The notes under the pieces: generated by a model
What the model saw: the letters and a program-made list of their open reading frames with translations, nothing else
What the model was told of the DNA's origin: nothing
The model's database searches: none
Program-made: the position numbers and the translations under genes
Assembly (NCBI GenBank): GCA_009929175.1
Contig: SABC01000003.1
Span: 1-64,000, forward strand
DNA: 64,000 nt
Direction of reading: 5' to 3'
From: Bacteroidia bacterium
Lineage (GTDB): Bacteria > Bacteroidota > Bacteroidia > Bacteroidales > UBA932
In this document: positions 1 through 64,000 of the stretch, one piece after another
Numbering within the stretch: position 1 is the stretch's first letter
Layout: every line of letters starts with the position of its first letter

Positions 1-230
1 GTGTTGTCAGAGAATGTGATTTGGTAACCACCTGTAACAGTAGCAACTGTCTTGATCAGCTTACCGGAAGCAATCGCCTGGTTCAAGGCAGCAACAGCTG
101 TTTTGTTCTCATTGATCTGCCTCTGAAGATCGTCGATATCTTCAGAATAGTCTTTCTGGCAGGATCCCAATGAGATCATCAGTGTGCAAAGAAGCACACA
201 GATACCGAAGAATGTGAATTTTCTTTTCAT
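1..230 (-). CDS. Secreted lipoprotein, N-terminal part only (3' end outside window); DUF4988/PL29-like N-terminal region
   Basis: Reading from the ATG at 228-230 on the minus strand gives MKRKFTFFGICVLLCTLMISLGSCQKDYSEDIDDLQRQINENKTAVAALNQAIASGKLIKTVATVTGGYQITFSDN; lipobox LGSC and coiled segment typical of Bacteroidetes surface lipoproteins. Not in the ORF track because it is truncated. Confidence 0.75.
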   Translation of the reverse strand, partial: MKRKFTFFGICVLLCTLMISLGSCQKDYSEDIDDLQRQINENKTAVAALNQAIASGKLIKTVATVTGGYQITFSDN

Positions 231-276
231 TTTAAAATTTTAGTTAAAAATACTTTTGTTAAACAAAATTGATTGG

Positions 277-306
277 CAAATATAGGTATTAAGTTTTAAT
301 ATACAA
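277..306 (-). promoter_or_regulatory. Bacteroidetes-type promoter for the left-edge lipoprotein
   Basis: Minus strand TATATTTG (277-284, fits TAnnTTTG -7 box) and TTG (304-306) separated by 19 nt. Confidence 0.6.
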
Positions 307-704
307 GATTCTAATCCAACCGCAAATGAGAAAATTTAAAAAATTTGTAACATTTGCATAAGCCATCGGGGTCTTAGGTACTTATATGGCTCCGGATTCA
401 AATCTGAAATAGGGAAAGATACTCTCTTCATATTGTAGCAGGGGATAGAAAGCACCTGACCTAAGTTTACAACACCTCCTTGTTTAGCGTTAATACTTCT
501 AGTAGTTTATCGAAGACAAATATAATGAATTATTGTAAACATAAAACTAAAATCAACTTTTTTTAGTGTTGTTTAGTAAAATAAGATAAAATTCGTCTTA
601 TGATTACCGTATATCCCTTTTTTTGCAACCATATTAAGAGCTCTGATTCCGGTGTGCTTACCTTTCCATGTCCCGTAGTTGTCATCGCGTGGCTATTGTG
701 CTGT

Positions 705-735
705 CTATTTTCAACTCACAAAAAATTGAAAATAG
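705..735. promoter_or_regulatory. Perfect inverted repeat CTATTTTCAA-N11-TTGAAAATAG
   Basis: 10-bp arms at 705-714 and 726-735, upstream of the ATPase gene. Confidence 0.5.
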
Positions 736-776
736 CATGGATGCTTCAAGCTTCAAATCCTCTAACTTGCTCGTAT

Positions 777-807
777 TTTAATGATGATTATTTTAATCGT
801 CATTAAA
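777..807. promoter_or_regulatory. 14-nt-arm inverted repeat TTTAATGATGATTA-TTT-TAATCGTCATTAAA
   Basis: Arms 777-790 and 794-807 with a single mismatch; intergenic, upstream of the ATPase gene. Confidence 0.55.
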
Positions 808-895
808 TTAATCCGGCATACATAGTGGTGGATAGAAATATTATTCTTATTTTTGTAACCGCCATTAAGATAATGCACATTAAATAGTGTGAGAT

Positions 896-2206
896 ATGAA
901 GTTTTATAACAGAACAGCAGAGTTAGAGATATTAGGCCGCACATTGGAGCAATCGAAGAGTAGTTCCTGTTTTACGGTTATGGTTGGGCGTCGTCGTATC
1001 GGTAAAACCTCCCTTTTACTGGAATCTGTAAAGGGACAGAAATATATTTATTTTTTTGTCTCCCGTAAAAGCGAAACGCTTCTTTGCGAACAGTTTCAAA
1101 AAGATGCGACAGATGCTTTAGGTTTACAGATTTATGGCACTATTACCCGATTCAAAGATCTTTTTGAACAGTTGTTGATTTTTGCTACAAAGGAACATTA
1201 CACGCTTATCATTGATGAATTTCAAGAGTTTGACAGTGTAAATTCGTCCATATTCAGTGACATTCAGAATCTTTGGGATCAGTACAAGGATAAGACCATG
1301 ATCAACTTTATTGCTTCCGGTTCTATCTATTCAATGATGATGAAGATTTTTGAGAATAGGAAAGAACCGCTATTCGGGCGTCTTACCTCAAAAATAACAC
1401 TGCTACCTTTCGCCGTTAGCGTAATAAAAGAAATCCTGAACGATTATAATCCGAATTATAAATCGGAGGATCTTCTGTGTCTCTATATGCTGACGGGGGG
1501 CATTCCTAAGTATATAGACCTACTGATGGAAACCGGAGCGATAACAAAGGGTAAGATACTGGATATGGTTACACGTCCTGATTCTCCCTTTATCGGAGAA
1601 GGCAAAGAATTGCTTATCTCAGAATTTGGAAAAGAGTATGGGACTTACTTTTCCATTCTGCAATTAATCGCTTCCGGGAAAACGACCCAAAGTGAATTAG
1701 ATTCCATCATCGAAAAGAATACCGGGGCGTATCTGGTCAATTTGGAGAAGGAATATTCCCTTATTACAAAAAACAAACCCATGTTCTCGAAGCCGGAAAG
1801 CCGAAAAGCTCGTTGGAGTTTGAATGACAACTACCTTCGTTTCTGGTTTCGGTTCATTTATCCGAATCAGTCATTGATTGAAATGGGAAAATATGACTTG
1901 CTTCGTGAGTTTATTGACAAGAACTATGAGCAATATAGCGGATTCACTTTGGAAAAATACTTTCGTGCTAAAATGGCGGAAGAGGAGAGGATAACCGCTA
2001 TTGGTAGCTATTGGGACAGTAAAGGTAAAAATGAGATAGACCTGATTGCTTTGAATGATTTGGATAAAACGGCTATTGTTGCCGAGGTAAAACGTAACCC
2101 AAAGAAAATTGATATAGCTTTACTTCAAGCGAAAGCCGATTCAATCAAAAAAGAACTTGCAAAATATAAGGTTGAATTAAGGGGCTTATCTATCAATGAT
2201 ATGTAA
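896..2206 (+). CDS. AAA-type ATP-binding protein with C-terminal DUF234 / PD-(D/E)XK-like nuclease domain
   Basis: Walker A-like VGRRRIGKTSLL, Walker B-like YTLIIDEFQEF, C-terminal EIDLIALNDLDKTAIVAEVKR (D...ExK nuclease-like). Confidence 0.8.
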   Translation: MKFYNRTAELEILGRTLEQSKSSSCFTVMVGRRRIGKTSLLLESVKGQKYIYFFVSRKSETLLCEQFQKDATDALGLQIYGTITRFKDLFEQLLIFATKEHYTLIIDEFQEFDSVNSSIFSDIQNLWDQYKDKTMINFIASGSIYSMMMKIFENRKEPLFGRLTSKITLLPFAVSVIKEILNDYNPNYKSEDLLCLYMLTGGIPKYIDLLMETGAITKGKILDMVTRPDSPFIGEGKELLISEFGKEYGTYFSILQLIASGKTTQSELDSIIEKNTGAYLVNLEKEYSLITKNKPMFSKPESRKARWSLNDNYLRFWFRFIYPNQSLIEMGKYDLLREFIDKNYEQYSGFTLEKYFRAKMAEEERITAIGSYWDSKGKNEIDLIALNDLDKTAIVAEVKRNPKKIDIALLQAKADSIKKELAKYKVELRGLSINDM

Positions 2207-2398
2207 AACCCAGTTCAAGAATTTTTGTAAGATACAAAAAGTTCGTATAGTTGTACCTGAAAGCTGATATGAAGCTTGTGGAAAGAAAAAGACAGTCGAA
2301 AGCCAAGGCTGGACAAAAATCAGTTACTAAAGAAAAGGCGATGTAGCCTTAACCTCGCATCATACAGGACAATCGGAATTTTTCGTCCCTTTCCATCT

Positions 2399-2885
2399 CT
2401 CTCCGCAGCCAAAAAAACAACAAAAAAGCCTTGTTGCTGCGCCCTGCGGGATTGCCTCGCTGAGCTCGGCTTTCCCTGGGGCAAACATGTGGGGCTCTCA
2501 TCCCCCCTGCGGGATTGCCTCGCTGTCGCTCGGCTTTCCCTGGGGGGGGCCTTGCAGCCAAAAAAACAAAAAAAGCCTTGTTGCTGCGCCCTGCGGGATT
2601 GCCTCGCTGTCGCTCGGCTTTCCCTGGGGGGGGGCCTTGCAGCCAAAAAAAACATAAAAAAGCCTTGTTGCTGCGCAACTGGTTTTTTATTTTCACCTCC
2701 GCCTCAAGCGAGCTTGGGCGGGGTTAAACATGTGGGGCTCTCATCCCCCCTGCGGGATTGCCTCGCTGTCGCTCGGCTTTCCCTGGGGGGGGGCCTTGCA
2801 GCCAAAAAAACAAAAAAAGCCTTGTTGCTGCGCAACTGGTTTTTTATTTTCACCTCCGCCTCAAGCGAGCTTGGGCGGGGTTAAA
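2399..2885. repeat. Modular interspersed repeat block (modules A, B, C, D in mosaic order)
   Basis: A (GCAGCCAAAAAAACAAAAAAAGCCTTGTTGCTGCGC) about 2404, 2554, 2639, 2798; B (CCTGCGGGATTGCCTCGCTGTCGCTCGGCTTTCCCTGGGG) about 2443, 2506, 2590, 2749; C (AAACATGTGGGGCTCTCATCCCC) about 2483, 2726; D (AACTGGTTTTTTATTTTCACCTCCGCCTCAAGCGAGCTTGGGCGGGGTTAAA) 2677, 2834. Confidence 0.9.
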
Positions 2886-2887
2886 AT

Positions 2888-2917
2888 AAAAAAACCGGGC
2901 TGAGCCCGGCTTTTTTT
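2888..2917. terminator. Bidirectional rho-independent terminator downstream of tRNA-Ser
   Basis: AAAAAAACCGGGC-TGA-GCCCGGCTTTTTTT; GC stem with flanking A and T runs. Confidence 0.85.
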
Positions 2918-2930
2918 GTTTTTTTGGCTG

Positions 2931-3015
2931 CGGAGAGGGAGGGATTCGAACCCCCGGAACCTCTCAGTTCAACGGTTTTCAAGACCGCCGCAATCGACCA
3001 CTCTGCCACCTCTCC
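2931..3015 (-). tRNA. tRNA-Ser(TGA)
   Basis: Minus strand GGAGAGGTGGCAGAGTGGTCGATTGCGGCGGTCTTGAAAACCG...GGTTCGAATCCCTCCCTCTCCG; acceptor stem GGAGAGG/CCTCTCC, anticodon loop CTTGAAA, long variable arm, CCA not encoded. Confidence 0.93.
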
Positions 3016-3184
3016 ATTGATCCCTAGGCGGGATCGGGGCTGCAAAGATATTGATTTTTTCTATACGTCCAAAAAAATATCTATCAATTAGTGGCACAGT
3101 ATTTGAAAAAATTTAGTATATTTAATAAACAATACGAAAAGCTTTTAAACCCGGCGATTCATACATCATATAAAACCTAACCAT

Positions 3185-3673
3185 ATGAAAAGTAAAACAT
3201 TCGAAACCGAGATACTGGAGCTTGAATCAAATCTTTCCAGATACGCATATAGCCTTACATCCAATAGAGACGATGCCAAAGACCTGGTGCAGGAGACTTT
3301 CTTCAAGGCTTTTAACAACCAGGAGAAGTTCAATGAGCATACCAACATCAAAGCCTGGGTATACACAATCATGAAAAACACATTCATCAATGACTACCGC
3401 AGGAGGACAAAACGTCAGTCATTGTTCAGTGAGGATGTTCATGAATTTGTAATCAACAACAAGCCTTCTGATTACGGTCCCGAGGCCGATTTTGGATTCC
3501 GGGAGCTGACCAAGGTTGTAAATTCGCTGGAACCGGAGTTCCGGGTACCGTTCCAGATGCATGACAATGGCTATAAGTACCAGGAGATTGCAGATGAATT
3601 GGGGCTCCATTTGGGGACTGTCAAAAGCCGGATACACTTCTCACGCCAAAAGCTGATGGACAAGTTAAGGTAA
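3185..3673 (+). CDS. ECF-type RNA polymerase sigma factor
   Basis: Sigma-70 region 2 (DDAKDLVQETFFKAF...NIKAWVYTIMKNTFINDYRR) and region 4 (YKYQEIADELGLHLGTVKSRIHFSRQKL). Confidence 0.92.
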   Translation: MKSKTFETEILELESNLSRYAYSLTSNRDDAKDLVQETFFKAFNNQEKFNEHTNIKAWVYTIMKNTFINDYRRRTKRQSLFSEDVHEFVINNKPSDYGPEADFGFRELTKVVNSLEPEFRVPFQMHDNGYKYQEIADELGLHLGTVKSRIHFSRQKLMDKLR

Positions 3674-3711
3674 CTGACAAAAAAGCATACATGCTGTAAA
3701 ATATTTTCAGC

Positions 3712-3740
3712 AAAAAAGCCGGCACATGTCCGGCTTTTAT
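3712..3740. terminator. Bidirectional terminator between the convergent sigma factor and lspA genes
   Basis: AAAAGCCGG-CACATGT-CCGGCTTTT. Confidence 0.8.
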
Positions 3741-3778
3741 TATTTCTTAACAAAAAAGAGATCTGATTAAGGAAATAT

Positions 3779-4402
3779 TTAAAAGGCATCTTCTCTGGAA
3801 AAGAATTTCCGGTGGAACAACAGCAGGTAAAACACCCCTATTGTAATACAGGAATCTGCAATATTGAATATCGGTCGGAAAAAGAGAAACTGTTCACCAC
3901 CCCATATGGGCACCCAGTTTGGCAGAGTTGTGTCGATTAGGGGAAAGTAGAGCATATCCACAACCTTACCGTGAAGGAACGAAGCATAACCTCCCCCTTC
4001 CGGGAGAAAAGTTGCAACCTGGGTAAAGGTCGACTCACTGAATATCAACCCGTAAAACATACTGTCCACCACATTTCCAACGGCACCTACAAGAATCAGC
4101 CCTACCCCGTAGATAACACCCATTGGGGCCTCCTTTCTCAATAGCTTCTTAATATAGTAGATTATGAAACCTATGAGTACAATGCGGAAAAGGCTCAACA
4201 ACAGCTTGCCTATCGCTCCTCCGAATTGCATCCCAAAAGCCATACCGTTGTTCTCGATAAAGTAAATCTTGAACCAATCCCCAAATACAGGAATGCTCTC
4301 ACCAATGGTCATGTTGGTTTTTATCCAAATCTTGACCACCTGGTCGATTACCAGAATCAGAACTACAAGCAGAGTTATCTTCTTACCCCTGGATAATTGC
4401 AT
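3779..4402 (-). CDS. lspA: Lipoprotein signal peptidase (signal peptidase II)
   Basis: VLVIDQVVKIWIKTNM, FIENNGMAFGM, GAVGNVVDS, FNIADSCITIG motifs. Confidence 0.93.
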   Translation of the reverse strand: MQLSRGKKITLLVVLILVIDQVVKIWIKTNMTIGESIPVFGDWFKIYFIENNGMAFGMQFGGAIGKLLLSLFRIVLIGFIIYYIKKLLRKEAPMGVIYGVGLILVGAVGNVVDSMFYGLIFSESTFTQVATFLPEGGGYASFLHGKVVDMLYFPLIDTTLPNWVPIWGGEQFLFFRPIFNIADSCITIGVFYLLLFHRKFFSREDAF

Positions 4403-4408
4403 CCTTCC

Positions 4409-4816
4409 TTAGTCCCTTTTGTTTTTGGCCTCAACTGAGAGTGTTGCATGGGGAACAAGCAACAACCTCTCCTTAGGGATAAGTTTGCCTGTTTCACGGC
4501 ATATGCCGTAACTTTTGTTTTCAATCCTGATAAGGGCAGCTTCGAGGCTTTGGATAAACTTGTATTGCCTTTGTGCAAGTTGGCCTGCCTCCTCTTTTGA
4601 TAAAGCAGATGCACCCTCTTCAAGAACCTTGAATGTTGGTGAGGTATCTTCGGTATCGTTGCTGGAGCTATGTGTCACTGCCGATTTAAGCTGCTGGTAT
4701 TCCTGTTTTGCCTGCTCCAGTTTCTGGAGAATAAGTTCCTTGAACATCTGAAGCTCCTCATCACTGTAACGGACTTTTTCCCTTGCTTCGTCGTTGTTTT
4801 TTCCTTTTGTTGTCAT
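4409..4816 (-). CDS. TraR/DksA-family protein with degenerate zinc finger
   Basis: Coiled N-terminus and C-terminal SYGICRETGKLIPKERLLLVPHATLSVEAK, DksA-like but with only one of four zinc-ligand cysteines. Confidence 0.85.
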   Translation of the reverse strand: MTTKGKNNDEAREKVRYSDEELQMFKELILQKLEQAKQEYQQLKSAVTHSSSNDTEDTSPTFKVLEEGASALSKEEAGQLAQRQYKFIQSLEAALIRIENKSYGICRETGKLIPKERLLLVPHATLSVEAKNKRD

Positions 4817-4875
4817 ATTCCTTATTTTTAAGAAAGGTCAAAGATAATAATTAATCATATATAAAAAACATATTG

Positions 4876-5358
4876 TCAATATGCTCTCTTGTTTTCGTTA
4901 CGAAGCCAAAGTTCAAAAGGTTGCAGTCCCTCTTCTTCCATGATACGCTCTGCAGGGAGTGACCGTTCGTTTACAGGAAGGTCAAACTGGTCATATATGA
5001 AAGCATCACTAAACCCGGCTTTGGCTGCATCATCCCTTCCGGCGGCATAATAGATCCTCCCTATACGAGCCCAGTAAGATGCCGACAGGCACATAGGGCA
5101 CGGTTCGCAGGAAGTGTATAGCACACACCCGCTCAAATCAAATGTTTTTAGCTCTTTGCATGCATTCCTTATAGCATTGACCTCGGCATGGGCAGTGGGA
5201 TCGTTGTCGGGTGTGACTGTATTCCCGGCAGCACTCACAACCTTTCCATCCTTGACAATCACGGCACCAAAAGGGCCTCCGCCTTGGGTGGAGGCATTGC
5301 CTGAGGCAATTTCAAGTGCCTTTTTCATGAATTCAACGTTCTCTTTGTCCATAATCAA
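4876..5358 (-). CDS. Nucleoside/guanine deaminase (CDA family)
   Basis: TAHAEVNAI and SCEPCPMCLSASYWAR zinc-deaminase motifs; whole-length resemblance to GuaD-type enzymes. Start may be 5352. Confidence 0.85.
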   Translation of the reverse strand: MIMDKENVEFMKKALEIASGNASTQGGGPFGAVIVKDGKVVSAAGNTVTPDNDPTAHAEVNAIRNACKELKTFDLSGCVLYTSCEPCPMCLSASYWARIGRIYYAAGRDDAAKAGFSDAFIYDQFDLPVNERSLPAERIMEEEGLQPFELWLRNENKRAY

Positions 5359-8300
5359 ACCTTTTTAATTTCTATATTCAGGGTTTCGTCATCCCACTCG
5401 ATGGACAAACCTCCTTTATAACCTGGTACTGTGATCAATTCCCTGGCAAGTGTCTGGCTGCATACATACTCCCTGAACCCTGTCAAGGAGTCCTCTATTT
5501 CGGGTTTGGATTCAAGGGTAATTGAGATTTTGTCCGTAACCTCCAGCCCGGTATCCTTCCTCATGTTCTGTATCCTGTTTACCAGTTCCCTTGCAGTTCC
5601 CTCCCTGCGGAGCTCAGGTGTAATAGAAATATCCATCGCAACTGTCAGTTTACCCTCGGAGGCAACCAGCCACCCCGGCATATCTTCCGAAGTGATTTCC
5701 ACATCCTGTGCGGTTATCTCCACTACTCCGCCGGGCATATCCAGCTTATAGAGCTCACTCCTTTCAATTTCGGCTATCTGCTCCTGTGTAAATGATGCAA
5801 ATGCTGCCGAAATTTCCTTCATCTGTTTGCCGTACCTCTTACCCAACACCTTGAAGTTGGGTTTTATACGTTTGGTAACCAAACCTATGGTATCCATTAT
5901 ATATTCCACCTCCTTCACATTTACTTCGCTAAGGACCAAAGGCTTAACCAACTCAAACTGCTCTTTTATCCGATTATCCAGCACCGGAAGCAATATTTTT
6001 GCCAAAGGCTGCCTAACCTTTATGTTGACCTTACGTCTGAGAGCCAGAATCATGGATGAAGCACGCTGGGCAAGTTCCATCCTCTCCTCCAGCGCTTTGT
6101 CTATAGAATCCTCGTCAGCCTCGGGCATCAGTACCAGGTGTACACTCTCATTTGTGTGGTTACCGGTAACCGCATTGAGGTCCAGGAACAGCCTTTCCAT
6201 AAAGAAAGGGGCAATCGGTGCAGAGAGTATTGATATACTCTCAAGGCAAGAATAGAGGGTTTGATAGGCACTTAGCTTGTCGCTGTCCATCTCCCCGCCC
6301 CAAAAACGTTTGCGGTTGAGACGTACATACCAGTTGCTCAGGTTATCGTTTATAAAATCCTGAATCTTACGGCCTGCAGAGGTTACATCATAGTTATCAT
6401 AGGCCTCCCCCACCTCTTTTATAAGTGTGTTCAAAAGGGAGATAATCCACCTGTCTATCTCGGGCCTCATTGCAAGGGGTATCCGGGGTGCACTGTTATC
6501 GAAGCCATCCACGTTTGCATACAAGGCAAAGAACGAATAGGTATTGTATAAAGTCCCGAAAAACTTGCGTCTTACCTCATCCACTCCACCAACGTCAAAC
6601 TTGAGGTTGTCCCAAGGCTGGGCATTGGTCAGCATGTACCACCTCAGCGCGTCGGCACCCTGCTCACTGAGGGTTTTGAAGGGGTCCACCGCATTGCCAA
6701 GGCGTTTGCTCATCTTGTTCCCCTCTTTGTCCAGCACAAGTCCGTTTGATATAACCGTACGGAAGGCCACATCATCCTTTACCATGGTGGCGATTGCATG
6801 GAGGGTAAAGAACCATCCGCGGGTCTGGTCCACTCCTTCGGCAATAAAATCGGCTGCCTGGCCAAAAGAATCACTGCCAAGCCTTGCAAGTCCCTCCTGT
6901 GCAAAAGGCATAGCACCGGAATCAAACCAAACATCTATCAAATCACTTTCACGTTTCATCTTTTTGCCTGTCGGAGAAACCAGTACTATCTCGTCCACGA
7001 AAGGCCTGTGTAAATCAATCTTTTCGTAGTTAGCGGCAGAAAAATCTCCCGGCACAAAGCCACTATCCTTGAGAGGGTTGGAATTCATGAATCCGGCTAC
7101 AACTGATTTTTCAATCTCATTGTAAAGTTCATTTGCCGACCCTATGCAGATCTCCTCCGATCCCTCCTCCGAATGCCATACAGGCAGAGGAGTTCCCCAA
7201 TACCTGCTGCGTGAGAGATTCCAGTCCTGGAGGTTTTTCAACCATTTTCCAAATCGCCCGCTGCCTGTGGATTCGGGTTTCCAGTCAATTGTATTGTTAA
7301 GCTCTATCATCCTCTGTTGTACTGCCGTGGTCTTTATAAACCAGGAATCCATCGGATAATAGAGTACCGGTTTGTCGGTCCTCCAGCAGTGAGGATAAGA
7401 GTGAACATGTTTCTCTATACGGAAAGCAAGTCCCTGCTGTTTTAACATTACAGCAAGGTCCACATCAAGGGTTGTATCGCTGTCGGTGAGTGCAGGGTCG
7501 TAGCTGTTTTTCACGAAACGGCCGGCATATTCCCCGTAAAGTTGAGAGTCAACATTGGTAGTAGTAAAGTTGGCGTCCAAATCTTCCAGTTTGTAGAATT
7601 TCCCGCTCCTGTCCACAAGGGCCTGCATGTTTCCCTCCTTGTCCATCACCATCAATGCAGGAACCCCGTTTTTCAATGCAACCCTTTGGTCATCTGCACC
7701 AAAAGTTGGAGCGATATGGACTATTCCGGTACCATCAGAGGTTGTGACAAAGTCGCCGGAAATAACCCGGAATGCCCCTTCACCGGGATTTACCCAAGGA
7801 ATCAGCTGTTTGTAGTTTATACCACACAATTGGGAGCCTTTCACATCTCCCTCCATAATCCTGTAAGGAACAACCTTATCACCAGCCTTATACTCATCCA
7901 TGGAGGCCTCAGCTCCCTTAGGATTGAAGAGTGATCCGACAAGGTCGGCAGCCAGCAAAAAGATTGCCGGAGACCCTGTGTAGGGATTGAATGATTTGAC
8001 CCTCACATAGTCTATGGATGGTCCAACGCACAAAGCAGTATTGGAAGGAAGTGTCCATGGTGTTGTAGTCCACGCCAACATGTAAACCGCAAGGTCATCA
8101 CCTTCAAAAAGCATTTCCGAAGCACTATCCTTCACAACCTCGAACTGTGCAACGCAAGTTGTATCCTTTACATCCCTGTAACAACCGGGCTGATTAAGTT
8201 CGTGGGTGCTCAGACCGGTACCTGCCGCAGGAGAGAAGGGCTGGATCGAGTAACCTTTGTACAGATAACCTTTTTGGTAAATCACCTTCAAAAGATGCCA

Positions 8301-8777
8301 TAGGGTCTCTATATACCTGTTATCATATGTGATGTAAGGGTCATTCATATCCACCCAGTATCCCATCAGCTCGGTAAGGCTCTCCCACTCTTTGGTGTAT
8401 TTCATTACTTCTCTACGGCATGCATTGTTGTATTCACTTACCGAAATTTTTGTGCCAATATCTTCTTTGGTGATTCCCAACATCTTTTCCACTCCCAACT
8501 CTACCGGCAACCCATGTGTGTCCCATCCGGCCTTTCGCTCAACACGGAATCCTTTTTGGGTTTTGTAGCGGCAAAAGACATCCTTGATGGCCCTCGCCAT
8601 CACGTGGTGGATTCCCGGCATCCCGTTTGCCGAAGGCGGCCCTTCGTGAAAAATAAATTTGGGAGCCCCCTCTCTTTGAGAAATCGTTTTTGCAAAACAA
8701 TTCTCGCTGTTCCATTTTTCTAAAACAGAGCGGTTGATCTCTACAAGATCCAGTTTCTTATATTCGGCAAATCTCAT
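5355..8777 (-). CDS. ileS: Isoleucyl-tRNA synthetase
   Basis: 1140 aa; HEGPPSANGMPGIHHVMARAIKD (HIGH-type) and NKMSKRLGN (KMSKS-type). Confidence 0.97.
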   Translation of the reverse strand: MRFAEYKKLDLVEINRSVLEKWNSENCFAKTISQREGAPKFIFHEGPPSANGMPGIHHVMARAIKDVFCRYKTQKGFRVERKAGWDTHGLPVELGVEKMLGITKEDIGTKISVSEYNNACRREVMKYTKEWESLTELMGYWVDMNDPYITYDNRYIETLWHLLKVIYQKGYLYKGYSIQPFSPAAGTGLSTHELNQPGCYRDVKDTTCVAQFEVVKDSASEMLFEGDDLAVYMLAWTTTPWTLPSNTALCVGPSIDYVRVKSFNPYTGSPAIFLLAADLVGSLFNPKGAEASMDEYKAGDKVVPYRIMEGDVKGSQLCGINYKQLIPWVNPGEGAFRVISGDFVTTSDGTGIVHIAPTFGADDQRVALKNGVPALMVMDKEGNMQALVDRSGKFYKLEDLDANFTTTNVDSQLYGEYAGRFVKNSYDPALTDSDTTLDVDLAVMLKQQGLAFRIEKHVHSYPHCWRTDKPVLYYPMDSWFIKTTAVQQRMIELNNTIDWKPESTGSGRFGKWLKNLQDWNLSRSRYWGTPLPVWHSEEGSEEICIGSANELYNEIEKSVVAGFMNSNPLKDSGFVPGDFSAANYEKIDLHRPFVDEIVLVSPTGKKMKRESDLIDVWFDSGAMPFAQEGLARLGSDSFGQAADFIAEGVDQTRGWFFTLHAIATMVKDDVAFRTVISNGLVLDKEGNKMSKRLGNAVDPFKTLSEQGADALRWYMLTNAQPWDNLKFDVGGVDEVRRKFFGTLYNTYSFFALYANVDGFDNSAPRIPLAMRPEIDRWIISLLNTLIKEVGEAYDNYDVTSAGRKIQDFINDNLSNWYVRLNRKRFWGGEMDSDKLSAYQTLYSCLESISILSAPIAPFFMERLFLDLNAVTGNHTNESVHLVLMPEADEDSIDKALEERMELAQRASSMILALRRKVNIKVRQPLAKILLPVLDNRIKEQFELVKPLVLSEVNVKEVEYIMDTIGLVTKRIKPNFKVLGKRYGKQMKEISAAFASFTQEQIAEIERSELYKLDMPGGVVEITAQDVEITSEDMPGWLVASEGKLTVAMDISITPELRREGTARELVNRIQNMRKDTGLEVTDKISITLESKPEIEDSLTGFREYVCSQTLARELITVPGYKGGLSIEWDDETLNIEIKKV

Positions 8778-8799
8778 TTTTGGATTTTTTTTGAATTTG

Positions 8800-8826
8800 C
8801 AAAGATACGATTATTCATTACTTTTG
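8800..8826. promoter_or_regulatory. Divergent TAnnTTTG boxes for ileS (minus, 8800-8807) and cvpA-like gene (plus, 8819-8826)
   Basis: CAAAGATA (reverse complement TATCTTTG) and TACTTTTG. Confidence 0.5.
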
Positions 8827-8833
8827 AAAAAAA

Positions 8834-9343
8834 TTGATTATGGGCACTCTCCTAAACAATGTTGATATACTTATGTTGGTATGCTTTATTCCGGCAGTAA
8901 TCGGAGGGATCATGAGCGGCCTGGTGCGCCAGCTAGCCTCCATTTTGGCTCTTGTGCTGGGTGTTTGGGCCGGGTGGCACTTTTCCTCCATGTTATCGGA
9001 CGGAATCAAAATTTGGTTTAAGACCGAGAACGAATTACTTGATATAATCTCATTCGGCATTATTTTCATTGTTGTAATTTTTGCTGTCAATATCATCGGA
9101 AAAGCCCTTTCGGGCGTGATAAAAATGGTGCTTTTGGGATGGCTGGACAAGCTGCTGGGGGTATTGTTCGCAATTCTGAAGTATTCCTTCATTTTTAGCA
9201 TTATTATCTATCTTTTAAACTCCCTCGACGGCCTTTACCCTTTTTTGCCTCATGAAATGCTTGCAGATTCAACGATTTACCCAATCATTAAAGACCTGGC
9301 TCCTTTTCTTTTTCCCTACTTGCAAAAGGTTAATCTTTTTTAA
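8834..9343 (+). CDS. CvpA family membrane protein
   Basis: MGTLLNNVDILMLVCFIPAVIGGIMSGLVRQLASILALVLGVWAGW...; multiple TM segments. Start 8840 plausible. Confidence 0.85.
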   Translation: MIMGTLLNNVDILMLVCFIPAVIGGIMSGLVRQLASILALVLGVWAGWHFSSMLSDGIKIWFKTENELLDIISFGIIFIVVIFAVNIIGKALSGVIKMVLLGWLDKLLGVLFAILKYSFIFSIIIYLLNSLDGLYPFLPHEMLADSTIYPIIKDLAPFLFPYLQKVNLF

Positions 9344-9397
9344 AAACTGCTTTTTTCAGCAGTATCGGTAAAATTATAACCGCCTTTTATAATCCTG

Positions 9398-9429
9398 TTG
9401 ATTTTTTCCAATATTTTACCATAGTTTCG
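9398..9429 (+). promoter_or_regulatory. Bacteroidetes-type promoter before candidate ncRNA/leader
   Basis: TTG 9398-9400, 21-nt spacer, TAGTTTCG 9422-9429 (one mismatch to TAnnTTTG). Confidence 0.5.
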
Positions 9430-9436
9430 CTCTTGG

Positions 9437-9515
9437 GAACGGGACAAATGTGTGGTCAGATTAGCCTTTTATGAGCAGGAGAGGTAGTGAAGTTGGGATG
9501 TCCCGTTCTTTTTTA
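9437..9515 (+). ncRNA. Candidate small structured RNA or terminator-containing leader of the peptide-export operon
   Basis: Perfect 10-bp closing stem GAACGGGACA (9437-9446) / TGTCCCGTTC (9499-9508) followed by TTTTTTATTTTT; starts just downstream of a promoter-like sequence. Confidence 0.5.
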
Positions 9516-9530
9516 TTTTTGATTAAAGTT

Positions 9531-11627
9531 ATGGGAAGTATCAGGAGGGTAAGCATCAGGGTGAGGCAAAACGATACAAGCGACTGTGGAGCGGCAGCTT
9601 TGGCATCGGTTGCAGCCCACGCAGGAATAAGGAGTTCGGTTGCCATGCTCCGTCATTTAAGCGGAACAGACTCGTCCGGGACCACGATCAAAGGGCTTAT
9701 TGAGGCTGCCAATGCAATAGGACTTGGTGCAGAGGCTTTCCGGGGTACCGCCCAATCCCTATCCCTGGTTCCGAAACCGGCAATCCTGCATATCAAAAAA
9801 GAGAATGGAATACTCCACTATGTTGTGCTTTCAAAACATTCACGTGGTAAATTCCTTGTCATGGACCCTGCAGACGGTCAAATCCACAAAAAGGAGATCG
9901 ATAGCATATGCCACGAGTGGAGCGGTATTGTCGTGCTTTTCAGCTTTCCTGACAATCTCAGGAAAAAAGCCTCAATACTCACTTCCCACATAAGGGAATT
10001 GCTCAGGCTGATAGTTTCCCGGTGGAAGATATATCCGGCAACCCTGGCAATATCGGTGGTCAGTACCGTTTCTATGCTGGCTGTTGCTGTTTTTATAAAG
10101 GAGCTTCTGGACTCCGTGATACCGGGAGGGGATCTTGCGAGGCTCAAAATCTTCTCCCTTGCCGTGGCGGCAATAACCCTGACCTCAATCTTACTATCAG
10201 CCCTGCGTTCTTGTATGCTGGTCAAGGCGGGGGTAGGGATTGAGAAGGAACTTACGGGAGAGTACATGGAGCAACTATGCCACATACCCCTTCCTTTCTA
10301 CGGATCATTCAAAACCGGAGAGTTGACTTCCAGAATTTCCGACATCTACAGGATACGTAGTTTTGTTGCAGAGACCCTGCCGGACACCTTGGTTGCTGCA
10401 GTCACCCTTGCACTTTCGTTTTTCTTGTTGTTTTGGATAAACTCCACAATGGCCTGGTTATGCATGCTCTTCCTCCCCATATACCTGTCTGTTTTTATAG
10501 TCCATGACAAAGTTCGTAAACCGGGAATCCGGAGGCTACTGGAAAAAGGGGCTGCATTCCAGGGTTACCTGATAGAAAACCTGCGGGCAATGGCCACAAT
10601 CAGAAATTTTGGGCTCAGGAAACGGTTTATGGCCGGAGCCTCAATCAAACATAATGACCTGGCCAAAGAGCTGGTGACAACATCCAAAGCTGCAATAATT
10701 GCCGGGAGTTGCGCTGACCTGGCTTCGAGGATGCTTTCTGTCGTTATCCTGTGGTTTGGCGGAAAGGGTGTTGTTGCTGGTACATTATCGACGGGTGAGA
10801 TGGTTTCATTTTTTACAATGGCTTCGCTATTTTCTTCGCCAATGCAACAATTAGCCATCTCCTTTGCAGCATTACGTGAGGGGCTGACTGCTTCCTCCCG
10901 TTTCAATGACATCATGATGGTAAGGAGAGAACGTTACAATTCCGGTATTATCAAGGCCAGCAGCTCCGCAATTGAGGTAAGGGAGCTCTCCTTTGGTTAC
11001 CCCGGGAGGGAGATGCTCTTCAGAGGGCTCTCTTTTTCAATCGAAAAGGGAAGGATTGTATTGCTTACGGGAGAGAGCGGGTGTGGCAAAAGCACTGTAA
11101 TATCACTGATACTGAAACATCTTGTTCCAAGAGCCGGAACAATTGGCAGCTATCTGGACAGCAATTCAAATATTGAGAAATGGAGGGAGATGATTGCCTT
11201 GGTTCCCCAGAATCCCGACCTGCTAGGGGAAAGCATTATGGAGTGCATTATTCCCGGAGATCCCGGAGATCTGGACGGGAGTTACTTTTCAAGGCTTGTT
11301 AACGAACTGGAGCTGGACAAAATGGCTTCCAGGTTTCCATTTGGTTTTTCAACCCATCCGGGTGAAGGAGGAGCTCTTCTTTCCAGAGGCGAACAACAAA
11401 GGGTGGCCTATGCCAGGGCGGCGATGAAACGGGCACCTGTCATGCTTTTGGACGAGGCTACAGCCTCTCTGGATATACATTCACAAGAGCTGATCCTCAA
11501 CTCTGTATCAAGGCTCAGGGAGGAGGGATGTGCCATCCTCATTGTATCACATGATAAAAGCATATCAAAGTTAGCGGACCTTACAATAGACATGGGGTTA
11601 TACTCCTGTAAAACAATAGCATCATAA
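9531..11627 (+). CDS. Peptidase C39 domain-containing ABC transporter (double-glycine peptide exporter type)
   Basis: N-terminal C39 domain: RQNDTSDCGAAALASVAAHAG (Q/C), LHYVVL (H), VMDPADG (D); TM domain; NBD GESGCGKST, LSRGEQQRVAYARA, PVMLLDEATASLD. ORF track starts at 9471 inside the RNA hairpin; 9531 is preferred. Confidence 0.93.
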   Translation: MGSIRRVSIRVRQNDTSDCGAAALASVAAHAGIRSSVAMLRHLSGTDSSGTTIKGLIEAANAIGLGAEAFRGTAQSLSLVPKPAILHIKKENGILHYVVLSKHSRGKFLVMDPADGQIHKKEIDSICHEWSGIVVLFSFPDNLRKKASILTSHIRELLRLIVSRWKIYPATLAISVVSTVSMLAVAVFIKELLDSVIPGGDLARLKIFSLAVAAITLTSILLSALRSCMLVKAGVGIEKELTGEYMEQLCHIPLPFYGSFKTGELTSRISDIYRIRSFVAETLPDTLVAAVTLALSFFLLFWINSTMAWLCMLFLPIYLSVFIVHDKVRKPGIRRLLEKGAAFQGYLIENLRAMATIRNFGLRKRFMAGASIKHNDLAKELVTTSKAAIIAGSCADLASRMLSVVILWFGGKGVVAGTLSTGEMVSFFTMASLFSSPMQQLAISFAALREGLTASSRFNDIMMVRRERYNSGIIKASSSAIEVRELSFGYPGREMLFRGLSFSIEKGRIVLLTGESGCGKSTVISLILKHLVPRAGTIGSYLDSNSNIEKWREMIALVPQNPDLLGESIMECIIPGDPGDLDGSYFSRLVNELELDKMASRFPFGFSTHPGEGGALLSRGEQQRVAYARAAMKRAPVMLLDEATASLDIHSQELILNSVSRLREEGCAILIVSHDKSISKLADLTIDMGLYSCKTIAS

Positions 11628-11655
11628 AAAAGGAGGGTGCACACTCCTGGGTGGT

Positions 11656-11679
11656 TCCCGCACACCCTTAGCTGCGGGA
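11656..11679 (+). promoter_or_regulatory. Stem-loop TCCCGCA-N10-TGCGGGA between exporter and peptide genes
   Basis: Perfect 7-bp arms 11656-11662 and 11673-11679, then TTATATAATTA. Confidence 0.5.
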
Positions 11680-11697
11680 TTATATAATTAAATGGTC

Positions 11698-11886
11698 ATG
11701 GAAAAAATCAAGAGAGAACAATGGGGTCTTACCCCACTGGACGAGAGAGAGATGTTGCAGAATGGCGGACTTTCTCTCAGGGAGATTTGGAACTATCTCA
11801 CCCTGTTGGGTGAGGTTTTGAAAAAGGCCGAAAAATACTGGCCCAGTTTTAAACACGGTTTCGTAGACGGATGGGAGGCTGCGTGA
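11698..11886 (+). CDS. Putative double-glycine-leader precursor peptide 1
   Basis: MEKIKREQWGLTPLDEREMLQNGG | LSLREIWNYLTLLGEVLKKAEKYWPSFKHGFVDGWEAA; 24-aa leader ending GG, next to C39 exporter (ORF track start 11692). Confidence 0.75.
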   Translation: MEKIKREQWGLTPLDEREMLQNGGLSLREIWNYLTLLGEVLKKAEKYWPSFKHGFVDGWEAA

Positions 11887-12098
11887 TGGAAAGGAGTAAC
11901 AACGCAATGATGCTGATACCATTGACTTACGGAGAAATGTTAATGGTAAGGGGTGGTTCCGAAGGATGGGACCACGATATTGCCGAACAACTAGGCAGAG
12001 GAGCCGGATACACGGTTAAGAAATTATGGAGGCTTTTTCTGTTCATGAGTAAGAATCTCTACGAACTGCAGGCTAATACTCAGGTAATTTACAAATAG
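11886..12098 (+). CDS. Putative double-glycine-leader precursor peptide 2
   Basis: MERSNNAMMLIPLTYGEMLMVRGG | SEGWDHDIAEQLGRGAGYTVKKLWRLFLFMSKNLYELQANTQVIYK; LTYGEMLMVRGG fits LSxxELxxIxGG; start overlaps the preceding stop (TGATG). ORF track start 11871. Confidence 0.75.
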   Translation: MERSNNAMMLIPLTYGEMLMVRGGSEGWDHDIAEQLGRGAGYTVKKLWRLFLFMSKNLYELQANTQVIYK

Positions 12099-12153
12099 AT
12101 TCCCGGAGAAAATATTCCCCTCACGGGAGTTTGTTATTGAAAAAAATATAACT

Positions 12154-13482
12154 TTGTCGATTATGAAAAATAGATACAAACTCCCGTTATTATTCTTCCT
12201 GTTTTTCCCGCTCTTTTCTTTTTCACAAAAGAGCTGGACATTAGAGCAGTGCATCCGGTATGCATGGGAAAACAACCTGCAGCTCAAGCAACAGGAACTC
12301 GCCGTGGAACAAAGTGAAAACCAGTACAACCAGGCAAGGTTGAACTTTGTACCCTCTGTAAGTGCTTCCCTGAGTCATTCTATGAACTGGGGACGCTCGG
12401 TAAACGTGCAGGACCTGGAGATTATTGAAAACAAATTATCCCAGAGCACCAGCGCAAGTGCAAGGGCGGCAGTGAACCTTTTCGAAGGATTCACCAAAAC
12501 CAATGATTTGAAAAGCAAGAGTGTACAGATGGAGATAAGCCGCAGCGAAGTTGAAAAACTCCGCAATGATATCTCTGTGGAGATTGCCCGCTCATATCTG
12601 CAGATCCTATTGTCGGGGGAGATTCTGGAGGCCTCTCTTCAAAGTCTTGAATCAACGACCATTCAGGCCGAAAGGACTAAAAAACTAGTGGATGCAGGCA
12701 GCCTTGCATACAGTTCCCAGCTGGAGATTGAGGCACAGATAGCGGCCGAAAAAGTCCAGGTTGTGAATGCCCAAAACCAGCTCCGCAGTGCCATGCTCTC
12801 GCTTGAACAGCTGTTGGACCTGCCCGAAAATGCAGATTTCGGTATTGAGAAAGTAGAGATAGACTTCCTTATCAAAGACCACCATAATATTTCTGTGGAC
12901 GAACTTTTCCAAAGCTCACTCTCCCTTCCACAAATGAGGATAGCCGAGCTCAACCTCAAGAACTCCGAACTACAACTTGCAATTGCAAAAGGGAGGCTCT
13001 ATCCTTCCATATCTTTCTCTGCAGGTTACGGGAGCTACTACAGTGACAGCAGGGACCAATCCTTCTTTGACCAGTTTAACGAAAACCGCAATCCATCACT
13101 GGGTTTTGGCCTGAACATACCGATTTTCAACAATTACATGGTACGCACCAACGTGAAAAACGCACAGCTGGGTGTAACCAACTCCAAACTGGACCAAAAA
13201 TACAGGCAACAGCTGCTATACAAGGAAATCCAACAAGCCGGAAACGATGCCCTCTCCTATTTTGAAAGGTACAAGGCATCCGGACAAAACGTGAAAGCAA
13301 TGGAGGAGTCTTTCCGCTATGTACAGCAAAAATTTGACGTTGGTGTATTGAATGCTACAGATTACTCGGTTGCAAAGTCCAACCTGTTCCGTGCACGCTC
13401 CGAATATTACCAGGCCAAATACCAATATGTATTCCAGCTTAAGATCCTCGATTTTTACAAGGGAATCCCCATTTCACTATAA
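12154..13482 (+). CDS. TolC family outer membrane efflux protein
   Basis: Signal peptide then SWTLEQCIRYAWENNLQLKQQELAVEQSENQYNQARLNFVPSVSASLS; OEP duplicated architecture. Confidence 0.93.
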   Translation: MSIMKNRYKLPLLFFLFFPLFSFSQKSWTLEQCIRYAWENNLQLKQQELAVEQSENQYNQARLNFVPSVSASLSHSMNWGRSVNVQDLEIIENKLSQSTSASARAAVNLFEGFTKTNDLKSKSVQMEISRSEVEKLRNDISVEIARSYLQILLSGEILEASLQSLESTTIQAERTKKLVDAGSLAYSSQLEIEAQIAAEKVQVVNAQNQLRSAMLSLEQLLDLPENADFGIEKVEIDFLIKDHHNISVDELFQSSLSLPQMRIAELNLKNSELQLAIAKGRLYPSISFSAGYGSYYSDSRDQSFFDQFNENRNPSLGFGLNIPIFNNYMVRTNVKNAQLGVTNSKLDQKYRQQLLYKEIQQAGNDALSYFERYKASGQNVKAMEESFRYVQQKFDVGVLNATDYSVAKSNLFRARSEYYQAKYQYVFQLKILDFYKGIPISL

Positions 13483-13497
13483 ATAAAAAGCACCAAT

Positions 13498-14751
13498 ATG
13501 TTTAAAAAATCTATCAAATGGATTATTGCTGCGGCTGTGGTTTTAGTAATATTACTGGCCTGGTACGGCAGCAAAAAGGGCAAAGCAGAGACTCCCGTAA
13601 CAATAGAAACGATATCGTTAAGGACAATCACTGAGGTTATCCCTGCAAACGGCAAGATCAAACCAGTCACAGAGGTAAAAATCAGCCCTGATGTTTCGGG
13701 AGAAATCGTGGAGCTCCACTTCAAAGAGGGAGACCCTATTAAAAGGGGCGACCTTATAATCAAAATAAAACAAGACGTTTACATCTCCATGAGAGAGCGT
13801 GCAGAGGCTTCACTCAATTCGGTTAAGGCCCAGCTTTCCCAACAGATGGCCCAGTTCGAACAGATCCGGCAGGCCTATGAGAGGAGCAAAATACTTTTTG
13901 GTCAAAAAGCCATTTCGGAGTCTGAATACGAAAATGCCTTTTCCCAGTACGAGGTTGCAAAAGCACAAATAGAGGCGGCCGAGTTCAACGTTAAAAGTGC
14001 TACTGCTGCCCTTAAGGAAGCACAGGAAAACCTGGTCAAAACAGTGATTTATGCACCTATGGACGGGATCATATCCAAAATGAGTGTAGAAAAGGGGGAA
14101 CGTGTTGTTGGTACCAGCCAGATGGCGGGTACCGAAATGCTCCGTATTGCCAATTTCGACAATATGGAGGTTTTGGTGGATGTGAATGAAAACGACATTA
14201 TCCGCATCAAGCAGGGTGATACCGCCACCATTGACGTGGATGCCTATCCCGGGAGGAAGTTCACCGGGATTGTAACCCAAATAGCCAACTCAGCCAAAAA
14301 CATAGGGTCGGCTATAGACCAGGTAACAAACTTCGAAGTCAAGGTGTATGTTTTGCCTGAATCCTACCATGATCTTAATCTGGAAGGCAAAAACCCTTTC
14401 CGGCCGGGCATGTCTGCCTCTGTTTCGGTACAGACAAACCGTCGCGAAAACGTAGTAGCCATTCCTCTTCAGGCTATTACAACCAGGACAGACCTTATGA
14501 GTGACTCTTTAAAGAACTCTTTGGGGATAAATGAGTCCAGGGAGCAGGTGTTTGTTGTAAAGCAAGACAACACCGTAGAGGTACGTGAAATTACAACGGG
14601 AATACAAGACCTTAACTATATAGAAGTTGTAACCGGCCTTACTGATGGAGAAAGAATAGTAACCGCTCCTTTCTCGGCTATCAGCAAAAATCTTAAACCG
14701 GGAACCACAGTCAAACATGAGGAAAAAGAGAAGCCCGGCACTATCAAATAG
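13498..14751 (+). CDS. Efflux periplasmic adaptor subunit (HlyD/MacA-like membrane fusion protein)
   Basis: N-terminal TM, GEIVELHFKEGDPIKRGDLIIKI lipoyl half-motif, coiled coil, VIYAPMDGIISKMSVEKGERVVG. Confidence 0.93.
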   Translation: MFKKSIKWIIAAAVVLVILLAWYGSKKGKAETPVTIETISLRTITEVIPANGKIKPVTEVKISPDVSGEIVELHFKEGDPIKRGDLIIKIKQDVYISMRERAEASLNSVKAQLSQQMAQFEQIRQAYERSKILFGQKAISESEYENAFSQYEVAKAQIEAAEFNVKSATAALKEAQENLVKTVIYAPMDGIISKMSVEKGERVVGTSQMAGTEMLRIANFDNMEVLVDVNENDIIRIKQGDTATIDVDAYPGRKFTGIVTQIANSAKNIGSAIDQVTNFEVKVYVLPESYHDLNLEGKNPFRPGMSASVSVQTNRRENVVAIPLQAITTRTDLMSDSLKNSLGINESREQVFVVKQDNTVEVREITTGIQDLNYIEVVTGLTDGERIVTAPFSAISKNLKPGTTVKHEEKEKPGTIK

Positions 14752-14757
14752 AATGTA

Positions 14758-15453
14758 ATGAGCGAAAAAGAACCTTTAATACTATTGGTCGAGACAGCAA
14801 CCGAACTTTGTTCGGTTGCTCTTTCTTACAGAGGAGAAATATTGGGAGAAGAGATTTCAAGGGAGCCTCGTTCACACGCATCCCTGATATCTGTAATGAC
14901 AATCAAATTAATGGAAAAGACTGGTTATACCATCCCAATGTGCGATGCTGTTGCTGTGAGCCATGGTCCGGGATCATATACCGGGCTAAGGGTCGGCGTA
15001 TCCTTTGCTAAGGGTATTTGCTACGCCGTTTCCAAGCCCCTGATTGCAATCGGAACCCTTGACATCATTGCTGCAATGACAGCAGGTACCTATGCCCTGG
15101 ACAACTCCTCATACATCGTTCCCATGATTGATGCTCGAAGGATGGAGGTCTACACTGCCACATACGATTCCAAAGGAAAAAGGATCAAGGATGTCGAGGC
15201 TTTGGTTGTTAAAGAGGATAGTTTTGACCGGCTGCTGGAAAGTGGAGAACTCTTTTTTTGCGGGGACGGCTCTGTTAAGGTAAAGCCAATTATCCGCCAT
15301 CCCAATGCAAGGTTTGTCGAGGCAGAGCCGTTGGCGTCCAATATGTCCCGTATTGCAACCCAAATCTACAAAACAAAAAAGTTTGAAGATTTGGCATACT
15401 TCGAACCTTTCTATTTAAAGGAGTTTATTGCAGGAAAGCCGACTACCTCATGA
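14758..15453 (+). CDS. tsaB: tRNA threonylcarbamoyladenosine biosynthesis protein TsaB
   Basis: ILLVETATELCSVALSYRGEILGE, AVSHGPGSYTGLRVGVSFAKGICYA. Confidence 0.95.
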   Translation: MSEKEPLILLVETATELCSVALSYRGEILGEEISREPRSHASLISVMTIKLMEKTGYTIPMCDAVAVSHGPGSYTGLRVGVSFAKGICYAVSKPLIAIGTLDIIAAMTAGTYALDNSSYIVPMIDARRMEVYTATYDSKGKRIKDVEALVVKEDSFDRLLESGELFFCGDGSVKVKPIIRHPNARFVEAEPLASNMSRIATQIYKTKKFEDLAYFEPFYLKEFIAGKPTTS

Positions 15454-16591
15454 GTGAGGCTATCTTTTGCTCCAGAACATCGTCAAACAAATCCCTGGCA
15501 ACAATAGTACCGCTCTTGTCTATTAGATAATTGGCCGGTACTTTTTGAATATTGTAGGTATTTAGTACAATCGACGCCGGTCCTTGCCCGTCACAAACAC
15601 TTATCCATGGTAGTTTTTGTTCGTTAACCGCAGTAGCCCACGCGGTTTTATCGGTATCTACAGAAACCTGGTAAATTTCAAACCCCTTGCTTTTGTATTT
15701 TTCGTATAACTCCATATACTCCATGTTGAGCATCTTCTGTGCCGGATCTTTAACTGTCCAGAAAGAGAGTAGAATTACCTTGCCCGAAAGATCTGCCAGA
15801 TTTTTAGTCTGTGCTTTAGTATCGGGAAGTGAAATATCCGGGAATCCTGATTCCGAAGCATCAAGTATCTTGTTTGTAAAGATGTCAACTTTTTCCCTGC
15901 TGCCGATTTCGTCCATAAGCCTTTCCAGATAAACAGAACCCGGGTAGGCGACAGTCAGGGAGTCGTGTACCCTTTTGAACAGCAAAACATCCCTGACATC
16001 CGCAAAAAGTGGAATATCAGGTGATAGCCTGTGGTACATGAGAATAACGTTGGTTATTGAATTGGGATTGGTATATATGTATTTGATTGCATCCTGTTTG
16101 CTCTTGACATAATGACGGCCCAAAGCGTAGTTGAGCTCTTGGCTAAGGGGCTGGTTACCCGATTTGTCTGCCTGTTGCATCAGGGTCATCAGCGAATCAA
16201 AAGAGTTCTTGGATTTGGCCAGAGTCTTTTCCAATGATGTAAGAAGGAGAGACTCATCAGACCCCGAAACTTTCACATTCCTTCCTGTAGTATCTGTAAC
16301 CAGATTGATCATATCCCCGGGAAGCAGCACCATTGAGGCAACCTTTGCATTGCGATAATAGAGGTAGTAAAACTGAGGGGACTCTCCCTTTAATTTCACA
16401 TTTACGGTAAACCGGCCCTCTTTGTTGTACTTTAAGGTATCTACATCAGACAATCGACTTACTTCCAGAACCTTGAGCACAAGATCCCCATTAGTTGCCC
16501 CCTCGATCTTTCCATTAATCTTTACACTGTTGCTGCGGCTGCAGGAAAAAAACAAAAAGGGGATGAGTAGGGCTAGAAAAAGTTTGTTCAT
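15443..16591 (-). CDS. DUF4369-like / TlpA-like thioredoxin-fold lipoprotein lacking CxxC
   Basis: Lipobox FFSCSRS; N-terminal INGKIEGATNGDLVL (DUF4369-like); C-terminal thioredoxin fold GKVILLSFWTVKDPAQKMLNMEY... with cis-Pro segment KVPANYLID. Confidence 0.8.
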   Translation of the reverse strand: MNKLFLALLIPFLFFSCSRSNSVKINGKIEGATNGDLVLKVLEVSRLSDVDTLKYNKEGRFTVNVKLKGESPQFYYLYYRNAKVASMVLLPGDMINLVTDTTGRNVKVSGSDESLLLTSLEKTLAKSKNSFDSLMTLMQQADKSGNQPLSQELNYALGRHYVKSKQDAIKYIYTNPNSITNVILMYHRLSPDIPLFADVRDVLLFKRVHDSLTVAYPGSVYLERLMDEIGSREKVDIFTNKILDASESGFPDISLPDTKAQTKNLADLSGKVILLSFWTVKDPAQKMLNMEYMELYEKYKSKGFEIYQVSVDTDKTAWATAVNEQKLPWISVCDGQGPASIVLNTYNIQKVPANYLIDKSGTIVARDLFDDVLEQKIASLMR

Positions 16592-16597
16592 CGGGAA

Positions 16598-16996
16598 TTA
16601 CAGTTTAATTTTAGAACTGATTAATTTGGCAATTTGCTCCATCTCGGAACGCTCCGGTTTAAGTTTTGGTCTGCTAAGGTCCATATCGCTCTCCTTGTTG
16701 AGTGGCACAAGATGGATGTGCGCATGTGGCACCTCCATACCCAATACAGCCACACCTATCCTCTTGCAAGGTACCGCCTCTTTTATACCCAAGGCAACCT
16801 TGCGGGCAAACAGAAACAACCGGCTGTACTCATCACTGTCAATATCGAACAGATAGTCAACCTCATTTTTGGGGATAACAAGTGTATGCCCCATTGTGAG
16901 TGGACTGATATCCAGGAATGCGAGGAAATCATCATCTTCTGCAACCTTCCATGCAGGAATCTCTCCTGCCACAATTTTGGAAAACACAGAGGCCAT
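16598..16996 (-). CDS. HIT family protein
   Basis: SVFSKIVAGEIPAWKVAEDDDFLAFLDISPLTMGHTLVIPK ... HAHIHLVPL. Confidence 0.93.
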   Translation of the reverse strand: MASVFSKIVAGEIPAWKVAEDDDFLAFLDISPLTMGHTLVIPKNEVDYLFDIDSDEYSRLFLFARKVALGIKEAVPCKRIGVAVLGMEVPHAHIHLVPLNKESDMDLSRPKLKPERSEMEQIAKLISSKIKL

Positions 16997-16998
16997 TG

Positions 16999-17472
16999 TT
17001 ATTTGGATATTTCGAGGATTTCAAATTTTATGAGACCGGACGGTACCTGAACCTCTACTATATCTCCCTTTGACTTGCCTATCAAAGCCTTACCAATAGG
17101 AGTTGCAGCGGCAAGCTTACCTTCCCTGAGGTTGGCTTCTGTCTCGCCAACCAAAGTGTACTCCACCGTAGTGTTGTTGGTCAAGTTTTTAAGCTTTACC
17201 TTGTTCATGATTTGGATATGGGTTGTATTGATCCTCGATTCGTCGATAATACGTGCGTTGGCAATCATCTCCTCGAGCTTTGCAATTTTGAGTTCCAAGA
17301 GACCTTGTGCCTCTTTTGCTGCATCGTACTCGGCATTTTCGGAGAGGTCTCCCTTGTCCCTTGCCTCGGCAATTTGCCTGGAGATTGAAGGGCGTTCAAC
17401 CGAAACCAAATGTTGATGTTCTGCTTTTAGCTTTTCTAAACCCTCTGCAGTTAAATAATGAATTTTTGACAT
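16999..17472 (-). CDS. greA: Transcription elongation factor GreA
   Basis: Coiled N-terminus YLTAEGLEKLKAEHQHL..., DLSENAEYDAAKEAQ, C-terminal PIGKALIGKSKGDIVEVQVPSG. Confidence 0.95.
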   Translation of the reverse strand: MSKIHYLTAEGLEKLKAEHQHLVSVERPSISRQIAEARDKGDLSENAEYDAAKEAQGLLELKIAKLEEMIANARIIDESRINTTHIQIMNKVKLKNLTNNTTVEYTLVGETEANLREGKLAAATPIGKALIGKSKGDIVEVQVPSGLIKFEILEISK

Positions 17473-17550
17473 ATTACTGGAAAATTAAAAAGAATCCTGC
17501 GTCACAGGACTCTTTAAGACAAAGATAATACTATTTATTTAATAAAAAAA

Positions 17551-18063
17551 CTAATCCCTGAATTTGGGAGCCGCCAGTTCGGAGTATAAAATAAAGAGAC
17601 GCGGGTCAAATTTCTCCTTAAGCAAATCAATTGACAAACCCGATTCGTTGTATTTATCCCCCGAGATTTCGTCACTGGAATAAATATCTTCGCCCTCGCT
17701 CTTGCTGTTTGCAGACTGTTCATCCAAAATGGATTGAACTGTATGTTTTGAGAAGGTCGACGGTTTTACCTCCTCTATTTTAACCTCATCTGCTACCGGT
17801 GCCGAAATGGATCCCTCATCCAGCTCTTCGTAATAGAATTCAAACGGATTCTCACTATGCTCCTCGTCAATCAGTGATGAAGCAACAAAAGAGAAGGGGT
17901 TTTGGGAAACAGGTTCTCGTTTTGGCTCAGTTGGTGTGGCATATGACTGGGTCGAAGGTTTTCTTTGCCTTGCAGCTGCCTGCTGCTCCTTTTTTTTCTT
18001 TTCGCTGTAGATCTGGAAAGCCATCACTGCAATCCCGATAACAATATAAAGAATAGTATCCAT
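17551..18063 (-). CDS. Hypothetical single-pass membrane-anchored protein
   Basis: N-terminal TM (MDTILYIVIGIAVMAFQIYSEKKKK) then acidic low-complexity region. Confidence 0.6.
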   Translation of the reverse strand: MDTILYIVIGIAVMAFQIYSEKKKKEQQAAARQRKPSTQSYATPTEPKREPVSQNPFSFVASSLIDEEHSENPFEFYYEELDEGSISAPVADEVKIEEVKPSTFSKHTVQSILDEQSANSKSEGEDIYSSDEISGDKYNESGLSIDLLKEKFDPRLFILYSELAAPKFRD

Positions 18064-18119
18064 AATAAAAATTAGTTAAGTGCCGGCTGACCGATGCAAG
18101 TTAGTAATAATTGCCCGGA

Positions 18120-19034
18120 TTATCTCAATTTAAATTCACCTGTGGCAAGTATGTCAAGTGCCTGCTCCCTGTCGTTTTCCAGTTGGATTTTGAGATATTC
18201 CAGAGAATCAAAACGTTTCTCTTCCCTTAGCCTTTGTACAAATTCCAACTTGAGAGGCAATCCGTAAATATCTTCATTGAAATCCAAAAGGTGTGTCTCT
18301 ATACTTTTCTCCGTTCCTGAAGATATTGTGGGTCTTGTGCCGATGTTGGTTATCCCTTTGTAACAATTGCCGTGCACCTGGGCCACAACGGCGTAAACAC
18401 CATTGGCAGGCAATATCTTGAGGGGTTCGTAAAGTTTGATGTTTGCTGTGGGAAAGCCTATTGTACGGCCAATTTTCTTACCCTCAACTATTGCACCCTC
18501 AAGACCATAACGGTATCCAAGCATCTTGGATGCAAACTCTATCTCGCCGGAGCATAACGCCTCCCTTATCTTGGTAGAACTGATCACCACGTGGTCCGAT
18601 GTGTTTTCGAACTCAGAGACCCTTACCGGCTCTATGCCGTTCTTGATGGCAACTTCAAACATCTCTTGTTGCGTTTGGTTTGTATCATGGCCTACCCGGT
18701 GGTCGTAACCGGCTACCAGTGTTGTCACCCCGAACATATCACGGAGATATTTCCCGAAAAACTGGTCTGTGGATTGAGAGGCAAACTCTTTGTCAAAAGC
18801 GAGTACATGTACTTGCTCTATGCCAAGTGAGTGAAGCAAGCTTTTTTTCTCGTCCAGTGTGGTGAGCAGCCTGAACTTGGCTGCATCCTGCTGCAAAACA
18901 GCCCTGGGATGGGGCCAAAAAGTTACTACGGCCGGAGTCTTGCCCTGCTCCCGGGCAAGCCGGGTAACAGTGTCCAGCACTGCCCTGTGCCCTCTGTGGA
19001 CACCATCAAAAAATCCTGTAGCTGCTACAACCAT
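18120..19034 (-). CDS. ribF: Bifunctional riboflavin kinase/FAD synthetase
   Basis: VAATGFFDGVHRGHRAVL and GRTIGFPTANIKL...NGVYAV. Confidence 0.95.
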   Translation of the reverse strand: MVVAATGFFDGVHRGHRAVLDTVTRLAREQGKTPAVVTFWPHPRAVLQQDAAKFRLLTTLDEKKSLLHSLGIEQVHVLAFDKEFASQSTDQFFGKYLRDMFGVTTLVAGYDHRVGHDTNQTQQEMFEVAIKNGIEPVRVSEFENTSDHVVISSTKIREALCSGEIEFASKMLGYRYGLEGAIVEGKKIGRTIGFPTANIKLYEPLKILPANGVYAVVAQVHGNCYKGITNIGTRPTISSGTEKSIETHLLDFNEDIYGLPLKLEFVQRLREEKRFDSLEYLKIQLENDREQALDILATGEFKLR

Positions 19035-22000
19035 TTTACCAAATCAAAATCTTGCCTGTGTGGCAATCCGTTGTTCCTGGGATAAACCCTTCCTGCCATA
19101 TTGAATGCTCCTGCAGTCTCTGCCAACATACTGCATTTATACCTTGCAATACCCTTGTCAAAACCTGCAAGTTCAAAATCATACCTTTTTGTAATCACCG
19201 AAACCTTATCGGTGCCGTTTTCGGCAATCAGCATCTCTACACCAATATCTTCGGGAGAGAGATCTCCAATAGAGAGGGCAACCTCAGCTGTGTATGTTTC
19301 CCCTAATATGATATCGGTTTTGGAATAATCAGGTTTGATATACTCCAGCACCTCAATATGTGGCCACTCTCTTCTGACTCTCTTTTTCCAAAGAGCCATC
19401 TCACGAGCAAAAGCAAAATCATCTTCTTTGAGTTGGGTGTGCCTTATCCTCAGCTTATTGTAAAACCGCTCGATATAGTCGGTCATCATTCGGTTTGTGG
19501 TAAAGTTCGATGCTACAAGGGCTATTGTGTTTTTAATTTGCTCGACCCAGCCTGTTGGAATTATGCTTTTGTCAGATGATTTCCTGTAAAAAAGAGGAAT
19601 TATTTCATTTTCCAGCATGCTGTAAATGGTTGCTGCATCCAACTGGTTCTGGAACTCCTGGTTGTCATAGTTCCGCTCCTGGGGAAGTGCCCATCCGGCT
19701 CCCTCCTTATAGCCCTCTACCCACCAACCGTCCAAAACCGAAAAGTGCATTACGCCATTCATGGCTGCTTTCTCGCCACTTGTTCCGGACGCTTCGAGAG
19801 GTCTGGTTGGTGTGTTCATCCATACATCTGCACCTTGTACCATCTGTTTGGCCAGGGTCATATCGTAGCCTGGAACAAAGAGGATTTTCCCGATGAACTG
19901 TGGCATTACGGAAACCTCAACAATCCTGCGGATCAGGTCCTGGCCTGCTTTGTCTGCCGGGTGGGCCTTTCCGGCAAAAATAAACTGAACAGGCATTTCG
20001 GGATTGTTTACAATCTTGTCCAGCCTGTCAATATCGGTAAAAAGCAAATGGGCCCGTTTGTATGTTGCAAACCTTCTGGCAAAACCAATGGTAAGAACGT
20101 CGTCCCTCAGGCTCTCCTTTATTTGTATCACCTGGCCAGGTGTATAATGGGCGACAGATGTGGGTGTCGAAAGTGATTGTTTGATTGCTTTGATCAGCCT
20201 GCTTCTCAACTTGTTCCTGACATACCATATGGTACTGTCTTCTACATCGTATATACCTTTGAAGCACTCCTTGTCGTAATGGTGGCTTTGAAAATCCTCT
20301 CCAAACACCTCTGAATGGATCTCCTTCCATTCCGGGGCGGTCCATGTGGGGTAGTGGACCCCGTTTGTAACGTAACTGACGTGCAATTCCTGAGGCAGAT
20401 ATCCTGGCCATAGGCCCGATAATATTGAACGGCTCACCTCCCCGTGAAGCATGCTGACTCCGTTTATCTCCTGTGAAAGGTTGGCTGCAAGGTTGCTCAT
20501 CGAAAACTTCTCATCTTTGTCAAAAGGATCGATTTTGCCGAGGGACATCAATATGTCCCATGTGATTTTAAGCCTTTCGGGATAATGGGAAAAATATCCT
20601 CTCATGAGATCCTCGCTAAAAGAGTCGTGGCCTGCAGGAACCGGGGTGTGGGTGGTAAATAGTGAGGAGCCCCTGACAACCTCCACCGCCTCTGCAAAGG
20701 TTAGGTTGTTGCCGGAAATGTATTCCCTCAGCCTCTCCAGTCCTATGAATGCAGCATGGCCTTCGTTGAGGTGGTAAACATCGGCCTCGATGCCCAAGGC
20801 CCTCAAGGCCCTTACCCCGCCTATGCCCAGCAACATCTCCTGTTTGAGGCGGTTTTCCCAGTCACCTCCGTAAAGATGGTGGGTGACAGCCCTGTCTTCG
20901 GGCAAATTCTCCTCAAAATCGGTATCCAGCAGAATCAACGACCTCCTTCCGACCTCTGTTTTCCAAAGCCTCGCCTTCATATTGCGTCCTGGCAGTGCCA
21001 CGCTTACCGTAATCCAGCTCCCTTGTGCATCACGCAGCGGCGAAACCGGAATCCTGCGGAAATCCTGTGCTTCCGAAACCGAAATCTGATCTCCGGTCGA
21101 TGAGAGTTTTTGGGTAAAGTAACCATTTTTGTAGAGCAAGCCCACAGCCGTGAGCGGCAGCATCATGTCACTCGCCTCTTTGAGGTAGTCTCCGGCAAGT
21201 ACTCCAAGGCCCCCGGAGTATATCTTCAATGATTTGTCCAATCCATACTCCATGCTAAAGTAAGCAATCCTGGGCCCATTTTCATTCTCTCCCTCCTTAA
21301 TGTAATCCGACAAATTACTGTAAACCGAATCCAGCTTCTTAAGGAACTTTTGGTCGTTTTCCAACTCCTTGTATCTCTTGAGTGAAAGCATGTCCAGCAT
21401 ATTTATGGGATTCCCTTCGCTCTCCTTCCAGAGATCTTTGTCCACCAACTTGAACAACTCGACAGCCTCCTGGTTCCAGCACCACCACAAATTGCGGGAT
21501 ATTGTTTCCAGATGTGTTAATCTGGGAGGTATCTTCTTGGTTACAATAATTTTACTCCAATTTGGAAAATTGGAGACATCCTTGCGGTTGGTTATATGGT
21601 CCCGGTCGTCGGATCCTGAGGGGAAGGTCCCCTTGTCCGTGGTTATCTTTTCTAATGACATTGAATAAGCTTTTATGTAATATTCGACAAGGTTGTCCCA
21701 AAGGGCTATCTTAGCCAACTCCCTGGAATTATCCCGCAACCTGGAGTGCTCCTCGGCCGGCAACAACGAAATTTCCAGGATTTTGGCAGCACATCCTTTT
21801 ACCACATCCTGGTAGTTTGAATCGGTTCTTTCAATGATCCCTATCTCTTTCCCGTATGTTCTTGCATGGTCCTTTACCCACAACCCAAAACCGGCAAGTG
21901 TCGTAGTTACCGTAGGGACTCCAAAAGCAAGGCTCTCCAGGGGAGTGTACCCCCATGGCTCGTAGTATGACGGGAAGAGAGTAAGGTCTAAACCGCATAA

Positions 22001-23239
22001 CAACTGGTAATACTTCATATTGAAGACACCGTCGTTTCCATTAAGGTAGCATGGCACAAAAAGAACCTTTACCTTGTCACTCTTCTTGTTGAGCAAATGT
22101 AGCCCGGCTACCTTGTTTGATACCGGATCACCCTCCGGATCACTTAATTTATGGGATACCCATGAGCCTTGAAGCTCCTTTACAGGACCGTTATGCGCCC
22201 CGGGGACAAGAACCCAGGCTATGATTTCCCTCTCCAGGGAGTTAAACCTGTTGACCTCGGCCAAAGCCTCCAGGAAAACATCTATACCCTTGTTCTTGAA
22301 TTCATACCGGCCACTTATGGCTACCATGAGTGCGTTCTCGGAAACCTCCGTGCCGGTCATTACCGATGCCACCTCCCTCATCCTGGCTTTGGCTGCATTT
22401 GTACAAACATCGTACTCCCCCGGTTGAGGGGTAAAACTGTTTTCAAAACCGTTCGGGGTAACAATATCGGGACTCTTTTCGAGGAAATGGGCGCACTCGG
22501 CAGCTGTTATATCGGAAACAGTAGTGAATATGTCCGAATTGTGTGCCGCACACCTTTCGAGGGAGTGTTTGGATACTATATTGAATTCCTTTACTTTGTC
22601 CCAGGTATTGTAACCCTCCATATTGTCGTACAAAGGGAGTCCGTTCCCGGCAATTGACCTCCCGACAACCGTTGCGTGGGTTGTAAAGATTGTAGATATG
22701 GGCAGTTTTGTGCTTTTGAGGTAGAGAACCCCTGCTCCTGTCATCCATTCGTGGAACTGTGCAACCACCTTCATGTTTGAAGTAAGGTTGAACAACATGT
22801 AGCTCTCAATTACCTTTCCCGCTGCATACCCGAAAAGGGCACTTTCGGTATAATCCCATCCACCCGAAAGGGAATCCAGTTTGTAGCTTTCCCAAAAGCT
22901 GGCAAAGACCTTATCTTTCTGTGATATGTAAGAACTAAAGTCGACAAGTACCGCTACCGGTGTTCCGGCCACATTCCAGCGGCCTACCCTTATCCTCAGA
23001 CCCTCTTGGTATGCTTTTACCCTCCAGGCTCTTAAAAGGTTGGGTTCTTCTATGAATTCAGGATTGTCCTCTGTCTCTCTCCAAACATCGGGTCCAACGA
23101 GTATATGATTGTTTTTTAATTCTTTTGCAAGGTTCAGGGCCTTTGTCGCTATTACAGTATGAATCCCCCCCACTTTATTGCATACTTCCCAACTAACCTC
23201 AAAGAGGCAGTCGGGTCTGTTGTTTACTTTATCTGACAT
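19025..23239 (-). CDS. Fusion protein: GT3-type (eukaryotic-like) glycogen synthase + GT35 alpha-glucan phosphorylase
   Basis: N-term CLFEVSWEVCNKVGGIHTVI, FHEWMTGAGVL, TIFTTHATVVGR, PDIVTPNGFE, SGRYEFKNKGIDVFLEALAEVNR; C-term AYFSMEYGLDKSLKIYSGGLGVLAGDYLKEASD and EASGTSGEKAAMNGVMHFSVLDGWW. Confidence 0.93.
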   Translation of the reverse strand: MSDKVNNRPDCLFEVSWEVCNKVGGIHTVIATKALNLAKELKNNHILVGPDVWRETEDNPEFIEEPNLLRAWRVKAYQEGLRIRVGRWNVAGTPVAVLVDFSSYISQKDKVFASFWESYKLDSLSGGWDYTESALFGYAAGKVIESYMLFNLTSNMKVVAQFHEWMTGAGVLYLKSTKLPISTIFTTHATVVGRSIAGNGLPLYDNMEGYNTWDKVKEFNIVSKHSLERCAAHNSDIFTTVSDITAAECAHFLEKSPDIVTPNGFENSFTPQPGEYDVCTNAAKARMREVASVMTGTEVSENALMVAISGRYEFKNKGIDVFLEALAEVNRFNSLEREIIAWVLVPGAHNGPVKELQGSWVSHKLSDPEGDPVSNKVAGLHLLNKKSDKVKVLFVPCYLNGNDGVFNMKYYQLLCGLDLTLFPSYYEPWGYTPLESLAFGVPTVTTTLAGFGLWVKDHARTYGKEIGIIERTDSNYQDVVKGCAAKILEISLLPAEEHSRLRDNSRELAKIALWDNLVEYYIKAYSMSLEKITTDKGTFPSGSDDRDHITNRKDVSNFPNWSKIIVTKKIPPRLTHLETISRNLWWCWNQEAVELFKLVDKDLWKESEGNPINMLDMLSLKRYKELENDQKFLKKLDSVYSNLSDYIKEGENENGPRIAYFSMEYGLDKSLKIYSGGLGVLAGDYLKEASDMMLPLTAVGLLYKNGYFTQKLSSTGDQISVSEAQDFRRIPVSPLRDAQGSWITVSVALPGRNMKARLWKTEVGRRSLILLDTDFEENLPEDRAVTHHLYGGDWENRLKQEMLLGIGGVRALRALGIEADVYHLNEGHAAFIGLERLREYISGNNLTFAEAVEVVRGSSLFTTHTPVPAGHDSFSEDLMRGYFSHYPERLKITWDILMSLGKIDPFDKDEKFSMSNLAANLSQEINGVSMLHGEVSRSILSGLWPGYLPQELHVSYVTNGVHYPTWTAPEWKEIHSEVFGEDFQSHHYDKECFKGIYDVEDSTIWYVRNKLRSRLIKAIKQSLSTPTSVAHYTPGQVIQIKESLRDDVLTIGFARRFATYKRAHLLFTDIDRLDKIVNNPEMPVQFIFAGKAHPADKAGQDLIRRIVEVSVMPQFIGKILFVPGYDMTLAKQMVQGADVWMNTPTRPLEASGTSGEKAAMNGVMHFSVLDGWWVEGYKEGAGWALPQERNYDNQEFQNQLDAATIYSMLENEIIPLFYRKSSDKSIIPTGWVEQIKNTIALVASNFTTNRMMTDYIERFYNKLRIRHTQLKEDDFAFAREMALWKKRVRREWPHIEVLEYIKPDYSKTDIILGETYTAEVALSIGDLSPEDIGVEMLIAENGTDKVSVITKRYDFELAGFDKGIARYKCSMLAETAGAFNMAGRVYPRNNGLPHRQDFDLVKWL

Positions 23240-24486
23240 TACTGTTTTTTCTTAATTCGGTTCGCTTTTTTCACAAGGATACTATCCTTTGCAATAATTG
23301 TTCCACCCTCGACCCGAAGCATGAAATCACTAAGGACGTTCATATAATTGATGAACGCCTCATAGGGTGTGTCGTACGGATTGAAGTATTTGTGTACTGC
23401 CCCGTCCGAAAAAAATTTGGTACACATGTAGTAGAAGTGGTCACTTTGTTGCAGCTTGGCAAAGTTAGATGTTATCGCAGGATCGTTGCATAGTCTCACC
23501 GATTTTTCGATGGAGTACAACTTCTGGAAAGCCTCATCCTGCAATTCGTTGCCCAGCCATGCACTGGTATCCCTCTCCTCATCGGCCCACGAAATGGGAA
23601 AAGGGACATGAAGGGGTGCTACCGGCTGGTGACGCTCACAAATACCCGAAGGGGTGTCAAACTTAATGTTTCCGTTGGTTAAAAGGGCACCCGGAAGATG
23701 CTTTAGGAAATCAAAGATACCGGTGGATGCCTGTTGGTGCTCCCCAAATGTTTCATAGTCCATGAAGAGATTGACTATCTCATCTTTCCTTAGGATGCTG
23801 GCAAGCCAGGCAGCATATTTGTCCGAAGTCAAAGGCCAATGTTCCCAATTCCTGTCTGAGAATCTGAAAGCAATATCGTCACTCAATGTAAAATTTTTGA
23901 GAAGCAACTTCAATCTTGGATTTATGGCATTTGTATACAAATAGTTAGGACTCTTCCATCCAAGAATATGTTTAGCTCCCTCGGTAAGCATTGCCTTATA
24001 CCCCATGTCTGCTACCATGGACCCTATGGTGTCGGAGTAGATCAACTCGGTGTTCCGGAAAACCTTTGGTTTTACTCCAAAGCAGGACTCAATCACGGCA
24101 GAGTGTAACTTGACCTGATGCCGGAACTCGTCGGGAGAGATTAACGAAGCCAATGAGTGGGAGTAGGTTTCGGCCAAAAACTCAACCGAACCGGTTTTTG
24201 CCAGTTCCCGGAAACTCTCAATGACCTCAGGTGCATATTTTTCAAACTGTTCAAGGACTGTTCCCGAAATTGAAAAAGTAACCTTGAATGCCCCGTCATA
24301 TTTTTTTATCAGTTCCAATATCAGCCGGTTTGCCGGCAGGTAACAACGCTCCGCGACCCTTTTCAAAATAGTCTTGTTGGCAAAATCATCGTAATAGTAA
24401 CTCTCCCTTCCAATGTCAAAGAAACGGTAAAGCCTTAGCCTGTCGGGCTGATGCACCTGAAAATAAAAACATATCGATCTTTCCAT
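23239..24486 (-). CDS. Glycoside hydrolase family 57 protein
   Basis: ICFYFQVHQPDRLRLYRFFDIG, FRNTELIYSD, FMDYETFGEHQ. Confidence 0.9.
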   Translation of the reverse strand: MERSICFYFQVHQPDRLRLYRFFDIGRESYYYDDFANKTILKRVAERCYLPANRLILELIKKYDGAFKVTFSISGTVLEQFEKYAPEVIESFRELAKTGSVEFLAETYSHSLASLISPDEFRHQVKLHSAVIESCFGVKPKVFRNTELIYSDTIGSMVADMGYKAMLTEGAKHILGWKSPNYLYTNAINPRLKLLLKNFTLSDDIAFRFSDRNWEHWPLTSDKYAAWLASILRKDEIVNLFMDYETFGEHQQASTGIFDFLKHLPGALLTNGNIKFDTPSGICERHQPVAPLHVPFPISWADEERDTSAWLGNELQDEAFQKLYSIEKSVRLCNDPAITSNFAKLQQSDHFYYMCTKFFSDGAVHKYFNPYDTPYEAFINYMNVLSDFMLRVEGGTIIAKDSILVKKANRIKKKQ

Positions 24487-24500
24487 AAATCCTGTAATTG

Positions 24501-25778
24501 TTATAATAAACCGGAATATATATCCTTAACCTGAGCAGCTGCTCCGTCCCATTTTAGGGAATTCACCTCTTCCAGACCGTTTTTCACAGCCGAGGCTGAG
24601 AGAGCCGGATAGTTGAGCAGGCCGTAAATAGCATCTGCCATGGCATCTATATCCCAAAAATCAACTTTTATTGCGTGTTTCAAAACCTCGGCAACACCAC
24701 TTTGCTTGGAGATGATTGTAGGCACGTTCGCCCTCATGGCTTCCAATGGGGAGATGCCGAATGGCTCTGACACCGAAGGCATGACATAAACATCGGAGTA
24801 GGCAAACATCTCCTTGACCTCCTTACCCCGCAGGAAACCTGTAAAGTGGAATTTATGGGATATCCCCAACTTTGCCACCCTCCTGATGGAGCGGTTAAGA
24901 AGGTCGCCGTTACCAGCCATCACAAACCTCACATCAGGATATTTTGCCAGGACCTTGTTGGCCGCCTCGATAAAATACTCAGGACCTTTTTGATAGGTAA
25001 TCCGGCCAAGGAAAGTTACAACTTTTTCGGGAACCCCCCTCTCTATGACCAAATTGCTAAACCCTTGGAAATCGACGGCATTGTGTACAGTTATAACCTT
25101 TGAAGGATCAATCCCGTATTTGTTAATCACAATATTGCGTGTAAGATGGCTTACGGCAATCACAGCATCGGCCTCCTTCATACCCCGCCTTTCAAGGTCG
25201 TACACCTCGGTATTGATGTTGTTGCCGCTCCTGTCAAACTCCGTGGCATGCATGTGGACAACCAATGGTTTACCACTAAGTTTTTTGGCAGCGACTCCGG
25301 CCATGTAAGTGAGCCAGTCGTGGGCATGGATAATGTCAAACTCCTCCCTCAGGGCAATCTCGGCAGCAACGAGTGCATACCTGGCGACCTCCTCCATGAG
25401 GTCGTTGCCGTACTTGCCCGAAAACCTGAATTTTTGACCATGGCTGTGACGGAACTCCTCTATTTGTCCGGTTTGCTGATGTTCGACCATTTCGGAGAAA
25501 CTTTCGGGCCCGACATAGGGAATCATATTTGAGCCAACCCGGATGAATTCAACTTTTTCCAGGAATTCCCTGACATCCCTGTGGGATTCGGAAACTTCCA
25601 CATCACTGGCATTTATGATGCTTACTGCGCTTGCATCCTCGTCACCCGAAGCAGAGGGCATTACAAATAAAACCTCCACACCATTGTTGGACAACCCTTT
25701 GGTGAGCCCGTAACAGGCTGTCCCAAGCCCTCCCGATATGTGTGGCGGAAATTCCCATCCAAACATCAATACTCTCAT
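24501..25778 (-). CDS. Glycosyltransferase family 4 (starch/glycogen synthase-like)
   Basis: MRVLMFGWEFPPHISGGLGTACYGL, HAHDWLTYMAGV, FLGRITYQKGPEYFIEAANKV, PSVSEPFGISPLEAMRANVPTI. Confidence 0.92.
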   Translation of the reverse strand: MRVLMFGWEFPPHISGGLGTACYGLTKGLSNNGVEVLFVMPSASGDEDASAVSIINASDVEVSESHRDVREFLEKVEFIRVGSNMIPYVGPESFSEMVEHQQTGQIEEFRHSHGQKFRFSGKYGNDLMEEVARYALVAAEIALREEFDIIHAHDWLTYMAGVAAKKLSGKPLVVHMHATEFDRSGNNINTEVYDLERRGMKEADAVIAVSHLTRNIVINKYGIDPSKVITVHNAVDFQGFSNLVIERGVPEKVVTFLGRITYQKGPEYFIEAANKVLAKYPDVRFVMAGNGDLLNRSIRRVAKLGISHKFHFTGFLRGKEVKEMFAYSDVYVMPSVSEPFGISPLEAMRANVPTIISKQSGVAEVLKHAIKVDFWDIDAMADAIYGLLNYPALSASAVKNGLEEVNSLKWDGAAAQVKDIYSGLL

Positions 25779-27706
25779 AAATCTTCTCCCTTGAATTTTT
25801 CTATTAACCTGATCGAACGTAAAAGTGCTGCCACAGACCCCGAGTACGAGGTCGCTCCGTGGGGCTGGTGGGGAGGATCCCCGTCAAACACTTCGGAGAT
25901 GGAGCCAATGCAGTGAAGGGATATTTCCTCCTCAAAGGCAAATACCAGTTCCTCGGCCTTTGACAGGAAGGGTTTACCATGAAGCCCAAACATAGCTTCG
26001 ATGTAAAACGAGAGCAACCACACCCTTGCTGTTCCCTGATGGTAGGCCAGGTCACGACTGAGCTGGTCTCCGTCGTACTCCCCTTTGTAAAAAGGATTCT
26101 TTGGAGAGAGGGTACGTATACCACGAACAGTCAGCAACTCTTTTTTGATTGATTTGAGAACCCCCGATTTCTCTTCGTCCGTAAGTGGAGAATAGTCCAG
26201 TGCGCAGGCAAAGAGTTGGTTTGGCCTTACAAACTTATTTTGACCCTCTGGTCCCACATAGTCTGCGAGGTAATCGGAATCCTCTATCCGGAATGCCTTA
26301 GAAAAATTCTTGTCCAGTTTTTCCAGCACATTTTTCCACTCTGTGGTAAAGGAGCTGTCGTTATCCCGTTCGGAGTTCTCCACAGCAAAAGCAATTGCAT
26401 TGTACCAAAGGGCATTTACCTCCACTTGGTATCCGGAGCGTTCGGTTATTGGTGCGCCAAATGCATAGGCATCCATCCAGGTAAGGGCTTTGCCCTTTTC
26501 CTCTGCCCACAACAATCCGTTGCCGTGCATCGCAACATTGCCCCTGACCCCGTCACGATACGATATGAGTATCTCTGTAAGCAGTTGCTTATACTTTTTC
26601 CAGAGTTTAACGTGAGAGCCGGTGTAATTAGAATACTGCTGTATTGTCCAAAAGAGCCACAAAGGGACATCAACCTGTGTCCCGGTAACTGTAAGTTGGT
26701 GATGATAATTCCTGACAAGGGTTTCCAGTACATTTTCGAAGCTCTTGATGTCTCTGTTCCCACACAAGGTCAACCCGGGCAAAAAGGCCAGGGTATCCCT
26801 GAGGTTATGCTCCAGCCAAGGATAACCGGCGTATATTTCAGCCTCCTTATTACGATGGGTAATAAATTGATCTGCAGAGATTTTGAGACAACTAAGAAAA
26901 CTATCCCGGTGACTCTTTGCCTCCATGTTTTTTTGGAACTTCTGTTTGAACCCGACAGGGTTTTCCTCTTTGAGTGAGGCCGAGAAGAAAATGGTCTGCC
27001 CCTTTTTTATGGGCAACTCAAAGAATCCGGGAACTAAAAGGTCTTCCCGGGATTCGTACGCCCTGCGGCTCTCCTCCTTGTACTCTATGTTGTAGTACCA
27101 GTCCGGATTGGCAACAAACTCTCCTGCAAAACTTAACTGCAGGTGCAGGGTGGGAAAACCGGGATACATACAAAAACTCCTTCCGTTCCTGATCTCTCCC
27201 GATTTGATGTTGGCTCCGGTATTGGCCTTGGAGAGGGCATGAATGTGCCTGAATGCAAGGTATGGTTTGAGACGGAGTGTTGTTGGCGAGTGTGCTTCCA
27301 GCAAAGTATACGAAACAAACATTTGTTCCTCCCTGTTGCAGAGCATCATTACCTTCCTGAATACCATTCCGCCGACAGTGTATGTTACCGCCACAACCTT
27401 GTCCACCTCAAGACTGGTTATATATTTGTGGCCCCTTGGCTCGTAGATTTCACCATAACGGTGTATTCCCAGGTTAAACTCCCTGCCATGCTGGATAAGT
27501 GTCTCATCCAGCGAAGAGAGCAGCACATGTTTGTCGTTATTGAAATTAGCTATCGGGAGAACCAGCAGACCATGGTATTTGCGGGTGTTGCATCCGGCTA
27601 TGGTTGTATTGAGGTACCCTCCGGCGTGGTTGGTCGAGAGGTACTCCCTTTTGAGGGAATACTCCAGGTTTACAAGCTCTTTCTTATTAAACTCGAGGTA
27701 TGCCAT
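25775..27706 (-). CDS. Glycogen debranching enzyme (amylo-alpha-1,6-glucosidase type)
   Basis: REYLSTNHAGGYLNTTIAGCNTRKYHGLLV, NYTGSHVKLWKKY, GLLWAEEKGKALTWMDA, YHQGTARVWLLSFYIEAMF. Confidence 0.9.
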   Translation of the reverse strand: MAYLEFNKKELVNLEYSLKREYLSTNHAGGYLNTTIAGCNTRKYHGLLVLPIANFNNDKHVLLSSLDETLIQHGREFNLGIHRYGEIYEPRGHKYITSLEVDKVVAVTYTVGGMVFRKVMMLCNREEQMFVSYTLLEAHSPTTLRLKPYLAFRHIHALSKANTGANIKSGEIRNGRSFCMYPGFPTLHLQLSFAGEFVANPDWYYNIEYKEESRRAYESREDLLVPGFFELPIKKGQTIFFSASLKEENPVGFKQKFQKNMEAKSHRDSFLSCLKISADQFITHRNKEAEIYAGYPWLEHNLRDTLAFLPGLTLCGNRDIKSFENVLETLVRNYHHQLTVTGTQVDVPLWLFWTIQQYSNYTGSHVKLWKKYKQLLTEILISYRDGVRGNVAMHGNGLLWAEEKGKALTWMDAYAFGAPITERSGYQVEVNALWYNAIAFAVENSERDNDSSFTTEWKNVLEKLDKNFSKAFRIEDSDYLADYVGPEGQNKFVRPNQLFACALDYSPLTDEEKSGVLKSIKKELLTVRGIRTLSPKNPFYKGEYDGDQLSRDLAYHQGTARVWLLSFYIEAMFGLHGKPFLSKAEELVFAFEEEISLHCIGSISEVFDGDPPHQPHGATSYSGSVAALLRSIRLIEKFKGEDL

Positions 27707-27755
27707 TTTACAAATTATTTGTCCAGCAAGTTACTAAATTTATGTTGATTTTTTG

Positions 27756-29744
27756 TTAAGTTCCCTCTTTTTTGAGGACAATGGCGCATCGGGAGGGTAG
27801 GTATATGGAGAGGTTCTCCACCCCGTTCTTCCAAAATGTGATATGTGTTTTGGATAAATCATTCCTCGAAAAACCACCGAAAAGCTCTCCGTCACTATCC
27901 AAAGCCACCCTATAGCTGCCACCGGATGCCCCGAACGCAAGGTCTCTGTAAGAGAACAGGGGGCTGAAATTAAAAGCAAAAACATAGCCTCCCCTTTCAA
28001 AGACCAACAACTGACGCTCGTTATGGACATAAAGTATGCGGGGCCGATGGGCAAAAAGTTTGCTTCCCTTAAATAGTGTCACCATTGCTTTATCGAATTC
28101 CAGCAGATACTGGTATCTTAAATCGGGGTTGTATGCCAAGGACCATTGCCTTCGGGCATAATGGAACGACCAGTCATTACCCTCCCTTGGAAAGTCAATC
28201 CATTCCGGATGGCCGAACTCATTTCCCATAAAGTTCAGGTAACCCTCCCCTGCAGTGGAAAAGGTGATCAGCCTGATGATCTTGTGAAGTGCAATGGCCC
28301 TGTCTACATTGAGTGATGCCGTTCCTTTTCCCATGGAAGTATACATTTCACTGTCCAGCAAACGGAAGATGATTGTTTTGTCCCCTACCATTGCCTGGTC
28401 GTGGCACTCAGCATAGCTTATTGTCTTTTCGTCCTCCCTTTTGCGGGTTAGTTCATAAAACAGCACCTCCACGCTCCAATCCTCGTCCCTTCTCTCTTTT
28501 ATCCATTTGATCCACAAATCGGCAACTCCCATACTCAGGCGAAAATCAAAACCAATACCCCCGTCAGCAAACGGAGCAGCAAGTCCGGGCATACCGCTGA
28601 CATCTTCTGCAATTGAAATGGCTCCCGGCTTTACCTCCTTTATCAACATATTGGCAAGTGACAGGTATGTCATTGCATCCTTGTCCTGGTTGCCGTCAAA
28701 ATAACATTCGTAACCTGTAAAGTCTTTTTCGAGCCCGTGGTCCAGGTAGATCATGCTGGTAATACCGTCAAAACGGAAACCATCAAGGTTGTATTCCTGC
28801 AACCAGTATTTGCAATTGCCCAGCAAAAACCTCAGCACCTCCTCCTTTCCATAGTCAAAGCACCTTGAATCCCATGCAGGATGATGGCCTCTGGTCCCTG
28901 GATGGAAGTAAAGGTCTTCTGTTCCGTCGAACAAGGAGAGTCCCTCCAGTACATTTGAGACCGAATGGGAGTGGACAATGTCCATTACGACTGCAATTCC
29001 AAGCCTGTGGGCCTCATCAACCAGCTCCTTGAGCTCTTCGGGAGTCCCGAACCTCGAACTCACTGCGTAAAACCCCGAAACCTGGTATCCGAAAGAACCA
29101 TAGTAAGGGTGTTCCTGTATGGCCATAAGTTGGAGAGTGTTGTATCCGAGGGATGCTATGTGGGGCAGAACGTTCTTTTGGAAATGGGAAAAACCTGCAA
29201 CGGCAGGCTCTTCGGATCCCATACCTATGTGAGCTTCATATATGATTGGATTGATGACCTGTGGTGAAAATTTGCTTTTCCACTTGTAGGGTGGCGGATT
29301 CCAAACCTGAGCACTGAAAATCTTTGTATCAGGATCCTGTACCACCCTCCGGGCATAAGCAGGAATCCTCTCTCCCTCTCCTCCATCCCAACATACCAGC
29401 CATTTGTAAAGCATTCCGTGGTCCAGTATCCCCGACGAAAGTTGCAACTCCCAATTGCCACCCTCCAGGCGGTCGAACCGGAACCTTTCATCCCTTTTCC
29501 ATCCGTTAACCTCTGCCAGCAAGTACACTGCCGTTGCGTTTGGAGCCCATTCACGGAAAAAAAATCCTCCGTCACCATCGCCATGGCAACCATACCACAA
29601 ATATCCATTGACCCTGGACTCCAGGGTGTTGCCATAACCGGCAATCTGGAGCCGGCGGAGCACAGCTGACGAATACCTTTCCCACAGCTGTTTTTTCCAT
29701 GGCTCCAGCCATGGGTCATCTTTCCATAATTTAAGCTCTTCCAT
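27756..29744 (-). CDS. glgB: 1,4-alpha-glucan branching enzyme (GH13)
   Basis: FFREWAPNATAVYLLAEVNGW, VVMDIVHSHSVSN, LDGFRFDGITSMIYLDHG, ISIAEDVSGMPG, NFMGNEFGHPEWIDFPREGN. Confidence 0.92.
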   Translation of the reverse strand: MEELKLWKDDPWLEPWKKQLWERYSSAVLRRLQIAGYGNTLESRVNGYLWYGCHGDGDGGFFFREWAPNATAVYLLAEVNGWKRDERFRFDRLEGGNWELQLSSGILDHGMLYKWLVCWDGGEGERIPAYARRVVQDPDTKIFSAQVWNPPPYKWKSKFSPQVINPIIYEAHIGMGSEEPAVAGFSHFQKNVLPHIASLGYNTLQLMAIQEHPYYGSFGYQVSGFYAVSSRFGTPEELKELVDEAHRLGIAVVMDIVHSHSVSNVLEGLSLFDGTEDLYFHPGTRGHHPAWDSRCFDYGKEEVLRFLLGNCKYWLQEYNLDGFRFDGITSMIYLDHGLEKDFTGYECYFDGNQDKDAMTYLSLANMLIKEVKPGAISIAEDVSGMPGLAAPFADGGIGFDFRLSMGVADLWIKWIKERRDEDWSVEVLFYELTRKREDEKTISYAECHDQAMVGDKTIIFRLLDSEMYTSMGKGTASLNVDRAIALHKIIRLITFSTAGEGYLNFMGNEFGHPEWIDFPREGNDWSFHYARRQWSLAYNPDLRYQYLLEFDKAMVTLFKGSKLFAHRPRILYVHNERQLLVFERGGYVFAFNFSPLFSYRDLAFGASGGSYRVALDSDGELFGGFSRNDLSKTHITFWKNGVENLSIYLPSRCAIVLKKEGT

Positions 29745-29940
29745 CTTGTTTTCCTAATAACAAGGCGCTTTCGTCGGCAAAACCCTTGATTGTGTCCTTA
29801 CAGTATTTGATCAGTTCAAGTGCTTTTTTAACCTCACCTGTTATCTCTTCCAGCTGTGTTGCAGGATTTTCTATTTTTGCAATCAGCTCCTCAATCTTTT
29901 CAACCGACTCTTTGTAAGTCATCCGATCCCTCTTATTCAT
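29731..29940 (-). CDS. xseB: Exodeoxyribonuclease VII small subunit
   Basis: MTYKESVEKIEELIAKIENPATQLEEITGEVKKALELIKYCKD; adjacent to xseA. Confidence 0.88.
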   Translation of the reverse strand: MNKRDRMTYKESVEKIEELIAKIENPATQLEEITGEVKKALELIKYCKDTIKGFADESALLLGKQDGRA

Positions 29941-29948
29941 ACTCCAGA

Positions 29949-31136
29949 TTATTGATTATCCATTCTTTCCTTAACATTGCAGAGCAACCTCCCGTCGGCA
30001 AACATTACTGAAATTTCCTCTCCGGCCCCTACGGTTGCAGAAGAGACCACCCTTTTACCTTTATGGTAAACAATTGAAAACCCCTTTTCCAGTGAGTTTG
30101 CGGGGTTCGCAGCTTTTAGCCTGGCTTCCAAAAGCTCCAGACGGTGCTCCTCCCTCTGCACCTTGTTTGCCAATGCCATACGCAGCTTGTCCAAAAACCT
30201 CTCTGCCCTTTTGTCCTCAGACTCACTCCTGCTCTTCAATGCCATATAGAGCCTTTGAGAATAGGAGGCAATCAACTGGTCTTCGGCAATGAACAGGTCT
30301 ATCAGCATTCCTGCGGCAGCAGTGGGTGTCTTTACATTTGTATGGGCCACCATGTCAGCAACGTGATAATCGTGGTCATGGCCAATGCCCGTTATTACCG
30401 GGAGAGGGAACTGAGCAATATTAAGGGCAAGTTCGTAATTGTCAAAACATATCAGGTCCTGTGCAGCTCCACCTCCCCTGATTATGAACACAAGGTCAAA
30501 CTCCCCACTCACTTCAGCCACAGAATCCAGTGCGGCAATCATACCGGCAGGAGCACCCTCTCCCTGCATAGGTGAGTGGAAGAGTCGGATGGAAAAACTG
30601 AAGCCATATTCATTTTTTGCAAGGTGTTCGCAAAAATCCCTGTAACCGGCAGCTCCCTCCGAGGAGATTACAGCCAACCTGCGGGGTAATGTTGGAAATT
30701 CAAGGGAAGAGTTCAGCCCGAACATCCCCTCCTGCCTTAGCCTGGTTATGGTTTGCTGCCTCAGGAGTTCCTGTTCCCCTATGGTATAAGAAGGGTCTAT
30801 ATCGTTTATTGACAAGGACAATCCATACAAAGCACTATATTGCACCGTAACGTTCACCAGTATGTTCATTCCCCTGGAGAGTGCGCTGCCGGTGGTCGTT
30901 TCAAAATAGGGACGGATCATTTTAAATACCGAAGCCCATACAACTGCCTGCATCTTTGCTTTGACGCCTTTGTTCCCCTCCTTTTCTATAAGGTCAATAT
31001 AACAATGTCCCGACGAATTCAGCTTCACCTCCCCTGTCTCTGCCCTTACCCAAAACCTGCCAGGGACTGCTCCCTCCACTGCACCTTTTATCCTTGCCTG
31101 GAGCTCGGTCAGTGTCATCATCTCTCTGTTTGACAT
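29949..31136 (-). CDS. xseA: Exodeoxyribonuclease VII large subunit
   Basis: OB-fold FWVRAETGEVKLNSSGHCYIDLIEKEG, VIRGGGAAQDLICFDNYELA, GIGHDHDYHVADMVAHTNVKTPTAAA. Confidence 0.95.
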   Translation of the reverse strand: MSNREMMTLTELQARIKGAVEGAVPGRFWVRAETGEVKLNSSGHCYIDLIEKEGNKGVKAKMQAVVWASVFKMIRPYFETTTGSALSRGMNILVNVTVQYSALYGLSLSINDIDPSYTIGEQELLRQQTITRLRQEGMFGLNSSLEFPTLPRRLAVISSEGAAGYRDFCEHLAKNEYGFSFSIRLFHSPMQGEGAPAGMIAALDSVAEVSGEFDLVFIIRGGGAAQDLICFDNYELALNIAQFPLPVITGIGHDHDYHVADMVAHTNVKTPTAAAGMLIDLFIAEDQLIASYSQRLYMALKSRSESEDKRAERFLDKLRMALANKVQREEHRLELLEARLKAANPANSLEKGFSIVYHKGKRVVSSATVGAGEEISVMFADGRLLCNVKERMDNQ

Positions 31137-31161
31137 TTTCTTTTTTTAATTGCTGTTCCTA

Positions 31162-31190
31162 CAAATATAAGCAATATTATTGTACCTTTG
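31162..31190. promoter_or_regulatory. Divergent TAnnTTTG boxes for xseA (minus, 31162-31169) and engB (plus, 31183-31190)
   Basis: CAAATATA (reverse complement TATATTTG) and TACCTTTG. Confidence 0.5.
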
Positions 31191-31206
31191 CAGTACTATT
31201 CAGGAT

Positions 31207-31809
31207 ATGAAGATTAAAGAAGCAATATTTTCGGGAAGCAGTAAAAAGCTGGCCGACAAACCAAAAGAGAGGTTACCCGAATTTGCCTTCATTGGCAGGT
31301 CCAATGTAGGGAAATCTTCGTTGATAAATATGTTGTGCGGGATGGGCAAGTTGGCCCACACCTCATCAAAGCCAGGCAAAACACGGCTGATAAACCACTT
31401 TAGGATCAACAACTCATGGTATCTTGTCGACCTGCCTGGTTACGGATATGCCAAAGTTTCAAAAAAAGAGAGGGAGGAGCTTTCATCTATCATTGTGGGG
31501 TATATCAATGGCTCTGCTGAGCTGTTCAACCTATTCATTCTCCTTGATTCCAGGCATGATATCCAAAAAATAGACCTTGCCTTTATCAATCAAATGGGAG
31601 AGGCGGGGGTTCCTTTCTCAATCATATACACCAAATGTGACAAACAAGGGGTAAACGCCCTGGCAGAACAGGCCAATAAAAACAGTCAAACTTTATCGGA
31701 GTACTGGGAGGAATTGCCTCCCACCTTTTTCACCTCAGCAGAAACCGGTAAAGGAAGGGAAGAGGTTTTGGATTACATTGAACAACTAATAAATAAAACA
31801 AATCCATAG
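31207..31809 (+). CDS. engB: Ribosome biogenesis GTP-binding protein YihA/YsxC
   Basis: FAFIGRSNVGKSSLINML, GKTRLINHF, LVDLPGYGYAKVSK, IYTKCDKQ. ORF track start 31180. Confidence 0.95.
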   Translation: MKIKEAIFSGSSKKLADKPKERLPEFAFIGRSNVGKSSLINMLCGMGKLAHTSSKPGKTRLINHFRINNSWYLVDLPGYGYAKVSKKEREELSSIIVGYINGSAELFNLFILLDSRHDIQKIDLAFINQMGEAGVPFSIIYTKCDKQGVNALAEQANKNSQTLSEYWEELPPTFFTSAETGKGREEVLDYIEQLINKTNP

Positions 31810-31811
31810 TC

Positions 31812-32762
31812 ATGGACCATCAACACAAGATAAAAATCTTTTCGTGCCGGAGTTCCCGTTATCTGGCAGAGAAGATTGCTGCCTCACTAAAGCTGGACCT
31901 TGGTAAATCTAGCGTTACAGTCTTTAGCGACGGAGAGTTCCAACCTGCTTTCGAAGAGAGCGTCAGGGGTGCAACCGTATTCATTGTGCAAAGCACCATC
32001 CCTCCGGTAGAGAACATATTTGAACTTCTCCTTATGATTGACGCTGCCCGCAGGGCCAGCGCATACAAGGTTATTGCCGTGATACCATACTTCGGTTGGG
32101 CGAGGCAGGACCGCAAGGACCGCCCCAGGGTTCCGATAGGTGCAAAAATGGTTGCCAACCTGCTGGCTGCTGCTGGTTGCGACAGGGTTATGACTGCCGA
32201 CCTCCACGCCGACCAAATCCAGGGATTCTTTGATTTCCCTGTAGACCATATTTACGCCAGCTCTATTTTCCTGCCATACCTTAGGGACCTCAAACTGGAA
32301 AATCTTTCGATTGCCGCCCCCGATATGGGTGGGGCAAAAAGGGCCAACGCATATTCCAGAATTCTGGGTTGTCCGCTTATCATTTGCCACAAATCCAGGG
32401 AAAAGGCCAACGTTGTCGGGTCTATGACAGCCATCGGGGATGTGGAAGGCAGGAATATTGTTATCATAGATGACATGATTGATACTGCCGGCACCATAAC
32501 TAAGGCTGCCGACATGCTCATGGAAAAGGGAGCTGTCAGTGTAAGAGCCCTTGCCACCCATGCCGTTCTCTCCGGACCGGCATTCGAACGTATTGCACAA
32601 TCGCAATTGATAGAGGTTATCATTTCCGATACAATTCCCCTTAAACCAAACCCGGACAAAGATACATCCAAAGTGAGGATACTCTCGGTAGCCGAAATAT
32701 TTGCCGATGTCATAGACAAAGTATACAACTACCAGTCAATAAGTACCAGTTTTATCTTTTAA
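31812..32762 (+). CDS. prs: Ribose-phosphate pyrophosphokinase
   Basis: FSDGEFQPAFEESVRGATVFIVQST, IPYFGWARQDRKDRPRVPIGAKMVANLL, DMGGAKRANAYS, IVIIDDMIDTAGTI. Confidence 0.97.
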   Translation: MDHQHKIKIFSCRSSRYLAEKIAASLKLDLGKSSVTVFSDGEFQPAFEESVRGATVFIVQSTIPPVENIFELLLMIDAARRASAYKVIAVIPYFGWARQDRKDRPRVPIGAKMVANLLAAAGCDRVMTADLHADQIQGFFDFPVDHIYASSIFLPYLRDLKLENLSIAAPDMGGAKRANAYSRILGCPLIICHKSREKANVVGSMTAIGDVEGRNIVIIDDMIDTAGTITKAADMLMEKGAVSVRALATHAVLSGPAFERIAQSQLIEVIISDTIPLKPNPDKDTSKVRILSVAEIFADVIDKVYNYQSISTSFIF

Positions 32763-32764
32763 CA

Positions 32765-33604
32765 ATGTTTGACACAGGAACAGATTTGCTTTATGCCAAC
32801 CTTGTAAAGGGGCTCTCCCGTTTTTTCAGGGAACAGGGAAAGGAAAAGGCAGTCATAGGTTTATCGGGTGGTATAGATTCGGCTGTAGTTCTGGCCATCG
32901 CCACCGAGGCATTAGGCCGGGAGAATCTCCACGCAATCCTGATGCCTTCGCCATTCTCTACCCTCCACTCAGTGACCGATGCCGTTGAGCTTGCCGGCAA
33001 CCTGGGGGTAGAACACAGCGTTGTACCGATAGAGGGTATCTACAACAAATTCATGAGAGAGCTGGAGGAGTTGTTTTGCGGAGATGTAAAGGGGATAACA
33101 TCCGAAAACCTACAGGCCCGTATAAGGGGAAGCATACTGATGGCCTACTCCAATAACAGTGGGGCGCTTTTGCTCAACACATCAAACAAAAGTGAACTGG
33201 CAATGGGCTATGGCACTTTGTACGGAGACCTGAGCGGAGCCATAATGGTAATTGCCGACCTGTACAAGCTACAGGTCTATTCGGTAGCCCGATATATCAA
33301 CAAGGCAAAGAGGGTTATCCCCGAGTCCACAATTACCAAGGAACCCTCTGCAGAGCTCAGGGACAACCAAAAGGATAGTGATTCACTACCTGCTTACCAC
33401 ATTCTGGACCCGATTTTGCATGCACTCATAGAAGAGGAGAAGGATCCCGAACGTTTGATTGAGGAGGGGCATCAAAGGATTCTTATTGACAGGATCGTAA
33501 AACTAATGAAAGGATCCTCGTTCAAGATACACCAGCTGCCTCCGATGCTCCAGACGGGCAGCCACCCTGTTTCGCCCCAAAACAAATGCATTAAATGTTT
33601 TTAA
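32765..33604 (+). CDS. nadE: NH3-dependent NAD+ synthetase
   Basis: AVIGLSGGIDSAVVLAIATEALG, NLQARIRGSILMAYSNNSGALLLNTSNKSELAMGYGTLYGDLSGA. Confidence 0.95.
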   Translation: MFDTGTDLLYANLVKGLSRFFREQGKEKAVIGLSGGIDSAVVLAIATEALGRENLHAILMPSPFSTLHSVTDAVELAGNLGVEHSVVPIEGIYNKFMRELEELFCGDVKGITSENLQARIRGSILMAYSNNSGALLLNTSNKSELAMGYGTLYGDLSGAIMVIADLYKLQVYSVARYINKAKRVIPESTITKEPSAELRDNQKDSDSLPAYHILDPILHALIEEEKDPERLIEEGHQRILIDRIVKLMKGSSFKIHQLPPMLQTGSHPVSPQNKCIKCF

Positions 33605-33607
33605 ACC

Positions 33608-33859
33608 ATGCAACTTATATTTATAACCATAGCATTCATAGCCCTGTGTGTGTTCCTGCTTTCGTTCAATATCATATTCCGTAAAAACGGCAAGTTTCCG
33701 GATTCCGAAATCGGGCACAACAAGGAGATGCGCAAAAAAGGGCTGATGTGTGCCAAATCCGAAGAGAAAATCTTATGGAGTAAAAAAGGCATCCGCCCGG
33801 CCGCAAACAACCGGCAAGAGGAGTGCTCCTCCTGCTCATGCTGTTGTAGCGCAGAATAA
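33608..33859 (+). CDS. Small membrane protein with C-terminal cysteine cluster
   Basis: N-terminal TM LIFITIAFIALCVFLLSFNIIF, tail EECSSCSCCCSAE; 3 nt after nadE. Confidence 0.75.
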   Translation: MQLIFITIAFIALCVFLLSFNIIFRKNGKFPDSEIGHNKEMRKKGLMCAKSEEKILWSKKGIRPAANNRQEECSSCSCCCSAE

Positions 33860-33874
33860 ATTCCAATTATTGTT

Positions 33875-33882
33875 TATCTTTG
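33875..33882 (+). promoter_or_regulatory. TATCTTTG -7 box immediately before der
   Basis: TAnnTTTG match ending 7 nt before the der ATG. Confidence 0.5.
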
Positions 33883-33889
33883 CCCCATT

Positions 33890-35200
33890 ATGAGTATTGT
33901 AGCAATAGTGGGACGTCCCAATGTGGGTAAGTCCACCCTTTTCAACCGCCTTGTGGGAATGAGGCAAGCCATTGTAGATGAGATAGCAGGAGTAACACGG
34001 GACAGGCATTACGGCCGTTGCGAGTGGAATGGCAGGGAGTTTTCCGTAATAGATACCGGTGGTTATGCCGTCAATTCCGATGATGTTTTTGAAGAAGAGA
34101 TCCGTAAGCAGGTATTGCTTGCCATAGAAGAGTCCGAACTTATCCTGTTCATGTGTGATGTGCACACCGGTATAACCGATTACGACAACACTATTGCAAG
34201 CATCCTCAGACGCAGCAAAAAACCGGTTTTGATTTTAGCCAACAAAGTGGATACCGGAGAGAGGATGTTCGACATTCACCAATTCCATGCTTTTGGACTG
34301 GGAGAGCCATGGGCCATTTCATCTGCGAGCGGCAGCGGCACCGGCGACTTGCTGGACAAGATATTGGAACTTTTACCCGAGGACAAACCCGAAGAGGAGG
34401 CAAAGAAGGAGATTCCTCACATCGCAATAGTAGGTAAGCCCAACGTTGGCAAATCATCACTCACAAATGCACTGCTCGGAGAGGAGCGAAACATCGTCAC
34501 TCCCGTAGCAGGGACCACACGTGATTCCATCTCCTCCCATTATAACAAATTCGGTCATGAATTCATGCTTGTGGATACTGCCGGATTACGTAAAAAGAAC
34601 AGGGTAAAGGAAGACCTTGAATTTTACTCAGTGATGCGCTCTGTCAGGGCTATCGAGTATTCCGATGTCTGCATCCTTATGATAGATGCCCAACAAGGTA
34701 TCGAACACCAGGATATGGCCATATTCAACCTGATAATACGTAACAGGAAAGGTTGTGTGATAGTGGTAAACAAATGGGACACCATAGAGAACAAAAGTTC
34801 CAACACTATGAAGGAGTTTACCCGGCAAATCGAAAACAAGATTGCCCCTTTCAATGACATTCCCATAATATTCACCTCAGTAATAAACAAGCAGAGGATC
34901 CTGGATGTTCTCAACGAGGCGGCAAAGGTTTACCAAAACAAGATCCGGCGTATTGCAACATCCAAACTTAACGAAGCAATGCTGCCCGAAATTGAGAACT
35001 ATCCTCCGCCGGCTATAAAAGGAAAGTACATCAAGATAAAATACATGACCCAGCTTCCTACACCCTCTCCATCCTTTGCATTCTTTTGCAACCTGCCACA
35101 GTATGTAAGGGAAGATTACAAGAGGTACCTGGAAAACCGGTTGCGTGAAAAGTTCGAATTCAAGGGTGTCCCTATTCAGATTTTCATCAGGCAAAAATAG
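33890..35200 (+). CDS. der: Ribosome biogenesis GTPase Der (EngA)
   Basis: Two G domains: [17 protein letters not shown] and [19 protein letters not shown]-like C-terminus. Confidence 0.97.
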
Positions 35201-35203
35201 AAA

Positions 35204-38200
35204 TCAATAGTAGCGTTTGCCAGGTATACTCACAACAAACGAAGCTCCTCCAAGTCTCTCTGATCGTTCGTAATGAACAGTGCCCTGACTCTGTTCAATT
35301 ATGCTCCGGCATATTGCAAGACCCAACCCGGTCCCTCCCGATTTTGTAGTGAAATTTGGTTTGAACAGTCGGTGGGTCAAACTATCAGGAACTCCGGAGC
35401 CACTGTCTTCCACAGAAATCCTGTAAAAGGGCTCTTCCCACTCCAGGGAGACCACAATCTTCCCCTCCTCCAGATTCTCTACAGCCTGCACTGCATTGGA
35501 AATCAAATTTACAAACATTCGGGTAAGCTGTGTTTTCCGTGCCAGGACAAATGCATCCTTAGCCTTGCTTTCAAATGAAAGTGTTATGTTATCCCTGGTA
35601 TTGAATAATATTATCTGTTCCCTTATCAAGGTGTTGAGGTCAAAGCGGGATTGGTCCTCGGAATAGAACCTTGAGAAACTTGAGAACTCGCCGGCAGCCT
35701 CCGAAAGGATATCGATCTGTTCTATCAGTGATTTGGCCAGAGCATCAAAACGTTTTGCCCAATCTGGAACATCCTGCTCTTTCAGGCGCATCATGTGCTG
35801 TATGCTGAGCCTCATCGGTGTCAACGGATTTTTTATCTCATGTGCAATCTGCCTGGCCATCTCCCTCCAAGCCTGCTCCCTCTCTCCCTGAGCAAGCCGT
35901 TGTGTACTTTCATTAACATCGTCCACCATCTTGTTGTATGCAGCCACCAAAATACCCAGCTCATCCTTGTTGGTATAGTTGATATGCTCCGGCTTTTCCG
36001 AAATATCGAGCAACTGCATCTTTCGGCTGATTTCGATAAGAGGCCCCGAAATTGAGTTGGATAGGGCAATCCCCACAAAAACCGCCCCTATCAGCAGCAA
36101 AATATAGATATTGATTATAGCTGCAATTATCGACGAAGCATCCTTTCGGAAATCACTCTGACGTGAAAAATAAGGAATATTGACAATTGCGATCAGTTTT
36201 CCCTCAATATTGAAGAGTGGGGCATAGAGAGAGTAGTAGGTAAGGTCCCCTATCCTCTCCTTGTTGACAAACTGTTTTTTATTGTTGTGCACGATCTCCC
36301 GGAATGCATCAGGGTTCAAACGGGCTCCCAGGAGGAACCGGTCAAAAATTTCGCTGCGGGTAGTCCGGAGCAACAATCCATCTGCCCGGTAAACGTTTAT
36401 GTCTATCTGCGCTGTACCCGAAAGCCTGTTCATCTCTTCCAGCAACTTCAGATTATTAAACTGCTGGTCGTTGAACCGTGTGGCAAACTTACTGTAGTAC
36501 GATAGTGAACTTTGCACAGAATTCATCTTCTCTTCCATCTGGGCCCGTATATTGTCGTTAAAGTAACGGAAGGAGAACCAAATGCTCCCGGCACCCAGGG
36601 CCAAAAGTGCAAATACAAGTGAAGATATTATAAGCACCATGATCTTCCAGCGGAAAGAGTTCTTGGGAAAATTATAGGTCAGGTCCAAATTCCTTGCCTG
36701 CAACAGACCAAGGATAACAAGGGAATACAACAGCATCAAGTATGAAAAGGAGACCAGGTAAGGGAAAACTGTCCTTTCGGGCCGGGACATCACTATGAGG
36801 CTCTCTTCCGAAATCTTATGGACAAAGTGGATGTACCCCTCTCTTCTTTCGACCTGGTAACCGCTTTCGTACTCATTCTCATTATAGATCGGGTAGTTGA
36901 AGCTTCCCCCGTACGAAACGAGCCTTCCGTTGAGATACTTCCCGTAAGAGTAGCCTGACGGGACAGAAAATCCTTCTATTTTCTTATGGTCAATCAAAAG
37001 GTCGGGAAATCCGATTGATTCCCGGAGGAATTTGCTGTCAAGTTCAATGTAAAGCCGGAATTCCCTCCCAAACCTGTAAAACGGGAAAACTCCAAGGTAA
37101 CTTATCCTGCCGTTGTAGTTGTTGAGGAAGTAAAACCTGGATTTCTCCCCAAGGGAAGAACCGTAACGGGCAATTTCACCTTCGTAATACGAGTTGCAAT
37201 TTTGGGGCATTGACTCGGATTGCCTCATTTCGTCTATCAGGAAGGTATTCTCCAAACAGGCTACAAGACGCATATCGTACCTTTGAAGGATGTTCCAAAA
37301 ATAACCCTCGGTGAGACGGTTGTGGATAATCTCAAGGTAATTGTTGACAATTTCAATATCGGGACTCACTGTAAGGTTCATTCCAATTATCGGGTCATTC
37401 TCAATGAACTTCTCATAACCTCTGAGTTGCAGTTCCAGGTTGAGGTCCCTCTCAACCGACATCTTGGTTGTCCACACCCTGTTTCTGCTGAACTCCTTTT
37501 CGAACCCGTAGTAACTTACTGCAAACAACGTATAGAGCGAAATAAGTGTCATATAAATCATAAGGGGTTTCCTCTCCAGGAAAGAGTGCTTCCTTATGCG
37601 TGGCACAAATGGCCTGACAAGCTGTAACGAGAGGATCAGGGCTGCAAACAAGAGCGAGTAGCTTACATACACAAGCAATGTGTAAACGGAGATCTCATCT
37701 ATCCGGAAGGGCTCCATTGTAATGCTGGAGTTCATAATCAAAGAGTGCAGGCTGTAATGGATATAGGGGACAATTGCAAGAGGAATCAATAAGAATAGTG
37801 CCGCCATTATTCTCTTTGCCCAATCTCCCTTAACGTAGGCATACCTGAAGAATGAGCGCCTGACAATGAATAACGCCGTTACCAATAACACTACCAGCAT
37901 ATTGTTTATCAGAAGGTCTCCGAGGGAGCTGAACAGTCCATAGTCGGCATACAGGTTAGGTGAGAAGATTTCCAGCTCCCCTTGAAGTTCCTTTGCCTGG
38001 TAAACTGCAACAAACCGAACCACTACAAGCCCTGCAAGTACTAAAAAGAAATCCTTTATCCTTCTGAGCCTGCGCAGATTGGAAAACAGGGCCAGAACTG
38101 CAATCAGTATAGCGAACCAACGGAGTATCACCCCGGTCTCATCTGTTTTTGAAGGGAGGTTCTTGAGGACCGAAAAGAGCACACCACCATCCTTGCCCAG

Positions 38201-38800
38201 TACAATATAGGATTCGTCGTAGGTTACCGGTACAATAGAGAGTTGCCTGCGCAGCGAGAGGTTGGGATTTATACTGTTGACCAAAACCGAGTTCTCTGTG
38301 GGAAAGTCGGTTTGTATCAGCAAAGCAGCGATAATTGTCTGGTTACCGGAAATGTATACGTTTACAACATACCACGCCGACCCTAGGTTGACGTACTGCT
38401 CGGTCAGACTGAGATATGCCAAGGGGGTATTTGTAACTACCCTGCTGTTCAGGTGATTGATCCTGTATCCAAATGGGAAAAAATCAATATCGTCATTGGC
38501 TATCGGGAACTGGTTTATCCAGGACTGTATGGTATCGTTAAAATAACGGTAGAGAACCATGTCCTCGGGAAACTCTTCGAAACTCACGAACTGGTCCGAT
38601 GGCAGCTGTAATGTCTTTAATGCAAAATCTTCCAGTATTTGCTGCCGCTTGTGGATCACTCCCTGTAGCCTCTCCACCTCCCGGTCAAGGGATTCATTGG
38701 AGGAGAACTCCATGAACGAAGCAAGGGTAAAGAGCAGTGCCCCCATCCACAGAATGGATGTTTTACGGTTTAACAACTGCTTTATACTGCCTGCTATCAT
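35204..38800 (-). CDS. Large multi-TM sensor histidine kinase (NtrY-like; HAMP, HisKA, HATPase)
   Basis: EMARQIAHEIKNPLTPMRLSIQHMM H-box, NLISNAVQAVENL, FTTKSGGTGLGLAICRSIIEQ; very long hydrophobic N-terminal half. Confidence 0.92.
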   Translation of the reverse strand: MIAGSIKQLLNRKTSILWMGALLFTLASFMEFSSNESLDREVERLQGVIHKRQQILEDFALKTLQLPSDQFVSFEEFPEDMVLYRYFNDTIQSWINQFPIANDDIDFFPFGYRINHLNSRVVTNTPLAYLSLTEQYVNLGSAWYVVNVYISGNQTIIAALLIQTDFPTENSVLVNSINPNLSLRRQLSIVPVTYDESYIVLGKDGGVLFSVLKNLPSKTDETGVILRWFAILIAVLALFSNLRRLRRIKDFFLVLAGLVVVRFVAVYQAKELQGELEIFSPNLYADYGLFSSLGDLLINNMLVVLLVTALFIVRRSFFRYAYVKGDWAKRIMAALFLLIPLAIVPYIHYSLHSLIMNSSITMEPFRIDEISVYTLLVYVSYSLLFAALILSLQLVRPFVPRIRKHSFLERKPLMIYMTLISLYTLFAVSYYGFEKEFSRNRVWTTKMSVERDLNLELQLRGYEKFIENDPIIGMNLTVSPDIEIVNNYLEIIHNRLTEGYFWNILQRYDMRLVACLENTFLIDEMRQSESMPQNCNSYYEGEIARYGSSLGEKSRFYFLNNYNGRISYLGVFPFYRFGREFRLYIELDSKFLRESIGFPDLLIDHKKIEGFSVPSGYSYGKYLNGRLVSYGGSFNYPIYNENEYESGYQVERREGYIHFVHKISEESLIVMSRPERTVFPYLVSFSYLMLLYSLVILGLLQARNLDLTYNFPKNSFRWKIMVLIISSLVFALLALGAGSIWFSFRYFNDNIRAQMEEKMNSVQSSLSYYSKFATRFNDQQFNNLKLLEEMNRLSGTAQIDINVYRADGLLLRTTRSEIFDRFLLGARLNPDAFREIVHNNKKQFVNKERIGDLTYYSLYAPLFNIEGKLIAIVNIPYFSRQSDFRKDASSIIAAIINIYILLLIGAVFVGIALSNSISGPLIEISRKMQLLDISEKPEHINYTNKDELGILVAAYNKMVDDVNESTQRLAQGEREQAWREMARQIAHEIKNPLTPMRLSIQHMMRLKEQDVPDWAKRFDALAKSLIEQIDILSEAAGEFSSFSRFYSEDQSRFDLNTLIREQIILFNTRDNITLSFESKAKDAFVLARKTQLTRMFVNLISNAVQAVENLEEGKIVVSLEWEEPFYRISVEDSGSGVPDSLTHRLFKPNFTTKSGGTGLGLAICRSIIEQSQGTVHYERSERLGGASFVVSIPGKRYY

Positions 38801-38809
38801 TACAAACCT

Positions 38810-39283
38810 TTACTTGTGATGGTATGGCTCCCCCTTGATTATTGTGAATGCCCTGTAAAGCTGTTCCGTAAAGATAAGCCGTACCATCTGGTGGGAAAAT
38901 GTCATCGCAGAGAGGGATATCATTCCGTCTGCCCTTTTGTAAACTGCATCACTAAAACCATACGCACCTCCAATCAAAAAAACCAACCTTTTGGTACCTC
39001 TCACCATCAATGCTTCCAATTTTTCCGAAAATCCTTCCGATGTTACCCTCTCCCCTCTTTCGTCGAGGAGCACGAGTGTATCCCCGTCGTTGACCTGCTT
39101 TAGTACAAGCTCTCCCTCCCTCTCCTTAATCTGGCTCTCCCTAAGTGATGATGCCTGCTTCAGTTCCGGGATTTCCCTGCGGCTGTAATTACAATAGTGC
39201 CTCAGGCGGTTTTCATAAACCTTTATACCTTCGGTCAAATAACCCTGGTCGGTTTTTCCTATTGTAAGCAACTCTATTTTCAC
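38810..39283 (-). CDS. rlmH: 23S rRNA (pseudouridine1915-N3)-methyltransferase RlmH
   Basis: LVLLDERGERVTSEGFSEKL, LVFLIGGAYGFSDAVY, LSLSAMTFSHQMVRLIFTEQLYRAFTIIKGEPYHHK. Confidence 0.97.
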   Translation of the reverse strand: MKIELLTIGKTDQGYLTEGIKVYENRLRHYCNYSRREIPELKQASSLRESQIKEREGELVLKQVNDGDTLVLLDERGERVTSEGFSEKLEALMVRGTKRLVFLIGGAYGFSDAVYKRADGMISLSAMTFSHQMVRLIFTEQLYRAFTIIKGEPYHHK

Positions 39284-39413
39284 CTAAGCAACAATCATTC
39301 CATGCAAAAATACTATTAATTTAAGAGATGTCCAGATTTTGTTGTAATTTTATGTTTTGCTCCGTTGGCTTGATTTTTGCCTCAAACATGATAATGGAGA
39401 TTAGTGAACAACC

Positions 39414-39806
39414 ATGAAGAATATTTTTTTTGTACTTTTATTAACACTGGTAAACTCATTTTCGGCTTCTGCACAAAAAGAGCAGGATGTCTTTGTTCCT
39501 ATTTCTAAATACATTCAAAACGGAGATGCCGAAAGGCTGTCGGCCTGGTTTGCGCCAAACCTGGAAATGGACATACTGGGCAATTCCAATGTGTGCAGCA
39601 AGCAGCAGGCCAAACAAATCCTTAAAGAGTTCTTTAACGAATATTCACCCAAAACCTTCGAAATTGCCTATAAATCGGGCAAAGCTCCCATGAAGTATGC
39701 TATAGGCAGCCTTAACGCAGGTGGCAGCAAATTCAGGGTCACCCTCTTTGTGAAAACACAACAGAACGGCAATTTCATCCAGCAACTGAGGATAGAAAAA
39801 GAATAG
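39414..39806 (+). CDS. DUF4783-like secreted protein
   Basis: Signal peptide then DVFVPISKYIQNGDAERLSAWFAPNLEMDILG...SKQQAKQILKEFF. Confidence 0.75.
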   Translation: MKNIFFVLLLTLVNSFSASAQKEQDVFVPISKYIQNGDAERLSAWFAPNLEMDILGNSNVCSKQQAKQILKEFFNEYSPKTFEIAYKSGKAPMKYAIGSLNAGGSKFRVTLFVKTQQNGNFIQQLRIEKE

Positions 39807-39837
39807 ATATAACCTCCAAAATAAGAACCTTTTGGCT

Positions 39838-41001
39838 CTATCTGAATATTGGTTTTGCGTAGGCTGTCACGTCGTCTCGGGTGATGATATTATTACTCAA
39901 AATCATCAGCCTTTCCACTACATTCCTTAACTCCCTTATGTTGCCTGTCCATTTGTAACCCGAAAGTTCCTCTATCGCTCCCGGTTCAATATCCCTTTGG
40001 GGCATTCCACTCTCTATTGAAATCTGCTCAAGGAAATGACGTGTGAGCAGGGAAATATCTTCGCGTCTTTCGCACAACGGGGGTACGTGGATTATTATGA
40101 CACTAAGCCTGTGGTAAAGGTCTTCCCGGAAGGTACCTTTGGAAATCTCCTCGGTAAGGTTCTTGTTTGTTGCAGCAATAACCCTCACCCTTACATTTAT
40201 ATCCTTGTCGCTTCCCACCCTGGTGATTTTATTCTCTTGCAAGACCCTCAGGACTTTTGCCTGGGCAGCGAGACTCATATCACCTATCTCGTCCAGGAAT
40301 AGCGTGCCACCGTCTGCCTGCTCGAACTTACCCTTATGCTGTTTTACAGCCGAAGTGAATGCTCCCTTCTCGTGACCGAACAATTCACTCTCTATCAGCT
40401 CTCCGGGGATTGCCGCACAGTTGACTTCAATGAAAGGCATTGTATTACGAGGGCTTTTTTCATGCAGCCACCTTGCTACCAGCTCTTTACCAGTACCATT
40501 AGACCCTGTTATCAAAACTCTTGCCTCTGTCGGGGCAACGCGGTCAATCATCTCTTTAATGCGCGTGATAGCAGGTGATACTCCCACTATTTCGGGAATC
40601 CTGGAGACTCTCTTCTTAAGTATTTTGGTCTCCTTCACAAGGTTGGTCCGGTCAGTTGCGTTCCTTAATGTAATCAGTATCCTGTTAAGGTCCAGAGGTT
40701 TTTGTATAAAATCAAAGGCTCCTTTTTTTATACAGTCAACTGCCGAATCTATTGACCCGTGCCCCGAAATCATGATAACCGAAGAGTCTACCCCCGATTC
40801 ATTCAATTTATCCAGTAATTCCATACCGTCCATATTGGGCATCTTGATGTCCGAGAAAATAACATCGAAATTCTCTGCAACAGCCTTTTCCAGCCCCTCG
40901 ACACCATCGGCGGCAAGAGCAACTTCGTGGCCCTCAAATTCAAGAATCTCTTTCAAGGTATTCCGGATTGATTTTTCGTCGTCAATTATCAGCAGTTTCA
41001 T
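39838..41001 (-). CDS. Sigma-54-dependent response regulator (NtrC family)
   Basis: Receiver domain LLIIDDEKSIR...VIFSDIKMPNMDGMELL; AAA+ domain ITGSNGTGKELVARWLH, GAFTSAVKQHKGKFEQADGGTLFLDEIGDM; shortened C-terminus. Confidence 0.93.
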   Translation of the reverse strand: MKLLIIDDEKSIRNTLKEILEFEGHEVALAADGVEGLEKAVAENFDVIFSDIKMPNMDGMELLDKLNESGVDSSVIMISGHGSIDSAVDCIKKGAFDFIQKPLDLNRILITLRNATDRTNLVKETKILKKRVSRIPEIVGVSPAITRIKEMIDRVAPTEARVLITGSNGTGKELVARWLHEKSPRNTMPFIEVNCAAIPGELIESELFGHEKGAFTSAVKQHKGKFEQADGGTLFLDEIGDMSLAAQAKVLRVLQENKITRVGSDKDINVRVRVIAATNKNLTEEISKGTFREDLYHRLSVIIIHVPPLCERREDISLLTRHFLEQISIESGMPQRDIEPGAIEELSGYKWTGNIRELRNVVERLMILSNNIITRDDVTAYAKPIFR

Positions 41002-41029
41002 CTTACGTTGCTTATGTTAATATTCCCTA

Positions 41030-41947
41030 TTATTTAATCTCCTCTGCAAGCTCGGCCATATATCCCTCTTTGAGCGAGTAGGACGATTGGTACAATTCGG
41101 TGATACCCGCCTTACGGATAATGTGGTCTACAAAAATACTGCCCAGCACCATGTACTCTGCCCTGAGGGGCGACATTCCGGCCATTGCAAAACGCTCCTC
41201 CTTAGTAGAAGCCAATAATTTTCCATGGAGAGCATAAAATTTTTCCAAAGGGAGCTCTTTTGCCGGAATGGAGAAGTCGTCCTCGGGATCAATCAGCTCC
41301 CTCAGTGTATCAAAAGAGCCCGAAGAGCCAATCATAAGTTTGGGACAATAATGGGTAACCTGTTCGTAAAAAGGTGCCAGCACCTTATCCAGGTATGCTG
41401 TGTATTGGTCTACATCCTTTACGGATACAGGATCAGATGGCGATAACAGCTCCTTAATCCTTATTACTCCCAGTGGAAAGCTATCCTTCCAGTAGATTCT
41501 CTCTTTGTCGGCAATAATCAGCTCGTTACTGCCTCCTCCTATATCGATCATGAGAACCTTTTCGTTATAAAGCAAAATGGACTCCCTGATCCCTTTGTAT
41601 ACTAGTTCGGCCTCCCTGTCACCGGAGATAACCTCCACATCAAACCCAAATCTTTCTTCAATCATTTTTGCCATAAGGGGACCATTGGAAGAGTCCCTCA
41701 CTGCCGATGTTGCAAAAGCTTTGATATGGTCTGCCCCTCCCTCAGCATGTACTTCCTTCAAAAGAGTGGCAATCGCCTCAAGGGAAGAGCTGATTGCCTC
41801 GGGTGTAAGTTCACCTCGTTTGAATCCTCCCTGACCAATGTGGGAGCCAACCTTTGCCACTTTTTTTATATCGCACTTACTCTTTGATACCTGGGCAATA
41901 AGAAGGTTAAAAACGTTTGTTCCCAGGTCAAATACCGCAATTTTCAT
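41030..41947 (-). CDS. Ppx/GppA family phosphatase
   Basis: AVFDLGTNVFNLLIAQV, AFATSAVRDSSNG, VLMIDIGGGSNELII. Confidence 0.9.
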   Translation of the reverse strand: MKIAVFDLGTNVFNLLIAQVSKSKCDIKKVAKVGSHIGQGGFKRGELTPEAISSSLEAIATLLKEVHAEGGADHIKAFATSAVRDSSNGPLMAKMIEERFGFDVEVISGDREAELVYKGIRESILLYNEKVLMIDIGGGSNELIIADKERIYWKDSFPLGVIRIKELLSPSDPVSVKDVDQYTAYLDKVLAPFYEQVTHYCPKLMIGSSGSFDTLRELIDPEDDFSIPAKELPLEKFYALHGKLLASTKEERFAMAGMSPLRAEYMVLGSIFVDHIIRKAGITELYQSSYSLKEGYMAELAEEIK

Positions 41948-41961
41948 CCAAATAATTTTTA

Positions 41962-41990
41962 CAAAGATAATCCTTTTTTACGTATGTTTG
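41962..41990. promoter_or_regulatory. Divergent TAnnTTTG boxes for ppx-like gene (minus, 41962-41969) and cmk (plus, 41983-41990)
   Basis: CAAAGATA and TATGTTTG. Confidence 0.5.
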
Positions 41991-42004
41991 TTTTTTGTAT
42001 TAGA

Positions 42005-42712
42005 ATGGAAAAACGAGAGATCATCATAGCAATCGACGGCCACTCTTCTACCGGCAAAAGCACTTTTGCAAAGGCTGTTTCCAAAAAATACGGTCTTACT
42101 TACGTAGATACAGGAGCCTTGTACAGGGGGGTTACACTTGCAGCCATAAGGGCCGGAGTGGTGGCAGCCTCCGAAGGATCCGGAGGGAACATCTTGGATA
42201 CCATCCTTCAAGGCTTATCGTTGGAATTCCGTCCTACGGGAATAGAGAGGGCCAGTGAATTGTATCTGAACGGTGAGAATATCGAGCACAAGATCAGGTC
42301 TCTGGAAGTTGCAGGACATGTCAGCAACATCGCATCGAGGCCTGCTGTCAGGAATTACGTAGACGAAATGCTCCACCAGTATGGTGTGAAGGGGGGAGTT
42401 GTAATGGACGGACGGGATATCGGAACAGTTGTCTTTCCCGATGCTGACCTCAAGATTTTCATGACGGCCGACCCTGCCATACGGGCAAAACGCAGGTACG
42501 ACGAACTTGCATCAAAAGGAGAGAAAGCCGATTTCGAAGAAGTTTTAAAAAATGTCATAGAACGTGACCATATGGATGAGACGCGTGAAACAGCACCATT
42601 GCGCAGGGCTACGGATGCCATACTTTTGGACAACAGCTATATGACCCAAGAAGATCAAATGAAATGGATAGAAAAGATATTGGAGGAAAAATGGGGCTTA
42701 TCCCCCATATAG
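42005..42712 (+). CDS. cmk: Cytidylate kinase
   Basis: IIAIDGHSSTGKSTFAKAVSKKYGLTYVDTGALYRGVTL, VVMDGRDIGTVVFPDADLKIFMTA. ORF track start 41984. Confidence 0.95.
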   Translation: MEKREIIIAIDGHSSTGKSTFAKAVSKKYGLTYVDTGALYRGVTLAAIRAGVVAASEGSGGNILDTILQGLSLEFRPTGIERASELYLNGENIEHKIRSLEVAGHVSNIASRPAVRNYVDEMLHQYGVKGGVVMDGRDIGTVVFPDADLKIFMTADPAIRAKRRYDELASKGEKADFEEVLKNVIERDHMDETRETAPLRRATDAILLDNSYMTQEDQMKWIEKILEEKWGLSPI

Positions 42713-43566
42713 ATGAAAAATCAGGGTTTTGCTATGGCGTGATAAGGGTCGTCAAGCAGGCCGAATCTTTCCTGAAAACCAACTCCCACCTAAACTCACT
42801 CGGATCCATAGTACACAATACCACTGAGGTTTCCAGGCTCAGGGATATGGGAATAAGTGTAATAGACCATGATACACTCAAACAGATAAAAGATTCCGCC
42901 GTACTAATCAGGGCTCATGGGGAACCTCCATCGACCTACTTGACAGCCAAGGAGAACGGGATAAAAATAATCGACTGCACCTGTCCTGTTGTGCTCAAAC
43001 TTCAGGAAAGGATCAAAAAGGGATACGAGGAGGTTAAGGAAAAAGGAGGCTCGCTGGTTATATTCGGGAAAAAATGCCATGCCGAGGTCAACGGACTTTT
43101 AGGGCAGGTCAACGGAGATGCACTTGTAGTGGAGTCAAAGGAAGATCTGGCCGGGCTTGATTTCCAAAAACCTATAGTCGTTTTTTCCCAGACCACCAAT
43201 GATACAGTCGGGTATGCAAACATTATTGCCGAAATCAAACAACGTGTTGCCGATGCAGGGGGCTCTACGGACAATGTTGTCAGCCACAATACAATTTGCA
43301 GGCAAGTATCGTCAAGGCATCCAAACTTAAAACAGTTTGCAGCAAAAAACGATGTCGTGCTGTTTGTAAGCGGCAAGGAGAGTTCCAACGGGAAAGTACT
43401 TTTTGGAACATGCAAAAACAGCAACCCCAGGTCTTACAAAATCGAGAGCACTTCCGATATTGACCCTTCCTGGTTCAATCCAGGTGAAACAGTAGGGATA
43501 TGCGGAGCAACCTCTACCCCCACATGGCAACTGGAAGGGGTTGCAACGTTCATAAAAGGACTTTGA
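42691..43566 (+). CDS. ispH: 4-hydroxy-3-methylbut-2-enyl diphosphate reductase
   Basis: GFCYGVIRVVKQAES, IVHNTTEVSRL, IRAHGEPPSTY, DCTCPVVLKLQ, TICGATSTPTWQLEGV-like end. ORF track start 42664. Confidence 0.95.
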   Translation: MGLIPHIDEKSGFCYGVIRVVKQAESFLKTNSHLNSLGSIVHNTTEVSRLRDMGISVIDHDTLKQIKDSAVLIRAHGEPPSTYLTAKENGIKIIDCTCPVVLKLQERIKKGYEEVKEKGGSLVIFGKKCHAEVNGLLGQVNGDALVVESKEDLAGLDFQKPIVVFSQTTNDTVGYANIIAEIKQRVADAGGSTDNVVSHNTICRQVSSRHPNLKQFAAKNDVVLFVSGKESSNGKVLFGTCKNSNPRSYKIESTSDIDPSWFNPGETVGICGATSTPTWQLEGVATFIKGL

Positions 43567-43567
43567 C

Positions 43568-45577
43568 ATGAGAGGTTCCTTTGCCAACTTGCTATTCCCG
43601 GTAAAACTGACTTTTGAGTTGAGCTACCGGATTCCTCCACCCCTTGAGGGGAAGGTCGTCAGAGGAAGTCATGTTCTGGCCCCGTTTGGCAACAAGGTTA
43701 TCACCGGATTGGTAACAAAGGTTTTCGACACACCCCCGGACTTCCAAGGCCTCATCAAGGATATAACGGAAATTGCCGGCACAGGCGGGGCTTCGGAAAA
43801 AGAGATTGCCTTCATTGAATGGATGGCACAATACTATATGTGCACCCCCGGGGAGGTGCTTAAGGCAGCGGTGGGCAACTCTATAGATGTAACCCCTCCA
43901 AAAATGAGCAACCAAAAAAAAGAAACCTCAAAGCTGGTCAATGAAACCAATAATTGCATCAAAACCGGCAGGTTGACCCGGGAACAGACCTATGTGCTGG
44001 ATTGCTGCCGGAAAAATATAAAAGCAAACATTCCTACTCTCATTAAAGGGGTTACCGGTTCGGGCAAGACCGAAATTTATATGGAGCTTGCAAAAGAGCA
44101 ACTATCCCAAGGAAAAAGCGTTCTCTACATGGTTCCGGAGATTGCCCTCAGCAAACAACTCACCGACCGTCTCACGGAACATTTTGGCAGGCATCTTTTG
44201 GTTTTCCACTCAAAGATGACACCGGCTGCCCGCAAAAAGGTAAGGGAAAGTATCCGCAACTACCAGGAACCATCTATAATATTGGGACTAAGGTCTTCAC
44301 TGTTCCTTCCTTTCGATGAACTTGGGCTGATTGTCGTGGACGAAGAGCATGACAACAGTTATAAACAGAGTGATCCTGCACCTAGGTACAACGGCAGGGA
44401 TGCTGCCCTTATGCTGGCAAGGATCCATGGAGCCGGCATAGTGCTCGGCTCGGCCACCCCATCCCTTGAAAGTATATACAATTGCCATTCAGGCAGGTTT
44501 TCTCTGGTGGAATTAAACCACAAATACCACTCTGCCGGGACAACCACGACAGAGGTGATCGACACCATACGGGAAGGACAAAAGGGATCCATGGAGGGGC
44601 TCTTTTCCCGCAGGACACTCGACGCCATAGGTCAAAGGCTGCAAAAAAACGAACAAGTACTGGTGTTCCGCAACAGAAGGTCTTATTCTCCCTTGGTTCA
44701 ATGCATGTACTGTGGCGACATCCCCTATTGCAACAACTGCAATGTCTCGCTCAATTACCACAAGAAGAGGTCCATCCTAAAATGCCATTACTGTGAATAC
44801 GCTATCCGGTACAACACAATATGCACAAAATGCGGCAGGCCCGGACTCAAAGAGCGAGGCTGCGGCACAGAGATGATAGAGGAGCAGCTTCGATTTTTTT
44901 TCCCCGGCTCCAAAGTTGCAAGGTTCGATGCAGAGACTACCTCATCCAAGGTAAACGAAGAAAAATTACTGTCGGACTTTGCCGCAGGAAACACCGATAT
45001 ACTTGTTGGCACACAGATGATCAGCAAAGGTTTTGATTTTGAAAGACTCACATTGATCGTTCTGGTTCAGGCCGACAGCATGTTCTCTACAGACGACTTC
45101 CGTGCTTCTGAAAAAGCAATGCAGCTGCTTGTCCAGCTTGCCGGCCGGAGTGGCCGCAGGGATACCAGAGGGCATATCATTGTACAAACAGCAAGGCCAG
45201 ACAATCAGGTTTACATTGATTTCGTGGAAGGGGAGGATGGTATGGCGCGCGAACTGCAAGAGAGAAAGGAATTCGGATACCCTCCGTTTGTAAGGTTGGT
45301 GAGAATATCGGTAAAGCACCCTTCGAAAGAGAGGGTCGAAGGATTTTGCGATATTATTGCAAGAAAATTACCCGAATGGGGTGTCATCGATTTCACAGGT
45401 CCTGTTCCTCCTCCCGTAGAAAGGGTTAAACGTGAATATATCCTCAATTTCTGGGTAAAGCTCAAGCGAAATACCGATAGTCCTACGATTAAGAGCACAA
45501 TTTTTGCAGGAATAGAATCCTTGGTTCGGGAAGCAGGCAGAGGAGTGTCTGTCGGTTTTGATCCGGACCCTCTCTAA
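43568..45577 (+). CDS. priA: Primosomal protein N' (helicase PriA)
   Basis: LIKGVTGSGKTEIYMELAKEQL, VVDEEHDNSYKQ, Zn-binding Cys pairs CMYCGDIPYCNNCN...CHYCE, GTQMISKGFDFERLTLIVLVQAD. Confidence 0.96.
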   Translation: MRGSFANLLFPVKLTFELSYRIPPPLEGKVVRGSHVLAPFGNKVITGLVTKVFDTPPDFQGLIKDITEIAGTGGASEKEIAFIEWMAQYYMCTPGEVLKAAVGNSIDVTPPKMSNQKKETSKLVNETNNCIKTGRLTREQTYVLDCCRKNIKANIPTLIKGVTGSGKTEIYMELAKEQLSQGKSVLYMVPEIALSKQLTDRLTEHFGRHLLVFHSKMTPAARKKVRESIRNYQEPSIILGLRSSLFLPFDELGLIVVDEEHDNSYKQSDPAPRYNGRDAALMLARIHGAGIVLGSATPSLESIYNCHSGRFSLVELNHKYHSAGTTTTEVIDTIREGQKGSMEGLFSRRTLDAIGQRLQKNEQVLVFRNRRSYSPLVQCMYCGDIPYCNNCNVSLNYHKKRSILKCHYCEYAIRYNTICTKCGRPGLKERGCGTEMIEEQLRFFFPGSKVARFDAETTSSKVNEEKLLSDFAAGNTDILVGTQMISKGFDFERLTLIVLVQADSMFSTDDFRASEKAMQLLVQLAGRSGRRDTRGHIIVQTARPDNQVYIDFVEGEDGMARELQERKEFGYPPFVRLVRISVKHPSKERVEGFCDIIARKLPEWGVIDFTGPVPPPVERVKREYILNFWVKLKRNTDSPTIKSTIFAGIESLVREAGRGVSVGFDPDPL

Positions 45578-45634
45578 ATTGAAAGAATTTTGTAAATTTG
45601 CATGATAGTCCCGCAATAAATCTAAAACCAACAT

Positions 45635-46402
45635 ATGGGAAAAATAATAGCAATAGCCAACCAAAAAGGAGGTGTCGGAAAGACAACTACAGCCATTAAC
45701 CTGTCGGCCTCGCTTGCTGTTCTGGAAAAGAGGGTCCTTCTGGTAGATGCCGACCCGCAAGCTAACTCCACCTCCGGCCTCAACTTTGATCCCGACTCAA
45801 CCTCAAAGCACACCCTATACGAGACCCTTATAGGTTCCAGGGCAATCAACGACATTCTCCTTGAGACAGAAGTTAAAGGATTAAAGCTTGCCCCCTCCCA
45901 CATTAACCTTGTTGGTGCCGAAATCGAAATGCTCAACATTCCCGAAAGGGAGCTGGTATTGAAAAAGGCCCTGGAGCCTCTCAAGGAGCAGTTTGACTAT
46001 ATTATCATAGATTGTTCTCCCTCTTTGGGAATCATTACCATCAACTCCTTGTCGGCGGCAGACTCCGTACTGATACCGGTCCAATGCGAGTACTTTGCCT
46101 TGGAAGGGCTTGGAAAACTCCTCAACACAGTCAAACTTGTCCAGAACAGACTTAACACTTCGCTCAAGATAGAGGGATTCCTCCTTACCATGTTTGATGG
46201 CAGGACCAGGCATTCAAACCTTGTGGTGGATGAGGTGAGGACACATTTTTCCGACATGGTATTCAAAACCGTAATACAAAGGAATGTCAGGTTGACCGAA
46301 GCTCCATCGCACGGTAAACCGGTAATACTCCACGATGCCCTCTCCACGGGCACAAACAATTACCTGAATCTTGCAAAAGAGATATTAACAAACAACCAGT
46401 GA
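45635..46402 (+). CDS. parA: Chromosome partitioning ATPase ParA
   Basis: [38 protein letters not shown]. Confidence 0.96.
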
Positions 46403-46403
46403 T

Positions 46404-47303
46404 ATGAAAAAATCTGCCTTGGGAAGGGGGCTTGGAGCCCTGCTGTCAGATGCGGACAACATCAATCTCAGCCGTATGAACCATACGGGAGAGATGACAC
46501 CTGCATCCATTTCCGAAATCCCCATGGATCTTATTGAAACTAACCCTTTCCAACCAAGGAGCAGCTTTGATGCCGGGTTACTGGAAGAGCTGGCAGATTC
46601 CATCCGTACCCTCGGACTCATCCAGCCAATCACAGTCAGGCTTACAGAAAACAACAAATACCAGATAATCAGCGGAGAAAGGCGTTTCCGGGCTGCCACA
46701 ATTGCCGGCCTGACCCATATTCCGGCATACATCCGCACTGCCAATGACCAGGGAATGCTGGAGATGGCCATTGTGGAAAATATCCAGAGGGAAAATCTTG
46801 ATTCAATAGAAGTTGCCCTCAGTTTCCAACGCCTTATAGAGGAGTGTGACCTTACACAGGAAGAGATGGCCGACAGAGTAGGCAAAAAAAGGACTACAAT
46901 TACTAACTACCTCAGGCTGCTAAAACTTCCTGCCGAAATCCAGCTCGCCCTAAGGGCCAAAAAAATTTCTATGGGGCATGCCAGAGCTCTGTTGGCCCTG
47001 GACTCTCCAAAAAAACAGTTGAAACTTTGTGGGGAGGTGATGGATAAAGACTTATCCGTAAGACAAGTAGAGGAGAAAATCCAAAAAATGACAGGCGGTC
47101 CAAGGAATGCAAAAACCGAAGAGGCTCCACTGGAGTTGGACGAATCCTACTTCAAACTTCTTGATTTTCTTGGCAAATACTTTAACAACAACATAAGTCT
47201 CAAACGTGACGAAAAAAAGGGCACCGGATCAATTACAATCAGATTCAGTGGCGACCAGGAGATCATGAAGTTCATTGACGCCATCGAAAAGACAAACCTC
47301 TAA
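46404..47303 (+). CDS. parB: Chromosome partitioning protein ParB
   Basis: IPMDLIETNPFQPRSSFD, ISGERRFRAATIAGL, IVENIQRENLDSIE, HTH QEEMADRVGKKRTTITNYLRLLKLP. Confidence 0.96.
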   Translation: MKKSALGRGLGALLSDADNINLSRMNHTGEMTPASISEIPMDLIETNPFQPRSSFDAGLLEELADSIRTLGLIQPITVRLTENNKYQIISGERRFRAATIAGLTHIPAYIRTANDQGMLEMAIVENIQRENLDSIEVALSFQRLIEECDLTQEEMADRVGKKRTTITNYLRLLKLPAEIQLALRAKKISMGHARALLALDSPKKQLKLCGEVMDKDLSVRQVEEKIQKMTGGPRNAKTEEAPLELDESYFKLLDFLGKYFNNNISLKRDEKKGTGSITIRFSGDQEIMKFIDAIEKTNL

Positions 47304-47310
47304 ATCCCAG

Positions 47311-48234
47311 ATGAACCTCCGCCCCTACATAATATCATTCTTATTGACGCTTTTATGCTCAACCTCTTTGATTGCCCAGTTCCAGGGGCAGATGAGACAG
47401 GTTGGTCCTCCGGGGTCTGAGCAACAGCAACAGCAAAACCAGGATACATTATATGCAGGCAGCACAAGGGAGCCCTACTCCCTCAAGAGGTATTTCAAAA
47501 GCCTTGCGGGAAAAGACAGCATGAACATTGCAAGAATGTGGGGAGGTTCACTTTTACTACCTGGCAGCGCGCAGCTATACAACAAGGAGTACTGGAAGAT
47601 ACCGCTGGTTTATGCTTCAATCGGCGGATTTATGTATGCCGGGTACAAAAACAACCTCAAGTGGCTGGACACACACGAAGATAAATACAAGAGCAACCGT
47701 AACCTTTTTTATCTTGGAGCTGCCCTCTCATACTGGGGTTCGGTAATGGACGGAGTGGCAAATTTCCGATATCACCAAAGGGTCTTGCCTGCAAGGGCCT
47801 CTCTTTACTCTGCAATGCTGCCAGGACTTGGACAGGTTTACAACGGTGATTATTGGAAAATCCCCATATTCTACGGAGGCTTCATAGCCACAGGATACTT
47901 CATATCCAGCAACAACGCCCAGTTTAAACGTTACCGGAACATGTACTACCAAACCAGTGATCCTGAGTCAGAAAACTACCAAAAGTTCAACCCCGAGACA
48001 ATGAAATATTACATGGACTCCTACCGGAGGTTCCGTGACTATTCGATACTTGCAGGTATGCTGGTTTATGCCCTCAACATTATAGATGCAAACGTTTTCG
48101 CCCATTTCCAGGATTTTGATGTAAGTGACGACCTTTCGGCATCGTTTGCCCCGGGTATGGTGTTGCCAATCAATCCTGGCCTTGCCTGCAACATAAATCC
48201 TGCAGTAGGCTTTCGTCTGAACATTAAATTTTAA
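47311..48234 (+). CDS. DUF5683-like membrane/outer-envelope protein
   Basis: Signal peptide; AKMWGGSLLLPGSAQLYNKEYWKIPLVYASIGG and repeated AMLPGLGQVYNGDYWKIPIFYGGFIATGYF. ORF track start 47275. Confidence 0.8.
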   Translation: MNLRPYIISFLLTLLCSTSLIAQFQGQMRQVGPPGSEQQQQQNQDTLYAGSTREPYSLKRYFKSLAGKDSMNIARMWGGSLLLPGSAQLYNKEYWKIPLVYASIGGFMYAGYKNNLKWLDTHEDKYKSNRNLFYLGAALSYWGSVMDGVANFRYHQRVLPARASLYSAMLPGLGQVYNGDYWKIPIFYGGFIATGYFISSNNAQFKRYRNMYYQTSDPESENYQKFNPETMKYYMDSYRRFRDYSILAGMLVYALNIIDANVFAHFQDFDVSDDLSASFAPGMVLPINPGLACNINPAVGFRLNIKF

Positions 48235-48258
48235 CCATTTCAATTAAGAAACCATAGA

Positions 48259-49872
48259 ATGAAGAAAACTATCATTACAACATTACTTTCCCTGGTACTC
48301 CTGCTCTCCGCTACCACCTCCTACGGTCAATTTTTCAAAAATATTTTCAACGGAAAGGAGTCAAAAAAGGAGTTGAAACAGGAAATTGGAATTTTGCAAA
48401 GGACGATAGATTCTTTGAGGAGAGAGATGGAAATCAACGCTATCCCATTGATCGACACAATAACCGTAAACGACACAATCAATCCAGGGGGGCTTAGCTT
48501 TTTTGACAGTGGGGACTTCCTTGACCCTGAGGTCCCGACCGACAGCCTTTTGAGTATTTGGTATGTCCAGAATGCGCTGACCCTTGATGATGGCTCTGTA
48601 ATTGACCTTGACAATGAAATCCTGACCACAGATATCCCTGACTCTGTCTTCATAGAGCGGCTAAAAGCAATAAACTCCTTTATACCATTGCCGTACAATA
48701 ATATTGTCAAAAACCACATAATTTACTATACCCAGAGGATTCCCAATAAAATTGATGTAATACTCGGATTATCTGCCTTTTATTTACCACAATTCGAAGA
48801 GATTCTGGACCAGTACGATTTGCCAAAGGAACTCAAGATAATGGCAATCATCGAGTCTGCCCTAAACCCCAAAGCAGTATCCAGGGCAAACGCCAAAGGG
48901 ATGTGGCAATTCATGTACCGGACCGCACTGCAGTACAACCTGAGGATTGACTCCTACGTGGACGAGAGGCTCGACCCGATTGCTTCCGGCCATGCTGCAG
49001 CCAAGTATATGAAAGACTCCTACACAATCTTTGGAGACTGGCTCCTTGCAATTGCCTCCTACAACTGTGGCCCGGGCAACGTCAACAAGGCCATCCGCAG
49101 GGCTGGTTCCAGGGATTTCTGGAAAGTATACCCCTACCTCCCGAGGGAGACTCGTGGGTACGTACCCTCCTTTGTGGCGGCAATGTATACACTCAACTAC
49201 TACAAGGATCACAGGATATCCGCCAGACCAATTCAGATGCCTGCACATGTGGATACCTTTATAATCAAAAGACCTTTGCATTTTGGACAGATTTCGGAAC
49301 TTGTGGGAATTTCAAAGGAGGAGCTGAGCGACCACAATCCACAATACATAAAAGAGATCATCCCAGGCAACGAAAAGGGCAACGTATTGAGACTTCCCTA
49401 TAACTACACAAACCTCTTTATTGACAAGGAGAATGAAATATACACTTTCAAAGACAGCCTGTTCTTCAACCCTATAGTTTTCAATGACAGCAAATCCCAG
49501 GCATCAACAAGCCGCAGTTCGGTTACCCATGTTGTAAAAAGGGGAGAAACATTGAGCCACATAGCACTCCGCTACAGGGTAAGGGTAAGTGACATCCAAT
49601 CCTGGAACAATGTAAGGAGTGTGATACGGCCCGGGCAGAGACTGGTGATATACACAGCAGGAGCCCCGGCAACAGCCTCTTCCGGTTCCTCTGCCCCCGC
49701 CACCAGCACATCCGGAGGCTACGTAATGTACACTGTCAAAAAGGGGGATACCCTATGGGAGATTTCACGACGTTTCGAAGGTGTGAGCCTTAACCAGATA
49801 ATGCAGCTGAACGGCTTTACCCAAAGAAGCAAAATACTTCCCGGAGCAAAGATCAAGATCAAACCAATTTAG
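48259..49872 (+). CDS. Lytic transglycosylase with two LysM domains (MltD-like)
   Basis: SLT domain ALNPKAVSRANAKGMWQFMYRTAL...IASYNCGPGNVNKAI; LysM THVVKRGETLSHIALRYRV and MYTVKKGDTLWEISRRFEG. Confidence 0.94.
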   Translation: MKKTIITTLLSLVLLLSATTSYGQFFKNIFNGKESKKELKQEIGILQRTIDSLRREMEINAIPLIDTITVNDTINPGGLSFFDSGDFLDPEVPTDSLLSIWYVQNALTLDDGSVIDLDNEILTTDIPDSVFIERLKAINSFIPLPYNNIVKNHIIYYTQRIPNKIDVILGLSAFYLPQFEEILDQYDLPKELKIMAIIESALNPKAVSRANAKGMWQFMYRTALQYNLRIDSYVDERLDPIASGHAAAKYMKDSYTIFGDWLLAIASYNCGPGNVNKAIRRAGSRDFWKVYPYLPRETRGYVPSFVAAMYTLNYYKDHRISARPIQMPAHVDTFIIKRPLHFGQISELVGISKEELSDHNPQYIKEIIPGNEKGNVLRLPYNYTNLFIDKENEIYTFKDSLFFNPIVFNDSKSQASTSRSSVTHVVKRGETLSHIALRYRVRVSDIQSWNNVRSVIRPGQRLVIYTAGAPATASSGSSAPATSTSGGYVMYTVKKGDTLWEISRRFEGVSLNQIMQLNGFTQRSKILPGAKIKIKPI

Positions 49873-49882
49873 CACTTGGAGA

Positions 49883-51817
49883 TCAAAGCATCAGGCGTAA
49901 CTGAACCTTGATTTCGCTCTTAACCCTTCCAACGATTGTTTCGTTCCCGTCACCGATCTTATCCCGGTCGGTATAGAGAAATGCACCATATTTAAACCAA
50001 AAATCTACTCTCCCGGAAAAGGATTTGCGGATGTTTATGTACCACCTGTACCCTTTGCCATACATCATTGCGGTCCTGAACTGGTACAAGAGATCCCTTT
50101 CGTAACTGTACAGCCTTGTACTCCAACTCTCCGCCGAGAAGCATGAGATCCTTGCACCAAATTGCAATCCCTTGGATGGCAGGCCGGCAATTGCTTCCTG
50201 GTGCAGGTTGTAACCAATGTTCCCTCCCGGAGCTGTTGCGAGTTGACATCTGGTATGCAATTCTATTGACCGGCCTGCCTTTAGTCTGTAATCAACCCGG
50301 CCCAGAATCCTCTCATTGCTTGAGGTCCCTTGAACGGTTATCCCATGTTTTGAGCCAGCAGGACCGGAGAGTCTGAATGAGAAATAGTGATACTTCTTCC
50401 CGAGCACTCCCTGCAATGTAAGCGTACAGCCATTCCATACATGCTTTTTGTATGCCACTGTTGCTGTCGGGCATCCCTCCGATCCTTTTGGTTTGAGTGT
50501 ACTCATTGGCGAAGAAAAACCCTTATCCCTGTAGCCAAGATCAATAGTGACCAAAGAGTTATCCCTGAACCTCCAGGAAAGACCCGAAGTAACTGCAACG
50601 CTTTTGCAAACATCCAAAGCAACCTCCCCGTACAATATAATTTTTTTGTAAACACCCTTCCAGTGAAAAGAGAGGTTTCCCCTGTTTTTGCCGGCAACCA
50701 AGGCAACCTTTTTTTCCATAGAATCTCTTCCTGCATAGAAATGAGACTCCTTGAGAGCAGCCAATACAATCCCGGCCTTTAATCCATCCCTCTCAAAGGT
50801 TATTGTAGCCGCCCCCATATTCTGCCACAGGTTTCTCTTTCGCTCACGTAATAGCGGGGTGTTATGCAAACCTGTTTTCAACAACGATGTGTATCCTTCC
50901 GGTATTATACGTGCATCCACCCCCCTGGAAGAGAGCATCAGGTCTACTGTGAACTTACCAAAACCAAAAGTGGATGCAATCCCGTTGAATGCCCTGTTCT
51001 CATCTGCCGATCCGTAAGGAGCCGGATCATAATCGTTCTTTACCATTGTCGAAGGATCCGACCCGGTATTTAAAGAAAACCCGTTCCACAACACGAGGCC
51101 CTGCCCCTCCCTTGCTGTGTAGGAACCTACCACCAGGTTCCTTAATAACCTGTCACTTTTGAAACCGACACCTGCAGAGAAAAAATCGACGGACTTTTCG
51201 CCGGGATCCCTCTCCATCGTTACAATTGCAGATGCTCGCCCCGGGATTTCCATCCTGCTCTGCCAGTTGACCATAACCGGATTCCCGAGATACCTTCCTT
51301 CGGGATTCTTTTCATACTCTGTTATTGTCACCGGTGTGTACCCCTTTTTTGATTCGGGTACCACAGAACTTCGGATAACATGGCGGGAAACAAGCCCCTG
51401 AGATTTACCCCCCTCACCATAATTCATAAACTCCGAAATAACCCTTAACTTGAAGGTGTCAATTCCGGGTATCATCCTCAACTCGGCTTTGGAAAAAGGA
51501 ATCCCGTACTTTTCGATGTAACCGGTAAACATGACGGTCTCGAAATGGTCAAGCAGGCCAATCTCTTCCATCTTACGTGCAGTAATTGCATTTGGTTCAA
51601 GGCCTTTTTGCATCATCTGCCACAAAAAGGCCTCAAGTTCCTCCAAATAGCCATCATCCAAAAGATCATTACCATCTTGGTCTTCGATGGTCTTTTCCAG
51701 CAAATCAATAAGGTATGGATGTAAAACACCCTCTCCCCTGTTTTGCGTATAAATGCATTCAACACCACAGGTCATGCTGTACAAACACAGCACAAGCCCA
51801 AAAATCCCACGCCTCAT
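49883..51817 (-). CDS. Secreted helix-hairpin-helix protein with beta-rich, barrel-like C-terminal region
   Basis: N-terminal hydrophobic leader; HhH-like segment FSKAELRMIPGIDTFKLRVI; long region of alternating aromatic/glycine beta strands. Confidence 0.65.
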   Translation of the reverse strand: MRRGIFGLVLCLYSMTCGVECIYTQNRGEGVLHPYLIDLLEKTIEDQDGNDLLDDGYLEELEAFLWQMMQKGLEPNAITARKMEEIGLLDHFETVMFTGYIEKYGIPFSKAELRMIPGIDTFKLRVISEFMNYGEGGKSQGLVSRHVIRSSVVPESKKGYTPVTITEYEKNPEGRYLGNPVMVNWQSRMEIPGRASAIVTMERDPGEKSVDFFSAGVGFKSDRLLRNLVVGSYTAREGQGLVLWNGFSLNTGSDPSTMVKNDYDPAPYGSADENRAFNGIASTFGFGKFTVDLMLSSRGVDARIIPEGYTSLLKTGLHNTPLLRERKRNLWQNMGAATITFERDGLKAGIVLAALKESHFYAGRDSMEKKVALVAGKNRGNLSFHWKGVYKKIILYGEVALDVCKSVAVTSGLSWRFRDNSLVTIDLGYRDKGFSSPMSTLKPKGSEGCPTATVAYKKHVWNGCTLTLQGVLGKKYHYFSFRLSGPAGSKHGITVQGTSSNERILGRVDYRLKAGRSIELHTRCQLATAPGGNIGYNLHQEAIAGLPSKGLQFGARISCFSAESWSTRLYSYERDLLYQFRTAMMYGKGYRWYINIRKSFSGRVDFWFKYGAFLYTDRDKIGDGNETIVGRVKSEIKVQLRLML

Positions 51818-51858
51818 ATCTTCCCCTCATTTTTGTTATTGGCTGTTAAGCCAAATTG

Positions 51859-52383
51859 TTAATTTGTCTTGAACCGGTATTTGATTTCGGACAACTCCTT
51901 GTTGGCCTTCACAATCTTTTCGGCAAGTTCTGCCTTGAACTTCACCATTTTTTCCATAAGTGATGCATCCCCGGTAGCCAGGATCTGGAAAGCCAGGATT
52001 GCTGCATTCCTTGAGTTGTCCAATGCAACTGTTGCAACCGGGATACCTGCAGGCATCTGGAGGATAGAAAGCACAGAATCCCATCCATCTATTGATATTG
52101 AAGATTTTACAGGTACACCAATCACAGGCAGCGGTGTAAAGGCAGCAATCACTCCGGGAAGGTGGGCGGCTCCCCCTGCTCCTGCAATTATCACTTTTAA
52201 CCCCCTTTTGTGGGCTCCTTTGGCAAATTCGGCTACCTGGTCAGGTACCCTGTGTGCCGAAAGGGCATTGATTTCAAATGGTATTTCCATTTGGTCAAGA
52301 AACTCTGCAGCAGCCTTCATGACCGGCATATCGGAGGTACTCCCCATTATAATACTAACTAGTGGATTCATCGTTTTATACAC
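51859..52383 (-). CDS. purE: N5-carboxyaminoimidazole ribonucleotide mutase
   Basis: VSIIMGSTSDMPVMKAAAEFLD, SAHRVPDQVAEFA, IAGAGGAAHLPGVIAAFTPLPVIGVPV. Confidence 0.95.
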   Translation of the reverse strand: MYKTMNPLVSIIMGSTSDMPVMKAAAEFLDQMEIPFEINALSAHRVPDQVAEFAKGAHKRGLKVIIAGAGGAAHLPGVIAAFTPLPVIGVPVKSSISIDGWDSVLSILQMPAGIPVATVALDNSRNAAILAFQILATGDASLMEKMVKFKAELAEKIVKANKELSEIKYRFKTN

Positions 52384-52439
52384 AAAATTGGTTTAGGACA
52401 AAAATAATGATTAATTTCGCCGACACAAATATTTTAAGT

Positions 52440-52988
52440 ATGGAACGCATTAAACTACATGACAAAGAGTTTCGTATTTTTATTCCTTACTCAAAAATAG
52501 AGGAGGCAATAAAGGAGGTTGCTGCGCAGTTAAACAAGGATTACAAGGACAAAGAGATGCCCATTTTCCTCTCTGTGCTCAACGGCTCGTTCATGTTTTC
52601 TGCAGACCTATTGAAAAACATTGATTTCCAATGCGAAATTTCTTTCATAAAACTCTCTTCCTATAGTGGCACCAGTACAACCGGAGAGATCCGGGAGGTT
52701 CTCGGCATAACAACTTCCGTAGAAGGGAGGGACGTTGTGGTTTTGGAAGATATTGTCGATACCGGCAATACTGTGGAGGAGCTTGACCGTATACTCAGGG
52801 AACAGGGAGCCCGCTCTGTTAAAATCTGCACCCTTTTGCTCAAGCCGGAGGCCTACCACAAATCGTTGCCAATCGATTACGTCGCACTTGAAATACCCAG
52901 CGATTTCATTGTCGGCTACGGGCTTGATTACGACGAGCTGGGTAGACAATACAAGGATATATACGTTCTTGATATACCTAAAAATTAG
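52440..52988 (+). CDS. hpt: Hypoxanthine phosphoribosyltransferase
   Basis: VLNGSFMFSADLLKNI, KLSSYSGTSTTGEIREVLG, VVVLEDIVDTGNTVEEL. ORF track start 52362. Confidence 0.93.
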   Translation: MERIKLHDKEFRIFIPYSKIEEAIKEVAAQLNKDYKDKEMPIFLSVLNGSFMFSADLLKNIDFQCEISFIKLSSYSGTSTTGEIREVLGITTSVEGRDVVVLEDIVDTGNTVEELDRILREQGARSVKICTLLLKPEAYHKSLPIDYVALEIPSDFIVGYGLDYDELGRQYKDIYVLDIPKN

Positions 52989-52990
52989 TA

Positions 52991-53569
52991 ATGAAATATT
53001 ATATTATCTTTGGTCCTCCGGGTGCCGGCAAGGGCACCCAATCATTTTTACTTACCGAAAGATACCAGTTCAGGCACATATCTACCGGCCAGCTTTTGCG
53101 AGATGAGATCGCAAAAGGCAGTGAAGTTGGCAAAATAGCAAAAGAGGTCATCGACAGGGGCAAATTTGTAGAAGATTCTTTGGTTATGGATATGATACGA
53201 CATGAGATCTGCAATGCCAAAGAAGGGACCAAGGGATTTATCTTTGACGGATTTCCCAGAACCATCAGTCAGGCAGAGGCTTTTGACCAAATGCTCAAAA
53301 AGATGGGGTGCAAAGAGTTGAGCGGAGTCCTCTCCCTTGAGGTGGCAGACAGCGTTATTGTTGAAAGAATTCAAAAAAGGGCCAGGATAGAGGGGAGGGA
53401 AGATGACTCTTCCATTGAGACAATACTCAGGAGGATAAAAACATACCATACGAAAACAGAACCTCTTATAAACTATTATAAGGAACAGGGCAAATACCAT
53501 CCTGTAAGGGGAGAGAGAAGCGTGGAAGAGATATTTGAAGGTATTTGCAAAATAATTGATAACATTTAA
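52991..53569 (+). CDS. adk: Adenylate kinase
   Basis: YIIFGPPGAGKGTQSFLLTERY, HISTGQLLRDEIAKG, GFIFDGFPRTISQAEAFD. Confidence 0.96.
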   Translation: MKYYIIFGPPGAGKGTQSFLLTERYQFRHISTGQLLRDEIAKGSEVGKIAKEVIDRGKFVEDSLVMDMIRHEICNAKEGTKGFIFDGFPRTISQAEAFDQMLKKMGCKELSGVLSLEVADSVIVERIQKRARIEGREDDSSIETILRRIKTYHTKTEPLINYYKEQGKYHPVRGERSVEEIFEGICKIIDNI

Positions 53570-54565
53570 ATGAGCAACAATTCCAATTTCGTGGATTACG
53601 TCAGGATCTTTTGTGCTTCGGGCAACGGAGGCAAGGGTTCAATGCATCTGCGCAGGGAAAAATTCATTCCCAAAGGAGGACCCGACGGTGGGGACGGAGG
53701 AAGGGGCGGACATGTGATACTAAGGGGCAACTCGCAGTACTGGACATTGATCCATCTGAAATACCGCAAACATATCAGGGCAGAGCACGGGGGAGCCGGC
53801 AGCGGTGCACTCAGGCACGGGGCGGACGGTGAGGACATAATCCTTGATGTTCCTCTCGGCACTGTAGCCAAGGTGGCCGACACGCAGGAGATTCTTTTCG
53901 AAATCACAAACGAAGGAGAAGAGATTACCCTTGTACAGGGAGGCCGGGGAGGAAAAGGAAATGCATTTTTCAAATCTTCCACAAACCAGACCCCGCGTTA
54001 CTCCCAGCCCGGAGAAGAGGGGCAGGAAAACTGGTTCATATTGGAGCTAAAAGTATTGGCCGATGTTGGTTTGGTAGGATTCCCGAATGCCGGCAAATCT
54101 ACTTTGCTCTCCAAACTCTCCGCCGCAAAACCTAAGATTGCAGACTATCCCTTCACAACCCTCGAACCAAACCTTGGAATTGTTGAATACCGGGACCACA
54201 GATCTTTTGTAATGGCAGATATTCCGGGTATAATCGAAGGTGCACACGAAGGGCGTGGCCTTGGGCTCAGGTTTCTGCGGCATATCGAGAGAAACTCCAT
54301 GTTGCTGTTCATGATTCCTGCCGATTCAAAAGATATTGCAAAGGAGTACAAAATCTTGCTTAAGGAGCTCAAGATGTACAACCCCGAACTTTTGGACAAA
54401 GAGTGTATCCTGGCTGTTACTAAAAGCGATATGCTGGATGCCGAGCTGGAATCGATGCTCAAACGTTCCCTGCCTAAAAAAATTCCGTATATTTTCATAT
54501 CTTCGTACTCAGGCAAAGGCCTTGAGCAATTAAAAGACATGCTCTGGGAGAGCCTTAACAAATAA
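53570..54565 (+). CDS. obg: GTPase Obg
   Basis: [80 protein letters not shown]. Confidence 0.96.
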
Positions 54566-54577
54566 AAACGCCCGCCC

Positions 54578-55162
54578 ATGGAATGGCTTTTGGAAGCAGA
54601 CTACTCCATATTGCTTTTTTTAAACGGCCTTCATTCTCCTTTTTTTGACTGGCTGATGATGCTTTTGACAGCACCCGAACCATGGATTCCCCTATATTTT
54701 GCCATAGCTTCATTTATTGTCTACTATTACGGCTACAAAAAAGGAGACTACAAATATTCATTTGCCTTAATTGCCGGTGCTATACTCACTTTTGCCCTGA
54801 CCGACATGGGGAGCTCAGCAATCAAGGATTACTTCGAACGGCTCAGGCCTGGCCATGACCCCAGACTTGAGGGTCTTGTAAGGCTCCTGGACGGAAAAGG
54901 GGGCATGTATGGATTCATCTCCTCCCACGCCTCAAATGTGTTTGGATTGGCAACAATCACCTCACTTGCATTCAGGAAAAGATGGTACTCGGCAACCATA
55001 CTGATATGGGCCGCCGGTGTCTCCTACAGCCGGATTTACGTGGGTCGCCACTTCCCTTCCGATGTAGTTGCAGGGGCTCTTTTTGGTTTTTTTGCCGGCC
55101 TCATCTTTTACAAACTGGTATCTCATTTTTTTCTAAAAAGTAAAATCAAATGTACTACATAA
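54578..55162 (+). CDS. PAP2 family phosphatase
   Basis: KDYFERLRPGHDP, FISSHASNVFGLA, SRIYVGRHFPSDVVAGALFG. Confidence 0.92.
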   Translation: MEWLLEADYSILLFLNGLHSPFFDWLMMLLTAPEPWIPLYFAIASFIVYYYGYKKGDYKYSFALIAGAILTFALTDMGSSAIKDYFERLRPGHDPRLEGLVRLLDGKGGMYGFISSHASNVFGLATITSLAFRKRWYSATILIWAAGVSYSRIYVGRHFPSDVVAGALFGFFAGLIFYKLVSHFFLKSKIKCTT

Positions 55163-56142
55163 TTGACAACTCAACCGATCCACAATGGAACCTGGCTGCC
55201 GAAGAGTACCTGTTCAAAAAATTTTCTAAACCCGTGTTCCGGCTTTGGAGAAACAAGCCATCCATAATCATTGGTCTTCACCAGAATGCATTTGCCGAAA
55301 TCAACCTGGATTATGTAAAATCCAACAACATACCTGTTATCAGACGTCTTTCGGGCGGCGGAGCTGTATTCCACGACCTCGGTAACGTGAACTTCACATT
55401 CATAGACAACAAGATCCCCGGGGAGGAGACTCCTGCAATGTTTGCACGCTTTACCAGACCTATAATAGATGCCCTGGCCGGCCTTGGTATAAAAGCATCA
55501 TTGAAAGGACGCAATGACCTGGTAATTGAAGACAGGAAGTTTTCCGGAAATGCCGTTGCCGTGTACAAAGAGAGAATATTGCAACACGGCACCCTGCTCT
55601 TTTCGGCATCGATGGCAAACCTTTCGGAGGCTCTTGCAAACCGTCCGGAACACTTCAAGGGCAAAGCGGTACAGTCCAACAGGGCAAGGGTAGCAAATAT
55701 AAGTGAACATCTGTCACAACCTATGAGTGTCGATGAGTTTGTAACTTATATGGAACAATACATAACAGGTGGCAACTCCTCAAAGTACACCCGTTACAAC
55801 TACACCTCCGAGGATCTTTCGGAGATATCCAGGCTTACTATGGAAAAATACAGCCTTGATTCCTGGAACTTTGGATCTTCCCCCAATTACGGTTATTCAA
55901 AAACGTCCCGCTTCGAATGGGGAATCCTTGAGTTATACATGGAGGTAAACAAAGGGATAATCGAGGATATCAGGTTTTTCGGGAGTTACTTTTTCACAAA
56001 GGAGACCGAGCAATTGGAAAAACTATTGAAAGGCTCTCCACACACCTTTGAAGCCATTAACGAAGTGGCAGAAAAAACAAACCTCTCCGATTATTTCAGC
56101 AATATAACCGGAGAGGAGTTCTTAAGCATGTTCTGGCAATAA
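55150..56142 (+). CDS. lplA: Lipoate--protein ligase
   Basis: PQWNLAAEEYLFK, VIRRLSGGGAVFHDLGNVNFTFI, LVIEDRKFSGNAVAVYKERILQHGTLLF. Confidence 0.92.
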   Translation: MYYIIDNSTDPQWNLAAEEYLFKKFSKPVFRLWRNKPSIIIGLHQNAFAEINLDYVKSNNIPVIRRLSGGGAVFHDLGNVNFTFIDNKIPGEETPAMFARFTRPIIDALAGLGIKASLKGRNDLVIEDRKFSGNAVAVYKERILQHGTLLFSASMANLSEALANRPEHFKGKAVQSNRARVANISEHLSQPMSVDEFVTYMEQYITGGNSSKYTRYNYTSEDLSEISRLTMEKYSLDSWNFGSSPNYGYSKTSRFEWGILELYMEVNKGIIEDIRFFGSYFFTKETEQLEKLLKGSPHTFEAINEVAEKTNLSDYFSNITGEEFLSMFWQ

Positions 56143-56163
56143 TAGTTGCCAGGGATTGGGGCT

Positions 56164-56457
56164 TTATTTATCTCTTTTCTTTTCCTTTACCTTTACGAGC
56201 AGGTCTTTCAATACTGCGATACAGTCTACAACAGCATCTTCAAATGTTTGTGCATGTCGCTCCACAACCAGGTCATTGCCTGGCGAAATCACCTTCATCA
56301 ACACATTCTTGTTCTCGAAATCAGGCAATAGGCTCAGTGTCACCTCCACACTTTGAATTTCTTCATAAAACTTTGGAAGCTTGGCCAGTTTTTTCTCAAT
56401 AAAACCGATCAATTTACTGTCTGCGTCAAATTTGAGTGACTGAATTCTAATGTCCAT
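56164..56457 (-). CDS. hpf: Ribosome hibernation-promoting factor, HPF/YfiA family
   Basis: MDIRIQSLKFDADSKLIGFIEKKLAKLPKF...FEDAVVDCIAVLKDLLVKVKEK. Confidence 0.9.
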   Translation of the reverse strand: MDIRIQSLKFDADSKLIGFIEKKLAKLPKFYEEIQSVEVTLSLLPDFENKNVLMKVISPGNDLVVERHAQTFEDAVVDCIAVLKDLLVKVKEKKRDK

Positions 56458-56458
56458 G

Positions 56459-57397
56459 TTAACCTCCTTTTTTTGCTCTTGGATGAGCGGTTAAAAATAC
56501 TTTCTTGAGCTGCTCGAAAGAGTTATGTGTGTAAACCTGGGTTGCCGCCAGAGAGGAGTGGCCCAGGAGCTCTTTAATGCTGTTGAGGTCTGCCCCGTTG
56601 TTAAGCAAATGGGTTGCAAGAGTATGCCTTAGCACATGAGGACTTTTTTTCCCGCTAAACCCCTCTACACCCGAAAGCTCCCTCTTCACTACTTTATTAA
56701 CAAACGAGAGATACATTGGTTGCCCGTTGTCTGTCAAAAAAAGGTACTTTCCCGGATTATCCGGATAAAAATCTCCAAGCAGAGAGATATACCTCTGCAG
56801 CAAACCAGTAATTGTTGACGGCACCGGGACTTCCCTGGACTTGTCACCTTTGCCGGTTACCCTGAGTACCCCTCTGGCAAAATCAAGGTCGTAAACCCTG
56901 GAAGACGCCAGCTCTGCCCTCCTTATACCGGTACAATAAAGCAGACGGATCATAACCGCGTCCCTTAAATGTAAAAAATCGTCAGGATAGGTATCCTCGG
57001 ACTCCTCCTTGAGGCTTTCATCCTTTTGGAAATAGCCCTCCATAGCTGCCTGGGTGTAGAAAAGAGGAAGTTTTTTCTCCCTTTTGGGACGGTGCATCTT
57101 CTTTACCGGATTGGACTCAATAGTCCCTTTTTTTACAAGGAAACCACAATAGGTACTGATTGCCGACAGTTTCAGATTGACCGTCACTGGTGAAAGGCCT
57201 CTTTTGAGCAACTGGGCCGTAAATGCCCGGATATTGGCCGGAACCAAAAGGGATTTTTCATTTTCGCCAGGAATGGCAGAGAGGAAATCAAACAACTCCC
57301 CTACACTTTTTTCATAGATTTCAAGTGTCCGGGGGGAGTACCTTTTTTGTACCCGCAGATAGTTGGCAAAAAGCTCTTTCGAATTCATAATCCGCAC
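56459..57397 (-). CDS. Tyrosine recombinase (XerC/XerD-like)
   Basis: RLLYCTGIRRAEL, HVLRHTLATHLLNNGADLNSIKELLGHSSLAATQVYTHNS (R..HxxR..H..Y); sits in a housekeeping hpf-rpsU neighbourhood. Confidence 0.93.
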   Translation of the reverse strand: MRIMNSKELFANYLRVQKRYSPRTLEIYEKSVGELFDFLSAIPGENEKSLLVPANIRAFTAQLLKRGLSPVTVNLKLSAISTYCGFLVKKGTIESNPVKKMHRPKREKKLPLFYTQAAMEGYFQKDESLKEESEDTYPDDFLHLRDAVMIRLLYCTGIRRAELASSRVYDLDFARGVLRVTGKGDKSREVPVPSTITGLLQRYISLLGDFYPDNPGKYLFLTDNGQPMYLSFVNKVVKRELSGVEGFSGKKSPHVLRHTLATHLLNNGADLNSIKELLGHSSLAATQVYTHNSFEQLKKVFLTAHPRAKKGG

Positions 57398-57465
57398 CTA
57401 ATTTACAAAAAAAAAGAGCGTGCTGCAAATTGCAGACGCCCTTCGGGAAATATTCCTTTACAGAT

Positions 57466-57657
57466 TTACTCTTCGTTGAGACGCAGAGATTGTACATAAG
57501 CTGCCTTCTTAACTTCGTCCCTTCTCTTAACGGACTTCTTCACAAATGTCTTCCTGCTACGCAACTCACGGATTGTACCGGTTTTCTCGAACTTACGTTT
57601 GAACTTCTTGAGAGCCCTTTCAATATTTTCGCCCTCTTTGATTGGTACTATAATCAT
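57466..57657 (-). CDS. rpsU: 30S ribosomal protein S21
   Basis: MIIVPIKEGENIERALKKFKRKFEKTGTIRELRSRKTFVKKSVKRRDEVKKAAYVQ. Confidence 0.96.
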   Translation of the reverse strand: MIIVPIKEGENIERALKKFKRKFEKTGTIRELRSRKTFVKKSVKRRDEVKKAAYVQSLRLNEE

Positions 57658-57767
57658 ATTCTACACACCTCCTTTTGTCAGGCCGCAAAATTAGACATAT
57701 TTTTTTTAACCCACAATATATTGCCTAAAATTTATTAAATTTGTATTTTATTAAAAATAAAACCTTT

Positions 57768-59801
57768 ATGAATCTTACTGAATTTCAAAGACAAATTCTG
57801 GAAGGGATACCTCAATCACTCCCTGCCAAGGCAGAGTGGGATCCTCAAATAAACCACGCTCCCAAAAGAAAGGATATACTCTCTTGTACTGAGAAAAAAC
57901 TTGCAATAAAAAATGCCCTACGCTACTTTCCCATTGAACTGCACAGTACTTTGGCAACGGAGTTTGCAACGGAACTAAGGGATTACGGACGCATATACAT
58001 GTACCGTTACCGCCCCTCATACAAAATTGAGGCCCGCAGTATCCATGACTTCCCTCACAAATCGATTCAGGCGGCGGCTATAATGCTTATGCTCAGTAAT
58101 AACCTTGACTACGCAGTTGCACAACACCCTCACGAATTGATAACATACGGAGGCAACGGTGCAGTGTTCCAGAACTGGGCTCAATACAGGCTCACAATGA
58201 AGTACCTTGCAGAGATGACAGACGAGCAGACCCTGGTGCTATATTCGGGCCATCCAATGGGACTGTTCCCCTCCCACAAAGAGGCTCCCCGGGTTGTGGT
58301 CACAAACGGGATGGTAATACCAAACTACAGTTCCCGTGACCATTGGGAAAAGTTCAATGCCTTAGGTGTTTCCCAGTACGGACAGATGACAGCTGGATCT
58401 TTCATGTACATTGGCCCCCAAGGGATTGTACACGGGACCACAATTACAGTACTCAATGCAGCCAGGATGAAGGGGAAAGAGAGAGGAACAGCCGGGAAGG
58501 TTTTTGTAAGCTCCGGACTGGGAGGCATGTCGGGCGCCCAGCCAAAAGCTGCCGTTATTGCCGGAGTCATTGGAGTAGTAGCCGAGATCAACCCCAAAGC
58601 CGTACAGACACGTTATTCCCAAGGATGGGTGGACGAAGTGTTTACCGACCTGGACCTTTTGATGGAGAGGGTTGTAAAAGCAAAGGCATCCAAAGAGGCT
58701 GTCTCCCTGGCATACCAGGGGAACATTGTTGACTTATGGGAAAAATTCATAGAAAGCGGGGTATCTGTCGACCTGGGAAGCGATCAAACCTCCCTGCATA
58801 ACCCATGGGCCGGGGGTTACTACCCGGCAGGAGTTAGCTTTGAAGAGTCCAACAGACTTATGGCCGAAGAGCCCGAAAAGTTCAGACAACTGGTCGAAGC
58901 AACCCTGCGACGCCATGCCAGTGCCATCAACACACTAAGTGAAAGGGGAATGTACTTCTTTGATTACGGAAACGCCTTTTTACTGGAAGCCTCCAGGGCC
59001 GGAGCTGAGGTATTAAACCCCGACGGCAGCTTCAAATACCCCTCCTACGTACAGGATATAATGGGTCCCCTCTTCTTTGACTACGGATTTGGACCATACA
59101 GGTGGGTATGTACATCATCCAATCCCAAAGATTTGGAAGTCACCGATAAGATTGCTGCAGATGTACTTGAAAAAATCATGAAAGATGCTCCCGAAGAAAT
59201 ACGGATGCAAATGGCGGACAACATCCACTGGATCAAGGAGGCTGGCACCAATAAACTGGTAGTGGGTTCACAAGCCAGAATTTTGTATGCCGACAGCGAA
59301 GGCAGGACAGAAATTGCCCTCGCCATGAACCTGGCCATAAGAGAAGGAAGGATATCGGCCCCTGTTGTGCTTGGAAGGGATCATCACGATGTTTCGGGAA
59401 CCGACTCCCCATACCGGGAAACCTCAAATATTTACGACGGCTCGCAGTTTACGACCGACATGGCGATCCATAATGTAATCGGGGATTCGTTTCGCGGTGC
59501 AACGTGGGTTTCAATCCATAACGGAGGAGGTGTCGGATGGGGGGAGGTAATCAACGGTGGGTTCGGAATGGTAATTGACGGGACCGAAGAGGCAGACCGT
59601 AGAATCCGCAACATGCTCCACTGGGACGTGAACAACGGTATAAGCCGCCGTGCCTGGGCCAGGAACAGCGGAGCTATATTTGCAATAGAAAGGGAGATGG
59701 AGAGGACGCCGCTTCTCAAAGTTACCGTCCCGCACATTGCAGATGACAGGTTAGTCGAACTGGCCGCTGATCATGTTTTCGACGGCAAAGCCAAGATTTG
59801 A
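57768..59801 (+). CDS. hutU: Urocanate hydratase
   Basis: LITYGGNGAVFQNWAQYRLTMKYLAEMTDEQTLVLYSGHPMGLFPS, QTSLHNPWAGGYYPAG, SIHNGGGVGWGEVINGGFGMVIDG. ORF track start 57741. Confidence 0.94.
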   Translation: MNLTEFQRQILEGIPQSLPAKAEWDPQINHAPKRKDILSCTEKKLAIKNALRYFPIELHSTLATEFATELRDYGRIYMYRYRPSYKIEARSIHDFPHKSIQAAAIMLMLSNNLDYAVAQHPHELITYGGNGAVFQNWAQYRLTMKYLAEMTDEQTLVLYSGHPMGLFPSHKEAPRVVVTNGMVIPNYSSRDHWEKFNALGVSQYGQMTAGSFMYIGPQGIVHGTTITVLNAARMKGKERGTAGKVFVSSGLGGMSGAQPKAAVIAGVIGVVAEINPKAVQTRYSQGWVDEVFTDLDLLMERVVKAKASKEAVSLAYQGNIVDLWEKFIESGVSVDLGSDQTSLHNPWAGGYYPAGVSFEESNRLMAEEPEKFRQLVEATLRRHASAINTLSERGMYFFDYGNAFLLEASRAGAEVLNPDGSFKYPSYVQDIMGPLFFDYGFGPYRWVCTSSNPKDLEVTDKIAADVLEKIMKDAPEEIRMQMADNIHWIKEAGTNKLVVGSQARILYADSEGRTEIALAMNLAIREGRISAPVVLGRDHHDVSGTDSPYRETSNIYDGSQFTTDMAIHNVIGDSFRGATWVSIHNGGGVGWGEVINGGFGMVIDGTEEADRRIRNMLHWDVNNGISRRAWARNSGAIFAIEREMERTPLLKVTVPHIADDRLVELAADHVFDGKAKI

Positions 59802-60266
59802 TGCATAAAGCTTGAGCTCTTCCACAATCTTTGGGTCCAGCCTGTTTTCGCGGGCCAGGATCCAAAGATATTTACCCGAAGGGTCCCCGACAAGCGCATA
59901 ATTGTATTCGGGATCAATTTTCAAAACCCAATAATCGCCGGCAAATGGCCAAAAAAAGCTCACCTTTAGCTTGGATGGCTCTTTGGCATCGGGCATCCAT
60001 GCTTTTCCTTTTGCCTGTTTAACCCTGCTTTTATCCTCTTTTAACCTGCCTTCGTTGGTTACCATTACTGTGCCATCGTCCATAAGCTCGTAGTTTGCAG
60101 TAATCTCTGTCAATCCCTCTTCAAACTTGTTCGGAAGCCGGTAAATCTCGTACCACTTACCCATATATTTCTCAATGTCAAACTCTTTTACAGAATCCAG
60201 CGCCAAATATGCAGTTGAGCAAGACCATAAAAACAAAAGTGCAAATCCCGAAATCAGATATCTCAT
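59751..60266 (-). CDS. Lipocalin family lipoprotein (Blc-like)
   Basis: Lipobox FLWSCST; FDIEKYMGKWYEIYRLPNKFEEG; YWVLKIDPEYNYALVGDPSGKYLWILAR. Confidence 0.92.
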   Translation of the reverse strand: MRYLISGFALLFLWSCSTAYLALDSVKEFDIEKYMGKWYEIYRLPNKFEEGLTEITANYELMDDGTVMVTNEGRLKEDKSRVKQAKGKAWMPDAKEPSKLKVSFFWPFAGDYWVLKIDPEYNYALVGDPSGKYLWILARENRLDPKIVEELKLYASNLGFAVENMISGQFD

Positions 60267-60359
60267 TTTTAAATTGATGTTTAAAAGATGTGTGACTGCA
60301 AATACTGTACCGCTCGAAAATCTGAAGATTTTTTCGTTTGTGTATCAAATGTTACACTT

Positions 60360-60385
60360 GTAGAAATTAATAGTTTCTACTTTTG
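60360..60385 (+). promoter_or_regulatory. Palindrome GTAGAAA-N7-TTTCTAC overlapping TACTTTTG -7 box upstream of the ferredoxin gene
   Basis: 7-bp perfect arms 60360-60366 / 60374-60380; TACTTTTG at 60378-60385 matches TAnnTTTG. Confidence 0.6.
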
Positions 60386-60420
60386 TGACACATGTAAGAA
60401 TAATAATAAAGTTTAAAAAT

Positions 60421-61281
60421 ATGAAACGTACTGTAATAAAAATTGACGAAGAGCTTTGCAATGGATGCGGCAACTGCGTAGAGGGATGCCACGAAGGGGC
60501 TCTGCAGCTGATCAACGGAAAGGCTGTCATGATCAGCGAACTCTACTGTGACGGGCTTGGTGCATGCATCGGGGATTGCCCTGTTGGTGCCATTGAACTT
60601 ATAGAGAAAGAGGCCGAACCATATGACGAAGTTGCTGTTATGGAGAGAATCTCTCCAAAAGGGGAGAAAGTAATACTTGCTCACCTGAAGCACTTAAGGG
60701 ATCACGACCAAATTGAATGGTTCAACCAAGGCATCGATTGGTGCATAGAAAACGGCATAAAAATAGACCTTACCAAAATTGCAGTCGGGGCACAAAAACC
60801 AAAAGAGGCCTGTGGTTGTCCTGGTTCGGCAGAGAGGGACTTCCGCAACAAAAGTGAAGCAAAGTCTCCAACTCCTGTCGGGTTCTCATATACCTCTCCA
60901 TCGGAATTACAGCAGTGGCCGGTACAATTACACCTGCTTAACCCCCAGGCTCCCTTTTTCCAAGGTGCCGATGTGCTTTTGGCTTCGGATTGCTCTGCAT
61001 TTTCGCACGGATCCTTCCATTCTGCATTCCTTAAAAACAAGGCACTTGCAATTGCATGCCCAAAACTGGACAGCAACACCCAAGTCTATGTGGAGAAACT
61101 TTCGGCAATGATTGATCTTTCAAAAATCAATACATTGACAGTCCTGATGATGGAAGTTCCCTGCTGCGGCGGATTGCTTCAGATTGCCAAAGCTGCAAGA
61201 GAAAAGGCCCACAGGAATATTCCTGTAAAGGCCCTTGTACTTTCCCTGCGTGGGGAGATCCTCAGCGAAGAGTGGGTTTAA
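60421..61281 (+). CDS. 4Fe-4S ferredoxin-domain protein
   Basis: CNGCGNCVEGCHEGA and CDGLGACIGDCPVGA clusters, extra C-terminal cysteines (CGCPG, VPCCGG). ORF track start 60385. Confidence 0.9.
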   Translation: MKRTVIKIDEELCNGCGNCVEGCHEGALQLINGKAVMISELYCDGLGACIGDCPVGAIELIEKEAEPYDEVAVMERISPKGEKVILAHLKHLRDHDQIEWFNQGIDWCIENGIKIDLTKIAVGAQKPKEACGCPGSAERDFRNKSEAKSPTPVGFSYTSPSELQQWPVQLHLLNPQAPFFQGADVLLASDCSAFSHGSFHSAFLKNKALAIACPKLDSNTQVYVEKLSAMIDLSKINTLTVLMMEVPCCGGLLQIAKAAREKAHRNIPVKALVLSLRGEILSEEWV

Positions 61282-61712
61282 ATCTTTGGTTTCAAAAACC
61301 TGTCAAGCAACATTTGGTCGAGTGAATATTTTCCCGGACCCAGCAGGAAGAGCACTATGTATACACCAAAGTATATCAAAGCCAACTCTTTTTGCTGGAA
61401 GGGATCGGCCGCGTGGGCTATAAAGAAAGCCACACCCATTGCAAAGATGAGCGGTAACAACGAGAGGCGGGTCAACAGACCCAGGATTACAAAGATTGAA
61501 GCAAAAAACTCGGCTGCAATAACCAAAATAAGAGAGAGCTTGGCTCCAAGCCCTATAGGGTCCATGAATCCTTGGGAGAAGGCCTCAAAATTCTGGATTT
61601 TTTGCCAACCATGTGTCATCATCAGAACTCCGATAAAAACACGGAGCAACAAGATGGCCAGCGAGCTGCCCCTGTCATTGAGGGGATTGCCCAAAAGGAA
61701 GAAATTTTTCAT
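61278..61712 (-). CDS. DoxX family membrane protein
   Basis: LAILLLRVFIGVLMMTHGWQKI...GLGAKLSLILVIAAEFFASIFVILGLLTRL. Confidence 0.9.
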   Translation of the reverse strand: MKNFFLLGNPLNDRGSSLAILLLRVFIGVLMMTHGWQKIQNFEAFSQGFMDPIGLGAKLSLILVIAAEFFASIFVILGLLTRLSLLPLIFAMGVAFFIAHAADPFQQKELALIYFGVYIVLFLLGPGKYSLDQMLLDRFLKPKI

Positions 61713-61737
61713 ATTGTTGTTTTTAAAAGTGGGTTCC

Positions 61738-62124
61738 TTAAACTAAAACTGGTTTCAGTATCTCTTCCATCTGCCGGAAAGCCTCCAGCATCACCTCAGC
61801 TCCGGCTCCTTCCATTCCTGTTGCCATTGATGCGGCATCCATCCTGCCGATAACGATATCCCCGTTGCCTTTTTGGTAAACCGAGATGCGACATGGCATC
61901 ATTACCGATATTGCACGATCATCATCTGATCCAAGGATCTTGGCCGAAAGAGGCGCCTTGCAAACCTCCATCACAGTTACCGGGAGCACATCATACCCTT
62001 TGTTCCCTATTATACCTTTTATGTCATGGACATGGAGCAAACTCCATCCTCCGTTTGCTACCAATTCCCTGATTTTTTCCACTGTTGTGTCAAAATCGAA
62101 TCTGCTATTATTTTCTATAAACAT
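61738..62124 (-). CDS. DUF302 domain-containing protein
   Basis: DFDTTVEKIRELVANGGWSLLHVHDI...ALSAKILGSDDDRAISVMMPCRISVYQKGNGDIVIGRMD. Confidence 0.88.
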   Translation of the reverse strand: MFIENNSRFDFDTTVEKIRELVANGGWSLLHVHDIKGIIGNKGYDVLPVTVMEVCKAPLSAKILGSDDDRAISVMMPCRISVYQKGNGDIVIGRMDAASMATGMEGAGAEVMLEAFRQMEEILKPVLV

Positions 62125-62144
62125 ATCTTTCCAAATTTAACAAA

Positions 62145-62492
62145 TTATTTTATCAATCTCTTCAAAGGTTCCTCTAAAGGAATATTGTCATTCTCTATTG
62201 CACCCAATTTTTCCAAGCCTTGAATGGTCAACGAAAAATACATCTGCCGCCTGTCTTCTTCTCCCATCACCCTTTCGATAAGGCCTTTGTCTTCTATTGC
62301 CCTGATTAGTTTGGAGGTATTGGAGCAAGTGAGGTTGATTTGTTTGGCAATCTCTCCCGAAGAGAGTCTCTTTTCCTTGAGTGAACATAAAACCATCCCC
62401 TCATTCAATGATATTTCGTGGAATTTATGAAACTCTTGTTCATAATCTCCAATGGCCCTGCACAGGTCTCTGAGCGCACATAACCTTTTCAT
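62145..62492 (-). CDS. MarR family transcriptional regulator
   Basis: LSSGEIAKQINLTCSNTSKLIRAIEDKGLIERVMGEEDRRQMYFSLTIQG winged-helix pattern. Confidence 0.88.
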   Translation of the reverse strand: MKRLCALRDLCRAIGDYEQEFHKFHEISLNEGMVLCSLKEKRLSSGEIAKQINLTCSNTSKLIRAIEDKGLIERVMGEEDRRQMYFSLTIQGLEKLGAIENDNIPLEEPLKRLIK

Positions 62493-62986
62493 TATTCAAC
62501 TTTGTTTAAAAGAAATTCGTCAATTACATTCTTAAGGTCCTCTTTGGGAATTGCCCCTTTGACTACCTGGGGATCCTCGCCTATTGGAACAAACAGTAAT
62601 GTAGGCAGGGACCTGATTCCAAACGCAGCGGCTATTTCACGTTCGACGTCGGTGTTAACTTTGTATATGTAGATCTCACCTTCGTACTCCTTTGCCAATT
62701 CCTCCAAAACCGGTGATAACCTACGACAATAGACACACCACTCTGCCCAAAAATCAATTATGGCAGGTTTGTCCCCAAGGTACTTCCAAACTTCGGGGTT
62801 GGATTTGAAGTCAGCAACTTTTTTCAAAAACTGGGCTTGGTCAAGTGCAATGGTGTACTCTTTACTCTCTTTTGTCAAGGGTTCGTCCTGCTTTTGGTCA
62901 GCTTGTTTTCCTGCACCGCATGCGGTTATTGCAGACACAATCAATAAAACTGGTATTAAATGCTTTATAATTTTCATCTTAGTCAA
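62492..62986 (-). CDS. Thioredoxin-like lipoprotein
   Basis: Lipobox ITACGAG; PAIIDFWAEWCVYCRRLSPVLEELAKEYEG; SLPTLLFV. Confidence 0.92.
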   Translation of the reverse strand: MTKMKIIKHLIPVLLIVSAITACGAGKQADQKQDEPLTKESKEYTIALDQAQFLKKVADFKSNPEVWKYLGDKPAIIDFWAEWCVYCRRLSPVLEELAKEYEGEIYIYKVNTDVEREIAAAFGIRSLPTLLFVPIGEDPQVVKGAIPKEDLKNVIDEFLLNKVE

Positions 62987-63023
62987 ATTAAAATTTCAAC
63001 GATGCAAAATTACAAATAATTTC

Positions 63024-63059
63024 ATGCAAAACAAATTTCCCCTGGAAAATATTTTGCAT
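63024..63059. promoter_or_regulatory. Inverted repeat ATGCAAAA-N20-TTTTGCAT between thioredoxin and NAD(P)/FAD oxidoreductase genes
   Basis: 8-bp perfect arms 63024-63031 / 63052-63059; extra direct ATGCAAAA at 63002-63009. Confidence 0.5.
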
Positions 63060-63141
63060 TTCTCATTTTTTTAATTTTCCTTTGCAATAAATTATTACGT
63101 AGAATTTTTCCTGGTGAAATCAATTTTAAAATAGCTATAAA

Positions 63142-64000
63142 ATGAAGTATGTTATTATCGGTGGCGTTGCAGGCGGAGCATCAGTTGCCGCAAGACTCCG
63201 CAGAAACGACGAAAATGCAGAGATCGTACTACTGGAAAGGGGCGAATATGTCTCTTATGCAAATTGTGGGTTACCCTATTATATTGGCGGGACCATCAAT
63301 AACCGCGAAAACCTTTTTGTACAGACAGCCGAAGGATTCAGAAGCCGCTTCAACATTGACATCCGTACCAGGAGTGAGGCCGAAAAGATTGACCCTGTCA
63401 CAAAAACTGTACAAATCTACAACCTGGAAAAGGGAAGCCGTTATTCCGAGCCCTATGACAAGCTTATTCTTTCCCCTGGAGCCGAACCTCTAAAACCTAA
63501 AATAGAAGGCATTGACCATCCTAATGTGTTTACATTGCGCAATGTTCCGGATACCGACAAAATAAAAAGGTTCGTAAATGTAAAGAAGGTAGAAAAAGCT
63601 GTTGTTGTAGGGGGAGGGTTCATTGGACTGGAAATGGCCGAAAACCTCCACGACCTTGGAATAAAGGTAGAGCTTGTAGAGATGGCCGACCAGGTGATGG
63701 CCCACCTCGATTATTCAATGGCAACCATTATACACTCGGAGTTGCGCACCAAAGGGGTCACACTGCATCTTAGTGACGCAGTAGAGAAGTTCGGAGATGC
63801 CCCAAACGGAGTATCCGTACATCTCAAAAGCGGCAGCACAATCACCGCAGAGATGGTTGTATTCAGCATCGGGGTACGTCCCGAAACCAAGCTGGCAAGG
63901 GAGTCGGGGCTCGAACTGGGCAAGAGTGGAGGAATCAAGACAAATGAATACATGCAAACCTCCAATCCCGATATCTACGCATTAGGGGATGCAGCAGAGG
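63142..64000 (+). CDS. CoA-disulfide reductase-like FAD/NAD(P)-dependent pyridine nucleotide-disulfide oxidoreductase (3' end outside window)
   Basis: MKYVIIGGVAGGASVAARLRRNDENAEIVLLERGEYVSYANCGLPYYIGG ... VVVGGGFIGLEMAENLHDLG ... IYALGDAAE; single-Cys YANCGLPYY motif. Absent from the ORF track because it is truncated. Confidence 0.9.
   Translation, partial: MKYVIIGGVAGGASVAARLRRNDENAEIVLLERGEYVSYANCGLPYYIGGTINNRENLFVQTAEGFRSRFNIDIRTRSEAEKIDPVTKTVQIYNLEKGSRYSEPYDKLILSPGAEPLKPKIEGIDHPNVFTLRNVPDTDKIKRFVNVKKVEKAVVVGGGFIGLEMAENLHDLGIKVELVEMADQVMAHLDYSMATIIHSELRTKGVTLHLSDAVEKFGDAPNGVSVHLKSGSTITAEMVVFSIGVRPETKLARESGLELGKSGGIKTNEYMQTSNPDIYALGDAAE

What the first reader, a model, noticed from the sequence alone, without database searches (positions are those of the whole stretch)
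9531..14751. Candidate two-peptide bacteriocin or secreted-peptide system: C39 exporter, two GG-leader peptides, TolC and adaptor
Seen: an ABC transporter with an intact C39 peptidase domain (Q, C, H, D) is followed in order by two tiny ORFs, a TolC protein and a periplasmic adaptor, all on the same strand. Known: C39-ABC exporters cleave peptides after double-glycine leaders, and in Gram-negative bacteria export through an adaptor and TolC. Inference: a complete secretion unit with its own cargo, possibly antibacterial or signalling. No immunity gene is obvious; the two peptides, or an unannotated ORF, may hide one.
Basis: partly seen in the sequence, partly recalled or inferred. Interest (0 to 1): 0.87.

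Follow-up and report, generated by a model that had tools for sequence, protein, structure and literature searches.

The report
Core two-peptide bacteriocin-like locus, Bacteroidales
Every species examined of one largely uncultured bacterial genus, and many of its relatives, carries the same small operon for a secreted pair of helical peptides built like the two-part toxins of lactic acid bacteria, preceded by a previously undescribed folded RNA element; what the pair does is now directly testable.

Summary
In detail: an intact C39 peptidase-ABC exporter, two overlapping short genes with GG leaders, TolC and an adaptor, in that order. The peptides are real. The locus sits at the same place (ileS/cvpA...tsaB) in all 24 same-genus loci fetched and in 12 genera of one Bacteroidales family. 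Both mature peptides are under purifying selection. Their only invariant residues are the two glycines of a GxxxG in pep1 and the last glycine of a [G/A]xxxG in pep2. Both are predicted single amphipathic helices. This is the anatomy of class IIb two-peptide bacteriocins. In a sister genus a CPBP/Abi-type protein, the PlnI immunity family, follows pep2 in 12/12 loci; the window's genus has none. Two corrections: the adaptor is MacA/RND-type, and tolC-macA-tsaB exists without C39 in other families, so it was probably recruited; and the locus is core and vertically inherited, unlike typical bacteriocins. New: a hairpin plus H-type pseudoknot RNA (11632-11682) with strong covariation lies just before pep1. 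In 45/45 hits across 150 family genomes it precedes the peptides, and it has no Rfam match. Best reading: an exported class IIb-like membrane-active peptide pair. Killing, processing and the RNA's function are untested.

The parts
9531..11627 (+). C39 peptidase-ABC exporter (alternative start 9471)
   Evidence: Pfam PF03412, PF00664 and PF00005 above cut-off; catalytic Q/C/H/D and NBD motifs invariant in 64/64 orthologues
11632..11682 (+). structured RNA: hairpin (11632-11647, GGAGGGTGCACACTCC), then H-type pseudoknot S1 11649-11653/11663-11667 and S2 11656-11662/11673-11679
   Evidence: covariation score 0.560 against 0.260 shuffled, 0/500; slid controls at most 0.20; CM R1 hits 45/150 family genomes once each, always at the start of pep1; no Rfam match
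11698..11886 (+). pep1 precursor (ORF opens at 11692); 24-aa GG leader and 38-aa core with GxxxG (GFVDG)
   Evidence: conserved in all 25 genomes of the genus searched; purifying selection; helix pLDDT 93.7
11886..12098 (+). pep2 precursor, start overlapping the stop of pep1; 24-aa GG leader and 46-aa core with GxxxG (GRGAG)
   Evidence: purifying selection; helix pLDDT 83.5
12163..13482 (+). TolC-family outer-membrane channel
   Evidence: OEP PF02321 9.4e-49; also present without C39 in other families
13498..14751 (+). RND/MacA-type periplasmic adaptor
   Evidence: TIGR01730 195 bits, cut-off 94.9; T1SS HlyD models far below cut-off
8834..9343 (+). cvpA, conserved flank and not part of the cassette
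   Evidence: PF02674 1.4e-26; synteny
14758..15453 (+). tsaB, conserved flank
   Evidence: PF00814 3.5e-26; synteny

Best explanation
The locus makes a secreted two-peptide, class IIb-like system. The C39 domain cuts pep1 and pep2 after their GG leaders and the ABC exporter drives the 38- and 46-residue cores out, most likely through the neighbouring MacA-type adaptor and TolC. Outside, the two amphipathic helices pair through their GxxxG faces and act on the membranes of other cells, as lactococcin G or plantaricin EF do. The pseudoknot RNA between exporter and peptides sets peptide expression separately from the exporter. Shown here: gene order, leaders, selection, GxxxG conservation, predicted helices, RNA covariation and co-occurrence. 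Inferred: cleavage, export route, helix pairing, antibacterial action, role of the RNA.
For: Conserved C39-pep1-pep2-tolC-macA-tsaB order in 12 genera, kept even where ileS/cvpA moved away (L116, L117, L119, L165). Only the pep1 G-x-x-x-G and the pep2 glycine of [G/A]xxxG are invariant across 41 diverse sequences each; GxxxG in pep1 67/67 (16.5 expected by shuffling), pep2 55/67 strict (18.2 expected) and the rest AxxxG. Helices, amphipathic beyond shuffles. A CPBP/Rce1-like protein (1.5e-14, 8e-15), the PlnI/PlnL-type immunity family (PMC8538875), lies directly after pep2 in 12/12 loci of genus g46, sister to the rest in the C39 tree. A peptide at the same place in genus g42 exceeds the NCBIfam cut-off for class IIb lactobin A/cerein 7B (25.1 against 21.5 bits).
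Against: No immunity gene at the window's locus. Net charge of the window cores is 0 and +1, whereas known class IIb peptides are mostly cationic (own knowledge). The locus is core and vertically inherited, while bacteriocin loci are usually accessory. No scanned member of the window's genus matches a class IIb family model; the g42 peptide that does sits with a C39 from another lineage. TolC and MacA also occur without C39.
Confidence: 0.58

Rival explanations
1. The exported peptide pair is a signal, kin-recognition or envelope-acting factor of the family and not a weapon; it kept the two-helix design but lost, or never needed, immunity.
For: Present in all 25 genomes of the genus searched and vertically inherited (C39 against TolC distances r=0.91); no immunity gene; near-neutral cores; pep2 cores more conserved than leaders in close pairs; a dedicated RNA element in front.
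Against: No two-component receptor gene among the conserved neighbours; CPBP immunity-type gene in 12/12 loci of the sister genus; two long amphipathic helices with GxxxG are unlike known short pheromones (own knowledge).
Confidence: 0.27
2. TolC and the MacA-type adaptor are not the partners of this exporter; the peptides leave through another adaptor, such as the HlyD-like one beside the second C39 exporter of the genus, and the neighbourhood is historical.
For: tolC-macA-tsaB exists without C39 in other families (L128, L129, L132), and cvpA-tolC-macA in genera g8, g9 (L121, L122); the adaptor is RND/MacA by curated cut-offs; other C39 exporters have an adaptor-like gene next door (L120, L127; second system).
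Against: The cassette stays with tolC-macA in the 12 genera, also after rearrangements that separated ileS/cvpA; no other adaptor gene at the locus.
Confidence: 0.3
3. The small ORFs are chance or decaying remnants beside a C39 exporter for some other cargo.
For: Short genes without database family matches in the window.
Against: Conserved in 67 loci of 12 genera with GG at the right place; low dN/dS; a structured RNA in front.
Confidence: 0.01

Closest known systems
Class IIb two-peptide bacteriocins (plantaricin EF/JK, lactococcin G) of Gram-positive bacteria
   Same: two adjacent GG-leader peptides, C39-ABC exporter, helical cores with GxxxG, and CPBP/Abi-type immunity protein in the sister genus (PMC8538875)
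   Different: Gram-negative host with TolC and MacA-type adaptor; no immunity gene in this genus; near-neutral cores; core vertically inherited locus; RNA pseudoknot before the peptides; no family-model match in the window
Cdz system of Caulobacter (CdzC/CdzD)
   Same: Gram-negative two-protein system, type I secretion, glycine-zipper/GxxxG peptides (PMC5380434)
   Different: the paper describes GxxxGxxxG zippers, a small membrane immunity protein CdzI and mostly horizontal spread; here one conserved GxxxG per peptide, no such immunity gene, vertical inheritance. No sequence comparison with CdzC/D was run.
Bacteroidetocins (class IIa-like peptides of Bacteroidales)
   Same: GG-leader peptides of Bacteroidales with a bacteriocin peptidase/transporter; also without immunity protein (PMC6671954)
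   Different: cysteine-containing class IIa-like peptides; here two cysteine-free window cores with GxxxG
Colicin V (microcin V) export by CvaB/CvaA/TolC
   Same: C39 exporter, periplasmic adaptor and TolC logic (PMC10352776)
   Different: two helical peptides; MacA/RND-type adaptor; cvpA here is only the conserved flank

Membership tests
Class IIb two-peptide bacteriocins | two different small GG-leader peptides encoded side by side | tested here: met
   67 loci, overlapping or adjacent genes
Class IIb two-peptide bacteriocins | GxxxG or GxxxG-like motif in each helical core | tested here: met
   pep1 67/67 GxxxG; pep2 55/67 GxxxG, rest AxxxG; helices
Class IIb two-peptide bacteriocins | dedicated immunity gene in the operon | tested here: not met
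   no further conserved ORF between pep2 and tolC in the window's genus; CPBP gene only in genera g46 (12/12) and g42 (1 locus) among those fetched
Class IIb two-peptide bacteriocins | match to a curated class IIb family model | tested here: not met
   none for the window peptides; among 33 pep1 and 21 pep2 members scanned only one g42 peptide exceeds a class IIb cut-off, TIGR03949
Class IIb two-peptide bacteriocins | antibacterial activity needing both peptides | not testable with these tools
   needs bench work
C39 peptidase-containing ABC exporters (PCAT) | C39 domain with Q, C, H, D fused to a full ABC half-transporter | tested here: met
Type I secretion HlyD/CvaA-type adaptors | score above curated T1SS or bacteriocin adaptor models | tested here: not met
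   TIGR01843 62 of 208.65; TIGR01000 26 of 258.85; RND_mfp 195 of 94.9
Rfam structured RNA families | match of the 11632-11682 element to a known family | tested here: not met
   no match at E<=1 in the window, none at E<=0.5 in five relatives

The most novel reading that the evidence does not exclude
A family-wide, vertically inherited two-helix peptide system that is not an accessory weapon but a fixed trait (self/kin recognition, population control or envelope function), whose peptide synthesis is gated by a new hairpin-pseudoknot RNA class found nowhere else in the genomes.
Probability: 0.3. Interest if true: 0.85.

Novelty: new variant of a known kind. Interest (0 to 1): 0.66.

Why it matters
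Class IIb two-peptide bacteriocins are known mainly from Gram-positive bacteria, with Cdz as the Gram-negative parallel. A class IIb-like pair fixed across a genus and spread over 12 genera of one Bacteroidales family, mostly known from metagenomes, would show that this design can become a core trait, with and without an immunity gene, in one orthologous locus. The comparison between the genus with CPBP (g46) and those without makes a natural experiment on how producers tolerate such peptides. The covarying RNA in front of the peptides gives a new, testable handle on how the peptide-to-exporter ratio is set.

Tried and rejected
Pfam and NCBIfam gave no family for the window peptides; Pfam gave none of note for other pep2 members, and weak NCBIfam hits to lactococcin G models (E 0.0012 to 0.08) were not used as evidence. 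Antisense ORFs over the peptides as hidden immunity genes were rejected: their frames carry stops in most relatives. MacB as the partner of MacA: no macB next to tolC-macA in the outgroup loci, and three MacB-domain genes above cut-off elsewhere in the genome, undecided. A pep1 search outside the family: 0 of 395 other phylum genomes and, in the order, only two weak hits outside the family, one a peptide on a 3-kb contig (L281), one leader-only (L282). A CPBP gene elsewhere in the own genome (C190:44886, C6:54286) as trans immunity: CPBP genes recur across most genomes of the order, so no specific link. The first peptide-extraction script had a bug, repeated. The g42 locus is not counted as an orthologous exporter: its C39 groups outside the clade, and the RNA model finds nothing there. 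The H1 stem counts come from a search that maximises pairing, and the 20 sequences were chosen for equal geometry by that search, so the hairpin is less rigorously supported than the pseudoknot.

Full report
Observation. Between cvpA and tsaB the window carries, all on the + strand, a C39 peptidase-ABC exporter (9531-11627), two short overlapping ORFs (pep1 11692/11698-11886, pep2 11886-12098), TolC (12163-13482) and a periplasmic adaptor (13498-14751). Pfam confirms all large genes. The adaptor is RND/MacA-type by curated cut-offs and not a type I secretion or bacteriocin adaptor. The exporter has the catalytic Q, C, H and D and all NBD motifs, invariant in 64 of 64 orthologues.

Conservation. 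Searches of 60 relatives found the exporter, pep1 and adaptor in the same genus and in further genera of the family. Loci fetched show the order ileS(-), cvpA, C39, pep1, pep2, tolC, macA, tsaB in the genus wherever contigs allow. pep1 was found in all 25 genomes of the genus searched, in 149 of 300 family genomes and 12 of 26 genera, and in none of 395 other genomes drawn from the phylum. In 393 genomes of the order there were only two weak hits outside the family. Named relatives include Bacteroidales bacterium CF (CP006772.1) and many metagenome-assembled genomes. In L116, L117, L119 and L165 ileS and cvpA have moved, yet C39-pep-tolC-macA-tsaB stays together.

Origin of the unit. tolC-macA-tsaB without C39 or peptides occurs in three other families (L128, L129, L132), and cvpA-tolC-macA without them in genera g8 and g9 (L121, L122). 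No macB lies beside them. The exporter-peptide cassette was therefore probably inserted between cvpA and tolC in this family, or lost in g8/g9; I infer recruitment of TolC and MacA. Other C39 exporters of these bacteria have an adaptor-like gene next to them. The C39 exporter here is the fastest-diverging gene of the locus (mean identity within the genus 0.45, against TolC 0.68 and MacA 0.74), while the second C39 exporter of the same genomes is 66-82% identical to the own copy. Distances of exporter and TolC are strongly correlated (r=0.91), as expected for vertical inheritance.

The peptides. In 67 loci both precursors carry leaders of usual size ending in GG (AG in some g46 pep2), with cores averaging 40 and 43 residues. 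Summed over eight independent close pairs, core dN/dS is about 0.06 (pep1) and 0.07 (pep2). Across 41 diverse cores the only invariant pep1 columns are the two glycines of a GxxxG; in pep2 it is the second glycine of a [G/A]xxxG. Strict GxxxG is present in 67/67 pep1 (16.5 expected from shuffled cores) and 55/67 pep2 (18.2 expected), the rest having AxxxG. AlphaFold predicts one helix for each (pLDDT 93.7 and 83.5), and both window cores have hydrophobic moments above all 200 shuffles. Net charges of the window cores are 0 and +1. These are the design features of class IIb bacteriocins (PMC8538875), apart from charge. The leaders of pep1 and pep2 look related (hhalign E=9.1e-6, probability 83%).

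Immunity. Nothing but the two peptides lies between C39 and tolC in the window's genus, and antisense frames are not kept open. In genus g46 a CPBP/Rce1-like membrane protein follows pep2 directly in all 12 loci, with EExxxR, FxxxH and HxxxN-type motifs visible in the sequences. Related Abi-family proteins include PlnI, PlnL and SkkI, immunity proteins of two-peptide and related bacteriocins (PMC8538875). In the C39 tree g46 is sister to all other genera (support 0.979 for the whole clade), so the protector may be ancestral and lost, or gained once. Genus g42 has at the same site another C39 lineage, a pep1-like peptide over the NCBIfam class IIb cut-off (TIGR03949), a CPBP gene and a third GG peptide; I treat it as a replacement by a related system. 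Lack of immunity does not exclude a bacteriocin in this order: bacteroidetocin producers inhibit themselves (PMC6671954).

The RNA. Starting 5 bases after the C39 stop codon and ending about 15-25 nt before the pep1 start lies a hairpin with a palindromic GTGCAC/GCGC loop followed by an H-type pseudoknot (window 11632-11682). On an almost gap-free alignment of 20 sequences the pseudoknot's two stems score 0.560 for covariation against 0.260 in shuffles (0/500) and at most 0.20 when slid. A covariance model finds it once each in 45 of 150 family genomes; by coordinates 43 lie directly before a called pep1, one before a pep1 cut by a contig end (L280), and one (L279) before a divergent pep1-pep2 pair that the peptide model had missed. 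Among 393 genomes of the order only four family members match. The hairpin sequence (up to one mismatch) occurs once per genome in 20 of 25 genomes of the genus. Rfam has no match. Because it separates exporter from peptides, I think it most likely sets peptide expression apart from exporter expression, by processing, stability or regulated translation; which of these is unknown.

Interpretation. The best-supported reading is a secreted, class IIb-like membrane-active peptide pair (0.58). It works like class IIb, but I do not file it as a class IIb bacteriocin: the dedicated immunity gene and a family-model match were tested and not met here, and activity cannot be tested. The main rival is a core signalling or envelope role (0.27), favoured by fixation and vertical inheritance. 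Whether MacA/TolC are the export partners is a separate open point.

Noticed in passing
G000:C190:250-2331 (L130); L228-L243: A second C39 exporter of the same genus, 66-82% identical to the own copy, has a different short GG peptide upstream in several genomes (METTFEKLNDQEMVNVVGG|DRVLEITDKYGNVWYIIVKEEEVPENPQP) and an adaptor-like gene of about 430 aa downstream in several.
   Followed up: partly
L169:5224-5379: The genus g42 locus carries a third GG-leader peptide after the CPBP gene; its leader resembles that of pep1.
   Followed up: no
L281:2221-2493: A peptide from another family (G046) with AGG and FIHGFREGYKAG resembles pep1 weakly (E=3.2e-4) on a 3-kb contig.
   Followed up: partly
L121, L122, L128, L129, L132: tolC plus MacA-type adaptor without any inner-membrane pump next door, mostly beside tsaB, in several Bacteroidales families; its partner is unknown.
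   Followed up: partly
window:11632-11647 and L118, L119, L152, L157: The hairpin before pep1 is in several relatives a perfect 12-16 nt palindrome with GTGCAC or GCGC centre, which could allow RNA dimerisation through kissing loops.
   Followed up: no
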